From NCBI GenBank assembly GCA_020852275.1, contig JADZBE010000011.1, forward strand, positions 62,001 through 126,000: DNA of 64,000 nt, written 5' to 3'. The stretch's first letter is position 1; each line of letters opens with the position of its first letter. Of the stretch, positions 1-64,000 are shown piece by piece. The notes beneath the pieces were generated by a model. The model was not told where the DNA came from, did no database searches, and worked only from the letters and a program-made list of their open reading frames with translations. Both the position numbers and the translations under genes were made by a program. This stretch comes from Phycisphaerales bacterium. Lineage in GTDB: Bacteria > Planctomycetota > Phycisphaerae > UBA1845.

Positions 1-173
<173 letters not shown>

Positions 174-272
174 GTTCGGTTCGCCCAAGCAGGATGTGGC
201 AGAACTCAGAACCGGTCATTGACACCGTCACCCCCGCGCAGCCGGCGGCGCAGAGGCTGCTGCCAGGAGGCT

Positions 273-298
273 GGATTCCCGCCTGCGCGGGAATGACG
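273..298. repeat. Palindromic intergenic repeat (ATTCCCGC type)
   Basis: A palindrome with arms GGATTCCCGC and GCGGGAATGAC lies between hemB and the convergent symporter gene. The same unit recurs at 4427-4452, 4614-4639, 4643-4669 and in tandem at 46070-46165. A hairpin between convergent genes could also act as a transcription barrier. Confidence 0.75.
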
Positions 299-322
299 CG
301 CTTCCCCCTTCGCCAGGAAGTG

Positions 323-1858
323 TTACCGGCGCGGCTTTGTATGGAAGCAGGCGCCGAGGGCGAAGGTCCAGGTTGTGCCGATGATGATCCACCACGGCCA
401 GACGACGTGGTCCAGCACCGGCGGGAAGAAGAGGTCGCGCCATTCGGGGGGGATGTGAAGCCGTGCGACTCCATCCGGGGAGCGGGAAAACTGACCGAAG
501 CGGATCCACAAGAGAACGGCGACCGAAGAGAGCATGATGTACAGGTTCAGGCGGTCGCTGCCGCGCGTCCTCGTCAGAACGCCGAGCAGAAAAACGCCGA
601 GCATGGCCCCGAACACCATGCCCACCCATTGCAGGGCTTCCCACAGGAGCGCCTTGGACGTGAGGTTGAAGATGAACGCCACCGTCGCCAGCGCGGCGCC
701 GAAGAGGAACGTCGAAATGCGGGCGACGCGCAAGTGGTGCTGCTCGGACGCCTTCGCGCCGAACCACGGACGGTAGATGTCGGTCACCGCGCTGGACGAC
801 AACGCGCCGATGGCCGACGCCAGACTGGACATCGAAGCCGCGAGGATCGCCGTGACGAGTAGTCCTCGAAGCCCGGAGTTGAAAGGAAGCGCGTGGGCAA
901 TGAAGAAAGGAAAGATCCGATCGGGCTTGAGATCCGCCGGGGGCTGCGGAACCGCGCCGCCTCTGTAATACAGAAACATCATCGTGCCGATCGAAAGAAA
1001 CAGCACGACGATGGGGAAGCCGGCGAAGAGGTTGAAGATCAGCGAACGTTGGCTTTCGCGCACGTTCTTACAGGTGAGCATTCGCTGCGTGAGGTCCTGG
1101 TCCGTGCCCAGCGCGGCCATGTTGGTGAGCGTGGAGCTGACCAGCAGGAGCCAGAAGAGTTTCTCCGCGGGGACGCCTTCACCGAGCTTCCAGGTGAACG
1201 TGTGCAGCTTGCCCGCGTTCCAGGCGGCTTGCACGTTCTCGTTCCACCCGCCGGGCGTCTGATGCAGCAGGAAGAGCAGCGCGGCCAGCCCGCCGATTAC
1301 GAACGTGCTCGCTTGGAGCAGGTCCGTCCAGAGGATCGCCTTGATGCCGCCGTGCATGGTGTAGGCCGTGCAGAGCACCAGCGTCCCCAGCACGACGATT
1401 TCCAGCCGCCAGTGGAAGACCTCCGACACGGCAAGGGAAGCGGCGAGCAGGCGGATGCCGCTGCCGACCAGCCGGGAAGACATGAAACACAGCGAGGCGG
1501 TGGTCTGCGTGCGCGGTCCGAACCGCTGCCCCAGATACTGATACACCGTGGTCACGGAGCCGCCGTAGAAGGCCGGCAGCAGCAGGAACACGATGAGCCA
1601 TCGACCGACGAACGCGCCGGCGTAGAGCTGCAGGTAGTTCCAGTCGCCGCGGTAGGCGTCGGCCGGCACGCCGACGATGGTCAGGGCGCTGACCTCCGTG
1701 GCGATGATGGAGATGCCGGCGAGCAGCCAGTGCTGCCGCCGCCCGCCGAGGAAGAAGTCCTTCGTGTCGCGCTCGTGGCGCCCCGCCCAGAAGCCCACGC
1801 CGAGCACGAGGATGAAGTAGCCCGTGAAGACCAGCCAGTCGAGCGGCCCGAAGACCAT
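323..1858 (-). CDS. Sodium:solute symporter family (SSS) membrane protein
   Basis: 511 residues with about 13 hydrophobic segments distributed along the whole length. The N-terminus (LDWLVFTGYFILVLGVGFWAG) and the following DFFLGGRRQHWLL stretch are the typical start of SSS transporters: helix 1, then a charged loop with 'FLGGR', then 'ATEVSALTIVGVPADAY'. Members couple inward Na+ flow to uptake of sugars, amino acids or other solutes; the substrate cannot be told here. The length is usual for the family. The ATG at 1858 places helix 1 directly at the N-terminus. The gene is convergent with hemB and divergent from the lipoprotein gene at 2057. Confidence 0.9.
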   Translation of the reverse strand: MVFGPLDWLVFTGYFILVLGVGFWAGRHERDTKDFFLGGRRQHWLLAGISIIATEVSALTIVGVPADAYRGDWNYLQLYAGAFVGRWLIVFLLLPAFYGGSVTTVYQYLGQRFGPRTQTTASLCFMSSRLVGSGIRLLAASLAVSEVFHWRLEIVVLGTLVLCTAYTMHGGIKAILWTDLLQASTFVIGGLAALLFLLHQTPGGWNENVQAAWNAGKLHTFTWKLGEGVPAEKLFWLLLVSSTLTNMAALGTDQDLTQRMLTCKNVRESQRSLIFNLFAGFPIVVLFLSIGTMMFLYYRGGAVPQPPADLKPDRIFPFFIAHALPFNSGLRGLLVTAILAASMSSLASAIGALSSSAVTDIYRPWFGAKASEQHHLRVARISTFLFGAALATVAFIFNLTSKALLWEALQWVGMVFGAMLGVFLLGVLTRTRGSDRLNLYIMLSSVAVLLWIRFGQFSRSPDGVARLHIPPEWRDLFFPPVLDHVVWPWWIIIGTTWTFALGACFHTKPRR

Positions 1859-2056
1859 GTGAGAACATCCGTGTTTGAGCCGTCCGGAAAGCCGCGTCTG
1901 GCGTTCCTCCGCGCGGCAGCATAACCTTATCCGCGCCTCGGTGACAGAAGAAAATCAGCGGTATGCGCAAGGGGCCGTGCGGTCGGCGCGAGGCGTGGAG
2001 CGGCCGGACGGGAGCGCGGCGCCGCGGACAGGAGTTTGTGAGGAAAGGTGAACACG

Positions 2057-3022
2057 ATGCTTAAGCGATGTGCATGGTTGATGTCGGCGGCGGTGGCGAT
2101 CGCCCTGGCGGGATGCGCCACGGATGGAAAGCAGGCGCCGGCGACGGGTGAACCCAATTCCGCTGCCAAGGCGCCGGCAACGGGTACGTCCCCCGCGCCA
2201 GCCGCGACGGCGCCGCCGGCGACCGCGAATCCACCGGCTGCCGCGCAGAGCGGCGGCGCGGCCGCTCCTCCCGCGGCGACTCCTCCGAAGGACGAAGCCA
2301 AGGAGGCCAAGGAAAAGGAGCGCAAGCTGGCGGACCTGCTCCACAAGCTGGCGGTTGGCAAGCAGCGGCTGCGCAAGGCGCGGCTGTCCGTCGAGCAGTA
2401 TGAGGAAGAGCACAAGTCCACGCTGACGCGCCTGAATGCGGAGCTGGCGCTGGCGAAGAAACGGCTGGAGGACTTTGAGCAGAACACCCTGCAGTCGCGC
2501 ATCGACCGGGGGACGCTCGGGCTGCAGTGGGCCGAGGACGGCATCAAGGAGCAGGAGGAGGAACTCTCACAGCTTGAGATCACGTACAAAGCCGACGAGA
2601 TCGCCAAGGAGACCAAGGAAATCGTGCTGGAGCGCGCCCGCCGGCGGCTGGAGCGCTCGCGCCGCGACGTGGTCCTTCAGAAGAAGGACTTCAACACACT
2701 GAAGACCGAGACGCTGCCGCGGGAGAAGGAAGAGCTGAAGCTGGCCGTGGAGAACAAGGAGCGCGAGCTTGCAGCCGCGCAGCGCGGCGTCCTCCTCGCG
2801 CGCATCGACCGGCGCATGGAAATCATGAACGCCGAGCAGGAGGTGACCAAGACGGAGCAGGAGATCACCGACATTGACCCCGAGGCGCTGAAGAAGGCGC
2901 AGGCGGAGGATAAGGAAGAACCGAAGAAGGACGAGGCGAAAAAGGAGGAGCCCAAGAAGGACGCGGCGAAGACCGACGCGGCGAAGCCGGCCGAGCAGAA
3001 GCCCGCGACGGAGAAGAAGTAA
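2057..3022 (+). CDS. Coiled-coil lipoprotein
   Basis: 321 residues. A signal peptide ends in the lipobox ALAGC with the lipidated Cys at residue 20. An Ala/Pro/Thr-rich linker follows to about residue 75, then a long charged coiled-coil region (about residues 80-280) and a Lys/Glu/Ala-rich tail with repeated 'EEPKKDEAK'. ATG 2057 is preferred over the in-frame GTG at 2048 because the purine-rich GAGGAAAGG at 2040-2048 is then spaced about 8 bases away. It is probably anchored in a membrane with a rod-like periplasmic body. The next gene starts one base after the stop codon, so the two are probably cotranscribed. The function is unknown. Confidence 0.8.
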   Translation: MLKRCAWLMSAAVAIALAGCATDGKQAPATGEPNSAAKAPATGTSPAPAATAPPATANPPAAAQSGGAAAPPAATPPKDEAKEAKEKERKLADLLHKLAVGKQRLRKARLSVEQYEEEHKSTLTRLNAELALAKKRLEDFEQNTLQSRIDRGTLGLQWAEDGIKEQEEELSQLEITYKADEIAKETKEIVLERARRRLERSRRDVVLQKKDFNTLKTETLPREKEELKLAVENKERELAAAQRGVLLARIDRRMEIMNAEQEVTKTEQEITDIDPEALKKAQAEDKEEPKKDEAKKEEPKKDAAKTDAAKPAEQKPATEKK

Positions 3023-3023
3023 C

Positions 3024-4391
3024 ATGACGTTCACCCGATTCCTCCGTGCGGAATGCAACAGCGTCAGAGCCGCGACCGTGAGGGAGCGGTTTCGCGCGAC
3101 ATCGGCAGGAGGCAGCTCGCGCCCGCAAACGCTTCCTGACGGGCGCGGCTCAGCAAGACGCCGGCATCCCCTCGTTTTCGCTTGCCTGTGCCTGCTGGGG
3201 GTCGCGGGCGTACAAGGATCTGCATCGCTCGCCGCGACTGCGCCAGCCGAGTCCGATCAGGACATCAAGACAGATCCGCCGGCTTCGGAAACCAAGCCGC
3301 TGCCGACGCCTGCACAGGTGCAGACCGCCATTGCGCGGGGCCTGGAGTTTCTGCAGAAAGACCAGAACCCTGACGGCTCGTGGGGCGGGCTGAAAGACGG
3401 GACCAACACGTTCACCGGTGACGTGTGGGGCAACCCGGAGACGCACGTGTCGTGGAAGGTGGCGACGACGGGGCTGTGCGCGCTGGCTGTGATGGAGACG
3501 GGCAAGTCACCGGAGGCGCTCGCCTCTCTGGACAAGGGCGTTCAATACCTTCTCGATCACCCCATCATTCGCCGGCCCAGCGAATGGGACACCATGAACT
3601 GCTGGGCGAACATCTACGCGATCCAGGCGTTGGCCGAGGCGAGCGTGCATCCGCATTTCAAGGACTCGCCGCTGCTGGAAAAGATCCGCGCGGTGGCGGC
3701 CGGTCATGCCGAGCAGATGGGCAAGTGCCAGTCGATCAACGGCGGGTGGGGATACCTCGAGTTTGACATGCCGCGCACGCGGCGCCCGCAGTGGTCCACG
3801 AGCTTCACGACGGCCGCGGGTGTGATCGCGCTGCAGGACGCCAAGCGCTGCGGCATTCCCGTGGAGGACAAGGTGATCGCCAGTGGAGTTCGAGCGGTCA
3901 AGCAGTGTAAGCTGCCGACCGGCGCGTTCACGTACAGCGTCAGCGCCATCCCCAGCCCGGGCGGGGCCACGTGGATCGACCAGATCAAGGGCTCGCTGTC
4001 GCGCATTCAGGTGTGCAACCTCGCGCTGTTCCTCTCCGGCGAACCGGTGACGCAGGACACGTTCCGCTGGGGCATGGACGTTTTCTTCGAGCACCACCGC
4101 TGGCTGGACAACGCGCTGCACAAGCCGATTCCGCACGAAACGTATTACCTCAACTCCGGCTACTTCTACCTGTTCGGACACTACTACGCGGCGCGCGTGC
4201 TGGAGCTGCTGCCTGAAGAGGATCGCGCCAAGTACCGCGCGTCGCTGCAGCGCGAGGTGATGAAGATCCAGGGCACCGACGGCGCCATGTGGGATTACCC
4301 CATGCACGCGTACGACAAGCCGTATGGCGCGGCGTTCGGCCTGATGACGCTGCAGAGGAGCTTGCAGGGACCGGATACGCCGAAGGGCTAG
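3024..4391 (+). CDS. Prenyltransferase/squalene-oxidase repeat (terpene-cyclase-like) secreted protein
   Basis: 455 residues. After an N-terminal extension, a hydrophobic signal segment (PLVFACLCLLGVAGVQGSASLAA) lies at about residues 49-72. The mature part has several QW-like alpha/alpha-barrel repeats such as FLQKDQNPDGSWGG and CQSINGGWGYL. These repeats are known from squalene cyclases and prenyltransferases, but the catalytic DxDD acid motif of squalene-hopene cyclase is not visible, so enzymatic activity is doubtful. Bases 3067-3151, encoding about residues 15-43, are a complete inverted-repeat element also found at 7616-7683. The true start could therefore be internal. It probably forms an operon with the preceding lipoprotein. 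A second paralog lies at 14127. Confidence 0.75.
   Translation: MTFTRFLRAECNSVRAATVRERFRATSAGGSSRPQTLPDGRGSARRRHPLVFACLCLLGVAGVQGSASLAATAPAESDQDIKTDPPASETKPLPTPAQVQTAIARGLEFLQKDQNPDGSWGGLKDGTNTFTGDVWGNPETHVSWKVATTGLCALAVMETGKSPEALASLDKGVQYLLDHPIIRRPSEWDTMNCWANIYAIQALAEASVHPHFKDSPLLEKIRAVAAGHAEQMGKCQSINGGWGYLEFDMPRTRRPQWSTSFTTAAGVIALQDAKRCGIPVEDKVIASGVRAVKQCKLPTGAFTYSVSAIPSPGGATWIDQIKGSLSRIQVCNLALFLSGEPVTQDTFRWGMDVFFEHHRWLDNALHKPIPHETYYLNSGYFYLFGHYYAARVLELLPEEDRAKYRASLQREVMKIQGTDGAMWDYPMHAYDKPYGAAFGLMTLQRSLQGPDTPKG
3067..3151. repeat. REP-like inverted repeat inside the 5' end of a coding region
   Basis: The left arm (GAGCCGCGACCGTGAGGGAG) and the inverted right arm (CTTCCTGACGGGCGCGGCTC) form an imperfect palindrome of about 85 bp. 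The same architecture with the same arms occurs at 7616-7683, and a single arm occurs near 7909-7929. It is read in frame at the N-terminus of the cyclase-like protein. Confidence 0.75.
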
Positions 4392-4756
4392 CAGCCCGTG
4401 GCGGAACCCGGAAGCGGGTCTCGGTCCGTCACCCCCGCGCAGGCGGGGGTCCAGTCCGCTCCGGCGGGTGGCATGCTCTCGCGGTACTCCGCGTGAGCAT
4501 AGGGCTTATGCGCGAGGCGCAACGTCGCGTCTCCCCCCGTCACGGCGAGCAGGCGGGGGTCCGGTCCGCTCCGGAAATTTCTTGGGTTCGAATGCCAACG
4601 GCAGCAACCCACTGGATTCCCGCCTTCGCGGAATGACGAAGCTGGATTCCCCCCTTCACGGGAATGACGAGCGTTGACCTTTGCAACGAGCTGCCGAAGC
4701 GTCCCGCGGTCGCTGCGCGCTTTCCCGGGGGCATCAGGATTGCGCGACCGCGTTCG
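4392..4756. repeat. Intergenic repeat cluster
   Basis: This gap between convergent genes holds no convincing gene. It contains ATTCCCGC/CCCCCGC-type palindromes (4427-4452, 4614-4639, 4643-4669) and a second palindrome at 4467-4500 (ATGCTCTCGCGG with an inverted partner). The inverse of that second palindrome recurs almost perfectly at 61450-61483 upstream of mutL. Confidence 0.7.
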
Positions 4757-6124
4757 TCACGGAGTCACCAGCAACTTGACGCTGCGGGCATGAGCGACTT
4801 CATCCAGCGCCTCGTTTAGATTGCCCAACGAGCGGCGCTGGCTGTGCATGTGACCCCACGTGCGCCGCCCGTAGTCCGTGCGCAGCACTTCGACCGCACG
4901 GTGGAAGTGAGAATAATCACTGCCCCAGCAGCCGCGGATGTCGAGGTGCTTGCGGTTGATGTCGGCGTGAGGGCTGAGGCTCACGTCGCCCGCGTTCGTG
5001 TACTGGCCCACGATGACGACCCGGCCTGCGTCGCGCGTGAAGCGCATGGCTTGCACGACAGCGGCGGGCGCGCCGGCGGCTTCGATCGCCACATCCGCGC
5101 CGCGGCCTTGAGTCAGGGAGCGGACCCATTCCAGACGCTGCTGCTCGGTGCATTCCTGCACAGGTTGGAAACCTGTGCTACACGTCACCGGTTGGAAACC
5201 GGTGCCACAGGCATTCGGTCCCGGCGCACCACCCTCGTGCACAGGTTGGAAACCTGTGCCACCCACCGATTGGGAACCGGTGCCACAGGCATCCCGTTGA
5301 AAGCCTGTGCCCCATGCTGAGAGCGCTCGCCCCGTCTGGAAGTTCAAAGCTTTGTCCGCGCCCATGCGCAACGCGACTTCGAGCCGTGCGTCGGGCGCGC
5401 CGATGCAGAGGACCTGCCCCGCCCCGCACAGTCTGGCAAAGGCCACGCAGGACAGTCCCACCGGTCCCGCGCCGAGAACCAGCACGGTGTCGCCGATACG
5501 AATTTCCGCCCGCTCCGCCGCGTGCAGCGCTGTCGGCAGCGAGCATCCACCGGCCATGAACAACTCCGACGACACCGATGCGGTGGACCCACCTCGCATG
5601 CGCGAGAGCGAACCCTTCACGTCCTCGCGTGAACCCAGCCCATCCGCGGGCGAACCAGAACCGCCCGCGGGCGCATCCAGGCGGATGCAGATCGTGCCGG
5701 GCTTGATGTAGACGTACTGCGCCCACCCGCCGGTTAGACCGTCCGCAACACCATAAGTAATGCCATACACTTTGCGCCGCGGGCAGCGCGTCGAAGCCTT
5801 GTCGATCAGGCAGGCGCGGCAGCGGTGGCACGTTCGATGGACATCGAGAAACGTGACTCGATTGCCCTCGGCGAACGGGCGCCCGTCTACGTCGAACAGC
5901 TGGCCGCGGATTCTCTCCAAGACCCCGACGCTGACATGACCCGGGATGATCGGATACGGAACGCCTGCAAGCCTCCCTTCTTGGAGATGCACATCCGTCC
6001 CGCAGATTTCGGAAAGCTCGACGCGGAGCAGGGCGGAGTCCGGCTCCAACTCAGGGAAGGGAAGCTCGCGCAGCTCGATGGGCTGGTGCGGCGCGGTCAT
6101 GACGGCGGCAAGAACCGATGGCAT
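4757..6124 (-). CDS. Zinc-dependent alcohol dehydrogenase (MDR superfamily) with two repeat-derived insertions
   Basis: 455 residues from ATG 6124. The catalytic-zinc motif CGTDVH is at residues 41-46 and PGH at 61-63. The structural-zinc loop has four cysteines at about 99, 102, 105 and 114. The Rossmann fold has VLGAGPVGL near 217-224, and GRGADVAIEAAG follows at about 340-351. MDR dehydrogenases usually run to about 350-380 residues; the excess sits in two places. Residues about 151-184 (bases 5573-5674) contain GSREDVKGSLSRMRGGST. Residues about 268-326 (bases 5147-5323) contain five copies of GTGFQPV-like peptide encoded by a palindromic DNA repeat. The frame is intact throughout, so the enzyme may still fold with surface loops. 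It likely oxidises or reduces an alcohol/aldehyde with NAD(P); the substrate is unknown. Confidence 0.85.
   Translation of the reverse strand: MPSVLAAVMTAPHQPIELRELPFPELEPDSALLRVELSEICGTDVHLQEGRLAGVPYPIIPGHVSVGVLERIRGQLFDVDGRPFAEGNRVTFLDVHRTCHRCRACLIDKASTRCPRRKVYGITYGVADGLTGGWAQYVYIKPGTICIRLDAPAGGSGSPADGLGSREDVKGSLSRMRGGSTASVSSELFMAGGCSLPTALHAAERAEIRIGDTVLVLGAGPVGLSCVAFARLCGAGQVLCIGAPDARLEVALRMGADKALNFQTGRALSAWGTGFQRDACGTGSQSVGGTGFQPVHEGGAPGPNACGTGFQPVTCSTGFQPVQECTEQQRLEWVRSLTQGRGADVAIEAAGAPAAVVQAMRFTRDAGRVVIVGQYTNAGDVSLSPHADINRKHLDIRGCWGSDYSHFHRAVEVLRTDYGRRTWGHMHSQRRSLGNLNEALDEVAHARSVKLLVTP
5158..5311. repeat. Five palindromic CACAGGTTGGAAACCTGTG-type repeats inside the dehydrogenase gene
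   Basis: Copies lie at 5158-5181, 5187-5209, 5238-5262, 5265-5287 and 5287-5310. They alternate between CAGGTTGGAAACCTG and CCGGTTGGAAACCGG forms. A two-copy cluster of the same family is intergenic at 23229-23278. On the minus strand the repeat is read as CGTGFQPV and stays in frame. Confidence 0.9.
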
Positions 6125-6179
6125 CGTGGCTTCCTTGAAGGTCGTCCCGGATTGTATCCTTGCCGGCGTTGCAGGCGAG

Positions 6180-7520
6180 TCAACGGGGTGAGGGCGGCGC
6201 GGATTGCGGCCAGAGGTCCACGCCGGCGCCGATGTACAGCGCACGGGCGCCGCCGCGCGGAAGCGGATGGAGCGGCGAGGCGTACTGGAACTGCGGGACG
6301 GCCAACTGCGCCTCGCCTCGCGCGTCGAGGAACTGAGGATCGCTTTTGCAGGGCCACTGCGGCGCATGCCTGAATCTCATGCGAAAATCCCGTGCGGCTG
6401 GATCCACGAGCGCCGGGTGATCGGCGCGGCCGTTTCCGTGATAAGTGGTTTGCGGGTCCATGCCCGTCGGTGAAGCGTCGTAACCCGCGCTGAGCCAGTT
6501 GTGGTCGCCGGTGATGACGCGCGGGTTGTCGATGCGGACGAGGTCATAAAGGCGCGGGCTGGTCTGTCGCGGATTGTAGACGACGTTGTTGACCAGATGC
6601 GCGCGGGCCTGCGCGGCGGACAGCAGCATGATTGACCCGGCGTGTGGCGTGACAAAGGTGTTGTTCAAGAGAAACAGCGTGCCGTCGTGCTCGCCGCCGC
6701 CGTCCTGGCCGAAGTGGATGACGTTGGTGTTGCCGTCGATGGGGTCGCGCTTTTCGATGAAGTTGCCCAGCAGGACGGCGTGGGCGTTGGGCAGGGCGGT
6801 GACCGCGTCGTCCACCAGATCGAACTCGCGATTGGCGGAATCGTGGATGTAGTTGTATTGGAAAAGGTTGAAGCGGGCGCGGCTTTTGACGTTGTGCCCG
6901 GTGAGCGAGTCGTAGACGTCGCAAAACTGCATCGTCACGCCGCCGCCGCCTAGATAGAGATTGTGGTTGTAGCCGGGGTCGTCGGCGTCGCCGTTGTCGT
7001 GAATCGTGCAGGATTCGATGAGTTGATCGAGCGCGGTCGAGCCGTCGCCTGCGCCGTTGGACATGATGCCCATCTGGTTGTCGTGGATGTCGCAGCGGCG
7101 GACGGTGACGCGATTGGCCTGATTGATGCGCACGCCCGCGGCATTGTGCGATGCGTTCCGGGCGCCGCGCAGCTCAAAGCCGTCGATCGCCACATCGTCG
7201 GCGCCGAGGTTCACCTGGAAGATCGCACGCGGCGTGCTGCCCCGGCCGCTGTAGTCGAACACGTCGCCGTCGAGAACGATGCGGCCTCCGTCGGCGGGTT
7301 TGGCGCTGAAGCGCAGGCCTGGCTTGGTGACATACACCGCGGGCGCGCGATACACGCCGTCGCCTTCGGCGGGATAGACTTCGATGATGTCGCCGGCGTG
7401 GGCGGCGGCGTTGGCGGCTTCGATCGTGGGGAACGTCCTGCCCGCGCCAACGGTCAAGACGTCCGCGCGAAGCAGAAAGGTCATCAGGGGCGAGCAGAGT
7501 ATCAAAGCGCAAGCTCGCAT
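6180..7520 (-). CDS. Secreted right-handed parallel beta-helix protein
   Basis: 446 residues with a short signal peptide (MRACALILCSPLMTFLLRA). It then has VGAGRTFPTIEAANAAAHAGD, the classic opening of pectate-lyase-like beta-helix proteins, and many short turns rich in N, G and D (IHDNQMGIMSNGAGDG, IESCTIHDNGD, LLNNTFVTPH). Such proteins are extracellular or cell-surface and often bind or cleave polysaccharides. No catalytic signature is clear enough to assign an activity. It lies 55 bases upstream of the dehydrogenase on the same strand, so the two may be cotranscribed. Confidence 0.85.
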   Translation of the reverse strand: MRACALILCSPLMTFLLRADVLTVGAGRTFPTIEAANAAAHAGDIIEVYPAEGDGVYRAPAVYVTKPGLRFSAKPADGGRIVLDGDVFDYSGRGSTPRAIFQVNLGADDVAIDGFELRGARNASHNAAGVRINQANRVTVRRCDIHDNQMGIMSNGAGDGSTALDQLIESCTIHDNGDADDPGYNHNLYLGGGGVTMQFCDVYDSLTGHNVKSRARFNLFQYNYIHDSANREFDLVDDAVTALPNAHAVLLGNFIEKRDPIDGNTNVIHFGQDGGGEHDGTLFLLNNTFVTPHAGSIMLLSAAQARAHLVNNVVYNPRQTSPRLYDLVRIDNPRVITGDHNWLSAGYDASPTGMDPQTTYHGNGRADHPALVDPAARDFRMRFRHAPQWPCKSDPQFLDARGEAQLAVPQFQYASPLHPLPRGGARALYIGAGVDLWPQSAPPSPR

Positions 7521-7985
7521 GGAGCGATAGTACCGTGAGGTCTCAAGATTGTCGCATCGTTTGTCTTCCGGAGCCGTGCCCAGCTAATCCTGCAGAGTCG
7601 CGCCCGTGTCTTTCAGAGCCGCGCCCGTAAGGAAGCGGGTTCTGACACTGGGAAGCGGAATCGCTCCCTTACGGTCGCGGCTCAGATCGGATGTCACTCC
7701 CACGAGGCACTACGCTACTCGTAAATGTGTGGGCGGTGTAGCCGTCAGGACCCACGAAAAAGCGGGACCGCTCAAACGGTAGAAGTTCTTGGGTCGTGGA
7801 ACAGAAAACGGCCTCCCCGCGAACTCGCGCGGAGAGGCCGTTGGATTCGCTCGGGCACGAAATCGGTCAACACGCTGTTTCAGAACCCCTGGCTTCGGAG
7901 GGAAACCCTCGCTCCCTCACGGGCGCGACTAAGTTCTGCAACAGTGTACCGGCGAACCGACCGCCATGCCATGCGTTGCGGATGG
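7521..7985. repeat. Intergenic region with REP-like inverted repeat
   Basis: No gene is evident. Bases 7616-7683 form an inverted repeat (GAGCCGCGCCCGTAAGGAAG with an inverted partner) of the same family as 3067-3151. Partial copies occur at about 7571-7585 and 7594-7610, and a single arm at about 7909-7929. The right part carries no recognisable signal apart from possible terminator DNA for the minus-strand gene at 7986. Confidence 0.65.
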
Positions 7986-8636
7986 CTATGCCGCGCGATA
8001 CTGCCCGCGACCGACGCGCTTGGCGCCCTTGAGCTTGCCCATGGTGTTGTTAATTGCATTGGCGAGCTTGGCGGACTTCGTCTTGTAACCCGCCTTGAGG
8101 ACGGCCTTCTCAATGTCGGCGATGGTCATGACCGCGCCAGATTCCTTCAGAGCGCCGAGGATATGGTCGTTGAGCGAGCCGGCGCGATAGCCGCGTCCGG
8201 AACCCGCGGGACGACCCCTCTTCTTTCCCTTCTTGGGACGCCCCGGCTTGCGGCCGGCGGGGCGACCCGGCTTGCCCTTGCCCTTGCCCTTGCTGCCCTT
8301 GGGACGTCCCGGACCACGCTTCGGCGCCGCGGCGCCCATGGCCATGCCGAGCGATTTCAGGGCGATCTCATAGGCGGACAACCGCGCGTCGATGGCGTCG
8401 CGCTGCGCGAGCAGCTCGTTGCAGGCCGCCGTCAGAGCGCCGGAAACATCGGGCAGTCCGCTGACCGCGGGCGCCGCCACGACTTTCCTCGGGCGTCCGC
8501 GCTTCCCGCCCTTCTTCTTTTTCGCCTTGGTGGAACTGCGGGAGGGCGCGCCGTGCATCGCGGACATGTGGCGTCCCAGGTGCGCCGGCATCGCAAACTT
8601 CTTACCGCAGACCGTACACGAAAGACTTTTCGCCAT
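7986..8636 (-). CDS. C2H2 zinc-finger / AT-hook / winged-helix DNA-binding protein
   Basis: 216 residues in three parts. Residues 7-28 match the classical C2H2 finger exactly: C7-x2-C10-x3-F14-x5-L20-x2-H23-x4-H28. Five AT-hook-like GRP cores follow at about 46-51, 108-113, 123-128, 131-137 and 140-145, embedded in Lys/Gly-rich sequence. Residues about 154-214 look like a small helical winged-helix or HARE-HTH-like domain (NDHILGALKESGAVMTIADI). The ribosome-binding site GAGGAG lies 8-13 bases before the ATG. The likely role is a chromatin-associated or regulatory DNA-binding protein. The monocistronic context gives no target. Recognition of the finger is strong; the fold of the C-terminal domain is inferred. 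Confidence 0.82.
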   Translation of the reverse strand: MAKSLSCTVCGKKFAMPAHLGRHMSAMHGAPSRSSTKAKKKKGGKRGRPRKVVAAPAVSGLPDVSGALTAACNELLAQRDAIDARLSAYEIALKSLGMAMGAAAPKRGPGRPKGSKGKGKGKPGRPAGRKPGRPKKGKKRGRPAGSGRGYRAGSLNDHILGALKESGAVMTIADIEKAVLKAGYKTKSAKLANAINNTMGKLKGAKRVGRGQYRAA

Positions 8637-9639
8637 TTACGAAACTCCTCAAAAAATAACAAGAATCAACGCGACCCGGCCCCGGCGACCCCTCGTGGGA
8701 CTCGGTGCTTGTTTCGTCATCTCAATCAACTGTTGCGCCGCCGACTCTCATGGATCGCAACGCGCCACGTGCCACAATTGTTTTGGATATGTTTGGTCGG
8801 TTCATGCCCCATCCGGCCGCGGACCCAGTCGCGCCGCGGCGGCATCATTCAGCCGCTTCCGGGTGTTGCAATTCCACCTCACCCCTGCTGCCGTATTGGC
8901 AAGATACAGAAAGTCGGCAACCCATGAAGCACAATGCGGAGCGGCAATTTCCGCGCCAGTCCGTCCGCAACCGTGCCAACCGCCTCGCTCCGCCGGATGT
9001 GACCGTGGACACGCCAGCGGTTCGTGGCCCCCGCCACTGAGACTCCACGGTTCGCAAAGAGAAAAAGGGTCGTTCAATCCCGCGCCCGCCAAACTCAATT
9101 CCGGCTTTCCCGCGAAGGTGGGAAGCCCTGATGCGCTCCTGCTTGCACGGGTACTGAAGCACCGGGTAGTCCGCCCGAGGGCGGAGCATCGCTTCCCGCC
9201 GGCGAGAACAGCCTCGCATCCCAAGTCCGCGCCGACTCCGATGCGAAGTCCCGAATGTAAAGGGGTTCGATTGGCGGATGGCAAGAGGAAGCAGTCGCCG
9301 TACGCAATCGACATTCAGTTTCAGGCCCGTTGGCGTCCGCCCTTCGAGCGAGCAGACAAGTCGCATTTCTTGACTTTTCCCCCTGCGGGGCTTGTCCAAT
9401 CCTGTACGTCTCGTCTATGCACATCGGGACGACCGGAGTATAAACTCATGCCACGGCGGGTACTCTACAACATGCCCTGTCCCGCTGTCCAGTGCCACAT
9501 GCAAAAAAAAATAGCAAATGCGGCGCGGCCGGCAAGCGAGCCTCGCAGCCATTCCACTGACCGGCATTCCACCCGGTCCGGCTTATCTGTGAGATTTCGC
9601 GTCTATCGATCCCTTCCAAGCGGCTCGAGGGTCGCACGT
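8637..9639. other. Long intergenic region, no gene recognised
   Basis: About 1 kb between the divergent zinc-finger gene and the large propeller gene. The plus-strand frame stays open through it, but the translation is low-complexity, rich in Arg/Pro/Ser and without domain features, so I read it as non-coding. It must hold both promoters, but no convincing -35/-10 pair was found. Confidence 0.5.
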
Positions 9640-12600
9640 ATGGCTGCCATACCCTGCGCGAAAGGACCGGATGGCCGCCGTAATCGGCGCACAGGCGCCA
9701 TCGCTGCGATAGGCTTCTGGGCGGCTTGCGCCGCATTCCATTGGGTAGATGCCCAAGAAACCCCAAGAGATGCAATCCTGGATTTCCTCTCGGGACGTGG
9801 TGGGGAGGAGGCTTCGGCCGAGGCGGCGATTGAAAGCCGTCCGGACATTTCCCACCTGCTGGAGCAGGCGGAAGACGCGATCGGGCGGCAGGACTGGAAG
9901 CTGGCGATCGACTCATTGCAGAGGGTTGTCGAGCAGGGCGATCGCGCCCTGATGCCCGTTCATACTTCAGCGGCCAGTCCGGCGCTTGGCGTGAAGCCGC
10001 CCGAGCAGCTTTATGAGCCGGCCGTGCGCGCGGCGCTGAAGCGGCTGGCGTCGCTGCCGCGGGAGGGACGAGAGGCCTACCAACTCCTTTATGGGGGCGC
10101 GGCGCGCCGCTGGGTTGAGGAGGGTGTTGCCGGCCGCAATCCGCACCTGCTGCGGCGCGTCGTCCGTGAGTTCCCACTGACGGCGTCGGCGTCGAAGGCA
10201 TTTGATTCGCTGTCCGCATGGCTGCTGGATGAGGGTTCGGCGCGAGAGGTGCTGAGTCTGACCGCGGAGTATGCGGAGTGGTTTCCCGCAGAGGGTCGCA
10301 GCGTGCCCGTGCTGGCACGGCGCGCGGCGGCGCTGGCGATGATGGGTCGCCAGTCCGAGGCTCGCGCCATCCTGCAGGAGGCGCTCGCGACATCCAAGGG
10401 CGAATCTCCCGAATCGCCCGCGTGGCTGGCTGCGCTTGAAAAGGAAGTGACAGCAGGCTCGCTCGCTCTCGGCGAAGCGCCTTCGAGGGAAGCCTCCATT
10501 GAATCGCTGTCCAGCAACTTCCCCGAAGTTGGAGGCCCGGCGACGGGCGCGGCGCCTTGGTCGTATTCGCTGTCGCCGGCAGCTCCCCGGCGCTGGGCCT
10601 ATGTGGAGATGGCAGGCGCCGCGTGGGAACTGTCCTTGCCTCTCGCGCCGAATTTCGCGTGGGATGATCGGGCGTTGTACGTTCGGACACCCGAAGGCTG
10701 TGTCGCGCTCGACCTGCAACGACTCAAGCCCCTGTGGTCGTGGTCGGGCGCTCCGCCGGTGATCGATTCACTTTCAACCCCCGGCGCCTACTCCTCACGC
10801 TCGATCCTGAGCCGGTGGATGGCCGCAACGTGCGCCGATTACCTGTCGTCCGGCGTCACCGTTGGCGCCGGCAAGGTATTCGTCATCGAACGGCATCCGG
10901 AATGGAAGACGCCGGACTACATCTTGTTGCGCCTGCGATTCGGGCGCATGTTCGATGAGATGGAGCCGCCGTCGCTGATGGACCTGCTGGGCGGTCCGCC
11001 CACGCGGCTCAGCGCGCTGGACGCGGCGAGCGGAGCGCCGGTGTGGCAACTGGACTCCACTACGGAACCGTCAGGACCGTTCCATGAAGCACGTTTCCTC
11101 GGCGCGCCGTTGTGCATGAACGGCGAGGCGTGGTTCATCTACGCGCAGGGGCACGACCTGTTTGTCGGCATGGTGGACGCCGAGCGCGGCGATCTGCTGG
11201 ATCGCGTGCATCTTTGCTCCGTTGGCTCGCTGGAAGCCGGCGCGGGCGCCGCGCTGCAGCTCGCCACCGACGGCCTGCGCGTCTACGCGCCGACGGGTCA
11301 CGGACTGCTCTTCGCGCTGGACGCGCGCGACCATGCGTTGCAGTGGGCCGCGCGCTACAACGACGGGAGCGACTACTCAGTCTGGGCGCGGCGCGGCGAG
11401 CAGTTGTCGGGGAAACTCGGCTGGATCCCCTCGGCGCCGGTCGTCGCGGGTGGGCGCGTACTCCTCGCGCCGCACGATTACCACCAACTCCTGGTTCACG
11501 AGACCAGAACGGGAGCAGTCCTGTGGCGCGCGGAGACAGGTGAGCACAGCTACATTCTGGCCGCGGATGAGGAATGCGTCTGGCTGGGGGGCCGGCGATT
11601 AACCTGTCTGGCCATGGCGGATGGCGCGGTGCGCTGGTCCGTGGATATCGCGGGTCTCGCCGCGCACGAGTCGAGGCCGGGTCGCGCGGTGCGCTGCGGC
11701 GATGAGATTGTGCTTCCGACGACCGACGGCGTGATTCGACTGTCCGCGAAGACGGGCGAGGTGCTCCAACGCCGCGTGCTGGCCGGCTTGGATGCGCCGC
11801 TGGGACTGCTCTTCGCGGCAAACCACGGACTGTTCAGCGTTGACCCCGATCGAGTCCGCGCGTTCCCCGACGTGGAGCAGGCGTATCCCGAGGCACTGGC
11901 GCGCCATGACAAGTCACCCCGGGATGCGGGCAGCGGCTTGAGACTCGCATGGCTGGAGCATTTGCAGGGGAACAGCGGTCGCGCGATCGAGTTGCTGGAT
12001 GAGATTGAGGGCGGCGGCGAGGGGAAGACGCAGGCGGACGAGATCGCGCCGCTGCGCGTAGCCGCTCAGATGCGGCTCTGCGCGGATGCCACGGACAAGG
12101 AGGCTCGGCTTTCCCACGCGGAGGCGGCGCTGGCGGCGGCGAGTTCCGCCGGCGAGCGGCTGGATGCGGGGCTGCTCGTGGCGCAGGCAACGGCGGAATC
12201 GGGCGACGGCGTCGCGGCCGCCAAGTCACTCTGGACGTTGGCGAGTCTGGCGGGGGCGGGGACTCTGGAAGACGCGGACGTGCGGCGCCTGCGCCTGGTT
12301 CGAGACGAATGCAACCGGATTATCCGCGACCTGAACGAAGGGCGTCGCCGGCAGGTTCGAGAGTGGGCGGAAGCGCGGATCGACCAGGTCGTTCGGAAGG
12401 GCACGGCGCAAGAGCCGCAAGACACGGAGGCGGCGCTGCTGTCCGTCGCAAGGATGAATGCGCCTGCGGCCGGGTCCGCCGCCGCATGGCTGGCACTGGG
12501 GAAGCTCTACGCCGAACAGCAGCGGCTGGAGTCCGCGGAAATCGCGTACCAGTCGGCCGTGCGGATCAGCGATCGCCCGGCGCAGTCGATCGAGGCGCTG

Positions 12601-14124
12601 CTGCGGCTTGAGGCCTTGTATGGCCCGACCCTGCTGAATCAGCCATTCCTGTCCGCGGACGCACGGCGGGAGCTAAGTGCGCGGTTCAAGTCGGTCGCGC
12701 TTCCCCCGGCATTCGAAGATGAACAGCATGGCATCCGAAATGTCGAGGACTGGCTCGCGCGCCGGCAGCCGCCCCCGCCCTGGCGCGGGCTTGACAAGCT
12801 TCCCATCGGCGGAGCGATCCGGTTGACGCGCGAGCAGGCGCCGGGCGTTCGCGGCAGCGCGGAGGAATACCGCCCGATGGACATGGGGGCGCGGCCGGGG
12901 GCAAGTTGCTGGGAGGACGTGGTCTTCCTCAGCGAGGGGCGGCGGCTGGTGTCTCGGCGCGTTGAGAACGGAGCGGTGAACTGGTCGTGCGACCTGCGGC
13001 TCAGCGGCGACTGGCAGGAGCCACGACGGGACGAGGATGACTCGGCGCTGTGGCTGACGCGGCGCGGGATCCTGCAGGGATCCAGCGTGTTCATGGTGAA
13101 CCGCAGCGGGCTTCACGGGGTGGGCGTGCGCACGGGCAAGCGCGTATGGAGCCGAGCGTACGATCTGTCGCCCACCGCGATCGGCGAATGGTCGCAGGAT
13201 TGGCGCTATTTCGCGGCGGGCGATCACGGCATCGTCTTCATGCCCGCGTGGAGCGTCGTGGCCATGCTGGACCCGCTCGACGGCTCAACGGTCTGGGAAA
13301 CTGATCTGCCCACGCTGCCCATTACGTCGGTGCGCTGCGTCGGCGATCGCGTGCTGGCGGGGGAACTGGGATTCGGCGGCGTGTACGTGCTGGAGGCTTC
13401 AACGGGTCGCCGGCTCGCGCGGGCGCACTTTCAGACGCAGGAGGTGGACGAGCGGCGCGAGTCTCGCGGCGTTCCCGTCGTCGCCGTGGAGCGGATCATT
13501 GGGATCGCGGCCGACGACGAGCACGGGCTGATCGCGTATCATCTTGCGGACGGCAGCGTCGCTTGGCGGCTCTCGCTGGAGAACGCGCCGCTGGCACTGT
13601 TTGAGGCCGGGCAGGATCGCATCGGCGTGGGTTTTCGCGGCGGGCGCGTCGTGCTGGTGGATGCAAGCACGGGGGCGGTGGCGCTGGACACGGCGCTGCC
13701 GGATACAGGCGGGGTGTTCGACGGGCTGCTCGTTGGCGACGTGCTGCTGGTGCAGCATGGGCGAACGCCGTCGGAGGATCAGCCGCCGGTTCTTGCGGCG
13801 GTGAACAGCGCGTCGGGCAGCGTGCTATGGCGGCGGGAGGATGTGTTCCTGCCGGAGATTCCGCGCGATGTCTGGCGGGAATGCGCGGGCCGGCTGCCGG
13901 TGTTGTTCGAGGTGGAGGACGCCAAGGCGCGGCAGTTCAACCCGGTGATGGCGACGGTGCTGGATGCGCAGACGGGCAGGTCCGTGGGCCCGACGCTGCC
14001 GTTTCTGGAGACCGACGCGCGTGACCGGCCGCTGGGGGAGATGAGCCTATGTCCGGGCCGGCTGCTGATAAACACCATGGCGGGAGTGCGCGTGTTCGAG
14101 GTGGCGACGGGGGAAGCGAAGTAA
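9640..14124 (+). CDS. Giant secreted TPR / PQQ-like beta-propeller protein
   Basis: 1494 residues from ATG 9640. The start was chosen because a signal peptide follows (basic region with RRNRR, hydrophobic AIAAIGFWAACAAF, cleavage near VDA-QE) and a GAGG lies about 10 bases upstream. Residues about 50-240 and 760-1010 are helical TPR-like repeats (LLEQAEDAIGRQDWKLAIDSL, ALGKLYAEQQRLESAEIAYQ). The rest holds two sets of quinoprotein/BamB-like propeller blades with the recurring patterns 'ALDAASGAPVWQ', 'VYVLEASTGRRLA' and 'LVDASTGAVAL'. These blades resemble those of PQQ dehydrogenases and BamB, but no enzyme active site is apparent. A periplasmic or surface scaffold is most likely. The next gene starts 2 bases after the stop. 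Confidence 0.82.
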   Translation: MAAIPCAKGPDGRRNRRTGAIAAIGFWAACAAFHWVDAQETPRDAILDFLSGRGGEEASAEAAIESRPDISHLLEQAEDAIGRQDWKLAIDSLQRVVEQGDRALMPVHTSAASPALGVKPPEQLYEPAVRAALKRLASLPREGREAYQLLYGGAARRWVEEGVAGRNPHLLRRVVREFPLTASASKAFDSLSAWLLDEGSAREVLSLTAEYAEWFPAEGRSVPVLARRAAALAMMGRQSEARAILQEALATSKGESPESPAWLAALEKEVTAGSLALGEAPSREASIESLSSNFPEVGGPATGAAPWSYSLSPAAPRRWAYVEMAGAAWELSLPLAPNFAWDDRALYVRTPEGCVALDLQRLKPLWSWSGAPPVIDSLSTPGAYSSRSILSRWMAATCADYLSSGVTVGAGKVFVIERHPEWKTPDYILLRLRFGRMFDEMEPPSLMDLLGGPPTRLSALDAASGAPVWQLDSTTEPSGPFHEARFLGAPLCMNGEAWFIYAQGHDLFVGMVDAERGDLLDRVHLCSVGSLEAGAGAALQLATDGLRVYAPTGHGLLFALDARDHALQWAARYNDGSDYSVWARRGEQLSGKLGWIPSAPVVAGGRVLLAPHDYHQLLVHETRTGAVLWRAETGEHSYILAADEECVWLGGRRLTCLAMADGAVRWSVDIAGLAAHESRPGRAVRCGDEIVLPTTDGVIRLSAKTGEVLQRRVLAGLDAPLGLLFAANHGLFSVDPDRVRAFPDVEQAYPEALARHDKSPRDAGSGLRLAWLEHLQGNSGRAIELLDEIEGGGEGKTQADEIAPLRVAAQMRLCADATDKEARLSHAEAALAAASSAGERLDAGLLVAQATAESGDGVAAAKSLWTLASLAGAGTLEDADVRRLRLVRDECNRIIRDLNEGRRRQVREWAEARIDQVVRKGTAQEPQDTEAALLSVARMNAPAAGSAAAWLALGKLYAEQQRLESAEIAYQSAVRISDRPAQSIEALLRLEALYGPTLLNQPFLSADARRELSARFKSVALPPAFEDEQHGIRNVEDWLARRQPPPPWRGLDKLPIGGAIRLTREQAPGVRGSAEEYRPMDMGARPGASCWEDVVFLSEGRRLVSRRVENGAVNWSCDLRLSGDWQEPRRDEDDSALWLTRRGILQGSSVFMVNRSGLHGVGVRTGKRVWSRAYDLSPTAIGEWSQDWRYFAAGDHGIVFMPAWSVVAMLDPLDGSTVWETDLPTLPITSVRCVGDRVLAGELGFGGVYVLEASTGRRLARAHFQTQEVDERRESRGVPVVAVERIIGIAADDEHGLIAYHLADGSVAWRLSLENAPLALFEAGQDRIGVGFRGGRVVLVDASTGAVALDTALPDTGGVFDGLLVGDVLLVQHGRTPSEDQPPVLAAVNSASGSVLWRREDVFLPEIPRDVWRECAGRLPVLFEVEDAKARQFNPVMATVLDAQTGRSVGPTLPFLETDARDRPLGEMSLCPGRLLINTMAGVRVFEVATGEAK

Positions 14125-14126
14125 GC

Positions 14127-15305
14127 ATGAAGCGCGTGGGATGGCGAATCCGGATTGCGGGCGGTCGAGCGCTCATGGTCATGGCGGGACTCACGGCGCT
14201 TGCCGCGAGCGTCCTGCCGCGCGCGCTGGGGCAGGAGGCGCCGGCTCAGCAAGCGCCGACGCCGCAATCGCCCGCTCAGCCGCCGCCGACTCCACCGCAG
14301 CCGGCCTCGGGTCAGAAGGTGCCCGCCGCGCTGCAGCCCGGCGCGCTGCCGCGCCACATCACCCCCCAGGCGAAGCAGGCGATCGACAAGGGGCTTGCCT
14401 ACCTGACGCGCATTCAGAACCGTGACGGGTCCTGGGCCAACCGCGCGGGGTCGGAGGGCTTCCCCGTGGCGATGACCGCGCTCTGCGGCGTGGCCCTGCT
14501 GATGGACGGCAACACCACCACGCAGGGGCGCTACGCGGAAAACGTGGATCGCGCCGCGCGGTACATCCTCGCCTCGCAGACGGCGACGGGGCTGATCGCG
14601 CGCGAGACCCTGGAAAGCCGGCCCATGTACGGGCACGGGTTCTCCATGCTCTTCCTCGGCGAGCTTTCGGGCATGGTCGAAAGCCCGCGGCGTCAGCAGG
14701 AGATTCAGGCGGTCCTGAATCGCGCCGTCGTGCTGACGGCGCGAAGCCAAAGTCCGCTGGGCGGCTGGATCTACACGCCGGACTCGCGCGGCGATGAAGG
14801 CTCGGTCACTATTACGCAGGTGCAGGGGCTTCGCTCCTGCCGCAACGGCGGCGTCGAGGTGCCCAAGGATCTCATCGACGAGGCCATGCGCTACCTGGAT
14901 CGCTCTCAGAACCCGGACGGCGGGATGCAGTACACGGCGTCGCGCCCCGGCCCTTCGCGGATCGCGATCACGGCGGCGGCGGCGGCGTGCTGGCTGAACG
15001 CGGGCATGTTCGATGAGCCGCGTCTGAAGCGGGCGATGGACTTCTGCAAGCGCACGATCGGACCGGAGGGCGTGGTCGCGGAGCACTTTTTCTACACGAA
15101 CCTGTACTGGTCGCAGTCGGTGTACCTGTCGAACGACAAGCTCTGGGACGAGTACTTTCCCAAGGTGCGCGACCGGCTGGTGTCCATGCAGAACGGCGAG
15201 GAAGGCTCCTGGCCCGGCGAGGGCATCGGCGAAGTTTACGGCACAACCACCGCGCTGATCATTTTGCAGCTCCCGTACAACCGGCTACCCATCATGCAGC
15301 GGTGA
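14127..15305 (+). CDS. Prenyltransferase/squalene-oxidase repeat secreted protein (second paralog)
   Basis: 392 residues. A signal peptide with basic n-region (MKRVGWRIRIAGGR) and cleavage near ALG-QE is followed by a Pro/Gln/Ala-rich linker to about residue 65. Alpha/alpha-barrel repeats then follow: YLTRIQNRDGSWAN, SQSPLGGWIYTP, DRSQNPDGGMQYT. The family also includes complement C3/alpha-macroglobulin thioester-type and terpene-cyclase barrels. No DxDD or similar catalytic motif is visible. It directly follows the TPR/propeller gene with a 2-base gap, so it is likely translated from the same message and may work with it outside the cytoplasm. It is related in architecture to the protein at 3024. 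Confidence 0.78.
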   Translation: MKRVGWRIRIAGGRALMVMAGLTALAASVLPRALGQEAPAQQAPTPQSPAQPPPTPPQPASGQKVPAALQPGALPRHITPQAKQAIDKGLAYLTRIQNRDGSWANRAGSEGFPVAMTALCGVALLMDGNTTTQGRYAENVDRAARYILASQTATGLIARETLESRPMYGHGFSMLFLGELSGMVESPRRQQEIQAVLNRAVVLTARSQSPLGGWIYTPDSRGDEGSVTITQVQGLRSCRNGGVEVPKDLIDEAMRYLDRSQNPDGGMQYTASRPGPSRIAITAAAAACWLNAGMFDEPRLKRAMDFCKRTIGPEGVVAEHFFYTNLYWSQSVYLSNDKLWDEYFPKVRDRLVSMQNGEEGSWPGEGIGEVYGTTTALIILQLPYNRLPIMQR

Positions 15306-15445
15306 TGGAGCGGGAGCGGATTGAGCAGACAGCGCGTTGAGGGTAGTGTTTGGCAGGCTTGAACGGCCCGTGCGGGTCGGGGCATCGCAGGATCGTGGCG
15401 CGTGCCCCGCAGGACGATACCTTTGAGGATGCGGGAGAGGCTTGT

Positions 15446-16072
15446 TTGAACCGACGCACGTACGTCTTCTCGAGACTGCCGGTCGCGCTGACGGCTCTCG
15501 CCATCAGTTGCGCGCCGGGCGGGCTGCCGGGCGGCAATGACAACTCCAGCGGCGCGAATGACAATTCCGTGGGCGGAGGCAATGGCAATCTCAACGACGC
15601 GCCGCCCGATGCGGACGCCATGCCGGATTTCTCCCTGGTGGATCTGAACCCGGAGTCTCCCCGCCGCGGCGAAGCGATCTCTCCACGCGACTACCTCGGA
15701 GAAGTCTCCGCGTGGTACTTCGGGCACGCGACGTGAGGGTACTGCCGAAGCCAGTTTGGCTTCCTCAACCAGTTGCAGGCCGAGCTTGACGCGGCGGACA
15801 CGCTGCGCCCGATCCACATTCTCGGAATCAACGAGGTCGGTCTGGAATCCGGCAATGAAGGCATGATGGCCGGTCGTGTCCTTCCCTGGCTCCAAGCGAC
15901 CGAAGATGCGGACGTCTGGGCGACGTGGGAAGTGGAGTTCCGCGACGTGGTGATTCTCGATCCGGACAACCACCGTGAAACGGCCTACAACCTCACCGAG
16001 CACGATCTGTCCAACGCGGAGAATTACGAGGCGCTGAAGAACCTTCTGATCGATCTGGCCAACCGTGAATAG
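15446..16072 (+). CDS. Candidate selenocysteine-containing thioredoxin-like lipoprotein (in-frame UGA)
   Basis: 208 residues if the UGA at 15734-15736 is read as selenocysteine; otherwise two fragments. TTG 15446 is the likely start: GGGAGAGG sits 5 bases upstream and a signal peptide with lipobox AISC (Cys22) follows. Residues 23-50 are an NDN-rich tether. The domain then reads EVSAWYFGHAT-U97-G-Y-C100-RSQFGFLNQL, a redox U-x-x-C motif after a beta-strand as in thioredoxin folds, and continues in the same frame for 112 codons (HILGINEVGL, DVVILDPDNH, AYNLTEHDL) to a TAG stop. Bases 15734-15767 fold into a bacterial-SECIS-like hairpin. The alternative is a Cys-to-stop nonsense mutation. Selenocysteine machinery genes are not in the window. 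It follows the cyclase-like gene by 140 bases on the same strand. Confidence 0.72.
15734..15767 (+). promoter_or_regulatory. Putative bacterial SECIS element at the in-frame UGA
   Basis: The upper stem GAAGCC (15747-15752) pairs perfectly with GGCTTC (15758-15763) around a 5-base loop AGTTT with G at its second position. A lower stem TGAG (15734-15737) pairs with CTCA (15764-15767) and includes the UGA itself. There are 16 bases between the UGA and the loop. A small apical loop with G in the first two positions and a distance of roughly 16-37 bases are the known minimal features of bacterial SECIS elements. Confidence 0.65.
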
Positions 16073-16165
16073 GCGGCGAGCGGCGCCGGCACGGGCCTGC
16101 CGGAGATGGGCGTCGCGTTTCGAGGGCGGACAACCGCGCCGTGCGGGCGCAGGACGCCCCTGTTA

Positions 16166-17083
16166 TCAGCGACAGTCGAACGCCCGCCTCCATTCCGCGC
16201 AACCCTCAATCGCCACTTCGCCGTCCGCAACCTGCGCGTCGAAATGCACACGCCCCCGGCCTCCCTTGCGGATGGTCATGCGGCGCTGCTGCTGCCCGTT
16301 CAGGATGGTCAATCGCTTGCCCTCCGGCAACGACGATTCCACGGCGATGCGCAACCGTCCGCGCCGGCAGATCGCACGGAGACCGTCAATGCGGTCGCAC
16401 ACCGTCGCCCAGTGTCCGGCCAGCCGCATGGCGATCAGGACCCGGCCGTAGCCGTGTTCCTCCGTGCTGCGCCAGTCCTGATGCCCGTAGCCTCCTTCGC
16501 CGAGATCCCCGTCGCGTACGTGCGAGGAAGCACCGATCATGTTGAGCGTGGAATCCTCATCTCCCGGTCCGAGCGGTTCGCCAAGGCTGATCCGATAGAA
16601 CCAGTCGCCGCTCTCCGTCGTATCGACGGGTTGCGAGCTGATCCAGTACGAACCTGCCGTCAGGAGGATCGAAAGGTCCGTCACCGTGATCCGTGCGTAG
16701 TAGGGTTCGAACAGCCCGCAGTTCCCCCATTGCCCATCGAAGTCAAGACTCGTCGCCAGGCGCTCGAACACGGGCGGTTCCTGGGGTCGGTGCTCCCGAT
16801 CCGCATAGACGCGCACAAACACGCCATCATGGGGGGGCGTTCCCACAAGGGACATGTAGTCCGCGGTGACGGAATCTATCACCGCCGCACGCTCCAGCTC
16901 GAAGTCATCCGCCAGACGCAGGTCGTGAAGCACGCCGAAGACGCCGCGTCCCGAAAGCGCGTTGCCGAAGCCGTTGTTGTACAAACAGTCGTCCGTCAAC
17001 CATAGAGTGTCGTACAGCACTTCTTCAACCGGTTGCGGCGCGCCCGCCGCCGCGATCATCGCCGCCATCCACATCAGGTTCAC
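16166..17083 (-). CDS. Secreted protein of unknown function, tandem paralog B
   Basis: 305 residues with an N-terminal signal-like segment (MNLMWMAAMIAAAGA). It shares the same architecture with its upstream neighbour at 17176. Common motifs are NNGFGNALSGR, LRLADDFEL, VRVYAD, HVRDGDLGEGGYGHQDWRST and a C-terminal domain ending in a Cys-containing tail (IEGCAEWRRAFDC). The central part resembles a beta-sandwich found in exported planctomycete proteins that report 'LADDF', but I do not assign a family. The C-terminal repeat with RMTIRKGGRGRVHFDAQVADG could be a carbohydrate- or surface-binding module. The pair is transcribed away from moxR and converges on the candidate selenoprotein gene. Confidence 0.75.
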   Translation of the reverse strand: MNLMWMAAMIAAAGAPQPVEEVLYDTLWLTDDCLYNNGFGNALSGRGVFGVLHDLRLADDFELERAAVIDSVTADYMSLVGTPPHDGVFVRVYADREHRPQEPPVFERLATSLDFDGQWGNCGLFEPYYARITVTDLSILLTAGSYWISSQPVDTTESGDWFYRISLGEPLGPGDEDSTLNMIGASSHVRDGDLGEGGYGHQDWRSTEEHGYGRVLIAMRLAGHWATVCDRIDGLRAICRRGRLRIAVESSLPEGKRLTILNGQQQRRMTIRKGGRGRVHFDAQVADGEVAIEGCAEWRRAFDCR

Positions 17084-17175
17084 CGGAAGTCCTCCGTCAC
17101 GTCATCGGCACTCCCAGCCACCTCGCAGCCTCCTGCGTTTCCCAGCCGGACCGGCAGCCCGTCGAGGCTCGAGCC

Positions 17176-18084
17176 TCAGGGGCAGTCGAAAAACTGCGTC
17201 CATTCCGGACAGCTTTCGATCGTCACTTCGCCGTCCGCAACCTGACCGTCGAAATGCACGCGCCCGCGACCGTCCTTGCGGATGGTCATTCGCCGGTGCT
17301 GCGGGCCGTTGAAGACGGTCAACTTCTTGTCTTCGGGGAGCGAGGATTCGACTTCGACCCTCAGGCGCCCGCCGCTGCAAACAGCGCTGAGCGATTCGAT
17401 TCGGTCGCAGACCGTCGCCCAGCGGCCGGTGAGCCGCATCGCGGAGGTCGCGTGACCCAGATCATGTTCCTGTGTACTGCGCCAATCCTGGTGCCCCCAG
17501 CCGCCTTTACCCAGATCCCCGTCGCGCACATGGGCGGAAGCGCCGAAGCCCAGCGTCGCGTCTTGCGGACCTTCATATTCGGAGATCGCGGTTTGGTAAT
17601 ACCAATCACCGTTCTCACTCATATCAACCGGTTGCATGCACATCCAATACCGTCCGGCGGGCAACTCAAGCGAGAGACCGCGGGCGGTGAACCGCGTGAT
17701 GCAGAATTGCCAGCCGCATTGCGGCCAGTTTGACAAGTCTTCAAACTCAAAGTCGGCCACCCACTGCTCGTAGAGAGGCGGCTCCTGGGGACTTCCGTTG
17801 TGGTCCGCGTACACGCGCACGAGCAGTTGCTCGCACAGGGTCGTGCAGAAGGAGAGGTAATCCGCGGTCGCGTCCTCGATCACCGCCGCGCGCGGAAGCG
17901 CGAAGTCATCCGCAAGCCGCAGGTCGTAAAGATCTCCAAGGACAGCGCGCCCCGAGAGGGCATTGCCAAAACCGTTATTGAAGTCGCAAGAGTCCGTCAT
18001 CCAGGTCGTGTCGTAAAACGTTTCCTCCGAGGGTTGTCCAGACAGCACCGCGAGAAACGCGAGGTTTGCGATTACCAGCATCAT
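17176..18084 (-). CDS. Secreted protein of unknown function, tandem paralog A
   Basis: 302 residues with a signal peptide (MMLVIANLAFLAVLSGQPS). It aligns along its whole length with the protein at 16166: NNGFGNALSGRAV, DLRLADDFALPRAAVI, VRVYADHNGSPQEPPLYE, GHQDWRSTQEH, RMTIRKDGRGRVHFDGQVADG. The two genes are separated by 92 bases and share direction, so they arose by tandem duplication and are probably cotranscribed with this one first. Several Cys residues in the middle (FCTTLCEQ, CGWQFCI) may form disulfides, consistent with export. The function is unknown. Confidence 0.78.
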   Translation of the reverse strand: MMLVIANLAFLAVLSGQPSEETFYDTTWMTDSCDFNNGFGNALSGRAVLGDLYDLRLADDFALPRAAVIEDATADYLSFCTTLCEQLLVRVYADHNGSPQEPPLYEQWVADFEFEDLSNWPQCGWQFCITRFTARGLSLELPAGRYWMCMQPVDMSENGDWYYQTAISEYEGPQDATLGFGASAHVRDGDLGKGGWGHQDWRSTQEHDLGHATSAMRLTGRWATVCDRIESLSAVCSGGRLRVEVESSLPEDKKLTVFNGPQHRRMTIRKDGRGRVHFDGQVADGEVTIESCPEWTQFFDCP

Positions 18085-18437
18085 GCGACTACCCCCTCAC
18101 CTCGACCCGCGCGCGGGCGTGGCCGCGTCGAAAACGGCGAGATCACCACTCGGACGGCGTACCCGATCGGCTTGCAAGTCGGCCAAGCGCGATTCCTGCC
18201 GGGCGCCGGCGCCGCCGGAATAACGGGGCGAGATTTCAGTTCTGTCAGGTGGACGGCTTCGGACGGGCGCTCCCGCACAGACGCCGGTGGCGGGTCATGG
18301 CCCGTCGCAAGCACCTTGACTTCGGGGGTGCATGATACCACGATCGGTTGTGTGGAGGCAAGACGCGAGACGATTTCACGCTGTGGCAGGAGGGGGGTCG
18401 CCCCCACGGTCCGCGCAAGTCGCAGGGAACAATACCG
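18085..18437. other. Divergent intergenic region before the Bat-like operon
   Basis: About 350 bases between the divergent secreted-protein pair and moxR. No gene or clear promoter motif was recognised. It must contain the promoters of both transcription units. Confidence 0.45.
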
Positions 18438-19475
<1,038 letters not shown>

Positions 19476-20359
19476 GGTTCTCAAGGCGATCGCGCCGCTG
19501 GAGCTTCGCGCGCGGCAGGTGGTGGACGGCTTCCTGTCCGGCATGCACCGCAGCCGCTACCGGGGTCTGTCCGTCGAGTTCGCCTCGCACCGGCAGTACG
19601 CGCCGGGCGACGACCTGCGGCACATCGACTGGCGCGTGTATGGCCGCGTGGACAAGCCGTTTATCAAGGAGCACGAGGTCGAGACGAACCTCCGCGTACA
19701 CCTGGTGCTCGACGGCTCCGAGTCGATGGCCTATCCGGAGCACCCGCGCGCGGGCGGCATGACGAAGTGGGACTACGCGGCCACGGCGGCGGCGTCGCTG
19801 GCGCATCTTTTGGTGTCGCAGCAGGACGCGGCGGGACTGACGCTGTTTGACGAGGAGGTGAGGCGGGAGGTTCCGCCTTCGACGCGCAAGGCCTCGTTGC
19901 ACGGGCTCATCAGCGCGATCGCGGAGCATCGCCCGTCGAGGCGGACGCGGGCGAAGGTGGTGCTGGATCAACTGGCGGCGCGGACGCAGCGGCGGGGGAT
20001 GGTGGTGCTGATCAGCGATCTGCTGACGGACGTGGACGCACTGCTGGCGGGGCTGCGGCGGCTGCGTTTCCAGCGGCAGGAACTGATCGTCCTGCACGTG
20101 ATGGATCAGGATGAGCTGGAATTTCCGTTTCTCGATCGCACGCTGTTCGAGGGGATGGAGGATCCGTCGATCGAGGTGCTCACCGATCCGCAGTCCCTCC
20201 GCGCCGGTTACCTCGATGCGTTGCACGCCTTCCTGACGCGCATCCAGTCGGCGTGCCTGAATCAGCGGATTGACTACTCGCTGTTTAACACGGCGATGCC
20301 GCTGGACCGGGTGCTGACGACGTTCCTCGCGCGGCGAAGGCGGAGAGCGGGATGAGAGG

Positions 20360-20470
20360 GAATGCTGAATGCTGAATGCCGAATGCTGAAAGCCGGATGC
20401 AGAATGCAGAATGCAGAATGGAGGATGCTGAATGCCGAATGGCGAATGCAACCTCGGGTATCGTGGGTCT
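20360..20470. repeat. Microsatellite-like GAATGCTGAATGC repeat
   Basis: An imperfect tandem array of heptamers of the form GAATGCT/GAATGCC/GAATGCA. Related inverted sequence (GCATTCAGCATTCGGCATTC) reappears at about 20632-20695 inside the 5' end of the next gene, and similar heptamers occur at 36574-36620 and 36713-36752. Confidence 0.8.
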
Positions 20471-20557
20471 CGGAAGATACGTGGCAGGCGGGCGGGTTGG
20501 GGTGGAGTTGCGGGCGGTGAGGACTGCAGGACGCCAGAACAGGCCAAGTGGTAGCGA

Positions 20558-23065
20558 ATGAGTTTGACCTTGTTGCATTCCGTGAGCTGCGCGACGAGCG
20601 CACCGGCTTGCCTCCTCCTTTCGGCCTTCGGCTTTCAGCATGCGGCATTCGCGCCGGCCTCGGGCATTCAGCATTCGGCATTCACTTCGTCCATCGGTCT
20701 TTCGCCTTTGCTCGGCGCTTTCGTCTGGCCCGCCTTGTTTTCCGCCGGGGCGGCCTGCGCGGCGATACCCATCATAATCCACCTGCTTGCGCGGCGGCGG
20801 TTTCGCAAGATCCGCTGGGCGGCGATCGAGTTTCTCCTCGAGGCGCAGCGGCGCAATCAGAAGCGCGTCCGGCTGGAAGAGTGGATTCTGCTGGCGCTGC
20901 GGTGCCTGGCGATGGTGCTGATCGCCCTCCTCGTGGCGCGGTTTTTCATGCGGCCGCAGGGCATGGCGCAGTCGCCGATCGGTGCCGCCCGCACGGACCA
21001 CATCCTGCTCATGGACGACTCTTTCAGCACGGGATTGCGGCTGGACGACGGCGGCACGGTTTTCGACCGCGTCAAGCAGGCGGCCAGGCAGATCGTCGAG
21101 AGCGTGCACCAGGGGGGCGCGGAGGACACGGTCAGCGTGGTGCGCCTGACGGACCCGTCCGAGCCGTTGGTGGCCGGTGCTTCAGTCGCCGCGGATGAGG
21201 CGCAGCACGTTCTGTCGCGCCTCGCGGGGATGGCCGTCTCGCAGGAGCGGATCAACCTCGCGGCCGGGGTGCAGCGCGTGCGCGACGACCTCGATGCGCA
21301 TCCCGACGTGCTCAGCGCGGTCGTGTACGTGCTCAGCGATTTTCAGGCGGGCGACTGGCTTGGCGCCGGGATGAACGCGGGCTTGCCGGAGCGGAGAGGA
21401 AGCGCCGCCGGTGAACGCTCCGACGCCGCGGCGACGGCCGGGGTGGAGCATGTGCTGTCCCCGCTGAAGAACTGGATCGGACAGGAGCGCTCGCTCCGCG
21501 TCGTGCTGGTGAACGTGGGACCGCCGCGAGCGGCGAACCTGGCGATTCACGATCCGCAGGTGGCTTTTGGCGTGCCCGTCGTGGGCAGCGCGGTGCGTTT
21601 GAGCGCCAAGGTGTCGAACTTCGGCGACGCGCCCGCCGAGAACGTCGAGGTCCGCGCCATCGTGGGTGAGACCGTCACGTCCGCGCAGACGCTGCCGCGC
21701 GTGGCGGCCGGGCAGACGGCCTCCGTTGAGATCGAAACGACGTTTCCTTCGGCCGGGGAGGAGTCCGTGCGGCTGGAAATCGCGCACGATCGGCTGGAAA
21801 TCGACGACACAGCGCATCTCGCCACGCAGGTGCTGAATGCCGTGCGCGTCCTGCTGGTGGATGGCGAGCCATCGAGCGATGCGTTTCTTGACGAGGTGCA
21901 TCTGCTGGCTACGGCGATGCGTCCCGAGGGCGACGTGTTCAGCGGGAACGAAGTGACGGTGATCGACGCCGCGGCTCTGGAATCAACGGACCTGGAGCGC
22001 TATCACGCGGTGGTGCTGGCCAACGTGGCGGCCGTGTCGGATTCGACCGCGGCGGCGCTGGCGCGATTCACGGCGGGCGGCGGCGGCGTGATGGTGTTCC
22101 TTGGCGATCAGGTCGATCCGCAGTCGTACAACGTCCAACTCGGCGGCGCGCGCGGGTTGCTTCCCGCCCGGCTCGGCGAGGCCGTCGTGGCCTCCGACCG
22201 GCCGCGCGGCTTGGTCGTTGGCGATCCGTTGCACCCGGCCATGGCGGGCGTCAGCCGCGAGGGCGACCCGCTCGGCTTGGGGATGGTGCGATTCAGCGGT
22301 TTTTTTGCCTGCGAAATAGAGACGCCGGAAAGCTCGCCGCCGGGCGTTTCGGCGCCGGAGGGCGGTGATGAGGAGCCGGCGCCGACAGCGGATTCGTCGG
22401 TGCGCGTGCTCGCCGTCTATCAGGGCGACGAAGGCTATCCGGCGATCGTCGAGAAGCGCGCCGGCGCGGGGCGCGTCGTGCTGTTCACCTCGTCCGCGGA
22501 CAAGGAGTGGAACACCTGGCCTGACTCGCCGACGTACCTGCCTGTCTGTCTGGAGATGGTTACGCACGTCGCGCGGCGCGGCGCGGTGTCGCAGGTCTGC
22601 CAGGTGGGTGGGCCCATCGAAGTGACCGTGGACAGCGGCGACTACGAAGCGTCCGCTTTTCTGCACACGCCGGCGTATCCGAACGAGGCGGAGATGGCCC
22701 TCAGCGCCGCGCCGCTTCAAGACGGACGTTCATGGCGGTTTGGACTAGAACGTGCAAGGCAGGCGGGCGTGTACCGGTTCCTGCTCCGCAGCCGCGAAGA
22801 CCGGGACGAGACGCGCCTCGTCGCGGTCAACGTCGAGCCCGACGAGAGCGACCTGACGCCCGCGCGGGAGGAGGAGCTGCGCGCCGCCATGCCCGACATT
22901 CCGCTGGAATACGTAGCGAGCGTGGAGCAACTTCGCACGCTCGCCCCCGACAGCCGGACGGAATGGTGGCCCGCGTTCCTCGTCGCAGCGGCCGCGGTGT
23001 TGATGCTCGAGCAGACGCTTGCGTGGTTTTTCGGGAGAAGAGGGAACGTTGTGGCGACGCGCTGA
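20558..23065 (+). CDS. BatA-like membrane protein with VWA domain
   Basis: 835 residues. The family-typical N-terminus (LLGAFVWPALFSAGAACAAI, then PIIIHLLARRRFRKIRWAAIEFL) begins only at about residue 52. The residues before it include LLLSAFGFQHAAF and GIQHSAF, encoded by the heptamer repeat, so the original start may have been near residue 45-55 and the present N-terminus is repeat-derived. A second membrane segment lies at about 110-130 (LLALRCLAMVLIALLVARFF). The VWA domain starts HILLMDDSFSTG (MIDAS DxSxS). A glutamine-amidotransferase-like region (GGGGVMVFLGD) and a C-terminal membrane helix (WWPAFLVAAAAVLMLEQTLAWFF) follow. It is a probable partner of MoxR. Confidence 0.87.
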   Translation: MSLTLLHSVSCATSAPACLLLSAFGFQHAAFAPASGIQHSAFTSSIGLSPLLGAFVWPALFSAGAACAAIPIIIHLLARRRFRKIRWAAIEFLLEAQRRNQKRVRLEEWILLALRCLAMVLIALLVARFFMRPQGMAQSPIGAARTDHILLMDDSFSTGLRLDDGGTVFDRVKQAARQIVESVHQGGAEDTVSVVRLTDPSEPLVAGASVAADEAQHVLSRLAGMAVSQERINLAAGVQRVRDDLDAHPDVLSAVVYVLSDFQAGDWLGAGMNAGLPERRGSAAGERSDAAATAGVEHVLSPLKNWIGQERSLRVVLVNVGPPRAANLAIHDPQVAFGVPVVGSAVRLSAKVSNFGDAPAENVEVRAIVGETVTSAQTLPRVAAGQTASVEIETTFPSAGEESVRLEIAHDRLEIDDTAHLATQVLNAVRVLLVDGEPSSDAFLDEVHLLATAMRPEGDVFSGNEVTVIDAAALESTDLERYHAVVLANVAAVSDSTAAALARFTAGGGGVMVFLGDQVDPQSYNVQLGGARGLLPARLGEAVVASDRPRGLVVGDPLHPAMAGVSREGDPLGLGMVRFSGFFACEIETPESSPPGVSAPEGGDEEPAPTADSSVRVLAVYQGDEGYPAIVEKRAGAGRVVLFTSSADKEWNTWPDSPTYLPVCLEMVTHVARRGAVSQVCQVGGPIEVTVDSGDYEASAFLHTPAYPNEAEMALSAAPLQDGRSWRFGLERARQAGVYRFLLRSREDRDETRLVAVNVEPDESDLTPAREEELRAAMPDIPLEYVASVEQLRTLAPDSRTEWWPAFLVAAAAVLMLEQTLAWFFGRRGNVVATR

Positions 23066-23228
23066 AACGTGGATCGGGCAGACGCGCACGAATGCCATTT
23101 CTCTGAAATTTCGACATCCTGAGATGTTGAGGATGGATGGGCTGTGAGCAACCGCGGGTTCTGGGTTAGCTTGATAACTTGCAGGTCGAGAGGGGTCTGA
23201 TATGGGATCCAAATGTGTACTCGTAGAT

Positions 23229-23278
23229 GCACAGGTTGGAAACCTGTGCTACGCCACCGGTTGGAAACCGGTGCCACA
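23229..23278. repeat. Two palindromic CACAGGTTGGAAACCTGTG-type repeats
   Basis: One CAGGTTGGAAACCTG copy and one CCGGTTGGAAACCGG copy, in the same order and spacing as the first pair at 5158-5209. Here they are intergenic, between the two VWA genes. Confidence 0.9.
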
Positions 23279-23341
23279 ATTCCTGAACCCCGTTTGCCGC
23301 CCTTGATGGGAACCGACGCAACCCGGGGGCGATGAAGGTCC

Positions 23342-25867
23342 ATGTTTGACGTGCTCGCACAAGTGGGAGTCCGGCTCGAAGAGGAGGTGCGGTTCGAGTT
23401 TCTTGCGCTGCCCCAGGGAGTTTGGGGCGCGCTGGCGGCGGGACTGGCGCTTGCGCTTCTCGCCGCCGTCGTGTGGATGTACCGCCACGAGGGGCGCAGC
23501 GGCGCCTTGGCGCGTCGGAGGATGATGCTGGCCTCGCTCCGCGCCGGCGTGCTCGTGACGCTTGCCCTGGTCTGGTTCGAGCCGGTGCTGGCGCGATACC
23601 TGCATCGCTGGGTGGATTCGTACACGCTGGTGCTGGTGGACACGTCGGCGAGCATGGACTTGGTCGATCGTTATCACGAGCCGGCGGCGGCGGCGCGCGT
23701 GCGGGCGGTGCTGCCGGACCAGCCCGCTGGGGAGTCAGGCTCTTCGGAGGCTGGTTCGCCGGATGCCGGGGCGCAGGTCCGGCGCAGTGCTCTGGTGGAG
23801 GCGCTGCTGGCGCGCGACGGGCGGGCGTTCCTCACCGGCCTGGCGACCCACAACCGCGTGCGCCTGCACACGTTTGATTCAGGAAGCGCGTTGAAGGCGA
23901 CGCTGAGCCGCGCCGAAGAATCCGCGGCCGCGGAAAGTGGCGGCGCATCCGCGAAGCGCGGCGACGAGGATGCGGAGGTTCCGCTCTCGGCGGGCGAGGT
24001 CAAGCTGGCGTTCCCCGCGCGCGGGCCCGTCACCGACGTCGATCATGCGCTTCGCGAAGCCGTGGAAGCGCTGGGCGACGCACCGCTGGCGGGCGTGGTT
24101 GTTTTCTCCGACGGCGGTTTCAATTATGGAGCGGGTGTCGAGGGCGCAGCGCGTTTCATGCGCGAGCGCCGCGTGCCGCTGTTTGCCGTCGGCATCGGCG
24201 ATCCTTCCCCTCCGCGCAACGCGCGGGTCACGGAACTCGGCGCGCCGGATCTCGTTTTCCCCAGCGATCCTTTTACGATCAGCGCGACACTCGCCGCCGA
24301 GGGGCTTGCCGGGGAGTCCGTGCAGGTCGTCCTGCGTGAGCGAACCGATGGCGACAGCGGCGCGGGGCAGGTGATCGCAAGGCGCGAGCTGCCGGTCGCC
24401 GTCGATGGGGCATTGCCGCCGATCAGCTTTGAGCATCGCCAGCCGCGCGTGGGCCGGTACTCGTACACGGTTGCGGTCGAGCCGCGCCCGGACGAGTCCG
24501 TGGTGGATGACAACGAGCGCAGCGTGACGCTGCGCGTGGCGGATTCGCAGACGCGCGTGCTGCTCGTGGCGGGCGAGCCGAGCTGGGAATATCAGAACCT
24601 GGTCCGGCTGCTTCAACGCGATTCGACCTTTGAGCTGGCGTGCTGGCTGCAATCCGCGGACGCGCGGGCGGTACGCGACGGCGACACGATTCTGCGGCAC
24701 CTGCCCCTGCTGCCGGAAGAGCTGTTCGTGTACGACGTGATCCTGCTGCTGGATCCGGATCCGGCGGGCTTCGATCCCCTTTGGACGCAGCGCATCGACG
24801 GTTTCATCACCGACCAGGGCGGCGGGCTGATGTACGTGGCCGGTCGACCGCACGCTTCCGCGTTCATGCGCAGCCCGGAGCTCTCTTCGCTCGTCGATCT
24901 GCTGCCCGTGACCCCGAATCCCGACGCCGACCTGATTCTCAACCGCGTCGGGCACTACCAGCGACGCGAGTTTGGCGTGGACGTTCCGCCGGCGGCGCTG
25001 CCGCACACCGTGATGCGCGCGGCCGAGGATGAGGCTTCGTCGCGCCTTTCGTGGCAGGGGCGCGGCGGCGTGTTCTGGCATTTTCCCGTGCTGCGCGCCA
25101 AGCCCGTGGCGACGGTGCTGATGCAGCACACGGACCCGGCCATGCAGAACCAATTCGGTCCCCACGTGCTGTGCGCGACGCAGTTCGTGGGCGCGGGGCG
25201 CACGGGCTTTCTGGCGTTCGACGGAACGTGGCGCTGGCGGCAGAGCGGGGCGGAGGCGTTCGCGCGATTCTGGGTGCAGATGCTGCGCTTCCTCGCGGAA
25301 GGCAAACTGTTTCGCGGAGATCAGCGCGGCGCGATCCTCACCGAAGGCTCGGAGTTTCCCATCGGTCAGGCGGTCAGTGTTGCGGCCCGGCTGCTCACCT
25401 CGGGCTTCGAGCCGCTCACGCAAGAGGAGGTGAGTGCCTCGGTGAAGGGCGACGACGGCGCGACGGAGTTACGGTTGATCCGCCGCCTCGACCAGCCCGG
25501 CATGTACGAAGGGCGGTTTGTTGCGAAGGCCGCGGGGGGGTATCAGATCAGCCTGACCCCACCCGGCGCGGATCCCTCGACCGGGACGCTGACGCGCGAC
25601 ATCCGCGTGGTGCGGCCCAACCTGGAGCTGGCGCGTCCGCAGATGGACAAGGCGAATCTCATGTCGCTCGCAGCCGTTTCCGAAGGCGGGCGGTACTTGG
25701 AGGTGGACGAGCTGATGCAGGTTCCTCCGCTGATCGCGGACCGGCACGAAGTGTCGACGACGAAGTCCCGCCCGACGACGTTGTGGGACCGCTGGTGGAC
25801 GCTGGCGCTGCTGGCGGGATTGTTGACCCTTGAATGGGCGGGTCGAAAATGGAACCGGTTGTTGTGA
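23342..25867 (+). CDS. VWA-domain membrane protein (BatB-like position)
   Basis: 841 residues. Two N-terminal helices (WGALAAGLALALLAAVVWMY and SLRAGVLVTLALVWFEPVLA) precede a VWA domain with TLVLVDTSASMDLV (DxSxS). The VWA body carries a low-complexity insertion near residues 125-150. FSDGGFNYG and VPLFAVGIGDP are typical VWA strands. A class I glutamine-amidotransferase-like region follows (VLLVAGEPSWEYQNLVRLL, FITDQGGGLMYVAGRPH) and then a C-terminal helix (WTLALLAGLLTLEWAGR). The topology suggests a periplasmic VWA domain held by helices at both ends. It belongs to the moxR operon. Confidence 0.87.
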   Translation: MFDVLAQVGVRLEEEVRFEFLALPQGVWGALAAGLALALLAAVVWMYRHEGRSGALARRRMMLASLRAGVLVTLALVWFEPVLARYLHRWVDSYTLVLVDTSASMDLVDRYHEPAAAARVRAVLPDQPAGESGSSEAGSPDAGAQVRRSALVEALLARDGRAFLTGLATHNRVRLHTFDSGSALKATLSRAEESAAAESGGASAKRGDEDAEVPLSAGEVKLAFPARGPVTDVDHALREAVEALGDAPLAGVVVFSDGGFNYGAGVEGAARFMRERRVPLFAVGIGDPSPPRNARVTELGAPDLVFPSDPFTISATLAAEGLAGESVQVVLRERTDGDSGAGQVIARRELPVAVDGALPPISFEHRQPRVGRYSYTVAVEPRPDESVVDDNERSVTLRVADSQTRVLLVAGEPSWEYQNLVRLLQRDSTFELACWLQSADARAVRDGDTILRHLPLLPEELFVYDVILLLDPDPAGFDPLWTQRIDGFITDQGGGLMYVAGRPHASAFMRSPELSSLVDLLPVTPNPDADLILNRVGHYQRREFGVDVPPAALPHTVMRAAEDEASSRLSWQGRGGVFWHFPVLRAKPVATVLMQHTDPAMQNQFGPHVLCATQFVGAGRTGFLAFDGTWRWRQSGAEAFARFWVQMLRFLAEGKLFRGDQRGAILTEGSEFPIGQAVSVAARLLTSGFEPLTQEEVSASVKGDDGATELRLIRRLDQPGMYEGRFVAKAAGGYQISLTPPGADPSTGTLTRDIRVVRPNLELARPQMDKANLMSLAAVSEGGRYLEVDELMQVPPLIADRHEVSTTKSRPTTLWDRWWTLALLAGLLTLEWAGRKWNRLL

Positions 25868-25981
25868 CGGGCGGGTTGGGGAAGAGGGGGGCGCGATCCG
25901 GTTGACGGGAGGTCGGTGCGTGCGTCGTCCTTCAGATAGCGGTTGAGTTCTGCGCGGGGCGGGTTGACCGGTTTGAAGCCT

Positions 25982-27136
25982 ATGGGCGGAGATTGCAACA
26001 TCTGCTGGATCCTCCTGCTGGCGGGCGCGGTCTTTGCGCAGACGCCTCCCGGCATGAATCAGTCCCCTGTCGCCAAGCCGGCGTCGAACCCTTCGCCGGC
26101 GCAGCCGACCGCTGCAACGCCCGTGGCGGCCGCGGACGCCGATGCTTCCCGAATCCGTACACCGGCCGAGCTTGTGCGCGAAGGCAACCAGCGCTTCCTC
26201 GCCGGGCAGATCGCCGAAGCGCTGGAGCAGTATCAGCGCGCCGCGCCGCTCAAGCCGGAATCGAGCGAGCTGGCGTTCAATCTCGGCTTGAGCCGTTTGA
26301 AGCTCGGCGAGTTCGACCTCGCGCGCGACGAGCTGCGCAGGGCGGCGGCCGGCGGGGATGCGCGCCTGTCAGCCGATGCGATGTACGCGCTGGGGCTGGT
26401 GGATCATGCCGAGGCGCTGAAGCTGGCAGGCGAGGACGCGAACAAGGCCGTCGAGCGCACGCAGGACGCGATCCGCAAGTATCACGACGTGCTCTCGGTT
26501 GATCCCGCGCACGCCGGCGCGCGCGACGCATGGAACAAGGCCGCGTCGCTGTGGCGGCAGCTCAAGGATCAGCAGCCGCCTCAGCAGAACCAGAAGCAGC
26601 AGGGCGGCAATGACAACGCTTCCCAGGATGAGGATTCGCAACAAGACTCGCAGCCGTCGGACAATCCGCAATCGCAGGAGCAGAAGCAGGACCAGCAAGG
26701 GGAATCCGACAAAGATGAGGAATCCCGGCAGCAGAATCAGGATCAGCAGGGGTCCGAGCAAGGCAACGCCAACGACAACTCCACCTCGCAGAGTACTGCG
26801 GATCAACAGAAGAAACCGGAGAACGACTCAACGGAAGAGTCTGACGCGGATCAGCAGAGCGAGTCGCAGAAGCAAAGCGCGGACGAGTCCAAGAATCAGG
26901 AGAAGCAACAAGCTGCGAAGCAGGCCGCGGATCAGCAGGACAAGCAGGATGCGGATGAGCAAGCCTCGCAAATGAACTCAACCCCCGCGCAGCCAGCGGA
27001 CGCGAAGGACGGCGCGCAGGAGCAGGCCGCCCGGCAGTTGCGCCGTCTGATGGATCGGCAGCGGCTCAACGAGCAGAAGCGGCGCACCCGCGCCGAGCCA
27101 AGACCCGCCGCGCCGCCTGCCGGAAAAGATTGGTAA
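25982..27136 (+). CDS. TPR protein with Gln/Asn/Asp-rich tail (BatC-like)
   Basis: 384 residues from ATG 25982. A short signal peptide (CWILLLAGAVFAQ) is followed by TPR units at about residues 58-170 (LVREGNQRFLAGQIAEALEQYQ, ELAFNLGLSRLKLGEFDLA). A tail of about 190 residues, made almost only of Q, N, D, E, S and K, ends in a basic segment. BatC proteins of Bat operons have TPRs followed by charged low-complexity tails, and its place between the VWA genes and batD fits. An upstream TTG at 25943 is possible but would put 13 extra residues before the signal peptide. The tail is expected to be disordered. Confidence 0.82.
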   Translation: MGGDCNICWILLLAGAVFAQTPPGMNQSPVAKPASNPSPAQPTAATPVAAADADASRIRTPAELVREGNQRFLAGQIAEALEQYQRAAPLKPESSELAFNLGLSRLKLGEFDLARDELRRAAAGGDARLSADAMYALGLVDHAEALKLAGEDANKAVERTQDAIRKYHDVLSVDPAHAGARDAWNKAASLWRQLKDQQPPQQNQKQQGGNDNASQDEDSQQDSQPSDNPQSQEQKQDQQGESDKDEESRQQNQDQQGSEQGNANDNSTSQSTADQQKKPENDSTEESDADQQSESQKQSADESKNQEKQQAAKQAADQQDKQDADEQASQMNSTPAQPADAKDGAQEQAARQLRRLMDRQRLNEQKRRTRAEPRPAAPPAGKDW

Positions 27137-27157
27137 CCCCGTGTCGTCGAGGTGCGA

Positions 27158-28972
27158 ATGCTCGTCGCTGTGCTGTACATGTTGTGGGGAGCGCCGGCTG
27201 TCTTTGCGGACAAGGATCCGTCCGTTGCGTGGCAGGTGGAGACGCGCACGCTCCAAGTCGGCGAGCCGCTCGACGTGCTGCTGGTGCTGACCAACACGGA
27301 TGAGCCGGAGGCGCCCCCGCAACCGGAGGTCGAAGGCGGCGCGCTGGCATTCGTCGGCGGACCGCGGCGATCGGACTTCACGCAGATCGTCAACGGGCGG
27401 CGGTCGCACGAACGCACGCTGACCTACGTCTATCGCGTGGTCGGTCAGAAGCCCGGAACCCTCACGCTGCCGCAGGTTCAGGTCGCTGCCGGGCGCAAGA
27501 CGGTCAGCGCCGAGCCGATCCAGCTCACGATCACCGAGTTGCCGCCCCAAGCCGAGAATCCAGCGGAAAACCTGGTCTTCATCGAGATCGAGGCCGATCG
27601 CACGCGCGCGTACCTGGGCCAGACGGTCAGCGCCACGCTGCGCATCGGCATTCGCAAGCTTGAGCGCGGAGGCGCCCCGCTGGACGACCGCGACACGCTC
27701 GTCGAATACGTTACCAGTCACGGCAAGTTCGACCTGTCGGTGTTCGCGGGGACTTCAGCGCGGCGGACCGAGCGCACGCTGACGGACGCGCAGGGCGAGC
27801 GGCATGAGTACATCGTGCTCGTGCTGGAAAAGAGCATCCGCGCGGAAGAGACCGGCACGCTGACGCTCGGGCCGGTGACGGCGTTCGTGGATTACCCGCT
27901 CAATGCGCGACTGGTGCGCGGTTTTTTCGCGCGACCGGAGCTGGAAGCTTCGCAGACACGGCGCGTGTCCGCGCGAGCGGAAGCGGTCACGGTTGAGATC
28001 AAGTCGCCGCCGCTGGAGGGCCAGCCGGCCGGCTACGGCGGCGCGATCGGCGCGTACACGATGGACGTGACGGTTAGGCCGGCGGAGGTCGAGTTGAACC
28101 AGCCCCTCACGCTGAGCGTCGTGATCCGCGGCGCGCCGATTGAAGGCGTGCAGGGACCGGAGCTAGGCGCCCATCCCGAGCTGTCGAGCCGGTTTGAGTT
28201 CCGTCAAACCGGACAAGCCGGAGAGTTGACCGGCGACGGCAAGGTGTTCCGGCAGGCGATCTTCCCGCGACAGGAGGGCCGGCAGACCATCCCGCCGATC
28301 CGCTGGTCATACTTCGACGTGGACAAGGAAAGCTACGTCACGCTGGAGAGCGCGCCGATCGAGATCAACGTGCTTCCCGCCACCGGGGCGCCGCTGGAGC
28401 TTCTGCCGGCGAAATCCGACGAGCTGATGCTCAAGTCCGGCGAGCCGGCGCTGAAGGCGTTGACCGAGGGCTTGGCCGCCAACGTGACGGATCCGGGCTT
28501 GCTGCTGGCGAACTCGTCGCTGCAACTGGGTTGGGCGACGGCGGGGGGCTTCGCTTTGCCGCCGCTCGTCGCGATGGTGGTCGTCACCGTTCAGCGTCGT
28601 CGTCGGCGGCTGATCGACAATCGCGCGCTGGCGCGGCGGTCGCGAGCGCGGCGCATCGCGGAGGAGAAACTGCGACGTCTGGCTGGTGATTCGCCGCCGG
28701 CCGCGCGCGCGGCGCTGGCGGCGGATGCGCTGATCGGCTTCGTTGCGGATTGCTTCGACCTGCCGGCGGGCGCGATGACGGCCGCGGAGGTCGCGCTCGC
28801 GCTCGAGACTCGCGGCGGGTCGGAGGCGCTGGTGGGGGGGGTGAGGGAGTTTCTCGGCGCTTGTGATGCGGCGAGCTACGCAGGCTCAGGCACCGCTGCC
28901 GTCGCCGTGGATGCACAGGCCTCGGATTCGATGCGCGCCTGGATGCGCGAGATTGAGAGCCTCGCGCCATGA
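27158..28972 (+). CDS. BatD-family protein
   Basis: 604 residues. A signal peptide (LVAVLYMLWGAPAVFA) is followed by beta-rich domains beginning VAWQVETRTLQVGEPLDVLLVL. BatD-typical strands include GQKPGTLTLPQVQV, YLGQTVSATLRIGI, TGTLTLGPVTAFVD and RQEGRQTIPPIRWSYFD. A single membrane helix lies near residue 460-480 (GFALPPLVAMVVVTV), with a cytoplasmic helical C-terminus after RRRRRL. ATG 27158 is favoured because GAGGTG lies 3-8 bases before it; GTG 27152 is an alternative. The stop overlaps the next start (ATGA), which shows translational coupling. Confidence 0.9.
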   Translation: MLVAVLYMLWGAPAVFADKDPSVAWQVETRTLQVGEPLDVLLVLTNTDEPEAPPQPEVEGGALAFVGGPRRSDFTQIVNGRRSHERTLTYVYRVVGQKPGTLTLPQVQVAAGRKTVSAEPIQLTITELPPQAENPAENLVFIEIEADRTRAYLGQTVSATLRIGIRKLERGGAPLDDRDTLVEYVTSHGKFDLSVFAGTSARRTERTLTDAQGERHEYIVLVLEKSIRAEETGTLTLGPVTAFVDYPLNARLVRGFFARPELEASQTRRVSARAEAVTVEIKSPPLEGQPAGYGGAIGAYTMDVTVRPAEVELNQPLTLSVVIRGAPIEGVQGPELGAHPELSSRFEFRQTGQAGELTGDGKVFRQAIFPRQEGRQTIPPIRWSYFDVDKESYVTLESAPIEINVLPATGAPLELLPAKSDELMLKSGEPALKALTEGLAANVTDPGLLLANSSLQLGWATAGGFALPPLVAMVVVTVQRRRRRLIDNRALARRSRARRIAEEKLRRLAGDSPPAARAALAADALIGFVADCFDLPAGAMTAAEVALALETRGGSEALVGGVREFLGACDAASYAGSGTAAVAVDAQASDSMRAWMREIESLAP

Positions 28973-29823
28973 TGCGCCTCCATGTACGGTTTGGTTCCTG
29001 GCTTGATGCGCGATGCCTGGCGTTCCTGTCGCTCGCTGCGGTGTGCGGCTGGAGCGTTGCGGCGCGCGGGGATGAGTCGGTCACCGCGGGCGGGATGGAG
29101 CTGGCCGCGGCGCTGAAGGAATACGAAGACGCGACGGCTTTGCAGGCATCGGACCCGCAGGCGGCGCGACGGCTGTTTGAATCCTGCGCGCAGCGGCTGG
29201 AGTCGCTCGTGACCGCGGGGGCGCGGAACGGGTGGATCGAGTACAACCTCGGCAACGCCTGCTTTCAGAAGGGATCGTTGGGCGAGGCGATCCTGCACTA
29301 CCGTCGGGCGCAGCGCACAATCCCGCGCGACGACGATCTACGGCAGAATCTGGCGGCCGCGCGGCGTCGATGTCTGACGGCGATCGCCCCCCCGCGCAGC
29401 GGCGCGCTGCTGCGCCGTGCGTTTTTCTGGCACGACACGACTTCCTTCGGCGGGCGCGTGACGGCGGCCCTGATTGCGAACGCGGCGTTGTGGACGTTCG
29501 CCGCGGTCTTTACGCTCAAGCGCCGGCGCGGATGGCTGTACGCGGCGGTGGTGGCCGCGGCAATGGCGATCGGCGCGGGCGGGTCGGCGGCGGTGCAGGG
29601 CTGGCAGGAAGCGCGTCAGCCGCCGGGCGTGGTGCTGGCCGGCGACGTGGCGGTTTTCAAGGGACCGGGCACGGGCTATGAGCGTCAGTTTGAGCAGCCG
29701 CTTCAGCCCGGCGTCGAGTTCACGCGCACCCAGCGCCGCGGCGATTGGTGGCGAATCGAGCTGGCGGACGGGCAAACCGGCTGGATTCCGGCCCGGTCCG
29801 CGGCGCTGGTGGTGGGCTCGTAG
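28969..29823 (+). CDS. BatE-like TPR protein with SH3 domain
   Basis: 284 residues. A signal peptide (CLAFLSLAAVCGWSVAARG) is followed by TPRs at about 85-135 (WIEYNLGNACFQKGSLGEAILHYRRA). Two membrane segments lie near 160-210 (VTAALIANAALWTFAAVF, LYAAVVAAAMAIGAGGSAAV). The C-terminal SH3-like domain (VAVFKGPGTGYERQF ... GDWWRIELADGQTGWIP) is of the bacterial SH3 type often found in BatE. It overlaps batD by four bases. It closes the Bat-like operon, which probably forms an envelope complex with the MoxR ATPase. Confidence 0.88.
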   Translation: MMRLHVRFGSWLDARCLAFLSLAAVCGWSVAARGDESVTAGGMELAAALKEYEDATALQASDPQAARRLFESCAQRLESLVTAGARNGWIEYNLGNACFQKGSLGEAILHYRRAQRTIPRDDDLRQNLAAARRRCLTAIAPPRSGALLRRAFFWHDTTSFGGRVTAALIANAALWTFAAVFTLKRRRGWLYAAVVAAAMAIGAGGSAAVQGWQEARQPPGVVLAGDVAVFKGPGTGYERQFEQPLQPGVEFTRTQRRGDWWRIELADGQTGWIPARSAALVVGS

Positions 29824-29926
29824 CGAGCTGCGGGCTGCGGTTCGCACGGAGATATCGCCCCGCCGGCGCGCCCGATCGCATCAGGGCGACCGCAACACCT
29901 GCCGTGCCCGCCCGTCTTGATACTCG

Positions 29927-30799
29927 ATGGAACCCACGGCACAACTTGCACCCGGCGTGGAGCAAAGCACGGTTGGCGACAACACGAACGTCTTGACCGA
30001 AGAGGACGTGTACTGCCCGGCCTGCGGTTACAACCTGCGCGCGCTGGTCAGCGACCGCTGCCCGGAATGCGCGCTGGACGTGGCGTTCATCAAGTCGGCG
30101 GAATCGCTCTTGCCCTGGGTGCATCGCGCCCGCGTCGGGCGGCTGCGGGCGTATCTCGTGACGGTGTGGATGGTGGTGTTCCGCACGCAGCGGTTCTGCC
30201 TGGAGATGAGCCGCCCCGTGGGCGAGCGCGACGCAAGGGCGTTTCGCCGCATCACGGTGCTGCTGGCGTTCCTGCCGTTTCCGCTGCTTACCCTGGCGCT
30301 GGCGATGCTGCGCCCGGACGGCTTTGATGCCGTGCTGCACTTCGGCGGACCGGGCTACCTGGCGGTGATGCATGCGGCGGTTCTCGCGGCGATTTTGAGC
30401 GTAACGGGCGTGCCGTACTACGTGATCCGCCACAAGGAAGTGGACCTCGCGCGCCAGCTTCGCGCCGCCGCTCTGAGCCTGTACTGCTGCGCGCCGCTGT
30501 CGATCATGGGCGCGGCGGTCGTGTTCGCGGTGGGCGGCGTGGCGGCCTCGCGGCTTGCCAACAGGGATTGGGATCTGGCGTTGTACAGCGTGGCCTTGGG
30601 GATCTTTGTTGTCCTCATGGTGATCGTGTTGTTCGACGTGCAGCGCGTGATCTGGTGGATGCTGCGCGAGACAGGCTCGGCGCTGGCGGTGAACGTGAAG
30701 CTCTGCCTCTTCTGGTGCTTGAGCGTGTTTCTCAGCCTTGTGGCGTTTCCGGCCGCGGCGGCGTACGGGGTGATCCTGTACTACAGCCTTCGCGCTTGA
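29927..30799 (+). CDS. Zinc-ribbon multi-pass membrane protein
   Basis: 290 residues. The N-terminal cytoplasmic zinc ribbon CPACGYNLRALVSDRCPEC at about residues 30-48 gives two CxxC knuckles. Four or five membrane helices follow (ITVLLAFLPFPLLTLALAML, YLAVMHAAVLAAILSVTGV, APLSIMGAAVVFAVGGVAA, ALGIFVVLMVIVLF, LCLFWCLSVFLSLVAFPA). This ribbon-plus-helices architecture is common in planctomycetes; its function is unknown. It follows the Bat-like operon by about 100 bases on the same strand and converges with the cytochrome locus. Confidence 0.82.
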   Translation: MEPTAQLAPGVEQSTVGDNTNVLTEEDVYCPACGYNLRALVSDRCPECALDVAFIKSAESLLPWVHRARVGRLRAYLVTVWMVVFRTQRFCLEMSRPVGERDARAFRRITVLLAFLPFPLLTLALAMLRPDGFDAVLHFGGPGYLAVMHAAVLAAILSVTGVPYYVIRHKEVDLARQLRAAALSLYCCAPLSIMGAAVVFAVGGVAASRLANRDWDLALYSVALGIFVVLMVIVLFDVQRVIWWMLRETGSALAVNVKLCLFWCLSVFLSLVAFPAAAAYGVILYYSLRA

Positions 30800-30883
30800 T
30801 GCCGGCGCTGGAGCTTCACGCCGCCGCGGCGGGAGCGGCGCCGCCGGCGCGCCAATTCTTCCGGAGGCGCCGCCGATTGTCAT

Positions 30884-31873
30884 TCAGGGCTGCCACTCCG
30901 CGTGACATGCTCCGCACAAATCGGGCGGATGGGCGCGCATCCGCGGCTCCGTGTGCGCCGATTTCGGGAATGAGAGCGCGCCGTCCGACAGCGCATGCTC
31001 AACCGGGAAGACGCCGCGCTCATGCGGATTGTGGCACGTCGAGCAGGTGACGCGACCGTCGCTGTCGAGGGGGAGGGTCGCGGACGCGCCTCGGCGGGCA
31101 GCGAAGTTCGGGTCCGCCGCAGACCGGCGCAATCGTTCCAACATGCCGGGCGGGGCCTGGACGCCAAGGTGTCCCGGTTCGAAGAAATCGACGTGCCGCG
31201 CGTGGCACGCGCCGCAAAGCGTGACCTCTCGTGCAGTGAGCCGCGCATCGCCCGTCCGTGCTGCCTCCGCGCCGAAGGGCATGGTCTCCGTGTGGCAGAA
31301 TCGACAGGTCGGTCCGTCGATCGTGCCGTCCGCGTCCGTCATGCGGTGCGGGTTATGTCGCGGCGCGGACGCGGCGACGTGGCATGTGCCGCAGAAGCTC
31401 TTGCCATCCGGCGGCACGCGCAGCAGGTTCGGCCGGTCTCCGCGAGGAAGACTCGATGCCGCACACTGGCGGACTACGTCATGGCACGTCAGGCAACTGA
31501 GCCGATCCGCCGTGAGCGGCCAGTCCGCAGGCGGGCGCGTCAACTGCGTGCCGTCCGCGCGGCGACCGATGGGGTGCGGCTCGCGCGTCGCGCGGAGGCC
31601 GTCGTGGCAGGAAAGACAGAGCAGGTCCACGGTGTCGCGAGGAATCGCGCGAGGCGGTCCGGTCTGGGGCACATGGCAGGCGCTGCAACCGGAGGTCGAG
31701 CCGTGTGGATTGGCGGTTCTCGACCGGGCGTCCTCTTGCACGGGATGCGGCAAGTCTGCTGGAGCCTGCCACATTCCAACCGTCGTCGCGGTCAACAGCA
31801 TGGCGGCGAACAGCACCAGTCCTGCGCCGCAGCAGGCGGCGGCGCCTTGGAAATGCGTTCGAGCGGGCTTCAT
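30884..31873 (-). CDS. Octaheme c-type cytochrome
   Basis: 329 residues from ATG 31873. A hydrophobic signal or anchor segment (CCGAGLVLFAAMLLTATTVGMW) is followed by eight CxxCH heme-attachment motifs: CSACH, CLSCH, CLTCH, CGTCH, CRFCH, CGACH, CSTCH and CGACH. Extra His residues (NPHRMTD, FEPGHLG, NPHERG) can supply distal ligands. It likely carries electrons in the periplasm. It overlaps the NHL lipoprotein gene by four bases (ATGA), so it is the last gene of a coupled tetraheme-NHL-octaheme operon. Upstream in-frame codons are read as non-coding because they would lie inside the NHL gene and lack features. Confidence 0.92.
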   Translation of the reverse strand: MKPARTHFQGAAACCGAGLVLFAAMLLTATTVGMWQAPADLPHPVQEDARSRTANPHGSTSGCSACHVPQTGPPRAIPRDTVDLLCLSCHDGLRATREPHPIGRRADGTQLTRPPADWPLTADRLSCLTCHDVVRQCAASSLPRGDRPNLLRVPPDGKSFCGTCHVAASAPRHNPHRMTDADGTIDGPTCRFCHTETMPFGAEAARTGDARLTAREVTLCGACHARHVDFFEPGHLGVQAPPGMLERLRRSAADPNFAARRGASATLPLDSDGRVTCSTCHNPHERGVFPVEHALSDGALSFPKSAHTEPRMRAHPPDLCGACHAEWQP

Positions 31874-33042
31874 GGCGCGCCTCCCGGCTCGCCGCCGCGC
31901 TGAAGCTCCACAAGCGTCAGCGAAACATCCCCCAGCGAGTCGCTTACCAGCAGGTACTCCGCCGCCTCCTGGTGCGGAGCAAGCTCTGCAGAAACGCCCT
32001 GCGGCAGCGCCGACCCGTCGAGGCGCACGATGCCGCACGGCAGCGTGAATCCCGGCCAATGCGGCTCATTCCGCGCGATCTCCAGCTCAAAGCGACCCTC
32101 GCGGTCGAAGACCACGACGGACTGCCGCGCGGCGTCCGTGACGGCAACAAGACCCGAAGGCGTCACGCACGCGTGCTTGGGGCGGAGAAGCTCGCCTTCG
32201 CCGCGACCGGGCCGGCCGATCGGCGGCAGTGCCACGTCCATGTCCGAGAAGCGATGCACGCAGGCGGCGACGGCATCCACGACATAGAGCGCGCCGTCCT
32301 CCGCGACGCACAACCCCGTCGGCGCGACGATGGATATCCCATCGTAGCCCGTCGAGATCGGCGCAAGCCACTCGCGCCGGGGCAGGTCGAAGCGTTCGAC
32401 GCGTCCGGGGCCCGTGCATCCGACGCACAACACGTCCGCGGATAGCGCCAAGGAGACCGGCGCGAAGGACGAGGTGGATGCCGACGGAGGCACGCGTAAT
32501 TCTCCCACGCGGCGTCGGGCCGCGTCGTACTCGATGATGGCCGCGCGCGCCGCGTCGATCACGAAGATGCGGCCATCGTGGCCGACCGCGATGTCCAGCG
32601 GGGCGTCGGGCAGGTGCCGGGCGTCCGCAAGAAAAGCCGCACGCCCGCTCGGGAGGTTCACCGAAATCACGGCGGATCGCCCCTGATCGCAAACAAGCAG
32701 GTCGCCCTCAAGCATCGCCAGGCCTTGCGGCGTGCGCAGTCGCATCCGAGGCGGAGTGCGGTCGCCAAACAGGATGCGTTCAAGCGCGCCCGGGCGCGGA
32801 CGAGGCGGCTCGATCAGGTCCGCCAGATTGCCGAGAACGCGGGCATGCAGGTCATGGGTCGGGCCTTCAATCAAGAACGGAACGAACCGCTGGTCATGCG
32901 TCCCGCCGTCCGCCGCACAGCCGCCGATCAGGAAGCAACCGGCCGCGGCTACGGCAAGCGAAGCCACGGATGCGCCCGCCGCGCGGGTGTGCGGTCTGTT
33001 TGCCTTTCGACGTTTCGACGTTTCGACGTTTCGGCGTTTCAT
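31870..33042 (-). CDS. NHL-repeat (six-bladed beta-propeller) lipoprotein
   Basis: 390 residues. The lipobox is LIGGC with lipid Cys at residue 42. Propeller blades follow with the recurring pattern 'GLAMLEGDLLVCDQG', 'DIAVGHDGRIFVIDAA', 'GLCVAEDGALYVVDAV', 'HACVTPSGLVAVTDAA'. NHL propellers act as protein-protein or ligand platforms and are often encoded beside multiheme cytochromes and porins. The first 16 residues (RRNVETSKRRK) are encoded by a TTTCGACG tandem repeat, so the n-region of the signal peptide is repeat-derived, or the start is further in. The gene lies 4 bases after the tetraheme gene and overlaps the octaheme gene by 4 bases. Confidence 0.88.
   Translation of the reverse strand: MKRRNVETSKRRKANRPHTRAAGASVASLAVAAAGCFLIGGCAADGGTHDQRFVPFLIEGPTHDLHARVLGNLADLIEPPRPRPGALERILFGDRTPPRMRLRTPQGLAMLEGDLLVCDQGRSAVISVNLPSGRAAFLADARHLPDAPLDIAVGHDGRIFVIDAARAAIIEYDAARRRVGELRVPPSASTSSFAPVSLALSADVLCVGCTGPGRVERFDLPRREWLAPISTGYDGISIVAPTGLCVAEDGALYVVDAVAACVHRFSDMDVALPPIGRPGRGEGELLRPKHACVTPSGLVAVTDAARQSVVVFDREGRFELEIARNEPHWPGFTLPCGIVRLDGSALPQGVSAELAPHQEAAEYLLVSDSLGDVSLTLVELQRGGEPGGAP
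33003..33040. repeat. TTTCGACG tandem octamer repeat
   Basis: Four to five copies of TTTCGACG/TTTCGGCG in direct tandem, forming the first codons of the NHL lipoprotein on the minus strand. A longer degenerate array of the same motif lies at 61139-61229 upstream of mutL. Confidence 0.8.
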
Positions 33043-33046
33043 CCGC

Positions 33047-33964
33047 TCACTTCACATGGCATGAGAGGCACAGCGCGCTGCGCCGATTGGATACGGAGAG
33101 CAGGTACGGCTCGCCCGCCGCGTTGTGCGGGTCGTGGCAGGAGACGCACTCCACGCGTTGGCCCGGCAGCCGGATGTGCCCTTGGGCCTCAAGCTTCGAC
33201 AGCGGCACGTAGCCCTTCTTCTGCGCCGGATACTCGACGCCGATGGGATGATCCCGCCACACGAATCCGTCAGGAACGTCGAAGCCATCGCGCACGCCGG
33301 AGAGCAGGGCGTGCGCGCCGCCGATGGCCGATGAAGCCACCGTGCCGTCATGGCAACTCAGACAGACAAGGCTCGTCGGCCCCGGAGCGAACCGGCCCGG
33401 CGAAAGCGCCGATCGCTGCCCCTCAATGCGGTACATCTGGAGGGAAGCGCCCGCGCCGGCACTCTCCGGCGCCGAGTGAACTTCGCCGCCTTCGTCTTCC
33501 GGGCGGGGCGGTTGAAGCTCCGCTTCGTGCGTTGCCGGACCAACTTGCCCGGAGCGTGCAGGATCGTCCCGCAGCGCATCGGCGTCGCTCGCCCTGGCTT
33601 CGCCGAGCGGGTGGGCGCTGCCTGTCGCCTCCCGGTGCGAGGTCGCCCCTGACGGCGAAATAGGATCGCCCCGGCGGGAACTCGAGTCGGCGCGGATGCC
33701 CAGCACGTGCGGGACATGGCACGCGCTGCATGTGTCACGAAGCCGGCCCGTGAGCTTTGACAAATCGTGCGCCCCGCCCGTCACCCCGCCGGTCGCACGC
33801 TGCACCGCGTTGCCTCCGCGATTCTCGACCGCGGTCGACTGAGGGGCGGCCGCCGACCCGATGGCGGCTGCGTCCGGAATTGAGGACGCGAGACTCATGA
33901 TCGCGGCGACTGCGCCCATAGCCGCGCCAATCTTTCCGGTGAGCGCCGGCATCAACCCGTGCAT
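33047..33964 (-). CDS. Tetraheme c-type cytochrome
   Basis: 305 residues. A signal-like segment (KIGAAMGAVAAIMSLASSIPDAAA) is followed by four CxxCH motifs: CSACH near residue 79, then CLSCH, CVSCH and CLSCH in the C-terminal third. The layout 'TCSACHVPH', 'CLSCHDGTVASSA', 'HPIGV', 'CVSCHDPHN' is that of the doubled-CxxCH cytochromes. Between hemes 1 and 2 lies a charged insertion of about 100 residues without Cys. The ribosome-binding site GGAGG lies 8 bases before the ATG, which supports this start. First gene of the tetraheme-NHL-octaheme unit. Confidence 0.9.
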   Translation of the reverse strand: MHGLMPALTGKIGAAMGAVAAIMSLASSIPDAAAIGSAAAPQSTAVENRGGNAVQRATGGVTGGAHDLSKLTGRLRDTCSACHVPHVLGIRADSSSRRGDPISPSGATSHREATGSAHPLGEARASDADALRDDPARSGQVGPATHEAELQPPRPEDEGGEVHSAPESAGAGASLQMYRIEGQRSALSPGRFAPGPTSLVCLSCHDGTVASSAIGGAHALLSGVRDGFDVPDGFVWRDHPIGVEYPAQKKGYVPLSKLEAQGHIRLPGQRVECVSCHDPHNAAGEPYLLSVSNRRSALCLSCHVK

Positions 33965-34323
33965 GATCGAAACCTCCGTGCAAATGAGGTCGTGGCGTAA
34001 ACATCACCGTCATTCAATCCGCCCGTGGGTCCGCAGCGAACGCTGAAGATGCGACTCAAATCCCACGCCGACCGCGAGTGTATCCACAGACCGCGAGTCC
34101 ATCGACATGCGCACGATGGCGCTCGGAGCAGGCGAGTTAATCCCAGCGGGCGAATTCGTTGAAAAAGCAGCGGAATTCCGCGTGTTCGAGAGAGGCAACA
34201 CGACTGGCACGGTGATTGCCCTTGCCTGCCGACGTGCACAAGGCCGAAGCCTGTCGCATGGAAGGCGTCCAAGGTGATGCCGGCGGCCGGGGGCGCGGGT
34301 GCACGATTTCGGAGGACATGAGC
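33965..34323. other. Divergent intergenic region in the cytochrome locus
   Basis: It separates the tetraheme operon (minus) from a small secreted-protein gene (plus). Only the two ribosome-binding sites at its edges are recognisable (GGAGG before each gene). No other gene is supported. Confidence 0.45.
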
Positions 34324-34737
34324 ATGTTGGGATGTGCACGCATCGAGGTTGGGGGCTGGATGAAGAAGCTGGCCGTGGTGGGCGCGCTGCTCGCGCCGGC
34401 GCTGTTCGCCGCCGCGGCTCATGCGCAGGCCGTCGAGCTGGTCGCCAAGGGAAGCGGACCGGACTTCGTCATGAAGAGCGCGTTCCAGTCCGACGCGACG
34501 CGGACGGAAGTCACCTTCGCGATCAAGCGCGCCGTACCCGGCTCGACGCACACGGTGTGTGTTTCGACGGACGGCTGCACCTACGCGTTCACCCTCACGG
34601 CGAGCGACCGCGGCAAGGCCACGGTGAAGTTCGACACGCATGACGGCACGCTGCCGCCGGGTTATGAGGGCATCGTGGTGGGTCATCAGGTCGTGGTGGA
34701 TGGCGTCGCCGTGGCGACCTACAAGCCGAAACGGTGA
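34324..34737 (+). CDS. Small secreted protein of unknown function
   Basis: 137 residues from ATG 34324, chosen because GGAGG at 34311-34315 is spaced 8 bases away. ATG 34360 would begin directly with the signal peptide (MKKLAVVGALLAPALFAAAAHAQ) and is a fair alternative. The mature domain of about 100 residues is beta-rich with two cysteines (THTVCVSTDGCTYAF) that could form a disulfide, ending in VVVDGVAVATYKPKR. It is the only plus-strand gene inside the cytochrome locus, so it may have been inserted or may respond to the same conditions. I do not recognise the family. Confidence 0.72.
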   Translation: MLGCARIEVGGWMKKLAVVGALLAPALFAAAAHAQAVELVAKGSGPDFVMKSAFQSDATRTEVTFAIKRAVPGSTHTVCVSTDGCTYAFTLTASDRGKATVKFDTHDGTLPPGYEGIVVGHQVVVDGVAVATYKPKR

Positions 34738-34794
34738 TGCGTGGAAACCGACATCGAGCCGGAGAATCGTTTCAGCGGACATCACGCAAGCAAG

Positions 34795-34818
34795 GCGTCC
34801 CTTGAGGCGGCGGGACGC
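34795..34818. terminator. Possible bidirectional hairpin terminator
   Basis: A stem of seven base pairs, GCGTCCC and GGGACGC, with a ten-base loop lies between the convergent small secreted-protein gene and the dodecaheme gene. There is no T-run, so termination is only suggested by position. Confidence 0.4.
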
Positions 34819-34897
34819 AGCCACCGGGCGGAGCGGCGAGTGGATCGCCGTCTCCGTCCGGTCGGCGTTCGCCGCCGGCGTTGTCTGATTCAGTTTC

Positions 34898-36634
34898 TCA
34901 TCTGCCATATTCAAACGCGACATGCGTGACTCCGTGGCATACGAGCGTGCAACTGCCGGCGTATCGGCCTTGATCGATGTATTGAATTCTCGCGCCCGCG
35001 CCGCCGGAGGCGGGCTGAACCTGTGCAAGATCGAAGTTAATGAGATTGCCGTGGTTTCTCGCGTCGCCCTGTGATCGGCTGATGCCGTGGGCGTCGTGGC
35101 AGGCGCTGCATGACGCCCGTCCGCGGATGATGTGCTCGCCGTGCAGCGGAAAGGATTCGTCGCTTAGAATGCTGCGCCGGTCGTGACATTTGTAGCATAA
35201 GGCATACGCCCGCGCGCTTTCCGTCACGAACTGGCCCCGCTCATAGTTGGCGGCGAGGAGGGGTGCGTAGATGGAGCCGTGCGGACCGGCTGGCGCATAG
35301 GGGTTGGCGGCGTCCACCTGATCGGAATTGTGACAATCCGTGCAGCGCAGGACCGACCCCACGCGCCAGGGGGTCAACAAGCTCACGACATCATTGTTAT
35401 TTCTGGCGCCCAACACCGGATGAAACGAGGGGTTGGACGGTTGAAACTCCAGCCGCGTGTTGGTCTGCAGCACTTGGCGCACCGTGCCACCGCGAGCGGC
35501 GCGGGAAACGCCGTCCGCGTGGCATTTGAAACACACTTCGTACTCATAGCGCGCGTGGGACGTCGCGTGCCCGAAACGGTCCACCCCTGAGACAAACTGC
35601 ATGGAGTTCTGCACAAGGCCCGGTTGAGTGGCGGACAAGGCGGGCGTCAAAGCGACATCGGACGCGACGGCATGAGGGTTGTGGCAATCCGCGCATTCCA
35701 CGTGCCGCTTCTGGGTTCGGGAATCCTCCTCGGGATCGTGCCGTTCGGTGAACCGGGCGATGGGGTGCGCGCTGGGCTTGCGAAATTCATTCTCAAGGTT
35801 CAGCGCCGCAATGCCTCCATTGTGGCAATTCAGGCAGTTGTCCTCCTCGCGCCGAAAACGCAGCAGCCGCTCACGCGCGCCCGCCCCGTGGACTTGATGG
35901 CAACTTGTGCAGCCGTTGTCCGCGACGGTGGCGAACGGGAGCGGATCGCCGGGGTCCACCGATCGGCCGCTGACGCGCTCGGGACTGGTGGCGTGACTGC
36001 ACGCCTCCCAGCCGGTCATGTCATGGCAACTTGTGCATATGGCGGAGCGCAACGCGGGCATGCGCAAGAAATCTCCCAGCTCGTTGTTGTGAGGATCGTG
36101 GCAGGTCGTGCAATGCAGTTCGGAGTGCTTGCCCAGTGGCAGCAGCTCCGAAAGCACGTCCGGGCTTTTCAATTGCCTGTCGCGCGAGGCGAGGGCGCGG
36201 TCGTATCGAAAACCGATCGGGTGGTCATTCGACAAGTCCTGCGTGAGGTCGGACGACCCGGGCGGCAACGTGGTGCGGCTGACGGGAATGGGATCCGGCG
36301 ATGATGCGACCAGCCCAAGGGCCAGCGCCCCGTCGTGGCAACTGAGGCACATCTTCGACGGACCGCTGGGCTGATCCACGCGCGCGTCCAGCGTGGAGCT
36401 TTCGTAAATGCGATAATGCGCCGGCGGCTGCAGACGGTTCCACAAGGGCTTCTGGCCGGAGCTATGGTGCGGCGCGTGGCAGAAGATGCAGACCTCCTCC
36501 TCGAACAGAGCGTGGACCTGGCCCGGACCGCTGACCGAAAAGTCGTGCGGAGAGCCGACGACGCCGGATTGAGCGAATGACAATTGCGAATGGCAAATGG
36601 CGAATAGCGAATGCAGGACAACGAGCTGCCGCAT
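34898..36634 (-). CDS. Dodecaheme c-type cytochrome (11 CxxCH + 1 CxxxCH)
   Basis: 578 residues from ATG 36634; ATG 36676 would add 14 residues. The signal peptide VVLHSLFAICHSQLSFAQ is encoded by a tandem ATTCGC-type repeat. Heme sites in order are CIFCH, CLSCH, CTTCH, CTSCH, CTSCH, CLNCH, CADCH, CFKCH, CTDCH, CYKCH and CSACH, then a C-terminal CTLVCH with three residues between the cysteines. Doubled-CxxCH features (CHDPHN, CHAPHH, CHNPHA, CHDAHG) recur. With the barrel protein encoded just upstream, an outer-membrane or surface electron carrier is the most economical reading; the localisation is inferred. Confidence 0.9.
   Translation of the reverse strand: MRQLVVLHSLFAICHSQLSFAQSGVVGSPHDFSVSGPGQVHALFEEEVCIFCHAPHHSSGQKPLWNRLQPPAHYRIYESSTLDARVDQPSGPSKMCLSCHDGALALGLVASSPDPIPVSRTTLPPGSSDLTQDLSNDHPIGFRYDRALASRDRQLKSPDVLSELLPLGKHSELHCTTCHDPHNNELGDFLRMPALRSAICTSCHDMTGWEACSHATSPERVSGRSVDPGDPLPFATVADNGCTSCHQVHGAGARERLLRFRREEDNCLNCHNGGIAALNLENEFRKPSAHPIARFTERHDPEEDSRTQKRHVECADCHNPHAVASDVALTPALSATQPGLVQNSMQFVSGVDRFGHATSHARYEYEVCFKCHADGVSRAARGGTVRQVLQTNTRLEFQPSNPSFHPVLGARNNNDVVSLLTPWRVGSVLRCTDCHNSDQVDAANPYAPAGPHGSIYAPLLAANYERGQFVTESARAYALCYKCHDRRSILSDESFPLHGEHIIRGRASCSACHDAHGISRSQGDARNHGNLINFDLAQVQPASGGAGARIQYIDQGRYAGSCTLVCHGVTHVAFEYGR
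36574..36620. repeat. GCGAATGGCAAATG-type heptamer repeat encoding a signal peptide
   Basis: Imperfect heptamers (GCGAATG, GCAAATG, GCGAATA) in tandem. On the minus strand they are read as HSLFAICHSQLSF, the hydrophobic core of the dodecaheme cytochrome's signal peptide. A second block (CGCCATTCGCCCTTCGCC) lies at 36713-36752 in the gap to the barrel gene. Confidence 0.75.
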
Positions 36635-36744
36635 GAGCGCATTGGACGAGGAAGCGGTGCGACTGCGCCGATCCATATAAAGGCGGCCTCGCCCGACCGA
36701 GGCTCGGCCGCGCCGTTCGCCATTCGCCCTTCGCCCTTCGCCAT

Positions 36745-38856
36745 TCATTTCCGCGCCCCCCTTTCCCCTGCGTCCGACAAATCCCTCCGCACGTTGAGCC
36801 ACACGCCGTACCCTCGCTCGTCGTCGGCGCCGATGCACAGCAGATCGTACTCGGCCGTCAGCTCCACATCGAGCAATCCGCGCGACAGGCGAACCGTGCC
36901 CTCGATGTCCACGCCGTGCGTCGTTCCATCGTGCGAGTCCCGTTCAAGGCGATAGCCGAGTGCTGCGGACGTGGACAGCTCGTCGGTCAGTTCCATGCGG
37001 TGCGACAGATCCAGGTCGATCCAATTGACGCGCCGGCGATCAAAGTCGCCGTCAAAGCGATAGTGTGAGTATTCGGCGGTGGCGTCGATCGAGTGTTGCA
37101 ACGTCCGAACCAGAGCCAACTGGCCGGTGACGTGCCAGGCCTCGTAGGGCAGCACGGAGTCGTTGAAGATCTCGAACTCGCCGGACATCGACCAGCGATC
37201 CTTCTCATAGCGCACGCCCATCCGGTGGTGATCGGTGTTGTCTGCAAAGGCGTCAAACGCCGGTTCGAAAATATCCGAGGTGAAGGGCCTGCGGAAGTCC
37301 GGCTCGTTTACGAATTGCTTGCGACTGAGCCAGTGATAATACGGGGTCAGTCCGCCGTCGAATGTGTGCTCGACGCGAAGGTTGGTCTGGTAGGTGTCGG
37401 TGCGCGAGCCTGTGGGAACGCGATAGACGTAATCGCAGTACACGGTCTCCTCGTCGGCGATATTGCCGGAGAGGATGCGGCGCAGGAACGTAAGCCGGCC
37501 CGTCTTCGTGACAGTGTAGTCCAGCCCCTCCACAAAAACGCGCGTGCGGCCGGCATTGTACACCCGGATGCTGTGCCGCTCGATGTCGCTTCGCGTCAGA
37601 ATGGCGGGGCGCACCGTGTCGAGCGCGTGCGTCTCTCCGCGCACGACCGACGTGGGTCCGCTTCCGGTCGTCTCCGCGCGGAGGATCTCCACGGAGCCGT
37701 CGGCTGTGAACGTGCCCCAGCCCGTGCGACGCTCGAATCGCAGCCCGAGCTGCCCGCCGTACTCATAGGTCTCGAGATCGCCCTCGACGCGCTCATAGCG
37801 CCAGAAGGCGTCGGCCGTGAGGCGGAGATGGTCGGTCACGTCCCACGCGGCCGCGCCGTCGAACTTGTGCTGCTGGGTCGCGAGCGCGTCCTGATCGATC
37901 TTGTAGAAGTTGTAGCGCCAGGTGGTCTTGAATCGGTCGGTGTGGCGAAACGTGAAACGCGGGGCAATCTCGATTTCGTCGCGGGCAAGGTCGCCCTGCT
38001 CATCGTTGTAGCGAACGAGGAAGTCCCACTCGTGCCGTCCGTCGGGGCCGAACGCCCACTGATGCTCGACGCGCGCCTCGTCGCGCCGCGTATCGAGGTC
38101 GAAGCGGGCGCCTTGATACTCGCTGCGGTCGCGGTCGTGGTCGTACGTGAGGCGAAGCCGCTGCTCGTCCGTGAGTTCCCAGCGATGATCGAGGTGAACG
38201 CGCGAACCCTCGCGAGATTCGTCGTCCTCCTGGCTGACGTTGCCCGTGCGCCGCACGTCGGACCAGTCGAAGCCGAGGTCCGTGGTCGTGGCGTCCGTCG
38301 TGATCTGAAGAGACGCACCGGCCTCGTCGCGCTGTTCGACGAGGGAGGGGAGGAAGCGGCGCGGGATTCGCTCGCGCGAGCGTCTGCCGTAGGCGTGCAG
38401 GGAGACGGGCTGCGCGGGGAACAGATCGAGCGAGAGGTCGTACTCGATGAGCGTGCCTGAATCCGAGTCCGTTCGATCGACGCCTCCGAGCGACTCCCGA
38501 TACCGCGCCTGGCTGAGGCCGAACTGGAAATCGCCCTCGAAGCGCAGCACGTCGGGGCCGGCCACGAAGCCGTCCAAGGTGAAGCCGAGGGACTCGGCAA
38601 AGAGCGTCGCGCGGTCCTTGCGCTCCAGCGAGCGTTTTCCGGAACCCCCGAACTCGACCTCCCGGGATTCGATCTGCGATTCGAACTCGAGATAAGGATC
38701 GAGCAGATCAAGGGAGAAATCGCGTGAGGCGGGGGGGCTTTCTTCCTGCGCGAGGGTTTCGGCCGGCGCGGCCTGACCGGGTTCCTGCGCGAAGGCGACC
38801 AGGTGCGGCGTCAGCGAGCAAAGCAGAATCCATTCGCGCGGGCCTGCTGCTCTCAT
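36745..38856 (-). CDS. Probable outer-membrane beta-barrel (porin-like) protein
   Basis: 703 residues. A signal peptide (WILLCSLTPHLVAFAQ) and an acidic linker are followed by about 600 residues of alternating polar/hydrophobic strands rich in Tyr, Arg, Asp and Thr (LRFEGDFQFGLSQARYRE, LRLTYDHDRDRSEYQG, FKTTWRYNFYKID, LRLTADAFWRYERVEG, HSIDATAEYSHYRFDG). These are typical of large outer-membrane barrels. A soluble-looking insert near 430-480 (VYNAGRTRVFVEGLDYTV ... ADEETVYCDYVY) resembles inserts in barrel proteins of metal-reducing bacteria. The gene directly precedes the dodecaheme gene in the same direction, so it could be the conduit barrel for that cytochrome. The C-terminus lacks a classical terminal Phe/Trp. 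Confidence 0.75.
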   Translation of the reverse strand: MRAAGPREWILLCSLTPHLVAFAQEPGQAAPAETLAQEESPPASRDFSLDLLDPYLEFESQIESREVEFGGSGKRSLERKDRATLFAESLGFTLDGFVAGPDVLRFEGDFQFGLSQARYRESLGGVDRTDSDSGTLIEYDLSLDLFPAQPVSLHAYGRRSRERIPRRFLPSLVEQRDEAGASLQITTDATTTDLGFDWSDVRRTGNVSQEDDESREGSRVHLDHRWELTDEQRLRLTYDHDRDRSEYQGARFDLDTRRDEARVEHQWAFGPDGRHEWDFLVRYNDEQGDLARDEIEIAPRFTFRHTDRFKTTWRYNFYKIDQDALATQQHKFDGAAAWDVTDHLRLTADAFWRYERVEGDLETYEYGGQLGLRFERRTGWGTFTADGSVEILRAETTGSGPTSVVRGETHALDTVRPAILTRSDIERHSIRVYNAGRTRVFVEGLDYTVTKTGRLTFLRRILSGNIADEETVYCDYVYRVPTGSRTDTYQTNLRVEHTFDGGLTPYYHWLSRKQFVNEPDFRRPFTSDIFEPAFDAFADNTDHHRMGVRYEKDRWSMSGEFEIFNDSVLPYEAWHVTGQLALVRTLQHSIDATAEYSHYRFDGDFDRRRVNWIDLDLSHRMELTDELSTSAALGYRLERDSHDGTTHGVDIEGTVRLSRGLLDVELTAEYDLLCIGADDERGYGVWLNVRRDLSDAGERGARK

Positions 38857-39282
38857 GCGCCCTCGCGCCGCTCAACAAGGTCGGCTTCGTCGTTCACCAC
38901 GAGCGCTGATCCTCCGTGCCACGCTGAGACCGATCGCCCAAGTCAGCAGGCTGGGTGCGACAGTATTCAACCGCCGGCGCTGGAGGATGCAAGCGGTGCG
39001 GCGGCGCAACGGGTCCGCGCCGCGGGGCCCGTGCATGAGACGGCGGCGGCCGCAGCGAAAAAAGGACCTCGAGCGGCACAGTCCTCGAGAATCATCCGTT
39101 CGTGAATCGCGACGACTTTTTTCTTGCCACTGGCATACCCGTGGAGTATCCTCCCGCCGGGCTGGAGGTTTCGGGCGCAAACCGATCGGCGCGGTATTCG
39201 GTTTGATGCAAGGATAAGCACGGCGCGGGACGCCCGGTCAACGTCCCGTACAGCGCGGTCAGACCTCATGAGGAGATTCTGC
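38857..39282. other. Divergent intergenic region between barrel gene and octaheme lipoprotein gene
   Basis: About 425 bases that must carry both promoters of the electron-transfer locus. Apart from a short T-rich stretch near 39115-39122, no recognisable promoter, operator or RNA was found. Confidence 0.45.
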
Positions 39283-40620
39283 ATGTCTTTCCGGCCAGGG
39301 ATGGGTTTCAGGTTGTTCGCCTTGACGCTCTTGGGCGTCAGCGGCGCGATGGTCAGTGCGTGGTTGGGGTGCACGTTGACGGTGACGCCTCCCGCCACGA
39401 ACGACAACGCCAACGAGAACGACAACGCGTCGGAGTTCGACAACTCGACCGATGCGACCAATAAGGGGGCGGAGTACGTGGGCTCCAGCGCCTGCCAGCA
39501 ATGCCACGCCTCCATTGCCGCGCAGCACGAGGTGCACGGGCACGGGCACAAGCTCAACGCGGTGCAGGGCGAGCCGCCGACGTACCCCGAGGAGGGCACG
39601 CGCGCGGGTGTTCCGAACCCGCCGGACGGCTTCGCCTGGGCGGACATCTCCTACGTCATCGGCGGCTACACCAAGAAGGGCCGCTTCATCGACAACAACG
39701 GCTACATCCTCACGACGGGTCTGACGGGGGTGAGTACCCAGTGGAACTTGGACTACCCGGCCAACGGGACGGTCGCCGGCTTCGTCGCCTACGAACCGGA
39801 CGCCGAGGCTGAAAAACCGTACGGTTATTCCTGCTTCTACTGTCACGTTACCGGCGCGAAGCCGCAGGACGAGGACTTCCCTGAGTTCCAGGAAAACCGC
39901 CCGGGCTTCATCGGAACGTGGCAAGAGCCGGGTGTCCAGTGCGAGGCGTGTCACGGGCCGGGAGGCAAGCACTTCCAAACCGTGGACGGCGAAGTGCAGA
40001 TCGACACGACGGCGATCTATGTTTCATCGACGGGCGTGGACACCTGCGGCAAGTGCCACACGCGCGGCGAAGATCCAAACGTCATCGTCGCCAAAGGCGG
40101 TTTCATTCAGCATCACGAGCAGTATCCCGAACTGGTGGCCAGCGGCGGGCACTCGTCGCTGACCTGCACGACCTGCCACAGCCCGCACGTCTCCGCGGTG
40201 TACGACCGCGACAACGCGATCCGCAATGCCTGCACGGATTGCCACTCCGACCAGAACATGGGCAAGCATGAAGGCAGGGTTTTCACCCGCGGCGACTACA
40301 CCGAGACGCTCTCCTGCGAGAGCTGCCATATGCCCTTCGTCACCAAGAGCGGTTCGTCCGCGACGGCGGAAGTCGTCGGCGACGTGGGACGCATGGGCGA
40401 CACGCGCACGCACATCTTCCGCATCGACTCGAGCAGCACCAGCTACACGACCATGTTTAACGAGGATCAGACAGCGGTCGTCAAGGACGCGGAGAACCGT
40501 GCGGCCGTGACGCTCGACTTCGTGTGCTACCGCTGCCACAACGGCATCGGGACGTTCAGCATCGAGCCGGAGTTCATCACGGACATCGCCGCGAACATCC
40601 ACGCGAGCAACGGCTCTTGA
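39283..40620 (+). CDS. Octaheme c-type cytochrome lipoprotein (cytochrome c554-like)
   Basis: 445 residues from ATG 39283, which has AGGAGA six bases upstream; ATG 39268 is possible. A signal peptide ends in the lipobox-like AWLGC (Cys30), then an NDN tether (TNDNANENDNASEFDNS). Eight CxxCH motifs follow: CQQCH, CFYCH, CEACH, CGKCH, CTTCH, CTDCH, CESCH and CYRCH. The opening YVGSSACQQCHASIAAQHEVHGHGHKL and the segment CEACHGPGGKHF are typical of the cytochrome c554/c-prime family. It is probably anchored in the outer or inner membrane and exposed to the periplasm or surface. It is divergent from the barrel-dodecaheme unit and followed by a hairpin terminator. Confidence 0.92.
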   Translation: MSFRPGMGFRLFALTLLGVSGAMVSAWLGCTLTVTPPATNDNANENDNASEFDNSTDATNKGAEYVGSSACQQCHASIAAQHEVHGHGHKLNAVQGEPPTYPEEGTRAGVPNPPDGFAWADISYVIGGYTKKGRFIDNNGYILTTGLTGVSTQWNLDYPANGTVAGFVAYEPDAEAEKPYGYSCFYCHVTGAKPQDEDFPEFQENRPGFIGTWQEPGVQCEACHGPGGKHFQTVDGEVQIDTTAIYVSSTGVDTCGKCHTRGEDPNVIVAKGGFIQHHEQYPELVASGGHSSLTCTTCHSPHVSAVYDRDNAIRNACTDCHSDQNMGKHEGRVFTRGDYTETLSCESCHMPFVTKSGSSATAEVVGDVGRMGDTRTHIFRIDSSSTSYTTMFNEDQTAVVKDAENRAAVTLDFVCYRCHNGIGTFSIEPEFITDIAANIHASNGS

Positions 40621-40659
40621 GGGGTGAGCGCCGGCGGCTGACGAATCCGGGTTGCCTTT

Positions 40660-40685
40660 CCCCCTTGCTGAAGCGTAGCAGGGGG
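40660..40685 (+). terminator. Hairpin terminator after the octaheme lipoprotein gene
   Basis: CCCCCTTGCT pairs with AGCAGGGGG around a seven-base loop, with one unpaired T. It starts 40 bases after the stop codon. No T-run follows, so the intrinsic strength is uncertain. Confidence 0.5.
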
Positions 40686-40742
40686 AGGGCATCCTTGATC
40701 GAAGCGCAAAAGGATTCCGCCGGGCATCAAGCTCCATTTCTA

Positions 40743-40894
40743 AACCCGTGGCGCAAGCGAGGGAGCCGTCCGCGCCTGGTCCGAACCCGTAGCGCAAGCG
40801 AGGGAGCTCCGCACCCTAACGCGCTGTGCCTACCCTGGCTGGCGCTTCGGGTTCGGACCAGGCGCGGCACCCGTCCTCGCTGGCGCTTCGGCTT
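40743..40894. repeat. Large inverted repeat of AGCGCAAGCGAGGGAG units
   Basis: Two direct copies of GGCGCAAGCGAGGGAG/AGCGCAAGCGAGGGAG on the left face two inverted copies (CTGGCGCTTCGG) on the right, with CGCGCCTGGTCCGAACCCG in the left arm and its complement in the right. It is an intergenic palindromic element of about 150 bp, a family distinct from the other repeats here. Confidence 0.8.
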
Positions 40895-41245
40895 CTGAAG
40901 GGGACAGCACGCAGATTCCGGAAGGGAACGCAGCCGCGCAGGCCCGCTGGGGCGCGGGGACGCGTTCGCTTCGGCATCTGCGGCAGCGCCTGCGTCCTTG
41001 CGGGCGCGGTGCCGCAATGCCTAGGTCACCACTCTTGAACCGCGATCGCCTGGGGTCATCCGTGACGGACCATCGTGGCTCTCATTCCCCCGGGAGGAAA
41101 CTTGCGGGCCTCGACCTCACACCCCGGGGAGGTCGGGCCACTCTGTCGACACATCGGAAATCGCCGGCGAATCTCGTGCGGCAGCCTTCCGAAACTAATC
41201 GGCAGAGCCGGTCGCTTCGTGCCAACCACTGCTCGGCAGAGCTCG
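40895..41245. other. Intergenic region, nothing recognised
   Basis: No gene, RNA or repeat could be supported between the inverted repeat and the small lipoprotein gene. Confidence 0.4.
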
Positions 41246-41455
41246 TTATAGCTTGTCGAAGAAGTCTTCTACCTCCGAGGAGATGACGTCTCCCAAGTCC
41301 GGCTCGGGCTTGGGGTCTACGATGTCCGCCACGGCGATGATGCCTTCACCCAGGGACCTCAGCCGCGTGGCGTCGCAGCTCGATGCGAGCAGGACTCCGC
41401 TGCCCGAAGCCCACATGCTCGCCGTCCGCAGCGCTGTTTTCCATTTCAAGCGCAT
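41246..41455 (-). CDS. Very small lipoprotein
   Basis: 69 residues. A signal peptide with basic start (MRLKWKTALR) ends in the lipobox LASSC (Cys27). The mature part of about 40 residues ends in an acidic tail (PDLGDVISSEVEDFFDKL). The ribosome-binding site GAGGAGG lies about 7 bases before the ATG, which distinguishes it from chance frames nearby. No partner gene is adjacent. The function is unknown. Confidence 0.65.
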   Translation of the reverse strand: MRLKWKTALRTASMWASGSGVLLASSCDATRLRSLGEGIIAVADIVDPKPEPDLGDVISSEVEDFFDKL

Positions 41456-42356
41456 GGCCCGAACCTCCTCTCGGCGCGTCTCCCGCGCCGTTCTGACTCA
41501 GAGCGTTATCGGGCTAGTCGTCCCATGTTCTTCAAGAGAATCCGAGAAAAACTACCCACAATACCGAAATCGCGTCTTGCATGGTTGTTTGGCAGTCGAT
41601 TAGGGGATAACCCGTAGAGCCGTCGCCATTGGTGAGACTTGGGAAGCGGCGGGCAGCCTGCGGCATCGCCGCGTCAGGGGTTGGCTTGCTTGCTTAACCC
41701 TGTGTGGCAGCGAAGGCTGTGGCTGCATCCCCGCGATCGCGCGAATCGTTTTCCCGCGTGCGCTGACTGCCCATCGAGGTCCAGCATCTCGACAAGCCCA
41801 CCTCAGTCAGCCTCCGCCAAGGCGCGCCGATATGACTCGGCCCGGGCAACGAAGCGCAATGGAGCGCTGCCGGAATATCAAGCGACTGAAATCCGTCAGG
41901 CCAAACGCCATGCTGTGTTTCGGATGCCTGTGCCGCGCTGGTGCCTCGCCCCCACCTCGAGACCGTGGGCGGCGCTGCGAAGCCCAACAACGCACAGCCT
42001 GTGGGAGACTTCCGTGTCGGAGACGCATGGTTCGCTCGCGCTTGACGCAGCGCGTGTCACCCGGCGACACTGAACGCATGGCGATCATCGAGCGAAGCTC
42101 GGCCCGCCGTGGCAAGCGCCCGCCGCCGGTGGGTCGTGGCGTCCAGCCTGCCCGTGGCCGATGTGGAAACAGGAGTCCCTGATCTTGGACCCTGTGACAC
42201 ACGCGGTCGCAACGGGAGGGGCGCCCCCTCGTGCAAGCGCGGCGACTCCGGCCCGCAGGGCAGCGGATCGGCGATCTACCCCGGCGCGACCAGCCGCCGA
42301 CTTTTCTCGCCCGACGGGACCCATGCAAATCAGCCGCGGCCATGACGACCACGTAA
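41456..42356. other. Long region without a recognised gene
   Basis: About 900 bases. Several overlapping open frames on both strands are short, Arg/Pro/Ser-rich and mutually contradictory, with no ribosome-binding site or domain. It could be eroded coding DNA. Nothing specific can be supported. Confidence 0.45.
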
Positions 42357-42758
42357 ATGATCCCTCCCTTTGACGATTCCGGCTTTCTGCCGCCCGGCGT
42401 TCATCCGGCGACGCTCGCAGAAATCGAGGAGCGCTTCGGACGAGGTTCCGAGCTGCGCCGCGCGCAAATGGAGTCGGTGCAATGGATGGTAGAATTGGCC
42501 GGGCACGCCGGCGTTCGGCGGATCGTTTTGAACGGCAGCTTCGTCACGGATATAATGGAGCCGAACGACGTGGACTGCGCCCTGCTGCTTGCGGCGGACT
42601 ACCCACGCGATGCGGCGGCCGCTGAGGAACTGGTCAACGGCCTGCCGTTTCTGGAGATTCTGCGGGTCGAGCAAGCGGAGTTTGACCGCCTGATCCACCG
42701 GTTCTTCGCGACGGACCGGCATGGCCTCGGCAAGGGCATGATCGAGGTTTCACTATGA
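42357..42758 (+). CDS. Small nucleotidyltransferase-fold protein (DUF6932-like)
   Basis: 133 residues. The motif G60-S61-x9-D71-V-D73 within VLNGSFVTDIMEPNDVDCALLL matches the GS...DxD core of minimal nucleotidyltransferases (MNT type) that bind Mg2+ and NTP. The N-terminus (PFDDSGFLPPGVHPATLAEIEERFG) is the typical opening of DUF6932 proteins. It is followed, with ATGA overlap, by a 71-residue coiled-coil protein. The pair looks like a two-gene module in which a minimal nucleotidyltransferase is neutralised by, or works with, a small partner; that reading is inference. The ribosome-binding site is weak. Confidence 0.75.
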   Translation: MIPPFDDSGFLPPGVHPATLAEIEERFGRGSELRRAQMESVQWMVELAGHAGVRRIVLNGSFVTDIMEPNDVDCALLLAADYPRDAAAAEELVNGLPFLEILRVEQAEFDRLIHRFFATDRHGLGKGMIEVSL

Positions 42759-42970
42759 AACTCAATAGCGGTCATGAGCTTGAAAACACGCGGTGCAAGC
42801 TGCGTGATCTGGAAGAAGCCTATGAGGCGGCGGTGAATCGGCCGATCGAGAACGCCTTGGCGCGCGAAGCCACTCTTAGGTCCCTTCGTCGCCTGATCAA
42901 CCAGTTGAAAGAGGAAATCACGCGTTACGAAGCGCGCCAGCCGGCGCGGAGCGAGACGGCGACGGGATGA
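42755..42970 (+). CDS. Small coiled-coil partner of the nucleotidyltransferase
   Basis: 71 residues, highly helical and charged: LENTRCKLRDLEEAYEAAV, then EATLRSLRRLINQLKEEITRYEA. It starts inside the stop of the nucleotidyltransferase gene (ATGA), so its translation is coupled and a 1:1 complex is plausible. Small helical proteins of this kind accompany DUF6932-type genes elsewhere. A toxin-antitoxin or regulatory role is possible but not shown. The stop overlaps the ATG at 42967, an alternative start for the following aminotransferase. Confidence 0.7.
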   Translation: MKLNSGHELENTRCKLRDLEEAYEAAVNRPIENALAREATLRSLRRLINQLKEEITRYEARQPARSETATG

Positions 42971-43059
42971 ACCAGCGATTGCAGGACACGGTTGATGTGG
43001 CCACCGCGCGGCGGCGCGGGGTCACGCTTGAGTTCCAGGCCGGAAGCGGGGGAGAAAGG

Positions 43060-44178
43060 ATGCGAGGCGAGCAGTTTCTGGCGGAGCGGGTAAGGCCCAT
43101 CGGCGTCTCGGGGATCCGCAAGATCTTCGACCTGGCCGCGACGATGGAGTCCCCCATCGACCTGTCCATCGGGCAGCCGGACTTCGACGTCCCTGAGCCG
43201 GCCAAGCAGGCCGCCGTGGACGCCATCCGCGGGCGGCGCAACGGCTACACGGTGACGCAGGGCTTGCCCGAGCTTCGCGCGCGGATCCGCCGCGAGCTGG
43301 CGATGGAGTTCGAGTGCGAGCCGGAGGTGATGGTGACGTCCGGCGTGTCCGGCGCGCTGCTGCTGGCGATGCTGGCGACCGTGAACCCCGGCGACGAGGT
43401 CATCTTCCCCGAGCCGTACTTCGTAAGCTACCCACACCTGGTGACGCTGGCGGGCGGCGTCGGCGTTCCAGTGGACATGCACGACGACTTCCGGCTCGAT
43501 CCAGATCGCATTGCCGCGGCGATTACCTCGAAGACGCGCATCCTCCTGATCAACTCGCCCGCGAATCCCACCGGCGTGGTGTATGCAGAGGACGACGTCC
43601 GCGCCGTGGCGGAGCTGGCCGTGCGGCATGACCTGCTGGTCATCAGCGACGAAATCTACAACCGGCTCAGCTACGACTGCGCCTCGCCCAGCCCGTTCCT
43701 TGACGCGCCGGGGCGCACGCTCATGCTGCGTGGGTTCGGAAAATCGTACGGCATGACAGGGTGGCGCATGGGGTACGCGGCCGGTCCGCCGGCGATCATC
43801 GCGGAGATGTGCAAGCTTCAGCAGTACACCTTCGTGTGCGCGCCGCAGCCGTTGCAGTGGGGGGCGCTGGCGGCGATGGACACGGACGTCGCGGTGCATC
43901 GCGACGCTTACCGGATCAAGCGGGACCTGGTGTGCGACCTGCTGGAGGGCACGTTCGAGTTCACGCGCCCCTCGGGAGGCTTCTACGTCTACCCGCAGAT
44001 TCCGCCGTCCTTTCCTCACGCCACGGCTTTCGTCGAGCAGGCGGTGCGCAATCGCGTGCTGGTGATCCCCGGCAACGTGTTCAGCCGGCGCGACACGCAC
44101 TTCCGCATCAGCTACGCCGCGCCGAACGAGACGCTTAAGATGGGCTGCGAGATTCTCTGTCGGCTGGCGCGGGGATGA
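43060..44178 (+). CDS. Class I/II pyridoxal-phosphate aminotransferase
   Basis: 372 residues from ATG 43060, which has GGAG five bases upstream; ATG 42967 overlapping the previous gene would add 31 residues. Family marks are IDLSIGQPDFDVPEP, YTVTQGLPELRARI, NSPANPTGVVY, ISDEIYNRLSYD and the cofactor lysine in GFGKSYGMTGWRMGY. C-terminal RISYAAPNE holds the substrate-carboxylate Arg. It belongs to the aspartate/aromatic aminotransferase fold I group, moving amino groups between amino acids and 2-oxoacids in the cytoplasm. The precise substrate cannot be read. It may be cotranscribed with the nucleotidyltransferase pair only by proximity. Confidence 0.93.
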   Translation: MRGEQFLAERVRPIGVSGIRKIFDLAATMESPIDLSIGQPDFDVPEPAKQAAVDAIRGRRNGYTVTQGLPELRARIRRELAMEFECEPEVMVTSGVSGALLLAMLATVNPGDEVIFPEPYFVSYPHLVTLAGGVGVPVDMHDDFRLDPDRIAAAITSKTRILLINSPANPTGVVYAEDDVRAVAELAVRHDLLVISDEIYNRLSYDCASPSPFLDAPGRTLMLRGFGKSYGMTGWRMGYAAGPPAIIAEMCKLQQYTFVCAPQPLQWGALAAMDTDVAVHRDAYRIKRDLVCDLLEGTFEFTRPSGGFYVYPQIPPSFPHATAFVEQAVRNRVLVIPGNVFSRRDTHFRISYAAPNETLKMGCEILCRLARG

Positions 44179-44509
44179 TCGCAACTCGTGGGCCTGCGGC
44201 ACGCCTCCCCGCCGCGCCGGTGAACGCCCGGGCGGCCTGTTGCGAACTCCGAGGTGCACAATCCGGCACAGCGACTCCCCGGAAGAAAGCACGCCTCGCG
44301 GGTCGGTGCCACCCTTTTCAATGGCCGGATCGACTTGATGCCCGGGGGTGCGCCGGCTTGCGAATCCCATGGCCTTGCCTTGACGCCCCGCCCGATTTGC
44401 GGCATGGTGTATCCGTTCGCGCGGTCGTTGGCGCAATCGCGCGAGCCTGACTTCGCCGGTCTCACTGGGGCGCGGCGTCTTTCATTACTTAACAGAAGGA
44501 GTCCTTTCG
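44179..44509. other. Intergenic region upstream of the PKD/propeller lipoprotein gene
   Basis: No gene is recognised. It carries the ribosome-binding site AGAAGGAG (44494-44501) for the next gene. A TTGACG at about 44380 could be a -35 box, but no matching -10 is convincing. Confidence 0.4.
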
Positions 44510-45823
44510 ATGAAGGCATTTGCACGAACCGCCTTGTTCCTCGCGGTCGTCGCGGGGCTGACGCTGACGAACGGCGCGTGCGCGCCGCCCGCCGGCGGTG
44601 GAAACGAGAATCAGAACGTGGACAACGGCAACGACAACGTCGTGGAGAACCAGTCGCCCACCGCGCAGGCCGGCGACAACCAGACGGTCGCCGGCGGCGA
44701 CGCCGTCAGCCTGGACGGGAGCACCAGCTCCGACCCGGACGGCGACACCCTGTCGTTCGCCTGGACCCAGGCCGCCGGCGAGGCCGTCACGCTGACGGGT
44801 GCGGACACCGTCTCCCCCACGTTCACCGCGCCGAACGTGGACGGCACGCTCACGTTTCAACTGACCGTCGATGACGGCAACGGCGGCACGGACAGCGACA
44901 CGGTGAATGTCACCGTCGGCGAAGTGCACACCGTCCTGTTCATTGCCAACTTCACCGGCAACAACGTGACGAGCTACGAAGACCCGGACACGGTCAACGG
45001 CAACATCACGCCCGACACGAATCTCCAAGGCGCGTCGACCCAGCTCAACGCTCCCGCCGACATTATCGTGGATGCCGGCGGCGCGCTGATCGCGGGCAAC
45101 TTTGGCGCTCCCTCGGTCACGGCTTATGACGACGCCGTGGGCACCAACGGCAACCTCGCGCCGGATCGCAACGTGCAGGGCGCGGCCACCACGCTGGCGG
45201 CCCCGACCACTCTGGCGGTCAGCACGGGGAGCGACCTGGCGTTTGTCGCGGACATCACCTTGGATCAGGTGCTGGTGTTCGGCGACGCCTCCACGGATGA
45301 CTTCAACGGCAACCTCGCGCCGACGCGCACCATCGCCAGCGGAAATCTGAACAATCCGTTCGGCATCAACCTCGACGACGACGACAACCTGTACGTCGCC
45401 AACAACGGCGGAAACAACGTCCTCGTCTTCGCCGACGCCAGCACGACGAACGGCACCGTGGCCGCCACGCGCATCCTGACGAGCGGCGTGTTCGCCGGTC
45501 TGTTCGACGTGTATATCGACGGCAACGACAACCTGTTCGTCGTGGACTCGACGAACAGCCAGGTGTACGTCTTCAACGATGCATCCACCCTGAACGGCGC
45601 GGTGAATCCGGACTTCACGCTGACCATCCCCGGCGCGGTGTTCCTCACCGCCATCGCCGTGGACTCCGGCGGCACCGGATACGTTGTCGATAACGGCGCC
45701 AATGCCGTCTATTCCTACGACGGCATCGCCACGCTGAACGGCACCATTCCGCCGGATCGCACGATCCAGGGCGCCAACACGCAGCTCAACGGGCCGATCC
45801 GCGTGTTCCTCTTGGAGCCGTGA
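44510..45823 (+). CDS. PKD-domain plus beta-propeller lipoprotein
   Basis: 437 residues. The signal peptide ends at GAC (Cys24), followed by an NDN tether (NENQNVDNGNDNVVENQ). Residues about 48-135 form a PKD/cadherin-like domain (PTAQAGDNQTVAGGDAVSLDG, STSSDPDGDTLSFAW, FQLTVDDGNGG). The rest is a six- or seven-bladed propeller with the repeated element 'NxLxVxNxxxNNVLVFADASTTNGTVAATR', rich in Asn and Asp, similar to NHL-type blades. It is probably surface- or periplasm-exposed and tethered by lipid. A strong ribosome-binding site (AGAAGGAG) and a terminator hairpin flank it, so it is monocistronic. The ligand is unknown. Confidence 0.85.
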   Translation: MKAFARTALFLAVVAGLTLTNGACAPPAGGGNENQNVDNGNDNVVENQSPTAQAGDNQTVAGGDAVSLDGSTSSDPDGDTLSFAWTQAAGEAVTLTGADTVSPTFTAPNVDGTLTFQLTVDDGNGGTDSDTVNVTVGEVHTVLFIANFTGNNVTSYEDPDTVNGNITPDTNLQGASTQLNAPADIIVDAGGALIAGNFGAPSVTAYDDAVGTNGNLAPDRNVQGAATTLAAPTTLAVSTGSDLAFVADITLDQVLVFGDASTDDFNGNLAPTRTIASGNLNNPFGINLDDDDNLYVANNGGNNVLVFADASTTNGTVAATRILTSGVFAGLFDVYIDGNDNLFVVDSTNSQVYVFNDASTLNGAVNPDFTLTIPGAVFLTAIAVDSGGTGYVVDNGANAVYSYDGIATLNGTIPPDRTIQGANTQLNGPIRVFLLEP

Positions 45824-45858
45824 GTCGAGGCTGATCTGAGGATCGAGTGATGAAACCG

Positions 45859-45895
45859 GACCCCGGGCGGGCGCGCGAAGCGCCTACCCGGGGTC
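45859..45895 (+). terminator. GC-rich hairpin terminator
   Basis: GACCCCGGG with GGGCGC pairs with GCGCCT and CCCGGGGTC around GCGAA, giving a nearly perfect stem of about 15 base pairs. It starts 36 bases after the lipoprotein stop. No T-run follows. Confidence 0.6.
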
Positions 45896-46069
45896 TGTGC
45901 TTGGGCACGGCGGATTCAGCAGCGGCTTGCAGCAGGGTGGCTCGGACCTCCGGGACGTGCTTCGCCCCCGGGAATCCCCGTGATGAAACATGCGGTTAGC
46001 AGTTTGCAGCGGACTGCCGAGCCTCATGTTGAGGCCTAGCGGCTCGCGGTGAATGTCGACACTCGTCAT

Positions 46070-46165
46070 TCCCGCGCAGGCGGGAATCCACCATCGTCAT
46101 TCCCGCGCAGGCGGGAATCCATCATCGTCATTCCCGCGCAGGCGGGAATCCAGCGTCTTCCCGTG
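46070..46165. repeat. Three tandem ATTCCCGCGCAGGCGGGAAT palindromes
   Basis: Units repeat every 31 bases and are nearly identical, followed by a CCCCCGCCTGCGCGGGGG variant at about 46173-46194. It is the same family as at 273-298 and 4427-4669. The frame in front of the next gene stays open through it but is not taken as coding. Confidence 0.85.
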
Positions 46166-46298
46166 CGCTCTGGGCCCCCGCCTGCGCGGGGGTGACGGTT
46201 CCCATGCCCGGTTTCGCATTCCACCACGGACGGTCAGCCCACTCGGTCTGCCGGTCCATTTGACGCGAAATCGCGGCGTTTCTAGCATCGGCGGCATT

Positions 46299-47504
46299 AT
46301 GATACACCGCCATGCCATCGGACTGCTTCCCTCGAAACCGCACACCGCGCTGCGCGACGACGCGGGCAAACTCATGATGGAAGTCTGTGTCACGCGCGAA
46401 GGCTTCCACGGCCCGTTCTCGATTCTCTACTACAAGAAGCCTCCAACGGACGAGTTCGCCGTCGAGAAACTCAACCTGCCGGGCTTCTGCCCGTTCACCC
46501 TCGTCGACGATCAGCCGCTGCACCGCCGACACGTCCGCACGCAGGACATGAAACCGGGCGGCGACTTCCTCACGGGCCGCCGCATGATGCTCGTCAACGC
46601 CGACGTGCAGATCAGCCTATGCAAGCCGACCGATCCGCCCAAGCACTTCTTCTCCAACGGCGACGGCGACGAGCTGTACTTCATCAAGGAGGGCAGCGGA
46701 CACGTCGAAAGCGTCTATGGCCTGCTGCCGTTCCGCAAGCTCGATTACGTCATGATCCCCAAGTCCACGCCGTACCGTCTCCACCTCGACGGAAACACCG
46801 GCGTGATGCTCGTCTTCGAGGGCCGGCCTTACTTGGGGATTCCCGGAGAATACCGCAACGCCTACGGCCAGCTCACCGACTACGCTCCGTTCAGCCACCG
46901 GGACTTCCGCCTGCCGACCGAACTTTTGACGTTTGATGCGAAGAAGCATGGGACCGGGCCGTACCCCGTCGTCGTGAAAATGAGCGACACGCTGACGGTG
47001 CATCAATATGCGCACTTCCCGCACGAGGTCGTCGGCTGGGACGGCGCGATCTATCCCGTCGCGTTCAACATCCTCGACTATCAGCCCAGGACGGGCCTCG
47101 TTCATTTGCCTCCCACGATCCACACGACCTTCGCGGGCAACGGCTTTGTCGTCTGCTCGTTCGTCCCGCGCCTCGTCGATTACCACGAGCAGGCCATTCC
47201 CTGCCCGTATGGACACGCGAGCGTGGACATGGACGAGATTCTGTATTACGTGGACGGCAACTTCACGTCGCGCCGCGGGATCGAGTCCGAGTCCATCAGC
47301 CTGCACCCGCAGGGCGTCCCCCACGGCCCGCACCCCGGCACCTACGAACGCTCGATCGGCACCAAGCGCACCAGCGAACTGGCGGTGATGTGCGACACGT
47401 ACAAACCCCTGCGCCTCACCACCGTGGCCGCGGGCGTGGAGGACAAGGATTACCACATGAGCTGGGTGAGGAAGGAAGCGCCGGACGCGTGGACGTCGAA
47501 GTAG
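46299..47504 (+). CDS. Homogentisate 1,2-dioxygenase-family protein
   Basis: 401 residues from ATG 46299; upstream in-frame codons are repeat DNA. Recognisable stretches are GDGDELYFIKEGSG, LDYVMIPKSTPYRL, YGQLTDYAPFSHRDFRLP, VGWDGAIYPVAFNILDYQP, LPPTIHTTFAGNGFVVCSFVPRL and DEILYYVDGNF. These match the bicupin fold of homogentisate dioxygenase, which opens the ring of homogentisate with Fe(II) in tyrosine breakdown. His residues in HLPPTIH and the DEILYYVDG segment correspond to the metal-binding cupin region. It belongs to the shorter bacterial homologs, and the true substrate may differ. No other tyrosine-degradation genes are adjacent. Confidence 0.82.
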   Translation: MIHRHAIGLLPSKPHTALRDDAGKLMMEVCVTREGFHGPFSILYYKKPPTDEFAVEKLNLPGFCPFTLVDDQPLHRRHVRTQDMKPGGDFLTGRRMMLVNADVQISLCKPTDPPKHFFSNGDGDELYFIKEGSGHVESVYGLLPFRKLDYVMIPKSTPYRLHLDGNTGVMLVFEGRPYLGIPGEYRNAYGQLTDYAPFSHRDFRLPTELLTFDAKKHGTGPYPVVVKMSDTLTVHQYAHFPHEVVGWDGAIYPVAFNILDYQPRTGLVHLPPTIHTTFAGNGFVVCSFVPRLVDYHEQAIPCPYGHASVDMDEILYYVDGNFTSRRGIESESISLHPQGVPHGPHPGTYERSIGTKRTSELAVMCDTYKPLRLTTVAAGVEDKDYHMSWVRKEAPDAWTSK

Positions 47505-47709
47505 ACATGCGGGGCAAGGGACATTGACGGACCCCACGTTCGAACGTTCGGCCCGAGGGGGGGTGGACGAACCCGAACAGAGTCCGTATCATTCAGCCGT
47601 GAGACCAGGCCACGCTGTGGAATCTTGAGTCCTTGGAGCTGGAACCCGCGTGCCCTCGAAGCGCATCAACGCTGACAAGACGCACCTCTGGAAAGCGGAC
47701 ATCGCGGCC

Positions 47710-48258
47710 TCATGCGGTCCACCTCGCCGTCGCCGCGTAGCGGGTGATCTGATCGATATGCGACAGGTCATGCCCTGCGATCATTTTCAGCATGATCCCC
47801 AGCGATTCCTCGCCGCGTTCGTTGTGCAGGCCGACGCGATCAAGGTCCGACGGGCGCATTCGTTTCCACACGCCGAGGTTGCAGGTGCGCAGCGCGCGGA
47901 ACTCGGCGAGTTGATCCGACGGGTCGCGGTCGTTGCGGCGCTGGCCGATGACCCATTTCTCCTGGTCCATGCCGAGGATGCTCGGCTTGTCCTCGCAGAG
48001 GATGAGCCTCATGCGAAATCCGTACACCCATTCCGTGTCCGCCAGGTGGCCGATGACTTCGTTCGGCGTCCACTTGCCCTCAAAGGGCCGGGACTGGAGC
48101 GTGCGTTGCGAATTCTCCCGCACCAGCTTCTCGATCACGTTCGGCGTTGACGCCAGTACGTCAAGCGGATCGCGCGAGGCGAGCAGTGCAAGCAGTTTGC
48201 TCACATACGCCGACGGCTGTGCGATTTCGGGACGACTGCGGTGATCGGGTGTGCCCAC
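47710..48258 (-). CDS. DinB-fold (DinB_2) protein
   Basis: 182 residues from GTG 48258, with GGAG five bases upstream. Upstream in-frame codons are a 16-bp tandem repeat and are excluded. The helical-bundle features are KWTPNEVIGHLADTEWVYG, then GHDLSHIDQITRYAA. They contain the His residues (HLADTEW and HDLSHIDQI) that form the metal site of DinB/YfiT-type proteins. Family members include mycothiol- or bacillithiol-dependent transferases and metal-dependent enzymes. The activity here is unknown. The gene stands alone, after the kinase gene and in the same direction. Confidence 0.85.
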   Translation of the reverse strand: MGTPDHRSRPEIAQPSAYVSKLLALLASRDPLDVLASTPNVIEKLVRENSQRTLQSRPFEGKWTPNEVIGHLADTEWVYGFRMRLILCEDKPSILGMDQEKWVIGQRRNDRDPSDQLAEFRALRTCNLGVWKRMRPSDLDRVGLHNERGEESLGIMLKMIAGHDLSHIDQITRYAATARWTA

Positions 48259-48282
48259 GCTGACTCCATTTCTCGGCTTGTG

Positions 48283-48410
48283 GAACTCGAAGCCCGTCAA
48301 TCCCGAAGCCGGTCGAATCCGATGCCGGCTGAACCCGACGCGGGTCGAATCCGAAGCTGCGTGAATCGGACCCCGGTCGAACCCGACACCGGCGCATTCC
48401 GACGACGGTC
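48283..48410. repeat. 16-bp tandem repeat array upstream of the DinB gene
   Basis: Eight consecutive 16-base units of the form GAAYCCGANNCCGGTC (for example AATCCCGAAGCCGGTC and GAATCCGATGCCGGCT). It lies 25-152 bases upstream of the DinB-fold gene's GTG, in its probable promoter/leader region. It is not a multiple of three and not preserved as coding. Confidence 0.85.
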
Positions 48411-48538
48411 GAGCGGGCCCATCGCAGTGCGCGCCTCCGCATCGCAACGCCGGCGCTCGACGCGCGCCATCCTACCTGGCCGAACGGGCACTGGCGAATC
48501 TCGATGTGCAGAGTGACGAAACCGCTCTTCCCGCCGTG

Positions 48539-51325
48539 TCAAGGCGGAGTCGCCGCGAGGTCTTGCGTCAGCTCCTTGCGAAGCTCGGACGCTCGGTCTG
48601 CCAGCCCCAGCATCTCGCAAGCGGCAATCAGTTGCGCGAGGGCTTCCTGCGCACGTGAGGCTTCGGCGATGGACAGGAACTCCCGCCGGGCGCGCTCCAG
48701 CACCGGCTGGGCCTCGCGCGGGCGCTGCAGCTTCATCAGGCACTGCCCCAATGCAAATAGCGCTTCCGCCCGCAGCCGTGCGTCGGCGTCCTCGCCCTCG
48801 AAGCAGTCCACGCCGCGCTGAAGCCACGCCAGCGCGTCGTCCGCACGATCCTGGTCGATCAGCAGCCGACCCATCAGCAGGCCGGCAATGCCTGCAAGCT
48901 GTGCCGCGTCGCCCTGCTCCAGACGCGCGAGACACCGCTGCACCAGCGCCTCGGCCTCTGGATAACGCTTCAGTTCCCGCAGCGTCGAGGCCAGTGAAAG
49001 CCGGCTCCGCACGACGTCCAGATGATCCGTCGGCAGCAGCGATTCACGCAGACTCAGGCAAGCACGATGCTGTGCTTCGGCCTCTTCAAGGCGCTTGTGC
49101 TGGCGCAGGAACTCCGCGTAGTTGAAGAGGTACAGCGGGTTGTCCTGCCCGCGCAGATCGCGCCACACCTTCAGCGCCGCCCGGTAGTTCTCCTCCGCGG
49201 CGTCGGGCCGCGCCATGCGATCCTGCAGGTCCGCGAGGTTCATAAGGATCGCGGCGACGAACTGATGCCGCTCGCCAAGCGTCTTCCGCGCCGATGCCAA
49301 GGCCTCCTCGTACATGCGCCGGGCCTCATCCACCTCCCCGTTCCCTTCGAGCAGGATGGCGAGATTGTTGAGGCTCTCCTGCCGGTCCGGATGGTCGGGC
49401 GGCAACAGCTCGCACCGCATCTCATACGCATCGCGAATATGCGCGAGCGCGTCGGCGGGTCGACCGAGCGCGTAATCCGCGAACCCCAATCCGTTCAGCG
49501 ACTCGGCCACGTCCTTGTGCCGCGCGCCGAACAACTTTCGCCGCAAGTTCAGCGACTCCTCGAACCCCTCGCGCGCGCCGGTTGCGTCGCCGGATTCCGC
49601 CTGCGCCTTCGCAAGGTGGAAAAGGATCGTCGCGCGCTCGCTCTCATCGGGCGCGCTTGCGGATTCCATCTCACGCAAAGCCTGGCGGTAGGTCTTGACG
49701 GCGAGCGTGACATTCCCGCGTTCGGCCGCGACCTGCCCCGCAAGCCGCGTCAGGCGCGAGACGGCGGGATGGCGCGGACCCCAAGCTTTCACGACGGCCG
49801 CCCTCGCCCGCTCGATCAGTCGCTCTGCCGTGTCGGTCACGCCGAGGTGCAGATACGTCGTGCCCAGGTTCTCCTGCAAGCGCGCACGGACGGCGGGATC
49901 CTCGGCCAGCCCCGTTTCCAGCCGGGCCGCCCCTAGATCCAGAACTTCACGCAGCGTGACGTCCGCTTCCACCGCCGAGCCGTCCGCACTGAAAGCGTTC
50001 GCACTGCGGAAGAGATCGTCGAAGAACGCCACGACGCGCTCGGCCATCCGGGCGCTGTCGTCGGCGCGGTTGCGCTCCTCGATCGCGCGGGTGTACAACC
50101 TCCATGTAGCGCCGGTGAACGCCACGAGTAGAAGCACGGCCACGGCGGCGAGGGTCAGCGGCGCGCGGTATCGCGCGGCCGTCTTGCGCAGCACGTACCA
50201 GGCGCTGTCCCCCTTGGCCTCGATCGGCTCACCGCGGAGGAACCGCTGCACGTCCTGCCGCAGCGCCTCGGCGGAGTGGTATCGCCGGTCGCGGTCGCGC
50301 GAGAGCGCCTTCATGACGATGGTGTCCAGCTCGTCGTCGATTTTCATGGGGGGGGGGGAGGACGCCCCCGGCGAATGCGGCAGCGGTTCGCACCGGCTCG
50401 GCGGGCGCGGATCGGTGTCGGTGACCGCGTGCAGCAGGTCGAGCACCTGCCCCTTCGCGTCGTGCGGACGGCGCCCGGTCAGCATCTCGTAAATCACCAC
50501 GCCGAGGCTGTACACGTCCGCGCGAATGTCCACGAGGTTCGGATCGCCCGCAAGCTGCTCCGGCGCCGCGTAGCTCAGCGTGCCCATGAACTCGCCGGTC
50601 ATCGTCAGCGGTCCGCGCGCCCCGCAGATCGCCCCGCCCGGCGCCTTGGCAAGCCCGAAGTCCAGGATGTGCGGACTCCCGCCCGCGTCCACGAGGATGT
50701 TCCCGGGCTTGAGATCCCGGTGAATGACGCCGCGCTGGTGGGCGTGATTGACCGCGGCGCACAACGTGCTGAACAGCGAGAGCCGCTCCTGCAGACCCCA
50801 CTGCGCGCCCTTCGCCAGCGGTCCGCCATCCGTGCGAAAAAACTCGTCGAGCGGCAGCCCGTGCACGTGCTCCATCGTGAAATACAGCCGACCGTCCGAC
50901 GTCAGCCCGCTGTCATACAGCGTGACGATATTGGGGTGCTGCAGATGGGCGACCAGTTCGATCTCCCGCTCGAAGCGCCCGCGCTGGATCGACGTGGCGA
51001 ACGCGCCGGAGAGCAGCACCTTCAGCGCCACCACGCGGCGCGTCGGTTCGTGCAGCGCCTTATACACCACGCCCTGCCCTCCGGCGTGGATTTCCTCGAG
51101 GATGCGATAACCCTCCACGTGCGCCTGCGGAAGCTGGAGGTCGATCGGTTCGCCGGCGCCCGACGCCGCCGACGCGAACTCCGCCGCCGCGGCGTTGTTG
51201 CGGCGGATGCGCTCCAGCGCCGACCGGCAGGCCGCGCACGTTTCCAGGTGCGACGCCACGCTGCCGTGGACCGTGCGCCCCGCGGCCAGATCCTCCAGGT
51301 CCTGGATCGTCGCGCAGGCGCTCAT
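48539..51325 (-). CDS. Serine/threonine protein kinase with N-terminal zinc-finger and C-terminal TPRs
   Basis: 928 residues. Residues 26-33 (HLETCAAC) are a zf-HC2/anti-sigma-type zinc motif. The kinase domain runs from about 73 to 365: GGQGVV loop at 82-87, catalytic Lys102 in VALKVLL, HRDLKPGN at 202-209, DFG at 222-224, APEQL near 254. A membrane helix lies at about 393-410 (PLTLAAVAVLLLVAFTGATW). The remainder consists of ten or more TPR units (LQENLGTTYLHLGVTDTAERL, LNNLAILLEGNGEVDEARRMY). A run of 11 G (plus strand, 50348-50358) encodes PPP within the kinase domain. The gene is coupled by ATGA overlap to the ECF sigma gene, so it likely controls that sigma factor by binding or phosphorylation. 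Confidence 0.94.
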   Translation of the reverse strand: MSACATIQDLEDLAAGRTVHGSVASHLETCAACRSALERIRRNNAAAAEFASAASGAGEPIDLQLPQAHVEGYRILEEIHAGGQGVVYKALHEPTRRVVALKVLLSGAFATSIQRGRFEREIELVAHLQHPNIVTLYDSGLTSDGRLYFTMEHVHGLPLDEFFRTDGGPLAKGAQWGLQERLSLFSTLCAAVNHAHQRGVIHRDLKPGNILVDAGGSPHILDFGLAKAPGGAICGARGPLTMTGEFMGTLSYAAPEQLAGDPNLVDIRADVYSLGVVIYEMLTGRRPHDAKGQVLDLLHAVTDTDPRPPSRCEPLPHSPGASSPPPMKIDDELDTIVMKALSRDRDRRYHSAEALRQDVQRFLRGEPIEAKGDSAWYVLRKTAARYRAPLTLAAVAVLLLVAFTGATWRLYTRAIEERNRADDSARMAERVVAFFDDLFRSANAFSADGSAVEADVTLREVLDLGAARLETGLAEDPAVRARLQENLGTTYLHLGVTDTAERLIERARAAVVKAWGPRHPAVSRLTRLAGQVAAERGNVTLAVKTYRQALREMESASAPDESERATILFHLAKAQAESGDATGAREGFEESLNLRRKLFGARHKDVAESLNGLGFADYALGRPADALAHIRDAYEMRCELLPPDHPDRQESLNNLAILLEGNGEVDEARRMYEEALASARKTLGERHQFVAAILMNLADLQDRMARPDAAEENYRAALKVWRDLRGQDNPLYLFNYAEFLRQHKRLEEAEAQHRACLSLRESLLPTDHLDVVRSRLSLASTLRELKRYPEAEALVQRCLARLEQGDAAQLAGIAGLLMGRLLIDQDRADDALAWLQRGVDCFEGEDADARLRAEALFALGQCLMKLQRPREAQPVLERARREFLSIAEASRAQEALAQLIAACEMLGLADRASELRKELTQDLAATPP

Positions 51326-51915
51326 GGTTCGGTCTCGTAGATCTGCGCCAACTGCTCGCGGATCGCCTGCAGCTTTTCGATCGCCCGGTTCTTGGCCACG
51401 TACACGTCGTTAACCGTCATGCCCAGCTCCGCGGCGGCGTCGGCGGCGGGGCGGCCTTCCAGCGCGACGATCTGGAACGCGCGGATGGTGCGCGGGTTCA
51501 TGCGCGACTTTCGCAACTCCTCCAGGCTGCGCCGCAGAATCGTCTGCTTGACCTCCTCCTCCCAGTGCCGCTCGAGCACGTCATCCGACGGCAGGTCGAG
51601 TATGGCCGAGTCGCCGCGCGTCTCGTGCGTCCGGGCCTTGACGCGGCGGGCGTCCGCCATGCGGAACTTGGCGATGCTGATGATCCAGGTCCGCAGGCGA
51701 CCTTTGCCCCGGTCGTACTTTCCCGCTGTGTAGTCCTTGAGGAAGCTGGCGAGCGTTTCCTGCGCCACGTCGGCCGCGTCTTCGTCCGCGAAACCGAACT
51801 TGCGCGCGAACGCGATGATGACCGGACGGTAGCGCGCGTCGAACTCGCGCCAGGCGTCGTTATTGCGCCGGTCCATCAGCGCTTCCAGCAGCAGCGTCGT
51901 CGTCGTGTTCAACAT
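51322..51915 (-). CDS. ECF-type RNA polymerase sigma factor
   Basis: 197 residues from ATG 51915; ATG 51963 is an alternative. Region 2 is seen in YRPVIIAFARKFGFADEDAADVAQETLASFL and the following GRLRTWIISIAKFRMADARR. Region 4 is seen in RTIRAFQIVALEGRPAADAAAELGMTVNDVYVAKNRAIEKL, a helix-turn-helix for the -35 element. Regions 1 and 3 are absent, as in ECF factors. The stop overlaps the start of the membrane kinase with a zf-HC2 motif, the arrangement of planctomycete ECF/kinase signalling pairs. The signal is unknown. No autoregulatory promoter was identified. Confidence 0.93.
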   Translation of the reverse strand: MLNTTTTLLLEALMDRRNNDAWREFDARYRPVIIAFARKFGFADEDAADVAQETLASFLKDYTAGKYDRGKGRLRTWIISIAKFRMADARRVKARTHETRGDSAILDLPSDDVLERHWEEEVKQTILRRSLEELRKSRMNPRTIRAFQIVALEGRPAADAAAELGMTVNDVYVAKNRAIEKLQAIREQLAQIYETEP

Positions 51916-52134
51916 CTCCGGCGGGCCCCCCGGCGGCTTGATCGGGCATGGTACCCAGGACATACCGCGCCGGACAGGCAAGGAATCGGCCGGAAGAAGG
52001 AGTTCGGGTCGTCGCACGGATCGGGGAGTCGACCCGTCGCGGCGAACGCTACGTTCCTCTGGATGCCAGCCAAGAAGTGTCCGCGGCCAGTCGAGCGGAC
52101 GGCGCGTGCCGACAGACGCCAGTGAAATACCAGG

Positions 52135-52180
52135 GGAGGGACTCGAACCCTCGGCCTTCTGATCCACAGTCAGACGCTCT
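52135..52180. repeat. Left 46-bp attachment-site repeat (displaced 3' half of tRNA-His)
   Basis: Identical over 46 bases to 60733-60778 inside the intact tRNA-His gene. It covers the anticodon-loop to T-arm region on the minus strand. The flanking acceptor bases differ at two positions (52132 A/G and 52134 G/A relative to the right copy). It therefore represents the original tRNA 3' half pushed away by integration. Confidence 0.93.
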
Positions 52181-52227
52181 GCCTGAAAAAACCGCATTCT
52201 CGACCCAAAGAACGGGGGTTGCCGAAA

Positions 52228-52277
52228 CCCGTTGCACTCCCGGTTGCACTTCGATTCCCGATGACCCCCGGTTGCAC
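52228..52277. promoter_or_regulatory. Left candidate integrase arm-type sites
   Basis: Three direct copies of CCCG(G)TTGCAC at 52228-52237, 52239-52249 and 52267-52277. They match three copies in the same orientation near the right end (60573-60606). Repeats shared by both ends of an integrated element are expected of integrase or excisionase arm sites. Confidence 0.55.
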
Positions 52278-52280
52278 GTG

Positions 52281-53236
52281 CTGATTCAAGCGTGGCCGGA
52301 CCTGCCGGAAGCGGTGCGGGACGGGGTTTTCCGGTGGGCGGGATTGCCCGAGCCGATCCGGCTGGCGATCGAAGCGATGTTCAAGGCGACAGCGCCGACG
52401 ATGCCCGTGCGTTGACACGGACGATGCCCGTCGGTTGACACCGTCAATCCCCGTCGGTTGACACGGACGATGCCGGTGGCGGACGCCGACGATGCCGGTG
52501 GCTTGACACTGACAATGCCGGGGGCGGACGCCGACGATGCCCGTCGGTTGACACTGACGAGGCCGGTGGCGGATGCCGACGATGCCCGGGGACTGAGGGG
52601 CGCTGGCGGGCTGGCGGGCTGGCGAGCGGGCGGTGCGCGGGGTGACGGGGACGGCGGGCGGATCGAAGCGTTGCGTCGCGTGTTCCGGCGTGCGGTGCTG
52701 TCACACCCCTGCCCGGCTGACGATCGTCGATCCTGGCGCTTGGGGACGCTTCCTATCGGGGGTTTCCGGGCAACTCGGCGGGGAGTCGGATTGCCCGATC
52801 GGGGAGTCGAGCGCACCCGACGGCGTGCAACGCATGATGGGGCACGGGGGGAGGGGGTGTGAAATCTCTACGGCTTCACGCGGAAACCGTCCGTGCCCGG
52901 TCATTTCCTTGTTCAAGGAATGCGGACCGGGCGCGGTGGAGGCCGGAGGATGCGGGGGTGTTGTCACCCACGGGGTGTTGGAAGCGATTGCAGGCACGCG
53001 GCGAAGCGGATGACGCACGGCGGAGCGCATGACGGACGACGGAGCGCATGACGGACGGCTGGACGATGCGGCGCGGCGCGGCCGTGGCGGCATCCGGCGG
53101 GAATTGATCCACGCCCCCCGGCGGGGGCGCGCCGGGACTCCGAAGTGCTTCCTGGAAACGCCCGGCCTTTTTTCACTTTCCGGCATGGGCGAAAAGCGCC
53201 TTGGAAGGATGATTCGCAAGAATCGAGGACACGAAC
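52281..53236. repeat. Minisatellite-rich left end of the element
   Basis: Bases 52396-52590 hold about nine imperfect 22-24-base units (GACGATGCCCGTCGGTTGACAC type). Short arrays such as GGAGCGCATGACGGACGAC occur near 53020-53050. The open frames on both strands across this stretch are low-complexity and taken as non-coding. No gene is recognised before 53237. Confidence 0.7.
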
Positions 53237-53515
53237 ATGGCCGGTAGACCCCGGAAGATGCTGGAGCGCGTGGATCGGCTGGAAGGGCTGACCTACGCCG
53301 TGCTGACGCGGCTGGGTGACGCTTGCCCGGAAATGTACAAGGGCAAGGACCGCGGTCGCGGACGCCCGGACACGCTGGCCCGGCTGTGGCAGAAAGCGCT
53401 CGGCGACCTGGGCGAAGCCTACGGCAGCATCCTGACCCTGACCGCCGCGCTGGCCGAGAAGGCCGAGGGCAAGCGCTTGGACCCGCGCGAGTATCGGGAA
53501 CACCTGGAGCGGTGA
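53237..53515 (+). CDS. Small AT-hook-like protein of the element
   Basis: 92 residues starting MAGRPRKMLERVDRLEGL, where GRPRK is an AT-hook-like core. The rest is helical and charged (LARLWQKALGDLGEAYGSIL). A GAGGACACG sequence about 8 bases upstream supports the ATG. It resembles small phage-borne proteins, often encoded near packaging genes, but I assign no function. It is the first recognisable gene of the element. Confidence 0.65.
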   Translation: MAGRPRKMLERVDRLEGLTYAVLTRLGDACPEMYKGKDRGRGRPDTLARLWQKALGDLGEAYGSILTLTAALAEKAEGKRLDPREYREHLER

Positions 53516-53665
53516 CGGGGATAAGCGCCCTGCCCGGAACGGCTGGACCCCCGGCGGCGGCACCGCGTGGGAAGTCCCTACCGAATCGCTTGGATTCCAA
53601 CGGTCGAATGGCTATCGTGGAGGCGACAAGTGACAGTGTCATTCTCTCATTCCGGAGGCCCGACC

Positions 53666-54058
53666 ATGCCGCAGAATCCGACCTCGATTGTGAAAGTTGA
53701 CCTGTATACCCGGAGCGTTCTCACGGTGATAGCAGCGTGTCTCCTATTGCTTTGTGTCCGCGCAGGGGGGGTGGACTGGGGGCACTTTCTACGGGCATCC
53801 ATGAATCTGAAGACCCCACCTCAATGGTCCCCTGAGGATACCAACGTTGTGATTTCGGGTGTCGATCGTCTTGTGGAAGTGATGACACCGCTGCCAGTAA
53901 AGATAGTAGGGACAGGGCCGCAGCCGCTTGAGTCTTACGGTCCTGCATTCCGCTACTCGCTGCCCGTAGTAGTACGGGGCACGGTGGACGCGGACATCAA
54001 CGGGACTGTTGACGTGAGAGTTGAGAACGAACCGCTCGATGTTCATATTGAGCGATAA
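53666..54058 (+). CDS. Small single-pass membrane protein of the element
   Basis: 130 residues from ATG 53666, with GGAGG seven bases upstream. An N-terminal cytoplasmic stretch is followed by one membrane helix (VLTVIAACLLLLCVRAGG) at about residues 17-34. An exported beta-rich part ends in VVVRGTVDADINGTVDVRVENEPLDVHIE. The C-terminal 'V.G.VD..INGTVDV.V...P' pattern is repetitive. The function is unknown. Its base composition is slightly less GC-rich than the chromosomal neighbours. Confidence 0.7.
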   Translation: MPQNPTSIVKVDLYTRSVLTVIAACLLLLCVRAGGVDWGHFLRASMNLKTPPQWSPEDTNVVISGVDRLVEVMTPLPVKIVGTGPQPLESYGPAFRYSLPVVVRGTVDADINGTVDVRVENEPLDVHIER

Positions 54059-54271
54059 ATGAGTCCGTCGAGGCCCAGCGTCGGCGCACGATCCAAGTTC
54101 CACGCAACACAAACGGGTGGTCCAATCCTGGCCGGAGCTTCCGACTCCCTTAGAATACGGGTGCGGGATGGCGGGTCGGGTTGCAAACCGGTTCGCCAAG
54201 CGTTCGTCCGGCGGCTGTCCTGCACGATCCGACACCCGCCGGGCGGGCAACCCGCACAAGGATTGTGCAAA

Positions 54272-55285
54272 ATGCCAGCCGCAAAGGGAGAACTCCAAAC
54301 CCGCATCCGCGTCCTGATCGAGAAATCCGCAAGCGCTGATCGTTTCCGGGAGCGGGTCCAGCGCGCGCGGGGAGAATACTTTGATTCGGTCAGTAAGTGT
54401 GATGCCTTCCGGCAACGGCGGCGCGAACATGCGAAAGCACACCTGAACGACTCGCGGTATCGAAACGGATCGGAAGACCCGCCCGGTGAGGGCTGGGTTT
54501 TCGAGGCGTTTGGGCTGGCGACCCACCTGCCACGATTGTCCCAAGACGATGAACTGCTCACGTCGAGCCGCTGCTTTGTTACGAATGAGGGGGAGGTCAG
54601 GCGTGAGCGCGTGTCGGTCGGTCTGTGGTTTCCGCCCGGCCTGCGATCGGATGACGCCCCGCCCGACCCCGACCCCGCCACGCCCACGGAACACCCGGAC
54701 GGCTACACCCCGACGCTGGCGATGAAGTATGCGATCCTTGCAGCGCTGAATGATGCGGCTGCCCGACCGGCTATCCTCATCGACCCGTGGCGGAATGCTG
54801 AGAAGAAAACGGCAGGAGGGGCGTGGTACGATTCGCTCCGCACGTGGGCGAAGGCGTTAAATCTTGAGGGTGACGGCGAATGGACCGGCAAATTAGTGCT
54901 TTGGTTTGAGGATGTTCAGACGGAAATCGAACGGATGCTCCCGGCTGGAATGTCGCACTTGGACTCGCTGGAGTTGAACGGCGCGGGAATGGCGCAAACG
55001 GTGAAAGAGAATGCCGCGAAGCCGGAAGCGGCGGGCAAGGGCGCGGGGGGTTCCGATGACGTTCTTAAGGGCGAAGCGAAGGCGCTTGCACTTCTGGTTG
55101 CGCATCCCGAATGGTCGAATACACAGATTGCCAAGGCGGTTCCATGCAACCTGCGCACTCTTCACAAATGGAAGCTCTTCAAGCAAGCCCGAGCGGCGTT
55201 GAAGTCAACAAGGGCGACCGTGGCGCATGGATCAAAGGACCGGAAAACTCACCGCGTTGAGGCTTGGGGCGGCGACGACGACTGA
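54272..55285 (+). CDS. Element protein with C-terminal helix-turn-helix, unknown function
   Basis: 337 residues from ATG 54272; in-frame codons upstream to 54059 have no clear start signal. The first 70 residues are strongly charged and helical (RIRVLIEKSASADRFRERVQRARGEYF). A middle domain (GWVFEAFGLATHLPRL, TPTLAMKYAILAALNDAA) is not recognised. The C-terminus has a helix-turn-helix (LVAHPEWSNTQIAKAVPCNLRTLHKW) like those in small terminase or replication regulators. It lies immediately upstream of the iteron-like repeats, so a replication-initiation or regulatory role is possible. Confidence 0.6.
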   Translation: MPAAKGELQTRIRVLIEKSASADRFRERVQRARGEYFDSVSKCDAFRQRRREHAKAHLNDSRYRNGSEDPPGEGWVFEAFGLATHLPRLSQDDELLTSSRCFVTNEGEVRRERVSVGLWFPPGLRSDDAPPDPDPATPTEHPDGYTPTLAMKYAILAALNDAAARPAILIDPWRNAEKKTAGGAWYDSLRTWAKALNLEGDGEWTGKLVLWFEDVQTEIERMLPAGMSHLDSLELNGAGMAQTVKENAAKPEAAGKGAGGSDDVLKGEAKALALLVAHPEWSNTQIAKAVPCNLRTLHKWKLFKQARAALKSTRATVAHGSKDRKTHRVEAWGGDDD

Positions 55286-55291
55286 CCGCGC

Positions 55292-55379
55292 GGGCACACT
55301 TTTGGGCACACCTGAAACTCACAATTCCCTGAAAAAATAGGCATTTCTGCCCTCTGCCCTGGGCACACCCTGGGCACAC
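55292..55379. promoter_or_regulatory. Iteron-like GGGCACAC repeats, candidate replication origin
   Basis: Four direct copies of GGGCACAC at 55292, 55304, 55361 and 55372, spaced about 11-12 bases within each pair. They flank an A/T-richer stretch (CTGAAAAAATAGGCATTTCTG) that is unusual in this GC-rich DNA. They lie between a helix-turn-helix gene and the genes leading to the primase-helicase. Confidence 0.45.
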
Positions 55380-55386
55380 CCGCCCA

Positions 55387-55410
55387 TTCTCCAGAAGCCC
55401 TTTTGGAGAA
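55387..55410. promoter_or_regulatory. Inverted repeat before the AlpA-like operon
   Basis: TTCTCCA (55387-55393) faces TGGAGAA (55404-55410). It sits 5 bases before the GTG of the next gene and contains its ribosome-binding GGAG. It could be an operator or a translation-controlling hairpin. Confidence 0.4.
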
Positions 55411-55415
55411 TCGGT

Positions 55416-55604
55416 GTGACCAAAACTACGAAACCCACAACTGAAAGGCCGGAAGATAGCGCGACCGCGTGGTTTGCGGTCCTGGAGCTCCCACGGCTGA
55501 CCGACGATTACAACCTGGCGTCCCGCGCCGTCCGCGAACTTCAACGCCTCGGGGTAACGGTTCGGTTCTCGCGGAACCGCAAAGCGGGAGGGCGCGCGCG
55601 ATGA
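55416..55604 (+). CDS. Small element protein, unknown function
   Basis: 62 residues from GTG 55416, with GGAG eight bases upstream. The peptide (TAWFAVLELPRLTDDYNLAS, then RELQRLGVTVRFSR) has a mixed alpha/beta look and a basic end. It overlaps the following AlpA-like gene by four bases, which supports it being real. No family is recognised. Confidence 0.6.
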   Translation: MTKTTKPTTERPEDSATAWFAVLELPRLTDDYNLASRAVRELQRLGVTVRFSRNRKAGGRAR

Positions 55605-55825
55605 ACTCCACCCCGACCCCCACAACCCCCGCGACGATCCCCGACCCCCTGTTGGATGTTGCGGATATCTGCGCGTTCCTCGGACTGGGCGAACGCACGT
55701 TGCGCCGCTGGATTTCCTCCCGCGCGTTCCCCCCTCCCGATGCTCGGCTCCGCGGGAAGCTGTTGCGTTGGCGACGCTCCACGCTGGACGCCTGGGTTCA
55801 ATCGCAGGCGGTGCCAAGGAAGTGA
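55601..55825 (+). CDS. AlpA/excisionase-like helix-turn-helix protein
   Basis: 74 residues. The winged-helix motif LLDVADICAFLGLGERTLRRWISSRAFPPPDARL ... LLRWRRSTLDAWVQS is the MerR-like fold of AlpA regulators and recombination directionality factors. In mobile elements such proteins activate the integrase or bind the attachment site to favour excision. It starts within the stop of the preceding gene (ATGA). It is a candidate partner of the integrase at 59319. Confidence 0.85.
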   Translation: MNSTPTPTTPATIPDPLLDVADICAFLGLGERTLRRWISSRAFPPPDARLRGKLLRWRRSTLDAWVQSQAVPRK

Positions 55826-55871
55826 CACAAAAGAAAACCGCCGCGCGGGAGGCTCAATTCCCGGCGGCGGC

Positions 55872-56096
55872 ATGGAGAAAAACGTGCTGATCGAATCATA
55901 CCGAACCCCGACACCATCGACAACCATTCGGGGATTTCAATGCAGTTTTTGCGAGAAACCGTACCCGTGGAGCGCGCACGGCGGCGGTTCCCGCACGGCG
56001 CGCTATTGCGATATCTGCGCCTGGTTCTTGGAACTTGCGGCGCGTGGAGACAAGGTTGCGGCACTCGACGCACTTTTCAGGGGTTTCCCGAAGTGA
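55872..56096 (+). CDS. Small CxxC...CxxC (zinc-binding) protein
   Basis: 74 residues from ATG 55872. Two CxxC pairs (CSFCEKPYPWS and CDICAWFLELA) suggest one zinc-knuckle. GTG 55884 is an alternative start. The stop overlaps the primase-helicase GTG start (GTGA), so the genes are coupled. A DNA- or protein-binding accessory to replication is plausible. Confidence 0.65.
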   Translation: MEKNVLIESYRTPTPSTTIRGFQCSFCEKPYPWSAHGGGSRTARYCDICAWFLELAARGDKVAALDALFRGFPK

Positions 56097-57892
56097 CCAC
56101 CACCTGCGCACACCAGCTCGTGGGGTTCGCATCATGCGTTTTCGACGGGGCGGATATCGTCGAGGTGCGGCGGTTGCACGAGATGCGGCGCGGTGGGATT
56201 TCCACGTGGCATCGCGCGGATGAACTGCACACACTCGCGGACGCGCTTGCATCGGACAACGCCCGTGGTGAACAGCTCTACATCGGGGCGAACCCGCGCA
56301 ACCGTCACGGCGGGACGAAGGCGGCGGACGTGGCGCTCGCCCGATGCGTGTTCGCGGATTTCGACGGCGTGAGCGTCGAGGAAGCCCACGATCGGATCGA
56401 AGCGGCGCGGCTGCCCGCGCCGACGCTGATACTTTTCTCGGGGCACGGGGTACACGCCTATTGGCGGCTGGCGGAACCGATCACCGACCCTGCGTTCTGG
56501 ACGCACGTCCAGCGGCGACTTGCAATAGCGCTCGATTCCGATCCCGCCGTGAAAGACGCGCCGCGCATCATGCGGCTTCCCGGATTCCTGAATCTAAAAG
56601 ACCCTTCGCGCCCGGTGCAAGCCGAGATTATCGAAGCCGATCCGTCGCGCGTCTGCGAGCTGGCCGACATTTTCGATCACCTGCCCGAAGCTGAGGAAGC
56701 GCGACCCCAACGCGCCGCGCAAGCCGATGCGACTCCCCGTAGTGTCAACACGCTGGCAGCTATGGCCAAGGCCGCTAACTACGCGGCGAAGTGGGAACCG
56801 GTCGCGCAAGGGGGGCGCAACCCGGCGGCGCTTCGGCACGCGGCGCAGCTTACCCGTGATTTCGCGCTGACGGATGATGAAGCCTTACCCCTACTTCGCG
56901 CGTGGAACTCACAAAACTCCCCGCCGTTGGACGAGGGGGAATTGTTGGAATGTCTGCACAACGGGAGGAAGTATGGTCAACGCGAGTACGGCTCGAAAGC
57001 CCCACCGACGGATTCGCTTCCCGCTCAAGGCCCGCCGTGGTGGAGTCTGGATGAAGTAGTGAAGATGCCAGAATATCGGCACGGACTGGAAGCGGTTTCA
57101 AGCGGCTTTCATCGGATCAATGCGATACTCGGCGGCGGATTCCGGCGACAGATGACCTACGTTCTGGGCGGGCGCACGGGCGGCGCGAAGTCGGCGCTCG
57201 TGGCCAACATCGCGCGACGCGCGGCGCTGGACGGCGCGCCCGTACTCTACTTCAAGCTGGAGGAATCCATCCGTGAAGCCGTCTACCGGCTACACGCGAT
57301 CACGGCACAAGTGGACCTGCGCGTTTTGCTCGACGGAATAGCGAATGCAAGCGCGGATGATCGCGCGAAACTATTGGATGCGTGGCAACTACTCCGCGCG
57401 CTTCCGATTATGGTGAGCGACCGGCGCGCGATCGGTTCGATCATGCGAATCATCGGCGAATGGTCGAAAGCCGGGGGCAAGCTGGTATTGCTGGACCAGC
57501 TCTCCCAAGTCGAGACCGACGCGGAAGTCGGCTTCCAACATGCAACCCTTGTGAGCGGCGCGCTTCGGCGGGCGGCGTGCGACTTCAACTTGCCCATCGT
57601 CATCGTGTCGCAAGTCAACCGACCGGCGGCGGCGAACAAGTCGAAAGAGCTGAGCGCGCACGACCTGCGCGATTCGGGGATGCTGGAGAATGACCCGGCG
57701 GCGGTGTTGCTGATCGACAAGGCGCGCGATCCGACGGGACCGCAGTACGGACCGGCGATGAAGTTGCTTCAGCTTGTCGTGGGGAAGAATCGCTACGGAC
57801 CGCTGACGAAGCCGGGCGATCCGATCGAGCTGGCATGGTGGCCGGAGAGCGGGCGCGTTGAGGACGTGGCACTCGTGGAGGCCGTGGCATGA
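56093..57892 (+). CDS. Primase-polymerase / DnaB-like helicase fusion
   Basis: 599 residues from GTG 56093. The N-terminal half looks like an archaeo-eukaryotic primase-type domain: ARCVFADFDGVSVEEA, LFSGHGVHAYWRLAEP, then DAPRIMRLPGFLNLKDP, a set seen in phage and plasmid primases. The C-terminal half from about residue 340 is a RecA-fold DnaB/RepA-like helicase: VLGGRTGGAKSALVANIA (P-loop with Ala in place of the second Gly of GK[ST]), KLVLLDQLSQVE (Walker B-like) and PIVIVSQVNRPA. Such fusions replicate satellite elements and plasmids. It overlaps the previous and following genes by four bases. This implies the element can replicate itself. Confidence 0.87.
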   Translation: MTTTCAHQLVGFASCVFDGADIVEVRRLHEMRRGGISTWHRADELHTLADALASDNARGEQLYIGANPRNRHGGTKAADVALARCVFADFDGVSVEEAHDRIEAARLPAPTLILFSGHGVHAYWRLAEPITDPAFWTHVQRRLAIALDSDPAVKDAPRIMRLPGFLNLKDPSRPVQAEIIEADPSRVCELADIFDHLPEAEEARPQRAAQADATPRSVNTLAAMAKAANYAAKWEPVAQGGRNPAALRHAAQLTRDFALTDDEALPLLRAWNSQNSPPLDEGELLECLHNGRKYGQREYGSKAPPTDSLPAQGPPWWSLDEVVKMPEYRHGLEAVSSGFHRINAILGGGFRRQMTYVLGGRTGGAKSALVANIARRAALDGAPVLYFKLEESIREAVYRLHAITAQVDLRVLLDGIANASADDRAKLLDAWQLLRALPIMVSDRRAIGSIMRIIGEWSKAGGKLVLLDQLSQVETDAEVGFQHATLVSGALRRAACDFNLPIVIVSQVNRPAAANKSKELSAHDLRDSGMLENDPAAVLLIDKARDPTGPQYGPAMKLLQLVVGKNRYGPLTKPGDPIELAWWPESGRVEDVALVEAVA

Positions 57893-58509
57893 AGCGGACG
57901 CGCTGGCCGCTGGCGAAGCTCTACGCGGAATGCTGGGCCGCGCCGATTGTCTGGGTCGCGCTCCTGGATATGAAGCGGGAGCGCGGATCGTCCGTCGTCA
58001 CGCCGACGCGGGCAATGCTTTCCGCATCGACTGGAATCCGCCGACTGCAAACGATTTCGGATGCGCTGACAACCCTGGAGCGGGCTTTATGGATTGACCG
58101 GGTTCACGTCCCCCTGGGGACCGGCGCAGCTCGGGCAACCGGGCTTCGGATCGTCATTCGTGAGGGCACTTCCCGTAGGCAACGCGGCGCGCGTCATACG
58201 GCGACAATCGCCGTAAGCAACACGGCGCGTTGCAAGGGTAAGCAACACGGCGCGTTGCTTGACTCTCTTACAGAGAGGGGAACGCCCCGCGCTGAGGGCG
58301 GGGGCATTCCCAAAAACACCCGGACGCCAACCGTACGGGAGATTCAAGAGCGCGTCGCGGAACAAGACCGGCAGGACCGTGCGCGCCTGTTGGGCACGGC
58401 TCCCAAGACTGGCGGGAAGGCGGGTTCCTGCCCCGCTGGCGAACGCAACGGCGTCGGGACGGGTTTCGACACCCCGGCGGGGATGCTGAGCGGGAAGGGA
58501 ACCGCGTGA
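57889..58509 (+). CDS. Element protein, possible winged-helix regulator
   Basis: 206 residues. The N-terminal third (PLAKLYAECWAAPIVWVALLD, TRAMLSASTGIRRLQTISDALTTLERALWI) has the helix pattern of a winged-helix DNA-binding domain of the kind used to read 'new or old host' in replication modules. The C-terminal part is low-complexity and basic. It overlaps its neighbours by four bases each side. The function is not assignable. Confidence 0.65.
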   Translation: MKRTRWPLAKLYAECWAAPIVWVALLDMKRERGSSVVTPTRAMLSASTGIRRLQTISDALTTLERALWIDRVHVPLGTGAARATGLRIVIREGTSRRQRGARHTATIAVSNTARCKGKQHGALLDSLTERGTPRAEGGGIPKNTRTPTVREIQERVAEQDRQDRARLLGTAPKTGGKAGSCPAGERNGVGTGFDTPAGMLSGKGTA

Positions 58510-59084
58510 AGCTTTCCCCGACGATCATCATCGACACGCGCGAACAAGCGCCGTTCACGTTTGCCAACCTGCCGAGCGAGCCGGGCACGCTGGACACCGG
58601 GGACTACTCCGTCCGTGGACTGGAGCATCTTGTCGCGGTGGAACGCAAGAGCCTGGACGATCTGCTCGCGTGCGTCGGTCGGGAACGGGAGCGGTTCAAG
58701 CGCGAGTTGCAACGGCTCCGGGCGTATCGCTTCCGGCTCCTGATCGTCGAAGCATCGGCGGCGGACCTGGAGCAAGGGACGTATCCACAAGCGGCGGACA
58801 CCCTGAACCGCAACGGGCAGGCGTCGGGGACGGCTCCCCTTGGGGGATCGGGGACCGCTCCCCAAGCGGCGGACCCCTTGCGCCGTCCGTGGCGATCGAA
58901 GCTGACCCCGGCGCACGTGCTGGGGAGCCTGGCGGCATGGACGGCGCAATACACGCTGCCCGTCTGGCTGGGCGGGACGCACGACGAATCCGGGCGCTTT
59001 GTCGAGCGGTTTCTGTATCAGGCGGCGCGGTGCGTGGCGGATGAAGCGGAAGCGGTTTTCGGGAAGCTGAAAGAAAGCGCTTGA
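58506..59084 (+). CDS. ERCC4-type nuclease
   Basis: 192 residues from GTG 58506. The XPF/MUS81-type nuclease core is clear: IIIDTREQAPFTF, LDTGDYSVRGLEHLVAVERKSLDDL (the ERK catalytic motif), then FRLLIVEA. Members cut branched or flap DNA in phages and mobile elements. A segment of about 30 residues with GTAPLGGSGTAP (near residues 103-118) is encoded by a palindromic repeat and interrupts the usual 'YP...LTPAHVLGSLAAW' joint. It overlaps the previous gene by four bases (GTGA). Confidence 0.88.
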   Translation: MKLSPTIIIDTREQAPFTFANLPSEPGTLDTGDYSVRGLEHLVAVERKSLDDLLACVGRERERFKRELQRLRAYRFRLLIVEASAADLEQGTYPQAADTLNRNGQASGTAPLGGSGTAPQAADPLRRPWRSKLTPAHVLGSLAAWTAQYTLPVWLGGTHDESGRFVERFLYQAARCVADEAEAVFGKLKESA

Positions 59085-59108
59085 CTTAGTAATGAATGGT
59101 GATATCAT
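59081..59108 (+). promoter_or_regulatory. Possible sigma-70-type promoter for the XRE/integrase genes
   Basis: TTGACT at 59081-59086 and TATCAT at 59103-59108 with a 16-base spacer in an A/T-rich patch unlike its surroundings. It overlaps the first possible ATG codons of the XRE gene, so it would favour the ATG at 59116 if real. Confidence 0.35.
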
Positions 59109-59319
59109 GGAGGTTATGAACCTTATCGGATCGTTGAAAACGGCGGCTCGCAAGAGCGGGATGAGCATGAATGAAATATCGAGGCGGACGGGGCTGGCGT
59201 ACCAGATTGTTCACGGCTTCCTGAAGGGCGAGCGGGATATCGCTATTTCATCGGCGGTGAAGCTGGCGGACGTGCTGGACCTGGAGCTGCGCCCGAAGGC
59301 AACGAAAGGGGGCAAGTAA
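59092..59319 (+). CDS. XRE/Cro-type helix-turn-helix regulator
   Basis: 75 residues from ATG 59092; ATG 59107 and 59116 are also possible. The helix-turn-helix is SGMSMNEISRRTGLAYQIVHGFLKGERDIAISSAVKLADVL, typical of Cro/CI-like repressors. The stop overlaps the integrase start by one base (TAATG), so regulator and integrase are cotranslated. It likely controls excision or its own promoter. Confidence 0.87.
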   Translation: MNGDIMEVMNLIGSLKTAARKSGMSMNEISRRTGLAYQIVHGFLKGERDIAISSAVKLADVLDLELRPKATKGGK

Positions 59320-60788
59320 TGCGGCGATCGAAGGGCACGTTGTATCGACCCGTGACGGTGCGGAACGTCGGCGGGCGGAAGGTGAAGCGCAAGGCCGCGT
59401 TCTACTGGGCGCGGTACACCGATGCGGCTGGCGCGAAGCGAAACCATGCGCTGACCCTGCCCGACGGCGAATCGCGGATCACCTACAAGGACGTGGCACG
59501 CTCGGCGCTGGACGCGATCCTGAAGCGCGTCGAGCGCGAATCCGCCGGGCTGATCGACCGCACGGTGGAGGCGGCGCGGACGCCGATGCGGAAGGTGCTG
59601 GCGGACTACGCTCGATACCTGCGGCGGAAGGCCGTGAGCCGAACGCATTTGAAGCAGACGGTCCAAGTCGGCAAGTGGTTCATCGAACACGCCGAGATAG
59701 CACGGATAGCGGACCTGACGGAAGAGCGCATCGACAAGGCCCTGGGCAGGCTGGCGGACTCGGGGCGCTCCGCGCGGACGTGCAACCTGTACCGGTCGCT
59801 CCTGCACTCGCTCTGTCGATACGCGATCCGGCACGCCAAACTCTTGACCTTCAATCCAGTCGAAGCCGTTGCACTTCGATCCGGCAAAACCGATACCCGG
59901 AAATCGCGCCGGGCGCTCACCGTCGATGAAGCAACGCGGCTCTTGAATGTCGCGGGAGGACGGCGGGACTTCTACTGCGTCCAGCTTTGGGCTGGGCTTC
60001 GCGTCGGCGAAGTGGCGGCGCTCGAATGGCGGGATGTTGAACTCGCGGGCGACCGACCGGCGATCCGGCTCCGGGCGGAAGCGACCAAGGCCAAGCGCGC
60101 CGACGTGCTGCCCCTGCATCCCGGCTTGCGGGACGTGCTGGCGACGATGCGTGAAGCCGTCCCGTTCGCCAAGCCGACGGACCGCGTGTTCGATTCGACG
60201 CCCACGCTTCGCACGTTCAAGCTGGACCTGGACCGCGCGGCGATCACCTGGCGCAAGGCCGACCATGACGACAACGCGAGCATCGACCGGCACGCCCTGC
60301 GGACCACGTTCGTAAGCTGGCTTGAAGCGGCGGGGGTGACGGGCACGGCCAAGCGCGTCCTGGCGCGCCACGCGGCGGTAGGCGTCACGGAGCGGCATTA
60401 CACGGACGCCCGGCTCCTGAACCTGTGGACGGAGATTGCAAAGCTCCCAGCGGTCCCGCGTGCGGCCGAAACGGCATCCCTGAAAGCGACGGGGACGGAA
60501 GGAAGGGCGACCGGAAGGGGAGTTATCCCATCCCGGCAACCGGCTTCCCCCCGCGTGCGTGCGCGAGGAAATCCCGTTGCACTGCCCGTTGCACTCCCGG
60601 TTGCACTTCACAACGGCATTCGGGGGGTAAACGTGGCATTTAGCGGCATGATGGGCGGAAGTGCCAGCATCGTGGCACAAGGCGAAAATCCCGAGAAAAC
60701 CCGCGATTTTCCGCAAAAAAACGACTACCGGAGGAGGGACTCGAACCCTCGGCCTTCTGATCCACAGTCAGACGCTCTAACCAACTGA
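59319..60788 (+). CDS. Tyrosine site-specific integrase
   Basis: 489 residues. A SAM-like core-binding region lies at about 90-170. The catalytic domain shows LWAGLRVGEVAALEWRDV (Arg I), HALRTTFVSWLE (H-x-x-R) and LARHAAVGVTERHYTDA (His and nucleophile Tyr), so the R-H-R-H-Y set is present. The C-terminal tail of about 100 residues is unusual. It includes ALPVALPVAL encoded by the arm-type repeats, and its last codons (RPSDPQSDALTN) run into the antisense of the tRNA. It integrates the element at tRNA-His. Confidence 0.94.
   Translation: MRRSKGTLYRPVTVRNVGGRKVKRKAAFYWARYTDAAGAKRNHALTLPDGESRITYKDVARSALDAILKRVERESAGLIDRTVEAARTPMRKVLADYARYLRRKAVSRTHLKQTVQVGKWFIEHAEIARIADLTEERIDKALGRLADSGRSARTCNLYRSLLHSLCRYAIRHAKLLTFNPVEAVALRSGKTDTRKSRRALTVDEATRLLNVAGGRRDFYCVQLWAGLRVGEVAALEWRDVELAGDRPAIRLRAEATKAKRADVLPLHPGLRDVLATMREAVPFAKPTDRVFDSTPTLRTFKLDLDRAAITWRKADHDDNASIDRHALRTTFVSWLEAAGVTGTAKRVLARHAAVGVTERHYTDARLLNLWTEIAKLPAVPRAAETASLKATGTEGRATGRGVIPSRQPASPRVRARGNPVALPVALPVALHNGIRGVNVAFSGMMGGSASIVAQGENPEKTRDFPQKNDYRRRDSNPRPSDPQSDALTN
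60573..60606. promoter_or_regulatory. Right candidate integrase arm-type sites
   Basis: CCCG(G)TTGCAC at 60573-60582, 60585-60594 and 60596-60606, within the 3' end of the integrase gene. Same sequence and orientation as the left set at 52228-52277. Confidence 0.55.
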
Positions 60789-60799
60789 GCTACCCCGGC
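60726..60799 (-). tRNA. tRNA-His (anticodon GTG)
   Basis: The 74-base cloverleaf reads GCCGGGG acceptor, GCTC/GAGC D-stem, anticodon stem TCTGA/TCAGA with loop CTGTGGA (anticodon GTG), variable AGGCC, T-arm GAGGG-TTCGAGT-CCCTC, acceptor CTCCGGT and discriminator A. No CCA is encoded. The base before position 1 is T, so the usual G(-1):C73 pair of tRNA-His is not encoded. The 3' part is supplied by the integrated element. Confidence 0.92.
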
Positions 60800-61563
60800 A
60801 CGACGCGAGAACGCGCCGATCACGGGTGATTCTAGGCGGGAACCTGCGTTCTTGGAAGCACCCACCGGACGGCGGCGGCTGGGACTCGGTGCGCGTCGGC
60901 CGTCCGTCAAGCAGCCCGCCGTGGAGGACGTTTTCGGGTGGGGCAGCGGCTTTCCAGCCGGTGATTCGTCGGCGGTTGGGCCGGGGCACCAGGTTGCAAA
61001 TTGCATCGCCAGCCGTGCACCACGGCTGCTATCCGGCGTCTTGGCGAGCGGCCCCTTTCTGGCGCGACGGGTTCTGATTTCGGAACTCCGGTTACTTGAC
61101 GAACAGACCCTCGTTGGCGCGGGGGGTTTTGATCTCGACGTCCCGGCGTTTCAGCGTTTCGGCGTCCTGGCGTCAAAGCGTCCCGGCGGCTCAGCGTTTC
61201 GGCATCTCGGCGTTTCTGCGTCTCCCCCCAATGCCGTCGGGGGCGTGGGGCAAGGGCCTTTCAAGTATTCCATTTCCCAGCTACGGCGATCAACTCCTCC
61301 CTTCGTTTTTCGACCGGCACGCAAGCTACGTCAACACATGCTTACGCCGAATACACCGAGAGCATGCCGCGCAGCCGAGAATTGAAGGGCCCTGCGGACA
61401 AGCTCAGCATGGCAGCCTCCCTTCGTCACATGCTTGCGCACCCGGCAACATGCTCACGCTGAGTACCGCGAGAGCATGCCACCCTGGCGAGATTGGAATG
61501 GCCCTGGGCGCGGGGCTGAGCAGGTTCGCCGCTGACGGGGCGATCGCTATACTGACCCGCGAC
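60800..61563. other. Intergenic region upstream of mutL with repeats
   Basis: No gene is recognised, although the mutL frame stays open through much of it. Bases 61139-61229 are a degenerate GGCGTTTC/GCGTTTCA array like 33003-33040. Bases 61450-61483 (and a diverged copy near 61338-61368) are the palindrome seen inverted at 4467-4500. Confidence 0.65.
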
Positions 61564-63642
61564 ATGGCCGTTCCATCGCGCATCCGGGTGCTGCCGCCGC
61601 TGCTGGTCAACAAGATCGCCGCGGGCGAGGTGATCGAGCGCCCGGCCAGCGTGGTGAAGGAGTTGCTGGACAACGCCATCGACGCCGGTCGTTCGGAACC
61701 GCTGACGGGCCCGCTGGAGGTGACGGTCGCGTTCGACAAGGGCGGGACGGAGCTGATCCGCGTCACCGACAATGCCTCGGGCATGACGCCGGAGGAGCTG
61801 AAGCTGGCCGTCGCGGCGCACGCCACCAGCAAGCTGGCGGACGAAGACGACCTGTACAACATCGCCACTCTGGGGTTTCGCGGGGAAGCGCTGGCGAGCA
61901 TCGGCGCGGTGTCCTACCTGCGGATGCTGTCGCGGCGGCATGACGCGGAGGCGGGGCACGAGGTCCGCGTGTCGGGGCGGGAGTTTCAAACCTCCGCCGC
62001 GGCCGGGTGCGCGGCCGGCACGACGGTCGAAGTCCGCGACCTGTTCTACAACGTTCCCGCGCGGCGCAAGTTTCTTAAGGCCGCCGCGACGGAAACGGGG
62101 CACATTACCGAAGTTTTCACGCGCGCGGCGCTGGCGTTTCCCGAGGTGGGTCTGCGGCTGATCAACAATGGGAAGACGGTCCACAATCTCCCGCCGACGC
62201 CTAGCCGTGCGGCGCGCATCGCCGCCCTTTTCGGGCAGGAGCTGTCGAATGCCCTTCTGAGCATCGAGCGAAATGAGCGCGGGCTGATTCTCCACGCCTG
62301 CGCCGCCCCGCCGGCGCAGTCGCGCGCCACCGGGACGTGGCAGTACTTCTTCGTCAACGGGCGCTACATCCGCGACCGCTTCCTGCAACACGCGGTGAAG
62401 GAAGCGTATCGCGGGCTGATGGAGCCGATTCGTTTCCCCGTCGTGTTTCTCTACCTGACGATCGACCCGCACTTGGTGGACGTGAATGTGCATCCGACCA
62501 AGATCGAAGTCCGCTGGGCCGACTCGAACCTGATCCACTCGCAGGTGCTCAGCAGTCTGCGCGAGGCGCTGCAGCGAGCAGACCTAACTCCCGGGCTGCG
62601 GACGGACCGCGCGCGCCCGCCGATCGACCCGGCCGAGCAGGATCGCCTGCGCCGCGAGTTCGCCGAGTTGTTGCTGTCGAAGCCGCCCCTGCTGCAGTCG
62701 CCGGGGGATTACTCGAACAGGCCGCCGCACGAGGGCCCGGCAGCCACCGGCAATCACGGTTTCGCAGCCGCGCGAGGCGAGGGAGGACTACAGGCCGATC
62801 GCGGCATGGGCGGATTCCATGGCGGGCACGGCGAGGGCGCGTGCACGCCGCCGGCTGGACCCGGGCAGCCCACGCTCCGCGACGCCGCGCAGATGTGGCG
62901 GTCGTTCTACGACAGACCCGATCGGGCGCCTGCGAGGGTTGATTCGCCTGTGGCGCAGCAGTCTGCGCATACGGACGGTCCCATGCCGGAACCGTGGCGG
63001 GCGCCGGATGCCCTGCGTGCCGCCGAGGGATCCGCGCAAGCCGGCATCGGCGCGGCCTTCGGTCTGGATCCGCAGCGCCGTGCCATTCAGCTTCACAACA
63101 TGTACATCGTCGCCGAGACGGATGATGGACTGCTCATCATCGACCAGCACGCGCTGCACGAGCGCATCATGTACGAGGTGCTGCGCTCGCGGATCATGAG
63201 CGGACCGCTCGAGTCGCAGCGCCTGCTCCTGCCGGAGACGATCAAGGCCTCGCCGCAGGATCTGGCGGTCATCGAATCGCGCCGCGACCTGCTGGAGCGT
63301 CTGGGCATCGAGGCGGACGCGTTCGGCGCGGATCGCATCGCGGTCCACGCGTTCCCCACGCTGCTGCGCGAGGCGGATGTCCCCGCGTTCCTCCGCGACC
63401 TGCTCGACCGCCTCGCGCGGCACACGGAGCATGAGCAACCCGAGGCGCTGATCCACGCCGTGCTGGACATGATGGCATGCAAGGCCGCGATCAAAGCCGG
63501 CGATCCGCTGACGCCCGACGAGATCGACGCGCTGGTGGCGCAGAAGCAGTTGGTCGAGCGGTCGAGCAACTGCCCGCACGGGCGTCCGACGACGCTGCGC
63601 TTGACGAAGTCCGACCTGGAGCGGCAGTTCAAGCGGACCTAG
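61564..63642 (+). CDS. mutL: DNA mismatch repair protein MutL
   Basis: 692 residues from ATG 61564. GHKL ATPase motifs are complete: [49 protein letters not shown], then [20 protein letters not shown] and [10 protein letters not shown] linker of about 170 residues (rich in Gly, His, Pro) precedes the C-terminal dimerisation domain ([29 protein letters not shown]). An endonuclease motif [12 protein letters not shown] similar to DQHA(x)2E(x)4E is visible, and CPHGRPT near the end fits the zinc-binding partner motif. It acts with MutS in mismatch repair. It is followed by a strong terminator. Confidence 0.96.
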
Positions 63643-63746
63643 GTCAGCGCCGCCACCGCGGTCGCCTCGAACCCGCCCGCGGAGACAGGGCTGCGTTGAC
63701 GGCGCGCTGCGCCGCGGATAACGTCAGCCTGAAAGAGCGGCGAGGC

Positions 63747-63773
63747 AGGCCCGGCGTCGGGCCTTCTTTTTTT
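63747..63773 (+). terminator. Intrinsic terminator after mutL
   Basis: AGGCCCG and CGGGCCT form a perfect seven-base stem with tetraloop GCGT, followed by TCTTTTTTT. It is a classical rho-independent terminator, about 105 bases after the mutL stop and before purA. Confidence 0.9.
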
Positions 63774-63800
63774 GGGCGCAGTTCAAAGACGCAAGGCGAC

Positions 63801-64000
63801 TTGAATCAGACATCAAAAACCGCCGTGACGGACGTGCATCCGGGGCACTCCTGTGTCTTCGGTCTGATGTGGGGCGACGAGGGCAAGGGAAAGATCGTGG
63901 ACCTGCTGGCCGGCGGGTTCGACTGCGTCGTCCGTTACAACGGCGGCGCGAATGCCGGGCACACGGTCTGGATCGGGCCGGAGAAGTTCGCTCTGCACCT
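63801..64000 (+). CDS. purA: Adenylosuccinate synthetase, N-terminal part (cut by window end)
   Basis: The frame gives [20 protein letters not shown], followed by [16 protein letters not shown]. This is the conserved GTP-binding N-terminus of PurA, which joins IMP and aspartate in AMP synthesis. The usual Gln in '[11 protein letters not shown]' is Met here. Candidate starts are TTG 63801, GTG 63825 and GTG 63834; none has a strong ribosome-binding site. The gene runs beyond base 64000. Confidence 0.93.

Follow-up and report, generated by a model that had tools for sequence, protein, structure and literature searches.

Selenoproteins that carry selenocysteine (Sec) as the first residue of a UxxC-type motif are already described; a Prx-like thiol:disulfide oxidoreductase, a redoxin family protein and TlpA-like UGC have this arrangement, with a thioredoxin-like fold and a bacterial SECIS element (bSECIS) directly downstream of the UGA (PMC13188914). 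The protein considered here, encoded in a 64,000-nucleotide stretch of Phycisphaerales DNA (the window), resembles them in each of these respects, but neither its TUGYCR motif nor its family, NF053656, is among the 119 prokaryotic selenoprotein families and subfamilies of that inventory of May 2026 (PMC13188914). The closest described structures are those of the ResA/TlpA/CcmG type (PDB 1su9, 3gl3 and 2b1k) and of the pneumococcal lipoprotein thioredoxins Etrx1/2 (4hqs and 4hqz), which share with the window protein a redox pair spaced by two residues and, as predicted for the latter, anchoring outside the cytoplasm.

The family is itself recorded in NCBIfam release 20.0 (June 2026) as NF053656, redoxin_TUGYCR, "TUGYCR motif thioredoxin fold (seleno)protein". 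The window protein scored 225.5 bits against a cut-off of 100 and spanned profile positions 1-145 of 146, and given this full domain match, the same TUGYCR motif and no separating feature that we could find, it is a member. The library entry gives no function, and none of the papers searched contains the name TUGYCR. Because NF053656 matches while both the literature and the 119-family inventory omit TUGYCR, the family is one known to curators and, as far as we found, undescribed in papers; the initial annotation, which had announced a candidate new selenoprotein, therefore overstated its novelty. Judged by its sequence, the gene is a real, conserved selenoprotein gene, one more member of a family that was catalogued only very recently.

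Computation shows a conserved UGA, a covarying hairpin, a complete Sec machinery, the fold, and homologues with cysteine in place of Sec. The explanation that we hold with high confidence is that the gene encodes an exported, lipid-anchored TUGYCR selenoprotein, a UxxC redoxin in which the UGA would be decoded as Sec through SelB and the hairpin.

Reading frame, conserved UGA and Sec machinery

The gene (15446-16072, plus strand) is open from a TTG start to a TAG stop except for a single in-frame TGA at 15734-15736, which sits within HAT-U-GYC, so that the predicted protein of 208 residues carries the motif T96-U97-G98-Y99-C100-R101. The annotation's claim that the frame runs on past the TGA to a true TAG stop was borne out: 111 sense codons, with no frameshift, separate the TGA from the TAG at 16070-16072. 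A Shine-Dalgarno-like GGGAGAGG may lie 5' of the TTG, at approximately 15430-15437; scanning the flanks for promoters and terminators yielded no useful result. Standard ORF calling cuts the gene at the UGA into ORFs 15350-15736 and 15773-16072, and because such calling splits at UGA, TUGYCR genes are lost or miscalled as pseudogenes.

In GC-rich DNA with many spurious ORFs an open frame is by itself little proof. Relatives across the phylum, however, retain about 41-61% identity both before and after the TGA, and by this comparison the reading frame is far beyond chance. We aligned 19 redox-competent members from 18 genomes of the phylum, the window's own counted among them, and found TGA at the Sec97 column in all 19; the other members are 42-61% identical to that of the window. 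At that codon, five natural homologues from Planctomycetaceae/Pirellulaceae (L074-L078) read TGT or TGC; the contig scan for these relied on a peptide pattern built on Cys codons and hence covers Cys forms only. They are 44-50% identical in the domain, contain C-x-Y-C and all match NF053656, but differ in having TGT/TGC for TGA, in the absence of the SECIS hairpin, and in that their domain stands at the C-terminus of large proteins. These named relatives, together with the style of the proteins, place the organism very probably in the Planctomycetota. The annotation had placed the TGA at the first Cys of a CxxC, residue 97, and the alignment, with Sec-UGA or Cys at that residue, agrees. Since the Cys forms fall within the Sec sequences, beside the Sec form L039, in an unrooted tree of modest support, the tree suggests that the Cys form derived from the Sec form.

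The homologue search found the family in 15 of 392 genomes of the phylum, and within the class sample members scored above the cut-off in 5 of 298; among the viral contigs and plasmids searched there were no relatives. Only two intact members lack the TGA. Each is the N-terminal half of a tandem two-domain protein (L010 and L012, in G063 and G212) in which the motif of the first domain has decayed to TS(L/I)YA and the second domain keeps U-x-x-C. A third TUGYCR-like copy in G212 (L018, on C669) is seemingly broken at the motif, with the frame disturbed just before CRSQLGYL; this TGA-less match was left out of the homologue count.

It could be proposed that this strain acquired the TGA by mutation of a Cys codon and that the gene is now a decaying nonsense pseudogene. 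The existence of Cys homologues would fit such a history, as would the absence of the gene from the other three genomes sampled in the genus, which marks it as dispensable. However, the same TGA recurs in another 18 homologues from the phylum, the frame is intact on both sides, and the hairpin has been maintained through compensatory changes. The occurrence of TGA at one codon in all 19 redox-competent homologues means that it is no nonsense mutation, and with the shared TGA and the hairpin covariation we rejected the pseudogene, whose probability we regard as negligible. The annotation had itself named a Cys codon in homologues with decay downstream in this strain as the finding that would point to a pseudogene; what we found is a shared TGA in an intact frame.

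The genome also contains what is needed to decode the codon. An ORF of 658 aa on contig 31 scored 316.8 bits as SelB, the overlapping gene on the same contig encodes SelA (564 bits, ORF of 483 aa), and a tRNA-Sec of 95 nt with anticodon UCA is present. SelD (L119, on contig C38 of G000) has an in-frame TGA of its own, in SCAGUAGK, and because of it is probably a selenoprotein itself; the hairpin downstream of that TGA is unlike the TUGYCR SECIS. Thus the selA, selB, selD and tRNA-Sec genes that the annotation suggested seeking were all found, and the lack of sel genes that it took to indicate a pseudogene does not obtain. All of the computational checks that it suggested favoured its reading. 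Beyond the window's genome, SelA was detected in 16 of 18 Sec-carrying genomes (in G280 only a fragment, where a contig ends), the two without a match being G396, a draft with selB near a contig end, and G212, a 77%-complete draft.

An open frame alone cannot identify the residue inserted, and for this reason we considered whether the TGA is read as some other amino acid, by a reassigned code or by leaky near-cognate read-through. TGA is an ordinary stop here, terminating the neighbouring upstream gene (15303-15305), the Sec machinery and tRNA-Sec are encoded in the genome, the hairpin conforms to the bSECIS model, and the site aligns with Cys in homologues. On these grounds decoding as anything other than Sec seems highly improbable, and Sec is retained as the residue predicted at position 97.

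A SECIS hairpin conserved by covariation

The candidate bacterial SECIS element occupies 15747-15763 and consists of a 5' arm GAAGCC (15747-15752), a loop AGTTT (15753-15757) and a 3' arm GGCTTC (15758-15763). The published bSECIS model calls for a loop of 3-9 nt, a stem of 4-16 bp, a G at one of the first two positions of the loop, a distance of 16-37 nt from the UGA and a minimum free energy of at most -7.5. With its AGUUU loop starting 16 nt past the UGA, a G at loop position 2, a 6-bp stem and an energy of -9.0 to -10.0, the window hairpin agrees with this model.

The 6-bp upper stem with its AGTTT loop, as first annotated, is thus present, and it is conserved by covariation among relatives. 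The 4-bp lower stem annotated with it, which includes the UGA, can form (UGAG/CUCA, 15734-15737 with 15764-15767; -10.0 kcal/mol together with the upper hairpin), but it is weakly supported, with 87.5% of cells paired and one double change. RNAfold, which the annotation had proposed to run, gives as its optimum a rival register, GCCGAA/UUUGGC with a 6-bp lower stem, at -12.9. In the window RNA the conserved hairpin and this register each make up about half of the ensemble, and the equal probability of the competing register in the window's own RNA counts against the explanation that we favour. Given that the two registers share the ensemble, energy alone would miss the right hairpin, and it is comparison with relatives that picks it.

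Across 18 distinct sequences the hairpin was paired in 93.5% of cells, whereas slid registers paired in at most 48%. Double-change cells numbered 28 against 8.3 in shuffles, and the covariation score was 0.662 against 0.203, a value reached by 0 of 500 shuffles. All sequences have a fully paired hairpin except L002, L005 and L007, which retain the upper pairs and the loop. In a covariance model built with the window and its closest relatives excluded, the window site scored 53.4 bits and was the sole match genome-wide; the model is now ready for finding more TUGYCR members.

Given that the peptide is conserved around the UGA, it was not unreasonable to consider that the hairpin signal is a mere by-product of that peptide. 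Consistent with this, folding energies compared sequence by sequence with synonymous controls were only mildly lower (p 0.02-0.65), the mildness arising because synonymous variants of the TUGYCR peptide fold too, and we used the multi-sequence covariation test in place of per-sequence energy. The synonymous third bases, however, follow their pairing partners. In every one of the 18 distinct sequences the Gly/Asp codon at +8 has a wobble base complementary to base 2 of codon +5 (Ser AGC-GGC, Asp GAC-GGT, Val GTC-GGA, Ala GCC-GGG), a pattern visible without any statistics. In 14 of the 18, codon +4 ends in a base that pairs with base 2 of codon +9 (p 2e-5, permutation within the same amino acid). 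The residues encoded at +5 and +9 downstream of Sec also change together as base pairing requires, Ser/Ile occurring with Phe/Tyr/Ser and Asp/Val/Ala with His/Arg, and in one case Asp with Ser through a G-U pair. The Cys homologues, with a similar peptide, form merely 2-4 of the 6 pairs. On the permutation test we rejected a peptide by-product, which we consider very improbable, and retain a SECIS element as the favoured reading of the hairpin. It provides a clear case of an RNA signal within a gene that co-determines amino acids.

Fold, anchoring and redox chemistry

AlphaFold2 prediction with six sequences gave a thioredoxin fold (pLDDT 91.6, pTM 0.87) for the TlpA/ResA-like domain encoded by 15620-16069, in which model residue 48, equivalent to Sec97, lies immediately N-terminal of the first long helix (49-67). 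A sequence search of solved structures returned no relative. By structure (Foldseek/VIA) ResA and proteins of the DsbE/TlpA type matched best, at Z about 17; next came pneumococcal lipoprotein thioredoxins and peroxiredoxins, the last of these at Z about 15. The ResA/TlpA/CcmG and Etrx1/2 structures align over 126-137 residues with Z of 15-17 and rmsd of 2.1-2.6; they differ in that identity is about 14-20%, that the window protein has Sec for the first Cys, and that it appears to hold Arg-Asp at the cis-Pro position.

Ahead of the domain, 15446-15511 would encode a signal peptide that ends in a lipobox-like LAISC (Cys22), and 15512-15616 a Gly/Asn/Asp-rich linker (GGNDNSSGANDNSVGGGNGNLND) that may serve as a tether. 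The lipobox proposed in the annotation, LAISC after the predicted signal peptide, is taken alone a weak match to the consensus [LVI][ASTVI][GAS]C, with Ala at -3. Several simple unfused relatives have good boxes (LFGC, LIGC, LLGC and IPAC), those of L040, L042, L043 and L005 being better than that of the window, and other relatives have an N-terminal helical fusion. One relative, L039 (contig 51 of G396, with a second copy on contig 103), has a PEP-CTERM-like C-terminal sorting signal in place of a lipobox. Because relatives show lipoboxes, helical fusions or this tail, anchoring outside the cytoplasm appears to recur in the family. The TTG start of the signal peptide and the Ala at -3 count against the favoured explanation.

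We infer Sec insertion and export, and likewise a substrate and an electron donor. In the mechanism that we propose, SelB would bind the hairpin at 15747-15763 and deliver Sec-tRNA-Sec (UCA) to the UGA at 15734-15736, and export and lipidation would place the protein at work outside the cytoplasm. The U-x-x-C redox pair would consist of Sec97 and Cys100, placed at the N-terminal end of helix 1 in a TlpA/ResA-type fold; Sec97 would attack an oxidised substrate and Cys100 would resolve the selenenylsulfide. The protein is, from its sequence and model, very probably an exported lipoprotein selenol-disulfide oxidoreductase, the other candidate role being that of a peroxide-reducing redoxin.

That other role, a selenoprotein acting mainly as a peroxiredoxin-like peroxidase rather than a disulfide reductase, we regard as unlikely on balance, yet it is a serious alternative to disulfide exchange because the cis-Pro position seems to be occupied by Arg-Asp. 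By strand order in the model this position, ahead of the fourth core strand, would be R166-D167, with D167 invariant, although residue-level comparison with remote redoxins of the class is ambiguous; an Arg there may recall peroxiredoxins. Peroxiredoxins also align structurally, and the nearest Pfam families, AhpC-TSA and SCO1-SenC, were both below their cut-offs (AhpC-TSA 15.3 bits against 26, E 0.02). Against a peroxidase stand the top-scoring ResA/TlpA-type thiol-disulfide oxidoreductases and the UxxC itself, which is a disulfide-exchange arrangement. The peroxidatic motif PxxxT/SxxC is absent from FGHATUGYC, which has no Pro and has Sec where Thr is expected. Disulfide exchange is the role that we prefer. 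The protein adds a well-supported selenoprotein, predicted to act outside the cytoplasm, to a phylum for which descriptions of the selenoproteome are sparse.

Genomic setting and spread of the gene

The selenoprotein gene lies between a squalene-cyclase-like gene that ends at 15305 and a MoxR gene that starts at about 18438. The order PQQ/TPR, squalene-cyclase-like, MoxR, DUF58, BatA is uninterrupted in seven related genomes, of which three belong to the same genus, and only about 75-390 bases separate the cyclase-like and MoxR matches there. Since the operon is contiguous in these genomes, the window carries an insertion of about 3.1 kb (15306-18437), which holds the selenoprotein gene and two genes on the opposite strand. 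Its position in this insertion within a conserved operon marks the gene, as far as gene order can tell, as accessory, and it was probably acquired. The two opposite-strand genes (16166-17083 and 17176-18084, both minus) are tandem and diverged, with about 72-80% DNA identity in blocks, and their products of about 300 aa are apparently secreted and have no Pfam match.

Other carriers have the TUGYCR gene at different loci with neighbours that are not shared; at five further carriers' loci no conserved gene neighbour, and none that would name a partner or substrate, was found within about 3-4 kb, a result that weighs against the favoured explanation. A broader reading, which we offer tentatively as falling just short of an even chance, is that the TUGYCR proteins make up a family of selenoproteins, anchored at the cell surface and so far undescribed, whose centre is a single phylum (very probably Planctomycetota). 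Within it Sec would be ancestral and Cys derived, the SECIS would constrain the protein, and the gene would spread between loci as a single-gene accessory. Under that reading the residues at +5 and +9 would co-change because their codons must pair in a SECIS that lies inside the redox helix.

Elsewhere in the window, minus-strand features at 52136-52193 and 60726-60799 comprise a complete tRNA-His (GTG) and, 8.6 kb away in the same orientation, about 43 nt that repeat its 3' portion identically. Between them are encoded a tyrosine recombinase (59319-60788, plus strand; Pfam Phage_integrase) and a RepB-primase/DnaB-helicase protein (55940-57892, plus strand), and the region of 52.1-60.8 kb has the look of an element that integrated at tRNA-His, with attachment sites in that gene and its partial copy.
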